Assembly: GCA_017549605.1 (NCBI GenBank)
Contig: JAFYUH010000045.1
Coordinates: 1 to 35,522 of the forward strand
Reading direction: 5' to 3'
DNA length: 35,522 nucleotides
Origin: Bacteroidales bacterium
Lineage (GTDB): Bacteria; Bacteroidota; Bacteroidia; Bacteroidales; F082
In this document: positions 1-35,522 of the stretch, piece by piece
Numbering within the stretch: position 1 is the stretch's first letter
Layout: each line of letters begins with the position of its first letter
Made by a program: the position numbers and the translations under genes
Notes under the pieces: model-generated
Seen by the model: only the letters and a program-made list of their open reading frames with translations
What the model was told of the DNA's origin: nothing
Database searches by the model: none

Positions 1-808
<808 letters not shown>

Positions 809-811
<3 letters not shown>

Positions 812-840
812 TGCATAATTCGTAATGCATAATTCATAAT
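809..840. repeat. AT-rich spacer repeat (TAATGCATAATTC family)
   Basis: Directly after the eno stop, the spacer holds overlapping copies of TAATGCATAATTC and TAATTCATAAT. The same family recurs between exbD and tolQ (about 22887-22927). It looks like a dispersed non-coding simple repeat; no function is visible. Confidence 0.6.
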
Positions 841-842
841 AG

Positions 843-869
843 AACCGCTCAGTAATGGGCGGTTTTTTT
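843..869 (+). terminator. Rho-independent terminator of eno
   Basis: The stem AACCGCTC / GGGCGGTT (8 bp with one G-T pair) encloses the 6-nt loop AGTAAT and runs straight into seven T's. It lies about 30 nt after the eno stop on the same strand. Confidence 0.9.
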
Positions 870-1245
870 GTTTGAACTAATAACTAAAGCTACGGGCAAT
901 GTGCCTTGAGTAATGAGCATTTTTGTCCAAAGCTTATGGCAAAAAAAAGAGAAAGAAAATTCTTTTGTTTTCAACAAAAAGTATTACTTTAGCGGTTGAT
1001 AGTAAACCGTAATGTCAAAATTTATTTTAAATATTAAAGATAGCAATTTGCTAGTTGGAGTTGATTCTAACTATTTGACAGTTACGATTTTACCCCCCCG
1101 TTGCGGATTTGTGAGCCAAGCTCCAAATATAAGCTAAATCATATTGAATCTTATTTGAAAATCATTGACAAGGTGCGATTTCGTGCCTTGCGGTGGCGTA
1201 TTGTCTCTAATTGAAATTCATTAACATTAAAATATACTAATTATC
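870..1245. other. Intergenic leader region upstream of the S8 protease operon
   Basis: This 376-bp stretch has no convincing ORF. It contains a possible promoter on + (TTTTG near 963-967, TACTTTAG near 985-992; a weak match to the Bacteroidetes consensus), a palindrome TAGCAATTTGCTA at 1041-1053, an imperfect inverted repeat TAGTT...AACTA at 1052-1073, a run of seven C's near 1091, and a CAAGG...CCTTG hairpin near 1170-1191. These could be the promoter and operator of the secreted-protein operon starting at 1246. The assignment is inferred; only the repeats themselves are seen. Confidence 0.4.
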
Positions 1246-4200
1246 ATGAAAAGAATCTTTACTTTAATGTTTGTCCTTGCAGCTGCTTTTTGTGGCTTTG
1301 CTCAGGACAGAAACAATGAGGATGAAGTTGTAAAAATTGACTTTATGAATCATTACAATTCTGTTGAAGGGGAAATCATTGTCAAGTTTGCTGACAACAG
1401 CTCTTTCAGACTGGATTATGATAGAAACGACAATCTGCGCACTACAGGCATGAGCTCTGTCGATAAGGCATTTGAGAAGTTTAATGTTACTTCTATCAAA
1501 CAGCTTTGCCCAAGCGATGAGAAGAGACGCGATTTCCGTACTTCAAAGAGCTATAATGGTGCTGATGTTGTTGAACGTGACCTAAGCCGTCTTTGCTTGG
1601 TGAAGATTGAACCAGATGCAAGCAGAGCACAGGATGCTGATTACAACATACAAGCTCTCACACAAGAACTTATTGAGACCTTCAATGAGATGGAAGAAGT
1701 TGAGTTTGCGGAGCCAAACTTTATTATGTACGCTTTGGGCGTAGAGACACCAAGTCTCCAAGTCTCCAAGACACCAAGTTATGAGGGAGATGAAACCAGA
1801 GATCCTAGTTATGAATATTTTGGCTACAAAACTTATAGAAAAGAACCATACTATAGCAAACAATGGGGCATTACTGCTACAAAAATTAATGAGTTATGGC
1901 AGGCTTATGAAGAAGATTATGATGAAAAACCTAATACAGACCGTCCTGTTATTGCTATCCTTGATACAGGTGTTGATATTGAACACCCTGACCTTAAAGA
2001 TAATATCTGGACCAATCCTAATGAAATAGGCAACAACTATGATGATGACAAAAATGGTTTTAAAGATGATATTCATGGATGGGATTTTGTAAACAAGACA
2101 GGCGACGTACGTGACTACAACAGCCATGGTACACACTGTGCTGGTATTGCTGCTGCTGTTGGTGACAACGGCAAAGGTATTGTAGGTGCTAATCCTAATG
2201 CTTATATTATGCCTATTACAGTTTTACAAAGCAATGGATCTGGAGCTATCTCAACTCTTATTGAAGGTGTTAACTACGCTAAGAACAATGGCGCTGATAT
2301 TATCAGTATGAGTCTTGGTACATACGCTTACTCAATAGCTCTTGAACAGGCATTGGCACAGGCATACCAAAATAGTGTTCTTGTTGCAGCAGCTGGTAAT
2401 GATGGCGCTTATATCGACCCAAGATGTACACCTCCTGGTGTTCCTTCTGGTGCAATGTACCCTGCAGCATTTACTTTCGTACTCGGTGTACAGGCAACAC
2501 AGGAAAAAGCAGGGGACTGCGGATATCTTGCTTGTTTCTCTAACTACGACTGTGACGGTCCTTCATTCTCTCAATATAGTGAGGAACAATTATATAATTA
2601 CGAGTTGTCAGCTCCTGGCGTGAAGATTATTAGTACTATACCTAATGGTAAATATAAAGAGTTAAATGGTACCTCAATGGCATGTCCTTTAGTTGCTGGT
2701 GGTATTTCAGCTCTTATGGTTGCTAAAGAATATCCTTCACAGGAAATGCTCTGGGGTGATCTTATAAACTATTCTGGTAACCATGTCGACTTTAAAGCTT
2801 GTTATGAGGCAGGACCAGCGCCAGCTCAATTGCAAATGGTTACATATCAGTTGACAGATGAAGAAGGCGACGGCGACGGACGCCCAGATGCCGGTGAGAC
2901 AATGTATTTATATCCTACATTACGTACAACATGGGGCGCAGCAGAAGATATCACATACTGGCTCGAATTTGACGAATATGAAGACGACAGAACTATAGAA
3001 TTTATTGAAAATGATAATATAGACTTCGGACATAATCTTTCAGCTTACGCCAAGAGCAAGGCTGTTAACCCTATTAAGTTAAAGATATCTGATAATGTTG
3101 TTGATGGACGTTATATAAATTTGGTCTTGAAAGCAGCTTGTACTAATGCTGAAGAAGTTATGGAATATCCATTTACAATACAAGTTGAAAACGGAGTTGA
3201 ACTCAAAGGTCTTATTGATGATGATATGACTCTCAGCCCTAATGTTCATTATATTGTTACAGAAACTCTCGGTGTTACAGAAGGTACAACTCTTACTATC
3301 TTGCCTGGTACTGTGATAAAATTTAAAGATGGCGTAGCATTACATAATAATGGTAAAATAGTTGCTAAAGGTGAACCTGGCAATATGATTACATTTACAA
3401 AGACTGACTTGGGCGTTAGTTATTATGATTTGAATCTAAGACATAATGACACCTTGTCTTATTGTATAATAGAATATGCTAATATTAAGCAAAAGACTTC
3501 TTCAACTCATTATTTCTGCTTTGAAGAGGGTGATGAAGAACATGCTTATTTTGCTCAAATCTTAGGAGATAATGTAAGCGATGTGGGTATAGCATATACA
3601 AAAACATGTTTGATTGATAATTGTGTCTTGAGATATAACAGAACTATAGGTTCATTTAATATTACAAATTCTAATTTGGTATATAATAACACAAATTATA
3701 ATCCAGTTAGTCTTCCTACATTCTCTACAGGTATTAGTTCATATTATTACCATCCTTCAATTATAAGTGCAAGTAATAATGTAATTGAAAATTATTATAA
3801 TTCTAGTAATAAGACATATTATAGTAGCAGTAATAAATTAGGTCATGTGTTGCTGGGTAATGTTTATAGCAACTACATTGCTAATAGTTATGGTAATATG
3901 GTTTCACCTTATAATATTGGAACTACAGGTAATGAAATGATTAAGTTGTCTGCCAAAGGAACTTACCTTGGTTCTTCAAAGGATGAGATCATTAGCAATA
4001 GTATATATGATATAAATACTCCTAATTCAACATCTCTTAATGACATTGAAGCAAGTACAGCAGAACGTCGTCCAGCAGTGTTAGCTCATGGTATCGTTTG
4101 GAAGGTTCTCGTCAATGGCAAGGATGCTCAGGATGAGTTTGAGGAAGTCACTCCTTTAGGTGTTGGTCGTCATAAGTTTGAGGTTTATTTCAACAGACCA

Positions 4201-5541
4201 ATGAACACATCTGTAGCTCCTATGGTGGCAATGGGTGTGCGTCCTCCTTATACTCAGAATGCTATCGCAACAGATGGCTGCTGGAATGAAGATGGTACAA
4301 TTTATACTGTATATCTGGATTTAGACGCTTCAGCAGTGACAGACGGTCTCAACCGTATCTATGTGGCTAATGCGGAAGACAACGAATATTTTGAAATTCC
4401 TTTTGAAAACAAGCGCTTCAACGTACAGGTTGCTGCTGCTGGTTCAATGAGTACAGGCTTTGAGGCTACAGCTGGCATCGGCAAGATTGAGTTGAAATGG
4501 GAAAATGATTCTACTTATTTCAATGACCACCTCGGCTGGAATATGTATCGTTATCAGAAAAATGAAAGAGGTAATACTGATACTATTCTCATCAATAAGG
4601 AAATGATAACAGACACAGTGTTTACAGACTTTGATGTCGTTCCTGGTGAACGTTACTACTATTATTATAAGACATTGCGTACAAACCTCACAGAGAGTGA
4701 AGCTTCTAGAAATGTTTCTACTGTTCCTCTTACAGCTCAGCCTGGTGATGCTAACGGCAGCTTGAAGGTTGACGTGGCAGATATCGTTACTGTGGTGGCT
4801 TATATCACAGGTGATGCTCCTCAGCCTTTTATCTTTGGTGCTGCAGACATTAACGGCGACGGTGAAATTGATGTTATGGATATCGTTAGAATAGTTAATA
4901 TCATAGTGTCTGGCAGAGCTGATGCTGATAATGCTTCTCAAGCTACAGCTAAATATTCTATAGTGGATGGTATCTTGTATGTTGACACTCCTGTAGAACT
5001 TGCTGGTGTACAGGTTTACTTTAACTGCAACGAAAGCAATATTATCGAGCCTCTCATGGCAATGGATAAGTTTGAACAGGTCGGTCAGTTTGTTGATGAC
5101 GGAAGATATATGTTCATGGCTTATAGCCTAAGCGGTGAAAAACTCAGCCCTGGCAAACACGCTATCTTGAGAATTAATGGCGCTGCCGATTTGGATGACA
5201 TGATTCTTGCAGATGCATTGGGTGCAAATGTTCTCGCAATAGAAGAGTCAATGGGTATTGATGATAATGAAATATTCTTCCTCAATGCGGCTTATCCAAA
5301 TCCATTCAGCAATAGCATTACAATACCTTATATAATAGGCGCAAATGAAGGCGAAGTCTGCTTGAGCATTACTAATGTTATGGGTCAGGAAGTGGAAAGG
5401 GTTTCATTCGGCAAGCAGAGCTGCGGAGAATACAGTTATGAATGGCAACCTAAGTCAGATGCTCCAACCGGTATATACATTATTAATATGTATGTCAACG
5501 GAAATATGATGCATAGAGAGAAAGTAGTTTATATGAAATAA
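1246..5541 (+). CDS. Secreted S8 (subtilisin-like) protease with dockerin and T9SS sorting domain
   Basis: A 1431-residue exported serine protease, probably surface-anchored. Residues 1-19 are a signal peptide ending GFAQ, and about 20-165 are a propeptide-like region. The S8 domain spans about 205-515 with Asp240 (ILDTGVD), His294 (HGTHCAG) and Ser477 (GTSMACP); the oxyanion Asn is in AAGNDG. The catalytic triad is intact. Next come beta-rich segments, including a beta-helix-like stretch rich in Asn/Tyr (about 690-940). A type I dockerin with two Ca-binding repeats follows (about 1166-1223: GDANGSLKVDVADI and ADINGDGEIDVMDI). After it is a small cohesin-like region, and from about 1340 a T9SS CTD with the usual AYPNPF motif and GIYIINMYVNG near the end. 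Residues 166-179 are encoded by a repeat also found in the following spacer. It is the first gene of a four-gene run; the next gene encodes cohesin-like domains. The physiological substrate is unknown. Confidence 0.92.
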   Translation: MKRIFTLMFVLAAAFCGFAQDRNNEDEVVKIDFMNHYNSVEGEIIVKFADNSSFRLDYDRNDNLRTTGMSSVDKAFEKFNVTSIKQLCPSDEKRRDFRTSKSYNGADVVERDLSRLCLVKIEPDASRAQDADYNIQALTQELIETFNEMEEVEFAEPNFIMYALGVETPSLQVSKTPSYEGDETRDPSYEYFGYKTYRKEPYYSKQWGITATKINELWQAYEEDYDEKPNTDRPVIAILDTGVDIEHPDLKDNIWTNPNEIGNNYDDDKNGFKDDIHGWDFVNKTGDVRDYNSHGTHCAGIAAAVGDNGKGIVGANPNAYIMPITVLQSNGSGAISTLIEGVNYAKNNGADIISMSLGTYAYSIALEQALAQAYQNSVLVAAAGNDGAYIDPRCTPPGVPSGAMYPAAFTFVLGVQATQEKAGDCGYLACFSNYDCDGPSFSQYSEEQLYNYELSAPGVKIISTIPNGKYKELNGTSMACPLVAGGISALMVAKEYPSQEMLWGDLINYSGNHVDFKACYEAGPAPAQLQMVTYQLTDEEGDGDGRPDAGETMYLYPTLRTTWGAAEDITYWLEFDEYEDDRTIEFIENDNIDFGHNLSAYAKSKAVNPIKLKISDNVVDGRYINLVLKAACTNAEEVMEYPFTIQVENGVELKGLIDDDMTLSPNVHYIVTETLGVTEGTTLTILPGTVIKFKDGVALHNNGKIVAKGEPGNMITFTKTDLGVSYYDLNLRHNDTLSYCIIEYANIKQKTSSTHYFCFEEGDEEHAYFAQILGDNVSDVGIAYTKTCLIDNCVLRYNRTIGSFNITNSNLVYNNTNYNPVSLPTFSTGISSYYYHPSIISASNNVIENYYNSSNKTYYSSSNKLGHVLLGNVYSNYIANSYGNMVSPYNIGTTGNEMIKLSAKGTYLGSSKDEIISNSIYDINTPNSTSLNDIEASTAERRPAVLAHGIVWKVLVNGKDAQDEFEEVTPLGVGRHKFEVYFNRPMNTSVAPMVAMGVRPPYTQNAIATDGCWNEDGTIYTVYLDLDASAVTDGLNRIYVANAEDNEYFEIPFENKRFNVQVAAAGSMSTGFEATAGIGKIELKWENDSTYFNDHLGWNMYRYQKNERGNTDTILINKEMITDTVFTDFDVVPGERYYYYYKTLRTNLTESEASRNVSTVPLTAQPGDANGSLKVDVADIVTVVAYITGDAPQPFIFGAADINGDGEIDVMDIVRIVNIIVSGRADADNASQATAKYSIVDGILYVDTPVELAGVQVYFNCNESNIIEPLMAMDKFEQVGQFVDDGRYMFMAYSLSGEKLSPGKHAILRINGAADLDDMILADALGANVLAIEESMGIDDNEIFFLNAAYPNPFSNSITIPYIIGANEGEVCLSITNVMGQEVERVSFGKQSCGEYSYEWQPKSDAPTGIYIINMYVNGNMMHREKVVYMK
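1741..1782 (+). repeat. In-frame CACCAAG/CTCCAAG repeat inside the protease gene
   Basis: Within the protease ORF, DNA built from CACCAAGT and CTCCAAG units encodes VETPSLQVSKTPSY (residues 166-179), between the propeptide and the catalytic domain. The same units form the large hairpin after this gene's stop (5540-5616). This suggests a spacer-type repeat was inserted, or expanded, in frame in a linker. Confidence 0.7.
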
Positions 5542-5616
5542 GTCACCAAGACGCCAAGACTCCGAGTCACCAAGAATAAGACTCAGTGACTTGGAGACTC
5601 GGTGACTTGGTGTCTT
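5540..5616. repeat. Long imperfect inverted repeat of CACCAAG-type units
   Basis: The 89-bp spacer between two co-directional genes is almost filled by two arms (5540-5574 and 5584-5616) made of repeated CACCAAG/GCCAAG/CTCCAAG words. The second arm is close to the reverse complement of the first (about 33 positions, some 7 mismatches by eye). The transcript could form a long hairpin. There is no T-tract after it on the + strand, so it is more likely a processing or stability element, or simply a selfish repeat, than a terminator. Confidence 0.75.
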
Positions 5617-5630
5617 AAAAAAGAAAAATC

Positions 5631-8042
5631 ATGAAAAAAATATTATTAATCTTACTGCTAGCTCATATCTCCGTACTGAACGCTCAGGTTGTGGCTCTTA
5701 AGAATCAGGTTGAGGGGAATGGCATTACGCTTTCTTCTGCAGAGGGCGCTCCTGGTGATGTCGTGGAGTTTGAGCTGTCGGTGAAAAATATGGAGGCTTT
5801 TGTGGCTTTTCAGACAGAGATACCTCTTGGAGACAATCTCAGCTATGTGGAGAATTCTGCTGTCTTGTATAGAAACGCAGACCATGAGTTGGTGGCTTCA
5901 GTGGTGAATGGCGTACTTAAGATATATGCCTTCTCGCTGTCTAATTCAGAATTTCAAGATAATGATGGAAAGATTGCCTCATTCCAATTGAAATTCGGAA
6001 CTAATCCTGGAATCTTCACATTGAGCAATACAAAGGCTAAGATTGTAAATATAGCAGGAGATGAACTGTCATTGTCAACAGTTGATGGTATTGTGAGCAT
6101 AGTCACGCCTAAAGCTGAGATAACAACACCTCAACTAGACTATGGCCATACCCCGATAAGAAAGACTTATACAAAAACACTTACAGTGAAGAATGTCGGC
6201 AATGCAACTCTTACAATAACAGAGATTCTGTTCTCTGATGCAAGTTTGTCGTGTCCTTCATTTACAAAAAGGGAAGTGTATGCAGGAAACAGCGCTTCGT
6301 TCAGCATAGAATATGCTCCAGTCGTGTCAGGTAAAGTGACTTATGAGATAACTGTCGTTTCCAATGCTTCTAACGGAAATATTAAGGCCACTGTGACAGC
6401 AGATCCGTATTCTGTAAATGAGCTGCATCTCGACCAGATTTCTGGATATTGCGATAGCGTTATCGACTATAATGTAAGGATAAACAATATGGATGAGATG
6501 TGTGGTTTTCAGTTTTATGTTAAGATGCCTGCAGCTTTGCAGTATCAGACAGGAAGCATGGAACTGTCATCGAGAAAGACAGATCATATCGGTACAGCTA
6601 GCATGAGAAATGACACTTTGGTTGTGATGGCCTATTCTCCTTCAAATGCAGCTTTCTCAGATAACGATGGCGTAATAGCAACTCTTAAGATAAAGATAAA
6701 AGGCAATAGCGGTTATCATTATCTATATCCTAAAAACGTTATCATAGTGAATGCAGCGGCTGAGAATGTGATGTCTGCTTCCTATAATGGATACGTCAAT
6801 GTGAGGTCTCCAAAAATAAGTGTCAGCTCAACTCATGAATTCGCTGCATCATCGGTGACAGAGACAACAGCTGAAAATTTTTCAATAAAGAACAATGGTA
6901 ATGCTCCATTGAGAATAGACAGCATACAATTTACTCGTGACTATCTTTTTACTACTACAGAATTTCCTTTGGTGATAAACGATTATTCAAGTTCGAATAT
7001 AAATATTAGTTGCAGTAAAAATACAGAAGGTAATTTCTCTGGCGTAATGAGAATCTATAGCAATGATGCATCGAACGGTTTGATGCTTGTCAATATCAGT
7101 GGCAATAGATATGAACCTAATGAATTGCAGCTTAATCATGAAGTTATCACAAGTTTGGATTATTTGGATGTTGTTGTAAATCTCAATAACTATTCAGAAC
7201 TGACAGCTTTACAAGCAGACTTTACTTTCCAAAGTGAATATTATACATTGTCGAATAGCGATGTCACATTGACAGAACGCTGCTCAGGTTACAGCAAGAC
7301 AGCTGTTGCTATCAAAGACAATACCTTTAAGATATTGGTGTTCTCTATGAGCAATGAAATTATCAAAGGCAATGACGGTGCAGTGTTGAAAATAAGACTT
7401 AGAAGAAAAGAAGGTGCTACAAATGAGACTGCTGCCGTAAGCATTGGCAATGTCGTGCTAAGCGATGTCAAAGGTAACAACAAGAATTCAGGCGTGGGTA
7501 TGTCAAAGACAATAGAGTTGATAAGCACGCATAGCATAGAACTGAAACAAGGCTGGAACTGGTATTCTACATTCATCGATATGAATGGCGAAGAAGGCCT
7601 TGATGCTTTGAAAGAATCGCTTGGCAACAATGCTGGGATAATAAAATCACAGACCGAATTTACATTATATTATGATGAGCAAGGTGTGTGGGACGGTTCT
7701 TTGAAATCATACGACAATAAGATTTTCTATATGATAAATATGCTTGATCCTATGACAGTGGAAATGCGTGGAGTTGTGACTGATATGTCGAATTACGAGA
7801 TTATCATTAAACCAGGCTGGAACTGGATCAACTATTCCAACAATGAAGGAAGGACTATTAATGAAGTCAATTTTGGGTTCACTCCTACAGAAGGAGACCT
7901 TATCAAATCGCAGACTGAGTTCGCAAAGTATTATGAAGGATTTGGATGGGATGGATCATTGAAAATGCTTGAATCAGGTGGCGCTTATATGTATTATAGC
8001 AGCGATTTGGAAAATAACATTATGTCTTTTAAAAAACAATAA
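5631..8042 (+). CDS. Exported protein with three cohesin-like domains and two C-terminal GWNW repeats
   Basis: 803 residues. The signal peptide is 1-19 (ends VLNAQ). Three cohesin-like domains (about 20-157, 258-393, 495-633) share the pattern GDVVEFELSVKNM..FVAFQ, Y(S/P)LSNSEFQDNDGKIASFQLK and a following I.IVNAAG strand. Between them lie two Ig-like domains of the HYDIN/choice-of-anchor type (about 158-257 and 394-494; LTVKNVGNATL, FSIKNNGNAPL). The C-terminus has two tandem ~70-residue units with GWNWYS or GWNWIN, then IKSQTEF..YY and WDGSLK. No T9SS CTD is recognisable, so anchoring is unclear. It lies 89 bp after a dockerin-bearing protease and 15 bp before the next exported protein. Cohesin-like domains in Bacteroidetes do not always bind dockerins, so a scaffold role is inference. 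No enzymatic motif is seen. Confidence 0.8.
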   Translation: MKKILLILLLAHISVLNAQVVALKNQVEGNGITLSSAEGAPGDVVEFELSVKNMEAFVAFQTEIPLGDNLSYVENSAVLYRNADHELVASVVNGVLKIYAFSLSNSEFQDNDGKIASFQLKFGTNPGIFTLSNTKAKIVNIAGDELSLSTVDGIVSIVTPKAEITTPQLDYGHTPIRKTYTKTLTVKNVGNATLTITEILFSDASLSCPSFTKREVYAGNSASFSIEYAPVVSGKVTYEITVVSNASNGNIKATVTADPYSVNELHLDQISGYCDSVIDYNVRINNMDEMCGFQFYVKMPAALQYQTGSMELSSRKTDHIGTASMRNDTLVVMAYSPSNAAFSDNDGVIATLKIKIKGNSGYHYLYPKNVIIVNAAAENVMSASYNGYVNVRSPKISVSSTHEFAASSVTETTAENFSIKNNGNAPLRIDSIQFTRDYLFTTTEFPLVINDYSSSNINISCSKNTEGNFSGVMRIYSNDASNGLMLVNISGNRYEPNELQLNHEVITSLDYLDVVVNLNNYSELTALQADFTFQSEYYTLSNSDVTLTERCSGYSKTAVAIKDNTFKILVFSMSNEIIKGNDGAVLKIRLRRKEGATNETAAVSIGNVVLSDVKGNNKNSGVGMSKTIELISTHSIELKQGWNWYSTFIDMNGEEGLDALKESLGNNAGIIKSQTEFTLYYDEQGVWDGSLKSYDNKIFYMINMLDPMTVEMRGVVTDMSNYEIIIKPGWNWINYSNNEGRTINEVNFGFTPTEGDLIKSQTEFAKYYEGFGWDGSLKMLESGGAYMYYSSDLENNIMSFKKQ

Positions 8043-8057
8043 AATAAAAATCATACA

Positions 8058-10376
8058 ATGAAAAGAATTTTAGTTATTCTAATTTTATTAATATCTAAAT
8101 TAGCTTATCCGATAGAGCAGTATTGGTATGCCAATGAGAAAGCTTTCGAGCATAGCATGAATGTTACCGCTACGATTTATGTGGATAATGAGGAACAGCA
8201 GAATGAAATGTTGGAACTGGCGGCTTTCTGTGGTAAAGAACTGAGAGGTAGCGCATTGCCAGATGTGTCTATTGTGACTGACAAACTCGTTTATTCACTT
8301 ACCGTTTATGGCAATGAGGATAACGAACCATTGACATTCAAATTATATGACCATTCCGCAAATAAAGAGTCAGAATTGATATGTTCACAGACTCTGGAAT
8401 TCAGAATAAATGGAATTATTGGAGATGCTATCACTCCATATATAGTCTGTTTTAAAGAACCAACACCTTGCTTTACAGGCAATGGCTCTTGGAATGAAAG
8501 CTCTAATTGGGAAAATTCAAAAAAACCTACAGCCGAGACTGATGCTATTATAGATGGTGATGCTGTCATCAATGGAAATGTGACGGTTAATTCTTTAGTG
8601 ATTAACGAAGGCAAATCGCTTACAATAGAAAATGGTGCTGTGTTAACTGTAAATGGCACTTTGACAAATACTGATGTAAATGCATTGGTGCTTGAAGAAG
8701 GCGGACAGATATTCCAGAATAGCGATAATGTGGCTGCAACATTCAGAAATAATATAGAAAATCCAACAGGTAACTGGGGAGAAGAGGACAAGACCGGCTG
8801 GCAGTTCGTTGCTTCTCCTGTATCAAATGCAAACGTCAACGGATTTATACCTGCAAGCGGAGACTACGACCTTTATATGTATGACGGTACAAAAGAACAG
8901 CAATGGGTTAACTTCAAACAATTGGGCTCTGTGTCTTACGACTTCAGTTCAAATCCTTTCAATAATGGATGGACTAGCATCGATGCTGATGGGGATGGAA
9001 ACGACTGGACATATCAATCACGTTCTAAATATATGTATTCTGTTACCTATAATGATATGTTGGGTGATATTTATGCAGAAAATTACTTTGTCTCTCCAAA
9101 AATAAGCATCAGTGATGGAACCATGTTGAGTTTCAAAGTACGTTGTACTAATAATGAATTTTATCCGGAAACGTTTAAAATACTTTTGTCTGAAGGTTCT
9201 AATACCCACCCAGATGATTTCAATATTGAAGTGGAAAATTATATCATAGAAAATACTTCATTTCAAACTTACACTTATGATTTAAGCAAATATGCTGGCA
9301 AAGATGTCTATGTGGCATTTTATCATTATGTGGCTCCTGAAAATTTTGGTTCGGAACAACTGATTATAGATGACGTTGAATTTATTAACGAAAACTATTT
9401 CGAAAGCGGCAGAGGATATCTCGTCTCATATCAGTCAGAGTCTGTTTCAGATTTCAAGGGTGAACTCAACAATGAGCCTTCATATAAAATAAAGACAAAT
9501 GCTTATTCATCATCTGACAATCTCGCAAACTTCAGTCTTTTAGGCAACCCATATCCATTTGACATTGACTGGAAAGCTAATGTTGCTGTAGAAGGCGTCT
9601 ATGACGGCTATGCTATGGTTGATAGCAAGGACGGAAGCTACAAATACTACACAGACGGCTTTATCAGAACAGGCGAGGGCTTTATGGTAAAATCTGTCGA
9701 CGGTTCAAATAACGAAGTGACAATCTCGAAAACAAAAACAAGAAGCCTTGCAGAAGATAGCTATATTAACATAGTGTCAACTGGCAAGAACGGCAGCGAC
9801 AACCTCATCATCCGTTTCGGCGAAAATGAGAATGGCGGATTCCAGAAAATGGAAAACTTCAACAAGGGTGTTGCATTGCTGTATGTCAATGACGACAAAT
9901 ACAGCTATGGTATCTACAGCTATAGCAATGACGTTACAGAGATACCAGTGCATTTTGAAGCAAAAGAAATGGGTACATATACATTGACATTCGATATCCA
10001 AGGTGAGTTTGAAAGCCTTTATCTGTTAGATAAGGCAACTGGCGTAAGTGTCAATATGCTTTTAGAAAAAGAATATTCATTTATGGCAAATGCCAATGAC
10101 CTGACATCACGTTTCGTTATTACAACTAACGTAGGTACTACTCCAGACTCAGTACAGAATTTTGTTTATGTCAGCAATTCGGAATTGATAGTTAACGATA
10201 TCAATGGCAATGCTGCTATAAATATTTATGATGTCTTGGGACGTTGCGTTTATGAAACCAACTGTACAGATGCCATGAATCATATTTCAATGGAAGTCTT
10301 TAATGCCGGAGCCTATATCATTCAGAAAATAGATGATAAAGGTGTCAGAACACAGAAGTTTGTATTTAACAGATAA
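8058..10376 (+). CDS. T9SS-exported protein with nested cleaved-adhesin domain and sorting domain
   Basis: 772 residues. The signal peptide is about 1-18. An N-terminal beta domain (about 19-135) contains AAFCGKELRG and the pattern LTFKLYDH, common in Bacteroidetes secreted proteins. About 137-245 is a short G8/beta-helix-like stretch (GNGSWNESSNW, then repeated VNG turns). From about 247 comes a GWQFVASPVS domain that resumes at ESGRGYLVSY (about 447). Between those halves (about 299-442) sits a segment resembling the cleaved-adhesin family of gingipain haemagglutinins (NNGWTSIDADGDGNDW ... ENYFVSPKISI ... DLSKYAGKDVYVAFYH ... LIIDDVEF). A T9SS CTD covers about 702-772 (INIYDVLGRCVYE, FNAGAYIIQKID). 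The gene is 15 bp after its upstream neighbour and 9 bp before the next, so an operon is likely. The role is probably surface binding or adhesion; the ligand is unknown. Confidence 0.82.
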   Translation: MKRILVILILLISKLAYPIEQYWYANEKAFEHSMNVTATIYVDNEEQQNEMLELAAFCGKELRGSALPDVSIVTDKLVYSLTVYGNEDNEPLTFKLYDHSANKESELICSQTLEFRINGIIGDAITPYIVCFKEPTPCFTGNGSWNESSNWENSKKPTAETDAIIDGDAVINGNVTVNSLVINEGKSLTIENGAVLTVNGTLTNTDVNALVLEEGGQIFQNSDNVAATFRNNIENPTGNWGEEDKTGWQFVASPVSNANVNGFIPASGDYDLYMYDGTKEQQWVNFKQLGSVSYDFSSNPFNNGWTSIDADGDGNDWTYQSRSKYMYSVTYNDMLGDIYAENYFVSPKISISDGTMLSFKVRCTNNEFYPETFKILLSEGSNTHPDDFNIEVENYIIENTSFQTYTYDLSKYAGKDVYVAFYHYVAPENFGSEQLIIDDVEFINENYFESGRGYLVSYQSESVSDFKGELNNEPSYKIKTNAYSSSDNLANFSLLGNPYPFDIDWKANVAVEGVYDGYAMVDSKDGSYKYYTDGFIRTGEGFMVKSVDGSNNEVTISKTKTRSLAEDSYINIVSTGKNGSDNLIIRFGENENGGFQKMENFNKGVALLYVNDDKYSYGIYSYSNDVTEIPVHFEAKEMGTYTLTFDIQGEFESLYLLDKATGVSVNMLLEKEYSFMANANDLTSRFVITTNVGTTPDSVQNFVYVSNSELIVNDINGNAAINIYDVLGRCVYETNCTDAMNHISMEVFNAGAYIIQKIDDKGVRTQKFVFNR

Positions 10377-10385
10377 TAAGCAGCT

Positions 10386-10637
10386 ATGAAAAAGTATATA
10401 ATAACAGCAATGGTTGCATTAGGATTTATAATGAATGCCAGTGCGCAGAGTGACGGATTCTTCAATTATTCCAATACAGAAGAAAGAAACACCACCTGGA
10501 TGGGAGGCGCGCCAAACCTTCCATCATCCCATGGCAACACTAACGACCAGTCTGTTCCATTAGGTGGCGGATTGCTTATCCTGACAGCCTTGGGAATTGT
10601 TTATAAAATTAAAACCCGTAGAGATGCTTCAATGTAA
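10386..10637 (+). CDS. Small exported protein with C-terminal hydrophobic/basic tail; 3' end formed by a REP element
   Basis: 83 residues. The signal peptide (MKKYIITAMVALGF... ending ASAQ) is followed by about 35 polar residues rich in Asn, Thr and Ser. A hydrophobic helix comes next (VPLGGGLLILTALGIVY) and then basic residues KIKTRR. This signal peptide / short linker / hydrophobic helix / basic end design is common in small Bacteroidales proteins next to T9SS cargo and resembles a membrane-retained sorting tail, but I know no defined function. It begins 9 bp after the cleaved-adhesin gene, which supports translation as part of that operon. The last codons (R-R-D-A-S-M-stop) lie within a degenerate copy of the 52-bp REP pair found around the RAYT gene, so the original C-terminus may have been altered by that insertion. 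Confidence 0.7.
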   Translation: MKKYIITAMVALGFIMNASAQSDGFFNYSNTEERNTTWMGGAPNLPSSHGNTNDQSVPLGGGLLILTALGIVYKIKTRRDASM

Positions 10638-10669
10638 CCATAAAAATAAACACTCATTGACACCTCTCA
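10618..10669 (+). repeat. Degenerate 52-bp REP pair outside the main arrays
   Basis: The left arm GTAGAGATGCTTCAATG (10618-10634) and right arm CATTGACACCTCTCA (10655-10669) flank a TAACC...AAACACT spacer. This matches position for position the 52-bp units at 13835, 14092 and 14955, with about 7 differences in 52 by hand alignment. It overlaps the last codons and stop of the preceding small gene. Confidence 0.8.
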
Positions 10670-10710
10670 AGAAATACAAAACGAAAATTAACCAATAAAA
10701 TAAAAATATT

Positions 10711-13700
10711 ATGAAAAGGTATTTATTAATAGTAATGTGCTGTTTGTTCGGATTATATCAGCCATTACACTCACAAAACAATGAAGTGAACGGTCACGAA
10801 TGGGTTGACCTTGCCTTGCCTTCAGGATTGAAGTGGGCGACATGTAATGTGGGAGCGAAGACTCCAGAAGCCAGCGGTAATTGTTATGCTTGGGGGGAAA
10901 TAAAGACCAAGGATGAATACAATGAAGCTAATAGCTTGACATACGGAATAGAAATGAATGACATCAGCGGAAATGTGCAATACGATGTGGCGGCTGCTAA
11001 CTGGGGCGAAGGCTGGAGAATGCCAACATTGGATGAAATGCAGGAACTGATAGAATGCTGTATTTGGGAATGGACAAAGCAGAATGGAATAGGAGGTTAT
11101 AATATTATTGGACCCAATGGTAATAGAATATTCCTTCCATCTTCGGATTCTAAATCTGGTTCAAATTTTTCTAGTGCTACTTGTGGCCATGGCAGTTATT
11201 GGACATCTACACCGATTTACAATACAGCGGCTCGCTATCTTAGTTTCTATAGCAACAACAGACAAGAGTTGGAATATAGTAATTCTCGCAGTAATGGTCT
11301 TGCAATTCGTCCAGTTTGTGATATTATGGAAAAGCCAATAGTATTAACATCAATTGAGAGTTATACAGATTTAACAGCAATAATAAAGACATTTGTTTCA
11401 AGCAGTTCAGCAATAACAGAACGTGGTTTCTATTATGGAACAAATCCAGAACCAGCAGATACAGACAATAAAGTTGTTTTGGAAAATGAAGTGGGATATA
11501 AAACAAATGTATTATTGGGTTTAATACCAAACACCACATATTATGTAAAGGCATACGCTGTAAATGAATCCGGTACTTCATATAGTGAGGTGGCTTCATT
11601 TACAACATTGGAAAAAATAGAATATGAGTATGTAGACTTAGGCTTGCCATCAGGCTTGAAATGGGCAACGCATAATATTGGAGCCACAGCAGCGGAAGAA
11701 TACGGTAACTATTACGCATGGGGTGAAGTATTGACAAAAGACGAATATACAGAAAAGAATAGCTTGACATACAATAAGCCGATGGATGACATCAGCGGTA
11801 CAGAATACGATGCGGCTACGGTTAATTGGGGAGATGAGTGGCGTATGCCAACATACGGTGAAATGAACGAACTGATATATAAATGTACATGGACATGGAC
11901 AACGCAAAATGGCGTTAATGGCTATAAGGTTGCTTCAAAAGTGAATAGCAACAGTATCTTCCTTCCTGCTGCAGGTAGCAGTGGCTCCTATTGGAGCTCT
12001 ACGCCTAGAAAGAATAGCAGCGCCTACTACCTCTACTTCTATAGCAGTACTCACGGCGTGAGCGAAGACGGCTTACGCTACCGCGGTTGCACCGTTCGTC
12101 CTGTTCGAGAAGTTGTTGAAAAACCAACTGTATCGGCATCTGTAGAAAATTATACAGATTTAACAGCAATAATAAAGACATTTGTTTCAAGCAGTTCAGC
12201 AATAACAGAACGTGGTTTCTATTATGGAACAAATCCAGAACCAGCAGATACAGACAATAAAGTTGTTTTGGAAAATGAAGTAGGATATATAAGCAATACA
12301 TTGATTAATTTAACACCAAATACCACATACTATGTAAAAGCATACGCTACTAACAGCGAAGGCACTTCATATAGTGAAGTGGTATCTTTTACAACATTGG
12401 AAAAAATAGAATATGAATATGTTGATTTAGGTTTGCCATCAGGCTTGAAGTGGGCAACACATAATATCGGAGCTACAACCCCAGAAGAATACGGAGACTA
12501 TTTCGCGTGGGGTGAAGTAGTAACAAAAGATGGATACACAGCTGACAATAGTTTGACATACGGTAAGCCGATGGATGATATCAGCGGTACAGAATATGAT
12601 GCAGCTACAATTAACTGGGGTGGAGACTGGAGAATGCCAACATACGGTGAAATGAACGAGCTGATAAATAATTGTACATGGACAAGGACGACACAGAAAG
12701 GTGTTTATGGCTATAAGGTTACATCAAAGACAAACGGTAATAGTATCTTCCTTCCTGCTGCTGGTTGTCGCAGTGGATGGGCGGTTAATACTGCTGCTGG
12801 TAACGAAGGCTACTATTGGAGCTCTAGTCCTAATAACGGTAACTCCTACTATCTCATCTTCATAAACAGTGGTCTTAGTGTGACCTATGGAAATTATCGC
12901 AACAGCGGTTATTCTATCCGTCCTGTTATTGAGGTGGTGGAAAAACCAACTGTTACAGCATCTGTTGAAAACTATACAGAAAAAACCTCAATAATTAAGA
13001 CTTATGTTTCAAGCAGTGCAGAGATAACAGAACGAGGTTTCTACTGGGGAACAAATGCAGAGCCAAGTGAAGCAGACAATAAGGTTGTTTTGGAAAATGA
13101 AGTGGGATATAAGGTAAGTGCTTTGATGAATTTAATCCCAAACACTACATATTATGTAAAGGCATATGCTACAAATGAATCTGGTACTTCATATAGCGAG
13201 GTGGTTTCATTTACAACATTGGAAACACTGGTAGAATATGAGTATGTAGACTTAGGCTTGCCATCTGGCTTGAAATGGGCAACGCATAATATCGGAGCCA
13301 CAGCAGCGGAAGAATACGGTAACTATTACGCATGGGGTGAAGTATTGACAAAAGAAACATATACCGAAGCCAACAGTGAAACATACGGAAAATCTATGAG
13401 TGACATCAGCGGTACAGAATACGATGCGGCAACTGTAAATTGGGGAGATGAGTGGCGTATGCCAACATACAATGAAATGTATGAGCTGATGAATAATTGT
13501 ACTTGGACATGGGTAACACAAAATGGCGTTAATGGCTATAAGGTTGCTTCAAAAGTAAACAGCAACTATATTTTCCTTCCTGCTGCAGGTTATCGCAATG
13601 GGGCATCGCTTAATCTTGCAGGTAGCTATGGCAACTATTGGAGTTCTACGCCGCACTACGATACCAACGCCAACGTCCTCTACTTCAATAGTAGTAGTCA

Positions 13701-13758
13701 CGACGTGGGCAACGACCTTCGCTACAACGTTCACTCCGTTCGTCCTGTTCGAGAATAA
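10711..13758 (+). CDS. Exported protein with four FISUMP domains; candidate DGR-type variable protein
   Basis: 1015 residues. The signal peptide is about 1-22 (ends PLHSQ). Four copies of the Fibrobacter succinogenes major paralogous (FISUMP) domain lie at about 28-206, 304-467, 567-741 and 842-1015. Each has VDLGLPSGLKWATHNIGA, a YAWGE motif, DISGTEYDAA, WRMPTYGEM, IFLPAAG, a YWSS motif and a closing SVRPV. They are joined by three fibronectin-III-like modules (about 208-303, 468-566, 742-841; ERGFYYGTN, NTTYYVKAYA). FISUMP belongs with the C-type-lectin-like folds used by known DGR variable proteins. Framework DNA is nearly identical between domains 2 and 4 (120/122 bp at 11620-11741 versus 13234-13355), yet the YWSS-to-SVRPV segment differs at 18 of about 40 codons. 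No T9SS CTD is visible. It lies 73 bp after the secreted-protein operon and is closed by a terminator. Likely role: surface ligand binding. Confidence 0.85.
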   Translation: MKRYLLIVMCCLFGLYQPLHSQNNEVNGHEWVDLALPSGLKWATCNVGAKTPEASGNCYAWGEIKTKDEYNEANSLTYGIEMNDISGNVQYDVAAANWGEGWRMPTLDEMQELIECCIWEWTKQNGIGGYNIIGPNGNRIFLPSSDSKSGSNFSSATCGHGSYWTSTPIYNTAARYLSFYSNNRQELEYSNSRSNGLAIRPVCDIMEKPIVLTSIESYTDLTAIIKTFVSSSSAITERGFYYGTNPEPADTDNKVVLENEVGYKTNVLLGLIPNTTYYVKAYAVNESGTSYSEVASFTTLEKIEYEYVDLGLPSGLKWATHNIGATAAEEYGNYYAWGEVLTKDEYTEKNSLTYNKPMDDISGTEYDAATVNWGDEWRMPTYGEMNELIYKCTWTWTTQNGVNGYKVASKVNSNSIFLPAAGSSGSYWSSTPRKNSSAYYLYFYSSTHGVSEDGLRYRGCTVRPVREVVEKPTVSASVENYTDLTAIIKTFVSSSSAITERGFYYGTNPEPADTDNKVVLENEVGYISNTLINLTPNTTYYVKAYATNSEGTSYSEVVSFTTLEKIEYEYVDLGLPSGLKWATHNIGATTPEEYGDYFAWGEVVTKDGYTADNSLTYGKPMDDISGTEYDAATINWGGDWRMPTYGEMNELINNCTWTRTTQKGVYGYKVTSKTNGNSIFLPAAGCRSGWAVNTAAGNEGYYWSSSPNNGNSYYLIFINSGLSVTYGNYRNSGYSIRPVIEVVEKPTVTASVENYTEKTSIIKTYVSSSAEITERGFYWGTNAEPSEADNKVVLENEVGYKVSALMNLIPNTTYYVKAYATNESGTSYSEVVSFTTLETLVEYEYVDLGLPSGLKWATHNIGATAAEEYGNYYAWGEVLTKETYTEANSETYGKSMSDISGTEYDAATVNWGDEWRMPTYNEMYELMNNCTWTWVTQNGVNGYKVASKVNSNYIFLPAAGYRNGASLNLAGSYGNYWSSTPHYDTNANVLYFNSSSHDVGNDLRYNVHSVRPVRE
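11361..11500 (+). repeat. Internal direct repeat, copy 1 (fibronectin-III-like module)
   Basis: This 140-bp segment matches 12150-12289 with a single difference by eye. It encodes the first half of modules 1 and 2 (NYTDLTAIIKTFVSSSSAI onward). Near-identity including silent sites points to recent duplication or gene conversion within the gene. Confidence 0.9.
11971..12111 (+). other. Candidate variable region (VR) of FISUMP domain 2
   Basis: Codons 421-467, from AGS through YWSS to SVRPV-like TVRPVRE. Compared with the corresponding part of domain 4, non-silent differences fall almost wholly on first and second codon positions of codons ending in C or T (for example TCC/AAC, TAC/GTC, CGC/AAC, TGC/CAC). 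The conserved 3' flank encoding VRPVRE is identical in DNA. This is what adenine-specific mutagenesis of AAC/AAT template codons would give. No template repeat was found in the window. Confidence 0.6.
12150..12289 (+). repeat. Internal direct repeat, copy 2 (fibronectin-III-like module)
   Basis: Second copy of the 140-bp segment at 11361-11500, offset 789 bp. The third module (from about 12966) is a more diverged copy. Confidence 0.9.
13585..13755 (+). other. Candidate variable region (VR) of FISUMP domain 4 at gene 3' end
   Basis: Codons 959-1015, the last of the gene. Relative to domain 2 it carries about 11 extra codons (YRNG... before AGSYG). From there it differs at 18 of about 40 codons, 15 of them with the third base (C or T) unchanged. 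Its position at the very 3' end of the gene, followed 45 bp later by a hairpin, matches the usual placement of DGR variable regions. Confidence 0.6.
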
Positions 13759-13799
13759 AAAGCGAAGCGTATTCAATTTATTTGATTCATTTGATTTAT

Positions 13800-13834
13800 T
13801 TCCGTCGGGGTAAAACCTCGGCGGAATTTTTTTT
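13800..13834 (+). terminator. Rho-independent terminator of the FISUMP gene
   Basis: The stem TTCCGTCGGGG / CCTCGGCGGAA (11 bp with G-T pairs) has the loop TAAAA and is followed by eight T's. It lies about 42 bp after the stop. The first REP element begins at the next base. Confidence 0.9.
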
Positions 13835-14335
13835 GTAGAGACGCGTCAATGTAACCTGAAATATAAACACACATTGACACGTCTCATGTTTTTTTGTTGT
13901 GCCGTTTTTTATATGTAAATTACATTGTTTTATTGAGACGTGTCAACGATGGTTTTTATATAATAATGATGCGTTTTTATATGTAAATTACATTGTTTTA
14001 TTGAGACGTGTCAACGATGGTTTTTATAAAATAAGGATGTGTTTTATATAAAGATTACATCGTTGACGCGTCTCTACAGGGGGATGGCAATGTAGAGACG
14101 CGTCAATGTAACCTGAAATATAAACACACATTGACACGTCTCATGGTTTTTTTGTCGTTGGTTTTATGTATGTGAATTACATCGTTTTATTGAGACGTGT
14201 CACCGATGGTTTTTGTATAATAAGGATGCGTTTTTATATAAGGATTACATCGTTTATTGAGACGTGTCAACGATGGTTTTTTGTATAATAATGATGTGTT
14301 TTTATATGTAAATTACATCGTTGACGCGTCTCTAC
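13835..14335. repeat. REP-like palindrome array 1 (downstream side of RAYT gene)
   Basis: Ten arms of two types. Type A is GTAGAGACGCGTCAATG (+ at 13835-13851 and 14092-14108; reversed at 14061-14077 and 14319-14335). Type B is TGAGACGTGTCAAYG (+ at 13934, 14002, 14191 and 14258; reversed at 13872-13886 and 14129-14143). They form two head-to-tail modules of order A+ B- B+ B+ A- (13835-14077 and 14092-14335, period 257 bp). Facing arms can pair into long stem-loops. Each arm contains the self-complementary GACGCGTC or its variant GACGTGTC. No ORF here is credible. It fills the spacer between the FISUMP terminator and the transposase stop. Confidence 0.9.
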
Positions 14336-14346
14336 AGGGGGGGATT

Positions 14347-14877
14347 TTAATACAAATCATCGTCTTTCCAATTTGCGATATTCTGTTCAATATAATTCTT
14401 TTTTGTATCAAATTCTTTTTGATTTCTGATAATTCTGTCGTGAAATCTCTCTTGCCAAGTGAAGGGAATGTCGTGTTTGTTGGCGTATTTTGTCACGGCA
14501 GATTTGTATTTTATTATAATGTTGGATAGACGACCGCATCGTTTTGAAATATCACTCATTTTTTCATTGACGTCTGTGTCGTTTTTATTTTGTTGTTTCT
14601 CGTGTGATTTGTAAACACGAATGATCAAATGAACGTGGTTTGGCATCACAACGTGTGATAATATTTGAGCGTCAGTGTATCTGTGATTTATTCTTTTTAT
14701 ATAAGAATTTGCGAAAACACCTAATGAGGATAGTGTTATTTTGCCGTCATATATTTCACCAAAATAATGTTCTCTTTTGTCTGTACAGATTGTAATGAAA
14801 TAAAATCCATAATTATAATCATGCCATTGTGCGCGAGCGGAAGGAATTCTATATTTGTTGTTAAAAAGGTCTGACAT
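14347..14877 (-). CDS. REP-associated tyrosine transposase (RAYT, Y1/HUH family)
   Basis: 176 residues, the usual RAYT size. Members of this domesticated IS200/IS605-like family nick single-stranded REP hairpins and are thought to spread them. The HUH metal motif is His81-Val-His83 in MPNHVHLII. The likely nucleophile is Tyr124 in IIKYKSAVTKY. The family signature TWQERFHDRIIRN and a terminal YIEQNIANW follow. The N-terminal NKYRIPSARAQWHDYNYGFYFITI is also typical. The gene is flanked on both sides by arrays of GTAG-headed palindromes (the nearest starts 11 bp beyond its stop), as expected for a RAYT with its cognate repeats rather than a mobile IS200. A TAATTTTG promoter lies 25 bp upstream. 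Catalytic residues appear intact. Single-strand nicking activity on these repeats is inferred. Confidence 0.9.
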   Translation of the reverse strand: MSDLFNNKYRIPSARAQWHDYNYGFYFITICTDKREHYFGEIYDGKITLSSLGVFANSYIKRINHRYTDAQILSHVVMPNHVHLIIRVYKSHEKQQNKNDTDVNEKMSDISKRCGRLSNIIIKYKSAVTKYANKHDIPFTWQERFHDRIIRNQKEFDTKKNYIEQNIANWKDDDLY

Positions 14878-14902
14878 TTTTTAAAATTTAAAGTTCTCGC
14901 CG

Positions 14903-14935
14903 CAAAATTAAAGCATCATTCCTAAATAAAAAAGT
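14903..14935 (-). promoter_or_regulatory. Promoter of the RAYT gene
   Basis: On the minus strand TAATTTTG (14910-14903) matches the Bacteroidetes -7 element TAnnTTTG and sits 25 bp before the ATG. A T-rich stretch about 20 bp further upstream could serve as a weak -33 element. Confidence 0.55.
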
Positions 14936-14954
14936 TAAAAAATGTTAAAAATCC

Positions 14955-15380
14955 GTAGAGACGCGTCAATGTGACCTGAAATATAAACACACATTGACAC
15001 GTCTCATGTTTTTTTGTTGTGCCGTTGGTTTTATGTATGAAAATGTCGTTTTTTGTAGAGACGCGTCAATGATGTAAATCATGAGAAAAAGACGAAACGA
15101 ACGTATGAAAACCATCGTTGACACGTCTCATGTTTTTTTGTTGTGCCGTTGGTTTTATGTATGAAAATGTCGTTTTATGTAGAGACGCGTCAATGATGTA
15201 AATCATGAGAAAAGACGAAACGAATGTGTGAAAACCATCATTGACACGTCTCATGTTTTTTTGTTGTTGTGTCGTTGGTTATATGTATAAAAATGTCGTT
15301 TTATGTAGAGACGCGTCAATGATGTAAATCATGAGAAAAAGACGAAACGAATGTGTGAAAACCATCATTGACACGTCTCA
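14955..15380. repeat. REP-like palindrome array 2 (upstream side of RAYT gene)
   Basis: Four A+/B- pairs. One is the same 52-bp form as in array 1 (A+ 14955-14971, B- 14992-15006). The other three are tandem units of about 125 bp (A+ at 15055, 15179 and 15305; B- at 15116-15130, 15239-15253 and 15366-15380). In these units the two arms are extended to GTAGAGACGCGTCAATGATG versus CATCATTGACACGTCTCA, and the loop carries an AAATCATGAGAAAA...GACGAAACGA sequence absent from array 1. Between units are poly-T tracts and GTTGTG stretches. The array fills most of the 556-bp gap between the RAYT gene and the hipA remnant. There is no CRISPR-like unique spacer pattern and no gene. Confidence 0.9.
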
Positions 15381-15433
15381 TGGTTTTTTTGTTGTTGTGT
15401 CGTTAGCGTCTTTAAAACAACAGATTGTTTTAA

Positions 15434-15993
15434 TTATGAATTAATTTTAAAGTTATCAACCTTATTCTTTATTTCTTCGAATATAAGCAAAGCCTCTTTT
15501 TTGTTAAGTCCGGCTTTTACTGCAACAGCAATTAAGTCATCTGTGGTTGGTGTGATGCTATCGTTGATTGATGTTGTGTGAAACCCATTCATGCCGTTGC
15601 TTGGAAGTAAATCGTAAGCTGGAGACAGATGCCAATTATCATTACGGTATATAAAAGAGAAATTCTTGGCATGGTCGTCTTTATTTTCTATCAGATAGTT
15701 GAACACCATCAATCTGTAAAGTCTCCATAGCTCAGCAATGCTATGTGTAAGTGCTGCACATACTTGAAATATATGTGTGTAATCAATGCTTGGGACACGA
15801 TAATCTGCACCTATCAAACCAGCTTTGCAATGAAAACGCCACTGCGTAAAGGTAACTCGAAAGGAGAAATTGAAAACCCAGAGGAAATCCATTCTGCTGA
15901 ATATTCAAATGCACATAGATGTTCTTTTGTCAATGCAAGACGACCGACCAAACGACTTTTGTAAACTACTTCTATCTGTTTTATGCTATTCAT
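15434..15993 (-). pseudogene. hipA: hipA-like toxin kinase, internally deleted and frameshifted
   Basis: The HipA N-terminal part starts at ATG 15993 (MNSIKQIEVVYKSRLVG ... GFSISPFELPLRSGVFIAK) and hits a stop just after 15820. The C-terminal part reads in another frame from about 15830 (AGLIGADYRVPSIDYTHIFQ ... NKDDHAKNFSFIY ... YDLLPSNGMNGFHTTSINDS) to the stop at 15434. A full-length HipA of this type is about 370-400 residues. The two parts together give only about 190, so roughly 180-190 residues, including most of the kinase N-lobe and ATP-binding region, are missing at the junction, with loss of frame. The catalytic-loop NKDDHAKN is still present. The start overlaps the hipB stop by 8 bp, the classic hipBA arrangement. 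It should not yield active toxin. Confidence 0.85.
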
Positions 15994-16300
15994 TTTTCTT
16001 GCCCCTTTTTCTATTAAACTTTTGTTCGTTAAGTACGTCGTTAAGTGACTGATACTGCTGTTGCATGAACAATGCATCAAAATCAGATAGCGCATTCAAT
16101 GCAAATCCAATTTGAAGCAATCCTCGTAATGAAATCTCACCAGTTTGCTCAAACCTACGATATGTGGCAAACTTGATACCTGCTTTTGCAGACATGCCTT
16201 CTTGGGTTAGATTAAGCTCCAAACGTCTTGTCTTTACTCTCGTAGCAATCTGCTTGGCAACATCGTTTGGTGTTGAAATATTGAATAATATATTGTTCAT
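15986..16300 (-). CDS. hipB: HipB-like XRE-family DNA-binding antitoxin
   Basis: 104 residues with one XRE-type helix-turn-helix (about 20-70: RVKTRRLELNLTQEGMSAKAG ... YRRFEQTGEISLRGLLQIGFAL). A basic tail KFNRKRGKKNE follows. In hipBA modules HipB binds the operator and neutralises the HipA kinase. Here the downstream hipA is broken, so HipB may persist only as an autorepressor or as a regulator of other sites. The frame is intact, and the promoter just upstream matches the Bacteroidetes consensus well, inside an inverted repeat that may be its operator. Its similarity to other small XRE regulators is general; the hipA remnant decides the name. Confidence 0.85.
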   Translation of the reverse strand: MNNILFNISTPNDVAKQIATRVKTRRLELNLTQEGMSAKAGIKFATYRRFEQTGEISLRGLLQIGFALNALSDFDALFMQQQYQSLNDVLNEQKFNRKRGKKNE

Positions 16301-16332
16301 AATACTATTATTTATATATTAACAAATAAAAT

Positions 16333-16383
16333 ATTGTTTATTGCAAAGATAATATTTAATTGGTTAAATAACAAATAAACAAT
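16333..16383 (-). promoter_or_regulatory. hipB promoter with flanking inverted repeat (candidate HipB operator)
   Basis: On the minus strand, -7 TATCTTTG (16351-16344) and -33 TTTG (16375-16372) are separated by 20 bp, a close match to the Bacteroidetes promoter. The perfect 10-bp inverted repeat ATTGTTTATT (16333-16342) / AATAAACAAT (16374-16383) brackets the promoter. One arm overlaps the -33 element and the other lies just beyond the -7, a layout suited to autorepression. HipB binding is inferred. Confidence 0.65.
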
Positions 16384-16439
16384 GAATAATATTGATATGG
16401 ATGATTTTTGAGATTCTGAGTTTTTGAATTTCTGAAATT

Positions 16440-17960
16440 TTAATAAAACCATTCATCCTTGAAATTGACCAGATACACTTTCTCGCTGGCGCGTGTCATG
16501 GCGGTGTAGAGCCAACGTAAATCCCCTAATTCCAATATCGTTTCTTCAGGGAGATATGGCGCTTCAATGAACACATTTCTCCACTGTCCGCCTTGTGTCT
16601 TGTGACAGGTCAAAGCATAGCCGAACTTGACTTGCAAGGCGTTGAAATAAGGATTTTCTTTCATGGCCTTACGTCGGTCTGCTGCTCTTGGAATATCCAT
16701 ATAGTCTTCCTCGACAGCTTGATAAAGTCTCTTGGCATCTTCATTGGTGAGGGCAGGGGTGTCGCTGTTCAATGCCTCCATTATTATCTTGACAGACAGC
16801 GTCGGCGCGTCTTCATAATCCGTCAGCTGTATATCGACATCAGCGAAATGAAAACCATACATCTCCTCAAACTTGTTGATTCTCGTAATTTCTATCATAT
16901 CGCCGTTAGCAATAAAAGAAATGTTGTTAAGATTCTGAGATTCTGAGATTCTGAGATTCTGAGATGTGGACGAAGTCTGTTGTCCGTTGTCCGTTGTCTG
17001 TTGACTTGTCCAGAAATAATTATTTTTCACTACCATGAGTTTGTCGCCGGTGGAGAGTTCGCCTTCTTCTTGCAGCACTCTGCTTCTGATGGCTTGGTTG
17101 AACATATTGGCTCTCTTGTTGGAACGGCATATCACAACGGCTTCGTTGTTACTTCTCTTATCACCGAAACTTTGCCATAGCAATTCTTCAAACGACATAG
17201 GATCTATCTTAACAATATCTTCAAAATTGTTTATGTCTAATAACGGTAATTGATACATATCAGAATCGCTCATTGCCCATAGCTCATTGCTCATAGCGAT
17301 TTTATTCCTAATTTCGGTAGCGTTATGAAGAATTCCCGACTCCAATGCCTGTCGCATCACTTCTTTCATCTCGTATGTCGCCATGGTGAGGTTAAAGCTG
17401 TTGCGCAGGATGTCAAAGTCCATGGCGGGAGAGATGTCGAGACCTACTGGCGGCAGCTGAGCAGAATCTCCGATGAGCAGCAATTTACAACGGCTGCCGC
17501 TGAAGACATATTCTATAAGGTCGTCCAACAAAGAACGCGACCATGAATATCCGTCGCCTTGGTCTGATATCATAGAGCATTCGTCAACGATGAAGATAGT
17601 GTCTTTTGCTTTGTTCTCGGCTCGTGTCATACGCAGTTCTCCGTTTGCAACGGCCTGAAAACGATACAGCTTTCTATGTAATGTAGATGCAGGTTTTCCG
17701 GTGTAGTTGCTCATGACCTTAGCAGCTCTTCCTGTAGGAGCTAGCAGCTGATATCGCATCCCTATGCTTGGAAGCGTCTTTACCAATGTGGAAACCAAAG
17801 TCGTCTTGCCTGTACCAGCATATCCTCGCAAGAGATATAAAGGACGTTCTTTTTCCGTTAAGATAAAAGCAGACAGATGATATAATACTTTGGCTTGACT
17901 CTCGGTAGGTGTGAAGCCAAAATTATTTAATAATATATTAAACAAGGTGCTCTTATCCAT
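16440..17960 (-). CDS. RecD-like ATP-dependent DNA helicase (SF1, AAA_30 / UvrD_C_2)
   Basis: Cytoplasmic helicase resembling the RecD/exonuclease V alpha group. I place the start at ATG 17960 (MDKSTLFNILL), 10 bp after the upstream gene's stop; the longer frame to 18044 overlaps that gene and is Ser-rich junk. This gives 506 residues. Motifs are Walker A GYAGTGKTT, motif Ia-like LLAPTGRAAKVM, Walker B TIFIVDECSMIS, LLIGDSAQLPPVG, VVICRSNKRANMFN, and the C-terminal UvrD-type LTCHKTQGGQW and YTAMTRASEKVYLV. The family is usually about 470 residues. The excess is accounted for by two low-complexity, repeat-encoded insertions (about residues 222-233 and 317-344). It is probably the last gene of the long minus-strand series. 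The exact biological role is not deducible. Confidence 0.88.
   Translation of the reverse strand: MDKSTLFNILLNNFGFTPTESQAKVLYHLSAFILTEKERPLYLLRGYAGTGKTTLVSTLVKTLPSIGMRYQLLAPTGRAAKVMSNYTGKPASTLHRKLYRFQAVANGELRMTRAENKAKDTIFIVDECSMISDQGDGYSWSRSLLDDLIEYVFSGSRCKLLLIGDSAQLPPVGLDISPAMDFDILRNSFNLTMATYEMKEVMRQALESGILHNATEIRNKIAMSNELWAMSDSDMYQLPLLDINNFEDIVKIDPMSFEELLWQSFGDKRSNNEAVVICRSNKRANMFNQAIRSRVLQEEGELSTGDKLMVVKNNYFWTSQQTTDNGQQTSSTSQNLRISESQNLNNISFIANGDMIEITRINKFEEMYGFHFADVDIQLTDYEDAPTLSVKIIMEALNSDTPALTNEDAKRLYQAVEEDYMDIPRAADRRKAMKENPYFNALQVKFGYALTCHKTQGGQWRNVFIEAPYLPEETILELGDLRWLYTAMTRASEKVYLVNFKDEWFY
16929..17009 (-). repeat. Intragenic GATTCTGA and GTCCGTTGTC repeats in the helicase gene
   Basis: On the + strand, four tandem GATTCTGA units (about 16931-16963) and copies of GTCCGTTGTC / GTCTGTTGAC (about 16975-17006) lie in frame. 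They encode the Gln/Ser/Thr/Asn-rich insert TSQQTTDNGQQTSSTSQN and the following LRISESQNLNN. Similar TTCTGAG words occur in the spacer after the gene (16410-16438). Confidence 0.75.
17262..17297 (-). repeat. Intragenic GCTCATTGC-type repeat in the helicase gene
   Basis: On the + strand, alternating CGCTCATTGCCCATAG, CTCATTGCTCATAG words encode AMSNELWAMSDSD in the helicase. It is a second simple-repeat insert of a type usually seen in spacers. Confidence 0.6.
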
Positions 17961-17970
17961 AATAAAAGAA

Positions 17971-20283
17971 TTAGAATGGATAACCGATACCGAAGTTGAG
18001 GATGAAATCTCTGAATTGTAACTTGCTGATTCTCCAGCGTTCACCTTCAGGATAAGCTGGGTTTACAATAGGTGTGGCGGCATCGAGACGGAATAGGAAG
18101 AATGAGAAGTCGAATCGTATGCCGATACCTGCGTCAGCGGCAAGTTGTTTGTAGAATGTATCGAATTTAAACTGTCCACCTTTGAAGGTCTCGTTTTCTT
18201 TCATAGTCCAGATGTTACCAATATCTGTAAATACAGCGCCTTTAATAAAACTATGAATAGGGAAACGGTATTCTAAATTGAACTCCAGTTGTATGTCTCC
18301 GATACGTTCAATGTTAAGATTGTCAGGATTGTTGAATGTTCCAGGTCCAAGTTCTCGGAACTGCCAGCCTCTCATGCCGTTAGAACCTCCTGCATAGAAA
18401 CTCTTTTCAAAAGGCATGTCGTTGGAGTTGCCATAAGGGATGCCGGCTCCTAACATAAAGCGTGTGGCAATTTGGTTTTCGCCGTATACATATTTGAAAT
18501 ATCTGAAATCAAATGCAAAACGAACGTATTGCGCATATCTGATGCCGAAAATCTCGTGATAGTTGTCGATAGTCTTGATGGCAGAGGTATTGTTGAAAGC
18601 TGATAATAAATTACCGCTTGATTGAATGTTAGCTTTAAAATAGAAGAAGTCTTTTATGAATCGGACATTTTGATTGTTGAAAACGTATGTATAATCAAGA
18701 CCGAAGATCAAGTGGCTGGTGTATTGATCTTTAATACGTTGGTTTGTCTCTTGCTCCAAGATGGCTTCGAATGATGGAGTAGGTTCAACCTTAACGCTAT
18801 TAAGAGTCAATGGTGTGAAGATATGCTGTTCATATTTGTTCTTCATCCAGTTGTAACCGAATGTGAGCAGTGCTATCTGTCTGGTGTAGATAGGTCTTTC
18901 CTGTAAGTTGTAACCAACTGTCAATGTGGTTCTTGGCTGATATTCCTTGGCGAAGTTTTTAAGCTTTATCGGGCTTAAGAATTTAGGGAAGAAGATACTA
19001 GCATCAATACCGAATTCTCTGGTGTTGAAGAGACTGGTGTTTCCGAAGTCATCAAGGACGGATTGTGCTTGAGTACCGGCTCTAAGACTGATGTTGAATA
19101 TCTCAGAACCTTTGAAAATGTTTTTGTTACGATAAGTGAAACTGCCAATGATTCCCAAATCACCGCTTGAGTTGGTGCCTTCTAACTGTAAACTATAATA
19201 ATTGACTTTAGTTCTGTTTAAGACAATATTGCAATTTAATAGATTGATGCTGTCGTTGTTATTCTCAACAGGTTCAAAGTCGATATTAGTAAGATTGTAA
19301 ATCTTTAAGTTATTGAGAGCCTTGTAAGTCTGCGTTACTTGATGGAAATTGTAAAGACTTCCAGTCTGTATCTGTATGATGTTGTCAAAGGTTTTGGCTC
19401 TGATTTTAGGATCTCCATTATAGATGAAATAATAAGTTTCATCACCGAAATGCTTGTTTAGTTCAAAAGTGTACTGAGTGGTGTCGGCTTTGACGTTATT
19501 TAATGGAGTTCCTTTAGGATAGATGTATATGTCGTTGATCGTATATTGTTTATGGTTTACTGTCTTTTGCGTAAACGGATCAAGTACATTGTCTATCCTT
19601 ATGTTGATATTGGCTTTCTTATCGTTGAAGTTGGTGTCAACTTCCATGAAGATGTAGTCTTTGGTGAAATAGAAATAGCCGTTGTTCTTTAGATGTTCGC
19701 TTATCATGTCGCGTTCGTCATCTAATTTGAAGACGTTGTATATCTCACCTTTTTGTACAGGTAAAGTTTCTTCTATTTCCTTGACGTATTTATATATATT
19801 GCTGTCAGCAATTTTATATGATACAACATCAACAATATAAGGCTTCGCTGGATATATGCCGTAATATACTTTGGAAATGCCTTTTCTGTTTTTTATCTTT
19901 GTTGAAATTCCAGAATTGAAATATCCAATGTCATTCAGATACTTGCTGATCTGTACGACGGAATTTTCTTTCATTTCATTATTGAAATATACAGGTTTTT
20001 CGCCAGCCGTCTTATTAATCCATTGGAATAATTTGCTGTTTTTATTCTCAGTTTTATAATAGAGCCAAGTAAGGGGCATTATCCCTAAGAACTTTGGATT
20101 GGACGATTGGATGATGTGAGGCGATATGTCAGATTTCGTGAAATCAACATCTTGAGAATATATTTCTACCACGTTGCTTTTCAATATCATTTTGTCTTCT
20201 GGTATATGCTTCCTGATGGAACATGATACCAAAGACGTAATCATGAAACATAATAAAATGATATTTACAAAAACTCTGCGCAC
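17971..20283 (-). CDS. BamA/TamA-family outer-membrane lipoprotein (TamL-like)
   Basis: Outer-membrane assembly protein. The longest frame begins at TTG 20322. GTG 20283 fits better because it gives a lipoprotein signal (RRVFVNIILLCFMITSLVSC) with the lipobox Cys at residue 21, followed by SIRKHIPEDKMIL, typical of the lipidated Bacteroidetes TamL group. That start gives about 770 residues. The N-terminal half has POTRA-like repeats (DVVSYKIADSN, INDIYIYPKGT). The C-terminal half is a 16-strand-type barrel with the surface-antigen motifs EKSFYAGGSNGMRGWQFRELGPG and YRFPIHSFIKGAVFTDIGNIW, ending in Phe (FGIGYPF), the usual barrel signature. BamA inserts barrels; TamL probably works with TamB, which is not in this window. 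It lies between folC (65 bp) and the helicase (10 bp). BamA paralogue versus TamL is not settled by sequence alone. Confidence 0.87.
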   Translation of the reverse strand: MRRVFVNIILLCFMITSLVSCSIRKHIPEDKMILKSNVVEIYSQDVDFTKSDISPHIIQSSNPKFLGIMPLTWLYYKTENKNSKLFQWINKTAGEKPVYFNNEMKENSVVQISKYLNDIGYFNSGISTKIKNRKGISKVYYGIYPAKPYIVDVVSYKIADSNIYKYVKEIEETLPVQKGEIYNVFKLDDERDMISEHLKNNGYFYFTKDYIFMEVDTNFNDKKANINIRIDNVLDPFTQKTVNHKQYTINDIYIYPKGTPLNNVKADTTQYTFELNKHFGDETYYFIYNGDPKIRAKTFDNIIQIQTGSLYNFHQVTQTYKALNNLKIYNLTNIDFEPVENNNDSINLLNCNIVLNRTKVNYYSLQLEGTNSSGDLGIIGSFTYRNKNIFKGSEIFNISLRAGTQAQSVLDDFGNTSLFNTREFGIDASIFFPKFLSPIKLKNFAKEYQPRTTLTVGYNLQERPIYTRQIALLTFGYNWMKNKYEQHIFTPLTLNSVKVEPTPSFEAILEQETNQRIKDQYTSHLIFGLDYTYVFNNQNVRFIKDFFYFKANIQSSGNLLSAFNNTSAIKTIDNYHEIFGIRYAQYVRFAFDFRYFKYVYGENQIATRFMLGAGIPYGNSNDMPFEKSFYAGGSNGMRGWQFRELGPGTFNNPDNLNIERIGDIQLEFNLEYRFPIHSFIKGAVFTDIGNIWTMKENETFKGGQFKFDTFYKQLAADAGIGIRFDFSFFLFRLDAATPIVNPAYPEGERWRISKLQFRDFILNFGIGYPF

Positions 20284-20348
20284 TATATCCAATTTTTTAC
20301 AAAAATAGAATTTTTTTTCCAAATTTTAGGGCCTAGAATCTGGGATTA

Positions 20349-21635
20349 TTAAACAACTTCAGCTACTGTAAAGTTGCTGCCGCCAACGAATACCAAGTCG
20401 CCTTCTTGAGCATTGCTCAAAGCTGTTGAATATGCTTGACGTACTGACTCGTACACCTTGCCTTGGAGTCCGCAGTTTATCGCTTTTTCGGCTAAGATGT
20501 CAGCGCTTAATCCTCTAGGGATGTCTGCCTTACAGAAATAATATTCAGCTTCTTTTGGCAATAACTGTAAGATGCCGTCGATGTCTTTGTCGTTCACGAC
20601 ACTCAATACAAAATGCAGTTTGTTGTATTTTGTCTCGGCTAATTGTCGGTTCACTTCGTTGATGCCCGCAACATTGTGTCCTGTATCAGCTATAGCCAAT
20701 GGATTTCTGTTTATGACTTGCCATCTGCCCATAAGGCTTGTGTTCTTGACGACATTTGCCAAACCATTGACAATGTGTGTCTCTTCAATCTTGAATGAGT
20801 CTTTCAAAATATCTAAAGCACATATCACTGTAGCGAGGTTTTTCTTTTGATAATTGCCTAACAACGGATATTTCAAATCTTTAAGATAAAGCTCGTTGTT
20901 TTTGTATATGTCGAATTTTTGATATTCGATAGAGTAGGTGTCGTCTTTTCTGCATTCCATTATCTTGTCGGCAAAGAAGATAGGGCTGTTTTTCTCCTTG
21001 GCAGTCTCGATGAATACGTCTTTGCTGCCTTCTTGTGTCTCGCCTATGACAACTGCTGTCTCAGGTTTTATGATGCCGGCTTTTTCAACGGCTATCTGTC
21101 CTTCGTTTTCTCCTAAGAATTTCACGTGATCCAAAGAGATGTTTGTTATCACACATAATTCTGGATTGATGACATTGGTTGAGTCGAGGCGGCCGCCCAT
21201 TCCAACTTCAATGATTGCGATGTCGACTTTTTCTTTTCTGAAATAATCGAACGCCATCGCCACTGTCATCTCGAAGAAGGAAAGCTCGAGTTCTTCAAGT
21301 TTGTTCTTATGTTTTTCTATGAAATCAACGACTTCGTTTTCAGGTATCATCTCTCCGTTGATGCGGATGCGTTCTCTAAAGTCGCGGAGATGAGGTGAGG
21401 TGTAGAGACCTGTCTTATATCCAGCTTCTTGAAATACAGACGCCAATGAGTGTGAGGTGCTGCCTTTGCCATTGGTTCCAGCGATATGTATCGACTTGAA
21501 AGAATGCTGAGGGTTGTCAAGATAGTTGATGATCTCTATTGTTGTATTAAGGTCTGCTTTATATGCGGATGCTCCAATGCGTTGATACATTGGTAATTTG
21601 TTGAACATCCAATTTAAAGTCTCGTTGTAATTCAT
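20349..21635 (-). CDS. folC: Folylpolyglutamate synthase / dihydrofolate synthase
   Basis: Adds glutamate to dihydropteroate and to folates in the cytoplasm. 428 residues, normal for FolC. Motifs are the Mur-ligase-type P-loop SIHIAGTNGKGSTSH, the folate-loop region YTSPHLRDFRERIRI, EVGMGGRLDSTNVI, ITNISLDHVKFLG, AEKAGIIKPE (read VEKAGIIKPE), and GRWQVINRNPLAIADTGHN for the C-terminal domain. The start ATG 21635 is 12 bp after the tonB-like stop, so the two are likely co-transcribed. Grouping with Tol/Ton genes is common in Bacteroidales. Confidence is high. Confidence 0.95.
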   Translation of the reverse strand: MNYNETLNWMFNKLPMYQRIGASAYKADLNTTIEIINYLDNPQHSFKSIHIAGTNGKGSTSHSLASVFQEAGYKTGLYTSPHLRDFRERIRINGEMIPENEVVDFIEKHKNKLEELELSFFEMTVAMAFDYFRKEKVDIAIIEVGMGGRLDSTNVINPELCVITNISLDHVKFLGENEGQIAVEKAGIIKPETAVVIGETQEGSKDVFIETAKEKNSPIFFADKIMECRKDDTYSIEYQKFDIYKNNELYLKDLKYPLLGNYQKKNLATVICALDILKDSFKIEETHIVNGLANVVKNTSLMGRWQVINRNPLAIADTGHNVAGINEVNRQLAETKYNKLHFVLSVVNDKDIDGILQLLPKEAEYYFCKADIPRGLSADILAEKAINCGLQGKVYESVRQAYSTALSNAQEGDLVFVGGSNFTVAEVV

Positions 21636-21647
21636 ATTGTTTTTGTT

Positions 21648-22463
21648 TTATTGTCTAATAATAAAGGTGTATGTTATAGTGCCTTTTTGTAAATCGGCAG
21701 CTTTGTCATCTTTTGAGAATACTGAATTTTTAGCGGCTTGCAGTGCAGATGAGCGCATCTCTGGGTTGGTAACTGTTGTTCCTTTTCCAATCTCTGTCTT
21801 TTGTACACGACCTTCTTTGTCGACCCAGATATCAACGACGACCTTGCCTTCTTCGCTTATGTTTCTGCTAGGTCTTGAGATGCTTTTGGCTTCCCGGCCG
21901 CCTAAGTCGTAAGCAGGTCCGTCTCCGCTTCCACCATGACCATCATATCTCTCAATTTCCTTCAATCCATTAGAATTTCCTTGGATGCCGCTTTGTTCGC
22001 TGGCATTGCCTTCTGATGACGTTTCTTGCTTGTTCTTTGGAGCCTGGAACATTGCCCTTTGATTTACAACCGGTTTTTCTTCAACGACTTCTTCAACGAC
22101 TTCCTGTTCTTCGATGGTTTCTTCTTCCATCTCCTCTGGCTCTATTGCTTCATCCAATTCCTCAGCGACTTCTTCTAAAGATGGAATATCTTCGTCTTCA
22201 CTCAGAATCTCTTCCACAACTTGTTCACTTTCAGACTCATTGTCTTGTTGACTTGTTGTCTCTTCTGTTTCTTGGTTTGTCGCCTCTTCGTCTTGTTGAC
22301 TCATGGCTTGTGCGTACATGCCCAAGTTGACTTCAACACCGGCCTCGCCTGGCAATGGAAGCGGCGTCTTGAAACATAAAGTGAAAAGCAGAACGAGAGC
22401 TATCGCATGAAATGCAACAGTCGCGACGATTCCTAATAATTTATGCTTGTCTTTGTTTGTCAT
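21648..22463 (-). CDS. TonB/TolA-like energy transducer
   Basis: 271 residues. The N-terminal inner-membrane anchor LLGIVATVAFHAIALVLLFTL (about 9-29) carries a His as in TonB/TolA. A long acidic spacer very rich in Glu (about 50-130; unlike the Pro/Lys-rich spacer of proteobacterial TonB) follows, then a Gly-rich hinge. A C-terminal TonB-type domain (about 200-271: GKVVVDIWVDKEGRVQKTEIGKG ... ITYTFIIRQ) completes it. Its ATG overlaps the exbD stop by the ATGA arrangement, so translation is coupled and the three proteins form one complex transferring proton-motive energy across the periplasm. Whether it serves TonB-dependent receptors or a Tol-type envelope role cannot be told. Confidence 0.85.
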   Translation of the reverse strand: MTNKDKHKLLGIVATVAFHAIALVLLFTLCFKTPLPLPGEAGVEVNLGMYAQAMSQQDEEATNQETEETTSQQDNESESEQVVEEILSEDEDIPSLEEVAEELDEAIEPEEMEEETIEEQEVVEEVVEEKPVVNQRAMFQAPKNKQETSSEGNASEQSGIQGNSNGLKEIERYDGHGGSGDGPAYDLGGREAKSISRPSRNISEEGKVVVDIWVDKEGRVQKTEIGKGTTVTNPEMRSSALQAAKNSVFSKDDKAADLQKGTITYTFIIRQ

Positions 22464-22873
22464 TTCTTATTAGATGTAGCTAATAAAACCTTATGTTTGT
22501 TGTCAGTATCTTTATTGATTTCGTTGACAGCATCAATAATGTTTACAATATATTGAACAGCAACGCTTTTGTCAGAACGAATGACGACAGTGCCTTCAAC
22601 CTGACCTAATAATTCTGCAGAAATCTCAGCTTGTAATTCTGATTCGCTGACGGCTTTTTCTCCAACGTAATATTGATTGTTGTCATCAACATAAACAGTG
22701 ATGGTCTGCTTAGACATTGTCTTGCTGTTACTTGAAGGAAGCAAGAGCTTTATCGCATTAGGTGCAACTAATGTTGATGTTAACATGAAGAAAATCAACA
22801 AGAGAAAAACCAAATCCGACATTGATGACGAATTGAAGTCTATCTTCCTTTTATTTCTTGATTTAATTGCCAT
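22460..22873 (-). CDS. exbD: ExbD/TolR-family proton-channel subunit
   Basis: 137 residues with one N-terminal transmembrane helix. Asp20 in SMSDLVFLLLIFFMLTST is the protonatable residue of this family. A periplasmic domain ends ... VNEINKDTDNKHKVLLA. The peptide IRSDKSVAVQYIVNIIDAVN is the conserved core. It lies 56 bp after tolQ/exbB and overlaps the tonB-like gene by 4 bp. The name TolR is equally possible. Confidence 0.9.
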   Translation of the reverse strand: MAIKSRNKRKIDFNSSSMSDLVFLLLIFFMLTSTLVAPNAIKLLLPSSNSKTMSKQTITVYVDDNNQYYVGEKAVSESELQAEISAELLGQVEGTVVIRSDKSVAVQYIVNIIDAVNEINKDTDNKHKVLLATSNKK

Positions 22874-22886
22874 AATATCCTTAGTT

Positions 22887-22927
22887 TAATTCATAATTCA
22901 TAATTCATAATTGTGCATTATGCATTG
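22887..22927. repeat. AT-rich spacer repeat (TAATTCATAATTC family)
   Basis: Three tandem AATTCATA units followed by TTGTGCATTATGCATTGAATTATGC lie in the exbB-exbD spacer. It is the same family as at 809-840. No T-tract hairpin or promoter is evident. Confidence 0.6.
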
Positions 22928-22929
22928 AA

Positions 22930-23616
22930 TTATGCTGGTTCATTTAATACGTCCATAAATTCTATGCTCTTGCTTTCGAGCAAATTGACGACTTTGTCAA
23001 TCTTTGAAACGATGATATTATAGCAGATATAAGCAAGGATACCTACGAACAAACCGCCTACAGTTGTAACCATAGCTTCGTAAATGCCGGCAGAGAGTAA
23101 TTCAATGTCTATGTTATTGCCAGCCATAGACATGTCGTAGAATGCACGGATCATACCTGTTACAGTGCCGAGGAAACCGAGCATAGGAGCAGCACCGGAA
23201 ATCATGCCTATGAGAGCGACGCCTTTTTCCAATTTGCTGACTTCTAAATTGCCGACATTTTCAATGGCTGTCTGAATGTCGTTGAGTGGCTTGCCGATAC
23301 GAGAGATGCCTTTTTCTATCATTCTTGAAATAGGTGTGTCTGTTTGTTTGCATAAATCTTTGGCTTCTTCCAGTTTGCCTTCTATCATGCAGTTACGGAT
23401 AATATTCATGAAGTTGTCATCTCTCTTTGATGCCTTGTTGATTGTGATGAATCTTTCGCTGAAGATATAGACAGCTATTATTGAGAAGATGGCGAGTATG
23501 ACCATAATCCAGCCGCCTTCTTTAGCTAATTCCCATAATGATAATCTTATTTCTTCTGCTTCAGGAGAAGCGACTGCTACGTTTGTTGCTTGAATGAGGA
23601 TGTTTAATAAATTCAT
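22930..23616 (-). CDS. exbB: MotA/TolQ/ExbB-family proton-channel protein
   Basis: 228 residues with three transmembrane segments: about 33-55 (EGGWIMVILAIFSIIAVYIF), about 133-155 and about 172-195. The family core IGMISGAAPMLGFLGTVTGMIRAF and TTVGGLFVGILAYICYN are intact. It forms the proton channel with ExbD/TolR and drives the TonB/TolA-like protein encoded two genes on. It starts 45 bp after the anmK stop. The TolQ and ExbB names cannot be separated here. Confidence 0.92.
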   Translation of the reverse strand: MNLLNILIQATNVAVASPEAEEIRLSLWELAKEGGWIMVILAIFSIIAVYIFSERFITINKASKRDDNFMNIIRNCMIEGKLEEAKDLCKQTDTPISRMIEKGISRIGKPLNDIQTAIENVGNLEVSKLEKGVALIGMISGAAPMLGFLGTVTGMIRAFYDMSMAGNNIDIELLSAGIYEAMVTTVGGLFVGILAYICYNIIVSKIDKVVNLLESKSIEFMDVLNEPA

Positions 23617-23661
23617 GTCTTGTTATTTTTTTATTTTATTAACTTAATCTTTTGAGAAATA

Positions 23662-24729
23662 TTATGCTTGTTGTGGCAAACATATATTGCCACTTGAACT
23701 ATCTGATAATGCGCCTGTTACTGATGATAGCACATTGATTTTGCCTTCTAACTTCAATGTTCCCAAGAATGCGAAAATTAGGGCTTCCTTGTAATCGATA
23801 ATCATTGTGTCTGGAATCACGATCTCGTGTTTACTCATCTGTCTGATACGTTCTATCAGGAAGTTGTTTTTTGCGCCGCCTCCGGTGATGAGCATCTTTG
23901 AACTTTCCAAATGTTCAGTGGCTTTGACAATCTGATGAGCGATATGTTCTGTTGCTGTCGCTAACAGGTCTTTTGCTGACAGACTTGAATTGTCGATGAT
24001 TTTATGCTGATATTCTTCGAAGAATTCTCTGCCTAAGGATTTAGGCGCTTCTTTTTCGTAATATGGATTGTTGTTGAAAATATCTAACAATTCTTGGTTT
24101 ACCTGACCTTGACGTGCAAAATTGCCGTTGTTGTCGTAGTCGTAGCCTAATTTGTTCGCAAGATAATTCAGCATCTGGTTTGCCATACAGATATCGTATG
24201 CAATGCGTTGCCAGTCACAGTCGTAAGATACGTTGGCTATTCCGCCAATGTTGAGACATATAGGATAATCGGCGAAGAGGTATTTGTCGCCAATAGGAAC
24301 CAATGGAGCTCCTTGTCCGCCTTTGCTGACATCTTCACTTCTGAAGTCGTTGATTGTCATTATGCCTGTCTCATTGGCAATCTCCTGTCCGTTGCCGATC
24401 TGTAATGTGTATGATTTCTCAGGCATGTGGAAAATAGTATGACCGTGTGACGCAATCAGCTTAGGATCAAGTTCGTATTTCTTGATGAATTTCTTTGTTA
24501 TGGAACCGAGATATTTTCCATATTCTATATCCAACTCTTTCAGTTCAGACTCGTTTTTGTTGAAAGCCTCAGATAACTTGTTTTTCCAATCTTCAGTGTA
24601 TGGAACGTTGCCGGCTTCAACAATTTGGAAAAACCATTTTTTATTGTCGTGACTGAAATTGACGTAAGCTATATCGATGCCGTCAAGAGAACTTCCTGAC
24701 ATCAAACCAATTACCTTAAAATCTCTCAT
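23662..24729 (-). CDS. anmK: Anhydro-N-acetylmuramic acid kinase
   Basis: Phosphorylates and opens 1,6-anhydro-MurNAc to MurNAc-6-P in cytoplasmic peptidoglycan recycling. 355 residues, typical of the Bacteroidetes form. Motifs are the N-terminal ATPase loop GLMSGSSLDGIDIAYV, ASHGHTIFHMP, TINDFRSEDVSKGGQGAPLVP, CLNIGGIANVSY, AYDICMANQMLNYL, and LITGGGAKNNFLIERI. Its ATG is 2 bp after the murF stop, so translational coupling is likely and places cell-wall synthesis and recycling in one unit. Confidence 0.95.
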   Translation of the reverse strand: MRDFKVIGLMSGSSLDGIDIAYVNFSHDNKKWFFQIVEAGNVPYTEDWKNKLSEAFNKNESELKELDIEYGKYLGSITKKFIKKYELDPKLIASHGHTIFHMPEKSYTLQIGNGQEIANETGIMTINDFRSEDVSKGGQGAPLVPIGDKYLFADYPICLNIGGIANVSYDCDWQRIAYDICMANQMLNYLANKLGYDYDNNGNFARQGQVNQELLDIFNNNPYYEKEAPKSLGREFFEEYQHKIIDNSSLSAKDLLATATEHIAHQIVKATEHLESSKMLITGGGAKNNFLIERIRQMSKHEIVIPDTMIIDYKEALIFAFLGTLKLEGKINVLSSVTGALSDSSSGNICLPQQA

Positions 24730-24731
24730 AA

Positions 24732-26009
24732 TTATAGAAGATTGATGAGTTTTTCCAAATGAATACTATGTGAACCTTTTACCAATATTTTCTTTCCTGA
24801 AATTTCATTCTGGTTTATGTGACAGATGAGTTCGTCAACATTTAAGAATGATTGGAACTCATTGTTGATCTTGTTGAATTCAGTTCCAACGAGAATGACA
24901 TTGCAGAACTCAAGTTCCTTGATGAGATTCAATATTTCCTGATGTTCGTTCAATGACTCGTTTCCGAGTTCTTTCATGTCGCCTAATATTAATAGGTGAT
25001 TGTCGTCGCTTATATTTCTGAAGTTCTTGATGGAGTTGTACATGCTTACAGGATTTGCGTTGTAAGCGTCCATAACGACTTCATTCTTTTCGGTTTTAAT
25101 GAATTGTGAGCGGTTGTTGGTAGGGGAGTAGTTTTCTAAAGCTTTGATTATTAGTTCTTGTTCTATGTTAAATTGGCAGCCCGCTGTTATAGCAGCCATG
25201 ACGTTTTCAAAATTATATTCTCCAACGAGTCTAGTGTTTATTTCTTTACCGTTCCAATTTATTGATAGATATGGATTTGATGATATTATCGTAGCATGAT
25301 AATCTGCATTGTTATCCTTGCCATAACTGATGAAGTTCAAACCTTTAGCGAGATCTTTCAATAACTGGTTGTCGTTGTTGAGAAATACTTTGCCATTATT
25401 GTTTCTAAGATAATCGTACAATTCGTTTTTGGTTTTTACCACACCTTCAAAACTTCCGAAACCTTCTATATGAGCTTTGCCTATGTTTGTTATAATGCCG
25501 AAATTAGGTTGTGCCAATGAACATAGTAATTCTATTTCTTTAGGATGATTGGCTCCCATTTCCACTACAGCAATTTCTGTCTCTGGTCTTATCTGAAGCA
25601 AAGTCAACGGAACACCGAGGTGATTGTTGAAATTACCTTGTGTGTATATTATGTTATATTTCTGAGATAATACAGCTGCAACGAGTTCTTTGGTAGTTGT
25701 TTTGCCGTTAGTGCCGGTGATGCCTATTATAGGAGTGTTGCATTTCTCTCTATGTAATTTCGCTAATTCTTGAAGTGCTGTCAGACTGTCATCGACAATG
25801 AATAGTCGTTCGTGATGAGGAAGGTCTTTTCTGTCAGCGATGACGCATGCTGCAACATTGTCATTTGCAACTTGATAGGCAAAGTCATTGCCGTCGAAAT
25901 GTTCTCCTTTAAGGGCGACGAATACGCATCCTGGTTCAACTTTTCTACTGTCTGTAGTTACTATATATTTTTGAGAATATAGTTGATATATTTTTTCTAT
26001 TGTCTTCAT
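24732..26009 (-). CDS. murF: UDP-N-acetylmuramoyl-tripeptide--D-alanyl-D-alanine ligase
   Basis: Adds D-Ala-D-Ala to the UDP-MurNAc-tripeptide, the last cytoplasmic step of the peptidoglycan precursor. 425 residues. Motifs are TDSRKVEPGCVFVALKGEHFDG, the ATP loop ITGTNGKTTTKELV, YTQGNFNNHLGVPLTLL, AVVEMGANHPKEIELL, ITNIGKAHIEGFGS, GEYNFENVMAAI and MDAYNANPVSM. It follows gldJ after a 59-bp spacer with a terminator, so it needs read-through or its own promoter. A gldJ-murF neighbourhood also occurs in flavobacteria as I recall. Confidence 0.95.
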   Translation of the reverse strand: MKTIEKIYQLYSQKYIVTTDSRKVEPGCVFVALKGEHFDGNDFAYQVANDNVAACVIADRKDLPHHERLFIVDDSLTALQELAKLHREKCNTPIIGITGTNGKTTTKELVAAVLSQKYNIIYTQGNFNNHLGVPLTLLQIRPETEIAVVEMGANHPKEIELLCSLAQPNFGIITNIGKAHIEGFGSFEGVVKTKNELYDYLRNNNGKVFLNNDNQLLKDLAKGLNFISYGKDNNADYHATIISSNPYLSINWNGKEINTRLVGEYNFENVMAAITAGCQFNIEQELIIKALENYSPTNNRSQFIKTEKNEVVMDAYNANPVSMYNSIKNFRNISDDNHLLILGDMKELGNESLNEHQEILNLIKELEFCNVILVGTEFNKINNEFQSFLNVDELICHINQNEISGKKILVKGSHSIHLEKLINLL

Positions 26010-26018
26010 GATTAGACC

Positions 26019-26048
26019 AAAAAAAAGCCGTCTTTTTCATGACGGCTT
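26019..26048 (-). terminator. Rho-independent terminator after gldJ
   Basis: Read on the minus strand, the stem AAGCCGTC / GACGGCTT (8 bp, loop ATGAAAAA) is followed by eight T's. It lies between the gldJ stop and the murF start. Confidence 0.92.
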
Positions 26049-26068
26049 ACATTATATAAAATGATAAT

Positions 26069-27487
26069 TTATTTTGCTAATGCACTGCCAATTTTGTTCA
26101 TGGCACATCTGAACCCAACTGTTGAAGAAGCTTCATCTTCGTTCATGAATCTTCTTATTGAAGGGCTTAAGTAGTATGGACCGTCAGCCCAAGAACCACC
26201 TTTGTAAACACGTGATTTATCAGAGATCAATGTAGTGTTTCCGTAGTCATACATTTGGCTTGTGTATTTTTCAGGAGATTCAGCGCCATTTGTCCAGTCG
26301 TTGCTTTCTTGTATTGTTGATGCGAAGTCGCCATCATTGATATTCAGGTTGTAAGCAGCGTTGCGTAATCTCTTGATAGAATCGTTCATTTCAACATTTT
26401 CCGAGAACAACTCGCTGTTGTAGAGGTTGCCGCGGAATGGGTTTTGGTCGTTGACATCTTCATAAGATAAAGGACGATATACGTCAAGTACCCATTCTGA
26501 TACGTTACCAGCCATATTGTATAAACCGTAGTCGTTTGGCCAGTATGACACTACTGGAGCAGGGAATGTAGCGCCGTCGTTTAAGTTGCCAGCTACGCCC
26601 ATATAGTCACCGTTACCTCTTTTGAAGTTAGCTACGAAAGAACCCATATAATTAGAATCGTCAGATCTTAAACCTTTTGAATTCCATGGATAAACTTTAC
26701 GTTCAGCTACATTTTCGTTTTGAGTGTTACCAATGAGACCTAAAGCTGCGTATTCCCATTCTGCTTCTGTTGGGAGTCTGTATTTAGGAAGAAGAATGCC
26801 ATCTTCCATCTTTACTTTGCGGTTGCCTTCTTGGTTCATTGTTGTGGCTGTACCTGTATAAACTCCAGCTAAATAAGCTTCTGTTGTGAAATGATAGTCT
26901 TTGGTTTGATCGTTGTTGTATGACAGCATGCCAGCATCGATTAATAATTTTTCATTAACTCTGTCTGAACGCCATAATGCATAGTCGTTTGCTTGTTTCC
27001 AGCTTACTCCGACAACTGGATAATCTCTATAAGCAGGGTGACGGAAATAGATCTCGATCATTGGTTCGTTATATGATAATGAATTGCGCCATACTAATGT
27101 GTCAGGAAGCGCGTTTTCTATAACTTGTGGATAATCGACATATACTCTTGTCAACCAGTTGATGTATTCAAGATAATCTAAGTTGCTTACTTCAGTTTGG
27201 TCCATGTAGAATGAAGATACTGTAACCTTTCTAGGATTGTTGTTCCATTCATAGTAAACGTTCTCTAAAGTTGAACCCATTGTAAATGTGCCGCCTTCGA
27301 TAGCAACAAGACCAGGACCTGTGATTTGTTCTTTTAAATCTGTGATATAAAATCCACCATTCTCCGCATCATTGTAGTTCCATCCTGTAGTTCGTGATGA
27401 TGGCTGAGTGCTGCTTGTACATGATACTAACAAAAAGCTTACAAATAACATTGTTAGTAATGAGCTAATACTAATTCCTTTACGCAT
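26069..27487 (-). CDS. gldJ: GldJ-type T9SS/gliding lipoprotein (FGE-sulfatase fold)
   Basis: 472 residues. The lipoprotein signal has Cys23 in SFLLVSC. It is followed by the GldJ-like SSRTTGWNYNDAENGGF and then a formylglycine-generating-enzyme-like domain (about 55-465: VAIEGGTFTMGST, MDQTEVSNLDYLEYINWL, YPVVGVSWKQANDYALWRS, YRLPTEAEWEYAA, MAGNVSEWVLDVY, YKGGSWADGPYYLSPSIRRF, VGFRCAMN). In Flavobacterium johnsoniae GldJ is an outer-membrane lipoprotein needed for gliding and T9SS function; the fold here is structural, not enzymatic. It is divergent from porU, and murF follows; this gldJ/porU/porV arrangement matches the flavobacterial synteny. GldK is the close alternative, but the N-terminal motif and neighbours favour GldJ. 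Confidence 0.85.
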   Translation of the reverse strand: MRKGISISSLLTMLFVSFLLVSCTSSTQPSSRTTGWNYNDAENGGFYITDLKEQITGPGLVAIEGGTFTMGSTLENVYYEWNNNPRKVTVSSFYMDQTEVSNLDYLEYINWLTRVYVDYPQVIENALPDTLVWRNSLSYNEPMIEIYFRHPAYRDYPVVGVSWKQANDYALWRSDRVNEKLLIDAGMLSYNNDQTKDYHFTTEAYLAGVYTGTATTMNQEGNRKVKMEDGILLPKYRLPTEAEWEYAALGLIGNTQNENVAERKVYPWNSKGLRSDDSNYMGSFVANFKRGNGDYMGVAGNLNDGATFPAPVVSYWPNDYGLYNMAGNVSEWVLDVYRPLSYEDVNDQNPFRGNLYNSELFSENVEMNDSIKRLRNAAYNLNINDGDFASTIQESNDWTNGAESPEKYTSQMYDYGNTTLISDKSRVYKGGSWADGPYYLSPSIRRFMNEDEASSTVGFRCAMNKIGSALAK

Positions 27488-27644
27488 TATTTTAATTTTT
27501 AACTATTATCTAAACTGAAAATGTTTTACAATATTGTATTGTCGTGAAAAATCATAAATTTCAGTTTGCAATTATACGGAATTTTTTTGAATTATTTGTA
27601 GAATCTGTATATTTTTAATCATATTTTCTATAATAAAAAATTAG

Positions 27645-27672
27645 TATTTTCGTTAGGCTTTTGGTATATTTG
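27645..27672 (+). promoter_or_regulatory. porU promoter
   Basis: TATATTTG (27665-27672) matches the -7 consensus and lies 15 bp before the porU ATG. The -33 region (27645-27652, TATTTTCG) is only a partial match. The predicted leader is very short. Confidence 0.6.
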
Positions 27673-27687
27673 CAAAATAGTTTTTAA

Positions 27688-30600
27688 ATGATAAAAATGA
27701 ATATAAATAATTGGAATATAAAGTTATACGCCTTATTGCTGATTCTTTGTTTTAGCACTTCTGTTTCAAAGGCGCAAGGTTTTGATTCTTTTTCTGTGCA
27801 GATTGACTGGAGAGGCGTTGAAAATATTAATGTTAATGGTGAAACTATTGAATTTGTCTCGCTTGGTGACGCTTCTTATGATAATTATTTTGATGAAAAA
27901 AATCCTGTATACAGACATGTTTTCCCTATCTATTCCGATGAGGTTGAAGTGGACTTTTATGTGGATAATCTTGTCTGTGAAAGAGTGCCTGAAGACGAAC
28001 TGCTTCTGTTGAAAGAAATAGTTAACGAATCTCCTTCTTATAGTTATTACATAAAATCATCTCGTGATAACCATAGTCTTTGCTTTGAAATAGATCCTTT
28101 TTTTATGGAGGATAATGTCGCAATGCGACTGCTTTCTTGTGATGTTCATTATGCATTGAAAAGCGTGCAGAGAACAAGAAATTATTATTCGGCAGAAAAC
28201 TCGGTGCTTGCTTCTGGAAAGTGGTATATGATGTCATTGGAATCGACTGGTATGTATAAGATAAGTTATTCCGAACTTGAAGCTATGGGAGTTCCTGTGA
28301 AATCTATAAATCCTAAGAATATCAGATTGTATCATAATGGAGGTGGCGTATTGCCTGCGATAAATATAGATGCGCGCCCTGATGATTTGGTGGAAATACC
28401 GATCTATGTCAGTGGGGAAGATGACGGTTCTTTTGACCCAGATGATTACATATTGTTTTATGGAAGAGGTCCTGTGACATTGAAGAATGTTAATGGCGTT
28501 TATGAAAAAGTGACGAATCCTTATTCTGATTATTCTTATGTCTTCCTGACCGCCGACTTGGGTAAAGGAAAACGTATAGAAAATGCAGAAACTGTTGCTG
28601 GAAATCCAGATGTAGTTGTGAATTCATTCCTGGATTTCAATATTGTTGAAGAGGATCTGTATAATCTTAATAATATGGGAGCAACATGGTATTTCGATAA
28701 GTTTGATGCAACATTGACAAGAACGTATTCTTTTGTGTTCCCTAATCTCATTAAAGAAAAGAAGTGTAATCTCTACTCGGAAGTGGCTTCTAGAAATTAT
28801 TCTAGAGCGGAATTTACATATAGGGCAAACGGAACTGCGATATACAAACTTATATCAAGTACTAATGCTGGAGATAACTTGTATGCCAATATGTTAAAGA
28901 CTGGCAATGTGAAGTTTAGCTCCGATAAAGATGTCATAAATATTGAATTGTCTTATTCAAGAACGACATCAAATTCAACAGCCTGGCTTGATTATATAAG
29001 TATCAATGCATGGAGAGAACTGAAGTTTACGGGTAGTATGATGCTTTTCAGAAATCCGGAGTGCTTTAGTGATGAGAAAAAATATCGTTACGAGATAGCT
29101 GATGCCAGCAAGTCATTGAAAGTTTGGGATGTGACGAATCCTACAGAACCAAAGAACCTAAGTCTTCAGTATTCTTCAAACGTGGCGTCTTTCGTCACCA
29201 AAGGCTATGATCAGAATGAATTCATTGCTTTTGACGGAAGTAGCTATAGAACTGCCACATTTATATCAACAGTGGCTAATCAGAATCTTCATTCAAAATA
29301 CGACTTCGATTATTTGATAATCACTCATCCTGATTTTTATTCACAGTCGGTGCGTCTCAAAGAGATACATTCTCGCATTGATGATTTGGAGATAGAGATA
29401 GTGACACCTCAGCAGATTTATAACGAGTTTTCTTGCGGAGCGCAGGATATTACTGCTATCCGTGATTATATTAGGATGATTTACAATAAGTCAGGCAAGA
29501 GACTGAGATACGTTTTGCTTTTTGGTGACGCTTCCTATGATTTTAAAAATAAGAGCGGCAATGTCTGTTTCATACCTTCCTTTGAATCTAAAGTTTCGTG
29601 CTCTGCGGAATGTGTCGTTACTGATGATTACTTCGTGTGCTTAGATGATTACGAGGGTATGATGGATAACACTTCGACTATAGATATTGCTATCGGAAGA
29701 ATGCCTGTTACAACACGTGAAGATGCTTCTGCAATGATTGACAAGATAGAACAATACGTAACAATTAATGATAAGAGCGCAGGACAATGGCGTAAGAATA
29801 TAACATTTGTCGCCGATGACAATGATACTTATTATATGTCTCATGCTGAACAACTGGAACAGATCATAAGAAGAAATGGCGGGGAAGATGTGGATATTGA
29901 TAAAATTTATCTTGACAGTTATCCTCAGATTGCAACATCTAGCGGACAGCGTTCTCCTGAATGCAATGCGGCTATTACCAACCGCGTGGAATTGGGCGCT
30001 TCTATCATTAATTATATAGGTCATGCAGGAGAAGTAGGATGGGCTGCAGAAAGAATATTGACAAATGAAGACATCTTGTCTTGGCGTAACTCACCAAAAC
30101 TTCATATGATGATAACTGCTTCTTGCGAATTCAGCCGTTTCGATGACCATACGAGAACATCGGCTGGAGAATATGTCTTTCTTAATCCTTATGGCGGCGC
30201 AATTGCAATGATGACTACAGCTAGAGTGACTTATGGCTCAAATAGTATAAAACTGATGAAGTTGTTGTATGAGCATCTTTTCGATATGGAAGGTGGAAAA
30301 TATATCACGATGGGTGATGTGTATGTTCATGCAAAGCAGGTGGGTGATCTTAATTCAAAGGTTTATGTGTATTTGGGCGATCCCGCTCTCAGATTGAACT
30401 ATCCTGAAAATACTATAGAAATAACATCAATAAATGATCATGATGTAAATGTCGTAGATACGTTGAAGGCATTGCAGAAAATCAGTATGACAGGCGTGGT
30501 GAATGATGTGTATGGAACGCAGATGTCTGATTTTAATGGTGTGTTACATGTCAATGTATATGATAAGGATGTGACATATAAAACTTATGGAAATGAGACA

Positions 30601-31476
30601 GATGTGATTTCTTTCAAATTGAGAAACAGCGTTATATATACAGGCAAGGCTGAAGTTAAAAACGGAGCGTTTACCGCTGAATTTACATTGCCTAAAGATA
30701 TCAATTATAGTTATGGAAGTGGTTTGATAAGCTTGTATGCAAATAGTGACAAGACTGATGCGCATGGTTCTTATTCTAATATAATAGTAGGTGGCTTGAA
30801 TGAAAATGCGGATACAGATGAGTCAGGTCCTGAAATCAAATTGTATATTGATGACGAGAAGTTCGTTGATGGTTCTATGACAAATGAAAATCCGCTTCTT
30901 TTGGTATATATCAAAGATGAAAATGGCGTCAATACATCTGGTGCGGGTATTGGCCATGATATAACTGCAACAATTTCAGGAGCAACAAATAAGTTTTATA
31001 CACTTAATCAGTTCTATGAAGCTCCTCTTTCAAAAGATGAATACGGTGTGTTGTCGTATAAGTTCTATGGCTTGAATGAAGGAGAACATACACTGACATT
31101 TAAAGTTTGGGATATATACAATAACTCAAGCAACGCTACGATTCGTTTTAATGTGGTAAAAGGTAAAGTGATTGATATAGAAAATATTGTCAACTATCCA
31201 AACCCGATGCATGACAATACGAATTTTACATTTGAACATAATCAGAAAGATAATGAGATAGATGTTGTTATAAAAATTTACGATCTTATGGGCCAATTGG
31301 TTAAGACGATAACAGAACGTCGTTATGGAACAACAGTCAGAATCGATCCTATAAAATGGAATGGCAAATCTGATAGCGGAGCTGCTTTGTCTCCAGGTAT
31401 ATATGTTTATAATGTGACAATTAAAAACGCTCAAAGTGAAGAAACGTCAGGATATTCTAGACTGATAATTAAATAA
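27688..31476 (+). CDS. porU: PorU, T9SS C-terminal signal peptidase/sortase (C25 family)
   Basis: PorU removes the CTD of T9SS cargo at the cell surface and attaches the cargo to anionic lipopolysaccharide. 1262 residues. The signal peptide is about 1-30 (ends SKAQ); ATG 27697 is an alternative start. The gingipain-type catalytic core spans about 540-910 (DYLIITHPDF, RYVLLFGDASYDF, IAIGRMPV, with His779 in INYIGHAGEVGW and Cys813 in ITASCEFSRFDD, both present). An N-terminal beta region precedes it (SGKWYMMSLESTGMYKISY). The end (about 1170-1262) is a CTD-like domain with NYPNPMHDNTNF and GIYVYNVTIKN, as known for PorU. porV follows after 93 bp with its own promoter; gldJ is divergent. The assignment rests on domain plus synteny. 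Confidence 0.93.
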   Translation: MIKMNINNWNIKLYALLLILCFSTSVSKAQGFDSFSVQIDWRGVENINVNGETIEFVSLGDASYDNYFDEKNPVYRHVFPIYSDEVEVDFYVDNLVCERVPEDELLLLKEIVNESPSYSYYIKSSRDNHSLCFEIDPFFMEDNVAMRLLSCDVHYALKSVQRTRNYYSAENSVLASGKWYMMSLESTGMYKISYSELEAMGVPVKSINPKNIRLYHNGGGVLPAINIDARPDDLVEIPIYVSGEDDGSFDPDDYILFYGRGPVTLKNVNGVYEKVTNPYSDYSYVFLTADLGKGKRIENAETVAGNPDVVVNSFLDFNIVEEDLYNLNNMGATWYFDKFDATLTRTYSFVFPNLIKEKKCNLYSEVASRNYSRAEFTYRANGTAIYKLISSTNAGDNLYANMLKTGNVKFSSDKDVINIELSYSRTTSNSTAWLDYISINAWRELKFTGSMMLFRNPECFSDEKKYRYEIADASKSLKVWDVTNPTEPKNLSLQYSSNVASFVTKGYDQNEFIAFDGSSYRTATFISTVANQNLHSKYDFDYLIITHPDFYSQSVRLKEIHSRIDDLEIEIVTPQQIYNEFSCGAQDITAIRDYIRMIYNKSGKRLRYVLLFGDASYDFKNKSGNVCFIPSFESKVSCSAECVVTDDYFVCLDDYEGMMDNTSTIDIAIGRMPVTTREDASAMIDKIEQYVTINDKSAGQWRKNITFVADDNDTYYMSHAEQLEQIIRRNGGEDVDIDKIYLDSYPQIATSSGQRSPECNAAITNRVELGASIINYIGHAGEVGWAAERILTNEDILSWRNSPKLHMMITASCEFSRFDDHTRTSAGEYVFLNPYGGAIAMMTTARVTYGSNSIKLMKLLYEHLFDMEGGKYITMGDVYVHAKQVGDLNSKVYVYLGDPALRLNYPENTIEITSINDHDVNVVDTLKALQKISMTGVVNDVYGTQMSDFNGVLHVNVYDKDVTYKTYGNETDVISFKLRNSVIYTGKAEVKNGAFTAEFTLPKDINYSYGSGLISLYANSDKTDAHGSYSNIIVGGLNENADTDESGPEIKLYIDDEKFVDGSMTNENPLLLVYIKDENGVNTSGAGIGHDITATISGATNKFYTLNQFYEAPLSKDEYGVLSYKFYGLNEGEHTLTFKVWDIYNNSSNATIRFNVVKGKVIDIENIVNYPNPMHDNTNFTFEHNQKDNEIDVVIKIYDLMGQLVKTITERRYGTTVRIDPIKWNGKSDSGAALSPGIYVYNVTIKNAQSEETSGYSRLIIK

Positions 31477-31480
31477 TTAT

Positions 31481-31488
31481 TATCTTTG
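31481..31488 (+). promoter_or_regulatory. porV promoter (-7 element)
   Basis: TATCTTTGC starts 4 bp after the porU stop and is a perfect -7 match. The upstream -33 would fall inside the end of porU and is not obvious. It would give a leader of about 75 nt, so porV may be transcribed independently as well as from porU. Confidence 0.55.
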
Positions 31489-31569
31489 CAAACTTTTTCT
31501 TCAAAATTGAAACAGAAGATGCAATAATAAATTTTCTTACACGTTTATTGAACAATTATTATTAAGAAT

Positions 31570-32793
31570 ATGAAAAAAGTTAGAATTTTTACCTTGTTAT
31601 TTTTGATGCTTTTTGCAGCTTTTGGTCTTAAAGCTCAAAATGGTGTTGACAAAGTCTTAGGACAGAATTTGGAATATAATGTAATATCTACAGCAGTTCC
31701 ATTTATGATGATAGCCCCTGATGCTAGATCTTCAGCTATGGGTGATGTGGGCGTTTCAACATCTCCAGACGTTTATTCAATGCATTGGAACCCTGCAAAA
31801 TATGCATTCATTCAAGATGATTTTTCAGTAGGTTTGGCGTATAGCCCTTGGCTCAGAGAGTTGGTGAATGATATGAATATCGCTTACGTAGGTATGTCAA
31901 AACGTTTAAGTTCTAAATCAACACTTGCAGCAACATTGCGTTATTTCAGTCTTGGTGAACTTATGTTTACAGATGAAGACAATAATACAATAGGTGCATA
32001 TTCACCTAATGAATGGGCAATAGATGTGGCTTATTCTCGTAAGTTGGGTAAATATATCTCTGGAGCTGTAGCAGGCCGTATGATATACTCAAACTTGACA
32101 CAAGGTGTAAAAGACTATTCAAAACCAGCTGTTTCAGTTGCTGCAGACATCGCTGTTTATTATACAAGACCTGTTTATTGGTTCAGCACTATGAATGCTA
32201 ACTTCTCATGGGGCGTGTCTATCAATAACATCGGTTCAAAGATGAATTATAACGAAGCAAATATGGAGAAGGATTTCATTCCTACAAACTTGCGATTAGG
32301 TCCAACATTGAAACTTGATATTGATGACTATAACTCATTGGCATTCTCAATCGATTTGAATAAATTATTGGTTCCAACACCTCCAATTTATGCTACAGAT
32401 CCAGAAACAGGTGCTGTTATCTATGAAAATGGCGAACCAGTTATTGCCGCAGGAAAAAATGATAACGTCGGTCCAATCCAGGGTATGTTCCAATCATTTC
32501 TTGATGCGCCAGGTGGCTTTAGCGAAGAATTGAAAGAGATTACATTAGGACTTGGTGCTGAATATTTATATAATCAAACATTCTCTGTACGTACAGGTTT
32601 CTTCCATGAATCTAAAATGAAAGGTAATCGTCGTTACATGACATTCGGTGCTGGCTTACGTTATAATGTATTTAATATTGACGTTTCTTACCTTGTACCT
32701 GTTAATAATACAGCAACATCTGGTACAAACCCATTGGAAGGAACTCTCCGCTTCAGCTTGACATTCAATCTTGACCAATGGACTGGTAAATAA
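31570..32793 (+). CDS. porV: PorV, T9SS outer-membrane shuttle protein
   Basis: 407 residues with signal peptide 1-24 (ends GLKAQ). An outer-membrane barrel of the FadL-like PorV family follows. Characteristic stretches are FMMIAPDARSSAMGDVGVST, PDVYSMHWNPAKYAF, GLAYSPWLRELVNDMNIAYV, and a C-terminal GFFHESKMKGNRRYMTFGAGLRYNVFNIDVSYLVPV ending LRFSLTFNLDQWTGK. PorV carries CTD cargo from the Sov translocon to PorU. porU is immediately upstream, as in Porphyromonas and Flavobacterium. The stop is only 14 bp from the stop of the convergent C25 peptidase gene, with no terminator between them. Confidence 0.95.
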   Translation: MKKVRIFTLLFLMLFAAFGLKAQNGVDKVLGQNLEYNVISTAVPFMMIAPDARSSAMGDVGVSTSPDVYSMHWNPAKYAFIQDDFSVGLAYSPWLRELVNDMNIAYVGMSKRLSSKSTLAATLRYFSLGELMFTDEDNNTIGAYSPNEWAIDVAYSRKLGKYISGAVAGRMIYSNLTQGVKDYSKPAVSVAADIAVYYTRPVYWFSTMNANFSWGVSINNIGSKMNYNEANMEKDFIPTNLRLGPTLKLDIDDYNSLAFSIDLNKLLVPTPPIYATDPETGAVIYENGEPVIAAGKNDNVGPIQGMFQSFLDAPGGFSEELKEITLGLGAEYLYNQTFSVRTGFFHESKMKGNRRYMTFGAGLRYNVFNIDVSYLVPVNNTATSGTNPLEGTLRFSLTFNLDQWTGK

Positions 32794-32807
32794 TATTAGT
32801 CACAGAT

Positions 32808-35024
32808 TCAATTTACAATAAAAGATTTTCCGACTCTTTTGTCTTCATAAATCAAATGAAGATGAAAGAGTCCTTTTTTTAGCATATTGCAATCAATGCA
32901 TATCTTCTCGTTAGATACATCGTTGTTAATTTCCATTAACATCTGACCTAAGTAATTATGAACTTCTATCTTCTGTATTCCTTTACTTTCAACAAATAAA
33001 ATGTCTTTTGTTGGGTTTGGATATATATGTAAGTCGTTCTCATTAAGCATACTCTTTACTTCAATAGATCCTTCATGGCGGTAATGATCTTGTTTTGTTG
33101 CTACTACTTTGATTTTGCATCCGCTTTTTTGAGGGTTTATATTTATGACGCTGTCGTTGTCTGTTGAAACTGCAATGATTTTGCCATTTACAGATAGGGC
33201 TATTTTTGTATCATTGTCTTTCTTTATTGAGATTGAAGTGTGCTCGGGTGTTATTTCTTTCGGATAGTTAATCGCTATGTTCTGAGGCATTTCGGTGTTC
33301 AGTTTCAAGAAAGCGTCACCGAAGTAATGGAATAGGTTGTAAGTTATGTTTTTGTTTAATTCTAGTTCAGGCCAAGAGGATTGCTTAAGGAAATATTTGC
33401 CATAAGTATTGGCAAATGCTGGAAGTTTGAAATTTGTATTCGAACTGCCGTAAGATGGCATGAAATCGTTCCAAAGATAGTCGTAGCATCCCCAGACGTA
33501 AGTGTCATTTACGAAAGAATATGATGTTTCAGAAGCAGCGATTATTGCAACGCAGCCGCTGTTAACACGCATGAAGCGTTCTGCAAAACAATCATTGTCG
33601 CCTTTGCCATAATTGAAATTTCCATTCCTGCAATTTGATGACATGACAAACGTGAGATCATTATTGCTTAAATTGTTTATCTCTTTGTTGGAAAAATTAG
33701 GTTTGCTCCAGGCTTGATATTCTCCGTGTCCTCTGTATTGTACTAAGAAAGAACCATCGTTGATGGCATTGCGTAAATCATTTTGGCTTGTGTTCCACTT
33801 CGTAAGATGACTTAAGTCTGATGGAACGTATCCCAAACCATTAGGCCCGAAGAAGTCGATAATGACATCTGTATTTTTTGCCGTTGACCAAAGAGAATCT
33901 GGTGTGCCTGAAATAATAGCATTCAAACGAGTAGGGCGTTTGTCTTTCTTTTCAAAGAAACCGGCAATTATTTCAGAGCATAGCTGAAACCAACGAGACT
34001 CTTCGAATCCCATAGCAGTGATGGGGTGGTCGTAATAATTAGGATTCGAGGAAGGATAACGTTCGTAATTGATGGTTTTTCTTACTATTGTTTCTGCCTG
34101 TTGAGCATTTTCCGCTGGAATACGGGCAATGGCAATCTCAGGAAGATTGTCATTGTTGAAGTCGACAAGTTTGTTGTCTGCAAGATAAGAAATTTTGTCG
34201 GGATGATCGTTGAGATAAAATGAACTTATTCCTTTAGCGTCGTCGAGGCTATAGTCGCCGAAGAGCAGTATCGCAGAAGGTACGAGCTCCCAGTTTTTGT
34301 AAATGTCGTTAAAATAATTTTTGATATTTACAGGATAGTTGTTTCCGATATCATCGAGGCTCACGACCTGTGTCAAGATGCCTTGTTCGTTTCTGAATTT
34401 GGCTAAAGTGTCAGCCCATTGCGAGATACCGCTGTTGTTAGGAGTGACGATTAGATATTGGCAGCCTTCAAGATTGTTGTCTAAAATGTTTTTGACATTG
34501 TTGTCATAATCAAAATCATCAATCATCTCTGGATTTGCTGAGATGTCTCTTAAAATATTGTCCCACTCTCTGTCGCGGTATTTGTCATCTCCGTAAGATG
34601 AGTTTCTTGTGTTATATGATATTTTTAAGTTGATGTCATGAAAAACATTAAGATTATTATTGATAGAATCGTATTGAAAAGGGGATATATTAATAAGGAG
34701 GAAGTTAAAACCTCTGATGTTTGTTAGCGTGCTTTCGTAACATGGCACGACTTCGCCTTGGTTTTGAATGTCAATAGTGTGTCTATAAGACGTTTTTATG
34801 TTTTTTATCTCATTTCTAAAAGAAACTAATTCAGTCTTTGGTTGAACATCATTCGGCAATAATATAAAATGAGAGTAGGATGGAAGCTCGTTTTCTAATT
34901 CTAATGTGTTGATAGTATGCTTTATGATAATATGATCTTTGTTTTGTGATATTATACTTATGGTTTGCCCTAAAGAATATAGCGCAGGAAGTGATAGCAA
35001 TATGAGAAGTATGATCTTTTTCAT
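32808..35024 (-). CDS. Secreted gingipain-like C25 cysteine peptidase with T9SS sorting domain
   Basis: 738 residues. The signal peptide is 1-19 (ends YSLGQ). A propeptide-like region (about 20-185) precedes the C25 catalytic domain (about 190-590: YLIVTPNNS, SAILLFGDYSLDD, NLPEIAIARIPAE, the catalytic pair His433 in VQYRGHGEY and Cys465 in SSNCRNGNF, then VAIIAASETSYSF). An Ig-like module (about 595-660) and a T9SS CTD (about 665-738: LHIYPNPTKDILFVES, VHNYLGQMLMEI, ending GKSFIVN) follow. Unlike PorU, it has a canonical short CTD and is about half the size, so it is a client protease rather than the sortase. It lies tail-to-tail with porV. Substrate specificity (Arg, Lys or other) cannot be read from sequence. 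Confidence 0.92.
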   Translation of the reverse strand: MKKIILLILLSLPALYSLGQTISIISQNKDHIIIKHTINTLELENELPSYSHFILLPNDVQPKTELVSFRNEIKNIKTSYRHTIDIQNQGEVVPCYESTLTNIRGFNFLLINISPFQYDSINNNLNVFHDINLKISYNTRNSSYGDDKYRDREWDNILRDISANPEMIDDFDYDNNVKNILDNNLEGCQYLIVTPNNSGISQWADTLAKFRNEQGILTQVVSLDDIGNNYPVNIKNYFNDIYKNWELVPSAILLFGDYSLDDAKGISSFYLNDHPDKISYLADNKLVDFNNDNLPEIAIARIPAENAQQAETIVRKTINYERYPSSNPNYYDHPITAMGFEESRWFQLCSEIIAGFFEKKDKRPTRLNAIISGTPDSLWSTAKNTDVIIDFFGPNGLGYVPSDLSHLTKWNTSQNDLRNAINDGSFLVQYRGHGEYQAWSKPNFSNKEINNLSNNDLTFVMSSNCRNGNFNYGKGDNDCFAERFMRVNSGCVAIIAASETSYSFVNDTYVWGCYDYLWNDFMPSYGSSNTNFKLPAFANTYGKYFLKQSSWPELELNKNITYNLFHYFGDAFLKLNTEMPQNIAINYPKEITPEHTSISIKKDNDTKIALSVNGKIIAVSTDNDSVININPQKSGCKIKVVATKQDHYRHEGSIEVKSMLNENDLHIYPNPTKDILFVESKGIQKIEVHNYLGQMLMEINNDVSNEKICIDCNMLKKGLFHLHLIYEDKRVGKSFIVN

Positions 35025-35487
35025 GAGACAAAAGTAATGATTTTTTAAAATAGCATAAATTCAAAATTTGAAAGTTCATAATATTTTTCCTCCCTCTATA
35101 TTAATTAATAAGGTGTGCTTTTTCTTTGCGTTGCTTAGCGTCTTTGCGAGCGAAGGAGCCGCTGTCGTCCGTCCTGTCCCGCGCGGACCTCGCGGACCTC
35201 GGGTGCGGCGTTCCCTCCTTTTGTTCGTTTCCTGTGTTTTTCTCTGCGTTTCCTGGCGTAATCCTCGTGCGAGATGCGTGCCAGAGCCGTTCTGTTTTTC
35301 GGAAGAAATATGGATTTTGTGATATTTTCCGATGTTTTTTGTCCCTATATGTCCCTTTAAAGAGCGTTTTTTTAGCTGAGAGTCCGCCGAATTGCCGTTT
35401 TCCCGCCTGTTTTGCCCTCTGTAACGCATTGTCTTTCAGTGTGGAGCTGGGAAAGTGAAAAAAAATAAAAAAAAGTTGATAAAAGTG
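35025..35487. other. GC-rich intergenic stretch, no credible gene
   Basis: Open frames here overlap on both strands, lack family resemblance and are Cys/Phe/Arg-rich shadows of GC-rich DNA. Composition changes sharply from the AT-rich neighbours. There is a tandem GCGGACCTC twice (about 35187-35204), next to GTCCCGCGCGGAC, and a TTTGCGTTGCTTAGCGTC stretch near 35125. At 35029-35036 on the minus strand there is a TACTTTTG promoter-like word immediately before the C25 peptidase start. It may be the leader side of a highly expressed gene beyond the window. Confidence 0.5.
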
Positions 35488-35517
35488 TTTGAGGGAAAGG
35501 AAAAAGTAGTACCTTTG
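35488..35517 (+). promoter_or_regulatory. Strong Bacteroidetes-type promoter at window end
   Basis: -33 TTTG (35488-35491), an 18-bp spacer and -7 TACCTTTG (35510-35517) match the consensus. An A-rich tract (35457-35474) upstream could act as an UP element. It points out of the window. Promoters of this form often precede rRNA or tRNA operons, but the transcribed gene is not visible. Confidence 0.65.
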
Positions 35518-35522
35518 CACTC

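What the first reader, a model, noticed from the sequence alone, without database searches (positions are those of the whole stretch)
11971..13755. DGR-like hypervariation in the FISUMP domains of a single exported protein
Seen: domains 2 and 4 share nearly identical DNA over their framework (120/122 bp at 11620-11741 vs 13234-13355) and identical DNA for the closing VRPVRE. In the segment between (11971-12092 vs 13618-13736) 18 of about 40 codons differ non-silently by hand alignment. In 15 of these 18 the third base (C or T) is unchanged while first and/or second bases change, often both (TCC/AAC, TAC/GTC, CGC/AAC, TGC/CAC). Only about four silent differences are present. Known: DGR reverse transcriptases mutate template adenines, so AAC/AAT codons become NNC/NNT; targets have C-type-lectin-like folds and the variable region ends the gene. 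Inference: this gene is, or recently was, a DGR target with up to four variable cassettes. No reverse transcriptase is in the window, so the element would act in trans.
Basis: partly seen in the sequence, partly recalled or inferred. Interest (0 to 1): 0.9.

Follow-up and report, generated by a model that had tools for sequence, protein, structure and literature searches.

The report
Lectin gene hypermutated by absent retroelement
This gut-bacterium gene encodes a secreted-type protein with several lectin-like binding domains, at least two of which carry the fingerprint of a retroelement that rewrites binding sites; two sister species keep that machinery just behind the gene, but it was not found in this incomplete genome, so the gene looks like an orphaned or remotely served hypermutation target.

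Summary
They differ non-silently in 20 of 48 aligned variable-region codons, 16 with the third base unchanged. The decisive evidence is in sister species: in G091 and G092 the orthologue is followed by a MutS-I-like ORF (G091 scanned), bAvd, template repeat (TR) and reverse transcriptase (RT), with A-only TR/VR mismatches in the best 50-bp windows. Polarised by G091's TR, D2 and D4 differ at 24/47 template-A first/second positions but 4/49 others; framework 19/226 (p=1e-10; p=1.0). Four other genus templates fit poorly. D1 and D3 are weak. Behind D4 lies a 3' element found only behind variable FISUMP genes (26 of 26 places, 12 of 99 genomes), but its hairpin is degenerate here. No cognate RT, TR or bAvd was found in the 84.75%-complete assembly; a phage-type DGR on contig C47 has a TR that does not fit. 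So: a multi-cassette DGR target, orphaned or served in trans, not a complete DGR. Precedent: Thiohalocapsa. 9 of the 12 genomes with the element lack the matching RT.

The parts
10711..13758 (+). DGR-type target gene: 1015-aa protein with signal-like N-terminus (my reading), four Lcl_C/FISUMP domains joined by three FN3-like linkers
   Evidence: orthologues in G091, G092, G071 and SUWV01000016.1
11140..11324 (+). D1 variable-region equivalent (weak A signal)
   Evidence: template-A 25/49 vs non-A 17/55, p=0.029
11965..12111 (+). D2 variable region (clear DGR signature, internal; lacks 11 codons of D4 between TGCAGGT copies)
   Evidence: template-A 22/47 vs non-A 2/49, p=7e-7
12754..12933 (+). 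D3 variable-region equivalent (weak A signal)
   Evidence: template-A 20/50 vs non-A 13/66, p=0.014
13579..13755 (+). D4 variable region, ends the gene (clear DGR signature)
   Evidence: template-A 18/52 vs non-A 5/66, p=2.5e-4
13761..13800 (+). conserved 3' element found behind variable FISUMP genes
   Evidence: 26 places in 12 of 99 genomes, all 26 behind such genes; reversed-pattern control 0
13802..13824 (+). hairpin at the place of the DGR target hairpin, degenerate here: CCGTCGGGG TAAAA CCTCGGCGG (2 of 9 pairs are G-T only), followed by a T run
   Evidence: perfect arms of 7 bp or more in 21 of 26 places, not in this one
11338..11617 (+). FN3-like linker 1 (60/60 with linker 2 in one block)
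12127..12406 (+). FN3-like linker 2
12949..13233 (+). FN3-like linker 3
1246..5541 (+). subtilase (S8) protease; synteny marker, directly upstream of the target in G091, G092, G071 and SUWV01000016.1, separated from it here by three ORFs
14347..14877 (-). REP-associated transposase-like gene in the stretch where G091 and G092 carry bAvd, TR and RT
   Evidence: 51.8 bits, below NCBIfam's cut-off of 80

Best explanation
The gene is a target of a diversity-generating retroelement (DGR): a secreted-type chain of C-type-lectin-fold domains whose loops were rewritten by mutagenic retrohoming from an AAC/AAT-rich template. Likely course (inferred): the terminal domain in front of the 3' hairpin receives the mutagenised cDNA; duplication of domain plus linker moved earlier terminal copies inside the protein, where they persist as a small archive of binding sites (D2 clear; D1 and D3 older or drifted). 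Shown: A-restricted divergence of D2 and D4, a complete DGR behind the orthologue in sister species, domain duplication within the G000/G071 lineage. Inferred: that the cognate RT-Avd-TR module was lost from this locus or lies outside the assembly. Whether diversification continues in trans is undecided.
Against: No cognate RT, TR or bAvd in the assembly. Polarity comes from other species' templates: third positions differ from TR158 at 17 of 48 (D2) and 15 of 59 (D4) sites, and D4 has 5 non-A mismatches. G091's own C58 target fits its TR only in the 3' part; over the whole region it has 10/66 non-A mismatches. Hairpin degenerate in the window. D1 and D3 weak. No read or strain data. G091's TR was found with a query in which I had put A at D2/D4-differing sites, which favours A-rich hits; the same loci were also recovered by RT and 3' element.
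Confidence: 0.9

Rival explanations
1. Still active in trans: a cognate RT/TR lies in the unassembled part of the genome or on an unbinned mobile element and continues to rewrite D4 and the second tagged gene on contig C136.
For: Assembly 84.75% complete in 205 contigs; the C136 target keeps perfect 9-bp hairpin arms. Trans action is indicated in G091: TR on C31 vs target on C39, A 27/60, non-A 0/64, third positions 1/62. G009's dispersed VRs differ almost only at A (C53 vs C72 A 23/52, non-A 2/66) although no FISUMP TR was found in that assembly, estimated 100% complete.
Against: Window hairpin degenerate; G071, whose orthologue has a similar degenerate hairpin, also shows no matching RT. D4 and C136 differ at 15/64 non-A positions, so they share no recent template.
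Confidence: 0.35
2. Retired target: RT, Avd and TR were lost from this locus and the variable regions now drift under ordinary selection.
For: Where G091 and G092 carry Avd-TR-RT the window has a REP-type transposase-like gene and repeats; no RT relic in the window (tblastn hits above noise are the VRs); degenerate hairpin; the G071 and G086/SUWV orthologues also have no matching RT.
Against: Incomplete assembly; perfect hairpin arms survive at C136. Absence could also mean that sisters gained the module. Clear RT decay elsewhere in the genus was not established.
Confidence: 0.55
3. No DGR: paralogous lectin loops diverged by positive selection, NNC/NNT codons being a matter of codon usage.
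For: FISUMP domains are numerous and their loops vary; D1 and D3 look much like this.
Against: Non-A and third positions diverge at the framework rate while template-A positions diverge six-fold more; real templates exist in sisters and only the TR158 type fits well.
Confidence: 0.03
4. Variable regions were imported by recombination from other FISUMP paralogues.
For: Module mosaicism and paralogues on C155 and C136 show that recombination is possible.
Against: Best outside match to the D4 VR in the genome is 70% (C155); import alone would not give A restriction, so the donor would still be DGR-made.
Confidence: 0.08
5. The phage-type DGR on contig C47 of the same genome is the template source.
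For: It is a DGR with an Lcl_C-type target in the same genome.
Against: Its TR mismatches D4 at 17 of 30 and D2 at 14 of 30 non-A first/second positions at the best in-frame ungapped offset.
Confidence: 0.01

Closest known systems
   Same: Orthologous target with the same protease upstream, matching template type, same 3' element
   Different: They carry MutS-I-like ORF, bAvd, TR and RT downstream; one and three domains instead of four; perfect hairpin arms
Thiohalocapsa PB-PSB1 DGR 4/5 and its degenerate loci (PMC10907252, passages seen)
   Same: Single target gene with three tandem CLec domains bearing VRs; degenerate loci lacking machinery; trans diversification; unequal activity of VRs within one target
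   Different: Targets with vWA domains in VMAP conflict systems; here a secreted-type FN3-linked FISUMP chain
DUF1566 / Fib_succ_major DGR targets of human microbiomes (PMC4159848, passages seen)
   Same: Same or related domain at the variable C-terminus
   Different: The examples in the passages seen have one terminal variable domain; systems without RT are mentioned there only as a result of fragmented assemblies; tandem cassettes are not mentioned in those passages
BPP-1 DGR target site with IMH and hairpin (PMC3240598, passages seen)
   Same: GC-rich inverted repeat downstream of VR whose stem sequence may vary
   Different: Here loops of mostly 6-12 nt instead of 4, hairpin about 43 nt behind the stop codon, after a conserved AT-rich stretch

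Membership tests
DGR target gene (VR-bearing) | VR differs from a TR almost only at template adenines | tested here: met
   Met for D2 and D4 against a sister-species TR only: D2 A 22/47 vs non-A 2/49, D4 18/52 vs 5/66; D2-D4 24/47 vs 4/49. D1 and D3 weak.
DGR target gene (VR-bearing) | C-type-lectin-fold variable domain with VR at the 3' end of the gene | tested here: met
   Pfam Lcl_C; model and C-type lectin matches; D4 VR ends the gene. D1-D3 are internal.
DGR target gene (VR-bearing) | Inverted repeat/hairpin downstream of VR | tested here: inconclusive
   Element present at 13761-13824 but 2 of 9 pairs are wobble only
Complete DGR | Cognate reverse transcriptase in the same genome | tested here: not met
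   PF00078 and L158-RT searches: only the C47 RT, 30% identical; assembly 84.75% complete
Complete DGR | Cognate template repeat in the same genome | tested here: not met
   (all candidates scored): VR-type and chance matches only; C47 TR does not fit. In one search only 8 of 14 candidates of this genome were scored.
Complete DGR | Accessory Avd-type protein in the same genome | tested here: not met
   No match for the L158 bAvd in G000 at E 0.01; a distant Avd would be missed
Active DGR target | A-restricted variation between strains or reads | not testable with these tools
   No reads or second strain of the species were available to me

The most novel reading that the evidence does not exclude
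In this genus a dispersed, hairpin-tagged set of lectin receptors is diversified in trans by a DGR core that is often absent from the chromosome bins (lost repeatedly, or carried on an unbinned mobile element); related variable lectins are fused to TIR and kinase domains; and tandem duplication of the terminal domain turns successive rewrites into an archive within one secreted polyvalent protein.
Probability: 0.3. Interest if true: 0.75.

Novelty: new member of a known kind. Interest (0 to 1): 0.58.

Why it matters
It shows, in a herbivore-gut Bacteroidales genus, a DGR target family that can be recognised without its RT: by template-A-restricted divergence and by a conserved 3' element with a hairpin. 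9 of the 12 genomes that carry the element show no matching RT, 5 of them among the 8 that are at least 90% complete and at most 5% contaminated, which makes 'lost, remote or mobile DGR core' a testable question. The tandem, in-lineage duplicated domains give a case where non-template sites act as an internal clock for hypermutation.

Tried and rejected
Tried: PF09603 (Fib_succ_major) search of the own genome gave no match; the Pfam model that fits is Lcl_C, PF07603. A-only TR/VR scan of window 9000-15000 found no TR (its two hits are framework and intergenic repeats). From the 54 RVT_1 places of a 60-genome draw I took the loci of 26 that looked non-intron-like and scanned them; A-only pairs appeared at 12 loci (G000:C47, G009, G001, G064, G024, G033, G026:C2, G066, G082:C22, G018, G074, G061). 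The C47 TR and four genus FISUMP templates (G033, G026, G082:C6, G117) fit the window poorly; the other TRs were not tested codon by codon. The fitting templates (G091, G092, G087) came from the all-genus search. No RT relic in the window. PDB by sequence for D4: no match. TR pattern in viral contigs: 0 hits. The L158 RT has five relatives of 45-50% and one of 26% in viral contigs and only matches under 60% in named phage records (108 records), so no phage copy of this element was found. Papers: 3 hold diversity-generating retroelement plus Fib_succ_major, none holds it plus FISUMP; no paper held the exact orphan or lost-RT phrases that I tried, but 'degenerate' loci are described in PMC10907252. 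The library lacks bioRxiv and most subscription papers.

Considered and rejected: the C47 element as template; codon usage (framework and third-position controls). The hairpin covariation (4 of 9 pairs changed on both sides) rests on few arm types, so on few events. I had first read RT matches in G026, G082, G085 and G099 as decay; one search does not bear this out: the stops of G026 and G082 lie between TR and RT frames, the G082 C-terminus continues in another frame, the G099 piece lies at the end of the locus held, and G085 shows only the C-terminal part.

Caveats: 44 template-domain comparisons were made; TR158 fits best and is quoted. Other alignments give D2 21/45 vs 2/51. Framework controls, A vs non-A: win D2-D4 9/84 vs 10/142, L163D3-winD4 9/76 vs 29/148, L163D3-winD2 9/76 vs 34/148, L158D1-winD4 17/76 vs 40/144, win D3-D4 11/81 vs 19/145. 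The flank listing missed in-frame stops and was redone (14 of 93 ends); the G091:C31 flank was added by hand. The first framework tree lacked G071 D2; one search has all 13 domains and no longer shows window D2 and D4 as an exclusive pair.
Full report
WHAT IS THERE. The window is the whole of contig C22 of a 2.53-Mb, 205-contig assembly, 84.75% complete (contig length). The gene 10711-13758 encodes 1015 aa: a signal-like N-terminus (my reading) and four Lcl_C/FISUMP domains with three FN3-like linkers. Over the whole framework D2 and D4 are 88% identical and mosaic. D2 lacks 11 codons of D4 between two TGCAGGT copies.

OWN GENOME. The only RVT_1 match is on C47: a DGR with Lcl_C-type target and A-only TR/VR pair on a contig with tape-measure-like and integrase-like ORFs (my reading). 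Its TR does not fit the window: 17 of 30 non-A first/second positions mismatch for D4 and 14 of 30 for D2 at the best ungapped offset. DNA searches with the D4 variable region (E up to 10) and with an inferred template found no TR; the L158-type bAvd was not found.

SISTER SPECIES. An all-genus search (99 genomes) led to G091, G092 and G087. In G091 (L158) the order is protease, 202-aa single-domain target, MutS-I-like ORF, bAvd, TR in frame at the start of the RT ORF, RT. In G092 (L163) the target has three domains and is followed by near-identical ORFs, TR and RT. TR vs VR in the best 50-bp window, A / non-A: G091:C58 10/0, G091:C31 13/0, G087 11/0, G092 6/0 for D3 and 9/0 for internal D1. 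Over whole codon-aligned regions (first/second positions) the fit is looser: non-A mismatches 0/43 (G092 D3), 2/43 (G092 D1), 2/66 (G087) and 10/66 for G091's C58 target, which fits its TR only in the 3' part; G091:C31 1/64. The window's protease 1246-5541 is the protease directly upstream of the target in G091, G092, G071 and SUWV01000016.1, so the window gene is their orthologue; here three ORFs lie between.

THE KEY TEST. With G091's TR as outside polarity, first/second-position mismatches are D2 22/47 at A vs 2/49 elsewhere (p=7e-7), D4 18/52 vs 5/66 (2.5e-4), D3 20/50 vs 13/66 (0.014), D1 25/49 vs 17/55 (0.029). D2 against D4: 24/47 at template A, 4/49 at non-A, 19/226 in the framework; third positions 7/48 vs 23/113. 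So non-A and third positions of the variable region diverge at the framework rate (p=1.0 and 0.51) and only template-A positions are accelerated (p=1.2e-10). Five framework pairs show no marked excess at A. As specificity control, four other genus templates (G033, G026, G082, G117) mismatch D2 and D4 at 17-25 non-A positions. G091 was found with an A-filled query, a possible bias; the loci were also recovered by RT and by the 3' element.

TIMING. The framework tree groups window D2, D3, D4 with G071 D2 (100/99), apart from D2 and D3 of G092 and G086 and from the D1 domains. The extra domains arose, or were homogenised, in the G000/G071 lineage, and their variable regions differ by template-A changes since.

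3' ELEMENT. Behind the stop codon lies a 40-bp element and a hairpin. Its pattern (up to 3 mismatches) occurs 26 times in 12 of 99 genus genomes, 0 times for the reversed pattern, and all 26 lie right behind FISUMP genes with a variable-type end. It does not mark all such genes: 14 of 93 distinct FISUMP ends in the loci then held had it. Perfect arms of 7 bp or more exist in 21 of 26; the window is one of the five without. On 15 aligned elements (14 distinct) 96.8% of pair cells are standard pairs and 4 of 9 pairs change on both sides, from few arm types. In BPP-1 such a hairpin behind VR is required for efficient homing and its stem sequence can vary (PMC3240598, passages). All 26 variable regions, chosen by the element and not by the VR, are enriched for template-A mismatches against TR158 (each p below 0.005).

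TRANS ACTION AND ORPHANS. G091's TR on C31 matches a target on contig C39 with A 27/60, non-A 0/64, third positions 1/62, best read as trans action. G009's targets on C53 and C72 differ at 23/52 A and 2/66 non-A positions, yet no FISUMP template was found in that assembly. Of the 12 genomes with the element only G087, G091 and G092 have an RT of the L158 type (70% or more identical); the G084 match is a target end, not an RT. 5 of the 8 that are at least 90% complete and at most 5% contaminated lack it. In this genome a second tagged gene on C136 keeps perfect 9-bp hairpin arms.

HOW IT WORKS. Shown: A-restricted rewriting in D2 and D4, complete DGRs behind orthologues, duplication in the lineage. 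Inferred: homing into the terminal domain, archive by duplication, loss or remoteness of the core. Not shown: present activity, ligand, surface location.

KNOWN OR NEW. DUF1566/Fib_succ_major domains are known DGR targets (PMC4159848, passages). Multiple VRs in one ORF were reported for 31 of 271 multi-VR DGRs (PMC6642488, passages). Thiohalocapsa has targets with three tandem VR-bearing CLec domains, degenerate loci and trans action (PMC10907252, passages). The window is thus a new member of a known kind, a DGR target without its core; it is not filed as a complete DGR because RT, TR and Avd were tested and not found.

NAMES. This is inference.

Noticed in passing
L002:11429-14630 (own genome, contig C47:23428-26629): DGR (target, TR, RT) in a phage-like region of the same genome, with A-only TR/VR mismatches in the repeat.
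   Followed up: partly
L162:5362-6900 (-), genome G087 contig C90: TIR domain fused to a FISUMP domain whose loop is A-biased against a DGR template of another genome (TR159: A 24/60, non-A 5/64): a variable-type lectin on an immune-type domain.
   Followed up: partly
L114:3256-5355 and 10752-12251 (+), genome G033 contig C16: Two protein kinases fused to FISUMP domains both match one adjacent template, beside an RT, with A-only mismatches.
   Followed up: partly
L073:3103-7080, genome G009 contig C6: A 751-aa protein has a FISUMP variable-type domain followed by an FGE-like domain (my reading); the only A-only template found beside the RT matches the latter.
   Followed up: partly
L134:4391-4819 (-), own genome contig C136: Second FISUMP gene with the 3' element in this genome; only 142 aa, apparently missing the first half of the domain.
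   Followed up: partly
window 10386-10637 (+): Small secreted-type protein (QSDGFF ... GGLLILTALG ... KTRR) directly upstream of the target; similar-looking small proteins stand before or inside other FISUMP genes (L011, L073, L116; by eye); no Pfam or NCBIfam match.
   Followed up: no
window 13834-15004: Interspersed repeats (46 and 68 bp) around a REP-type transposase-like gene; similar stretches on contig C155 (L137) and in G009 (L077, L078).
   Followed up: no
L183:1420-1689 (-), genome G117 contig C67: AAC-rich FISUMP template-like sequence with a variable-type FISUMP gene in the same locus; no RT-core match in the stretch held.
   Followed up: no
G085:C47:32126-32758 and G082:C6:29095-30264: RT relatives that look incomplete: only the C-terminal part in G085, and a C-terminus in another frame in G082.
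   Followed up: partly
L164:3986-7602 (-), genome G092 contig C7: FISUMP gene with the 3' element, near a KAP-family NTPase gene; its VR fits TR158 at A 21/52, non-A 3/66.
   Followed up: partly
window 15434-15892 (-): HipA-like fragment (weak NCBIfam match, far below cut-off).
   Followed up: no
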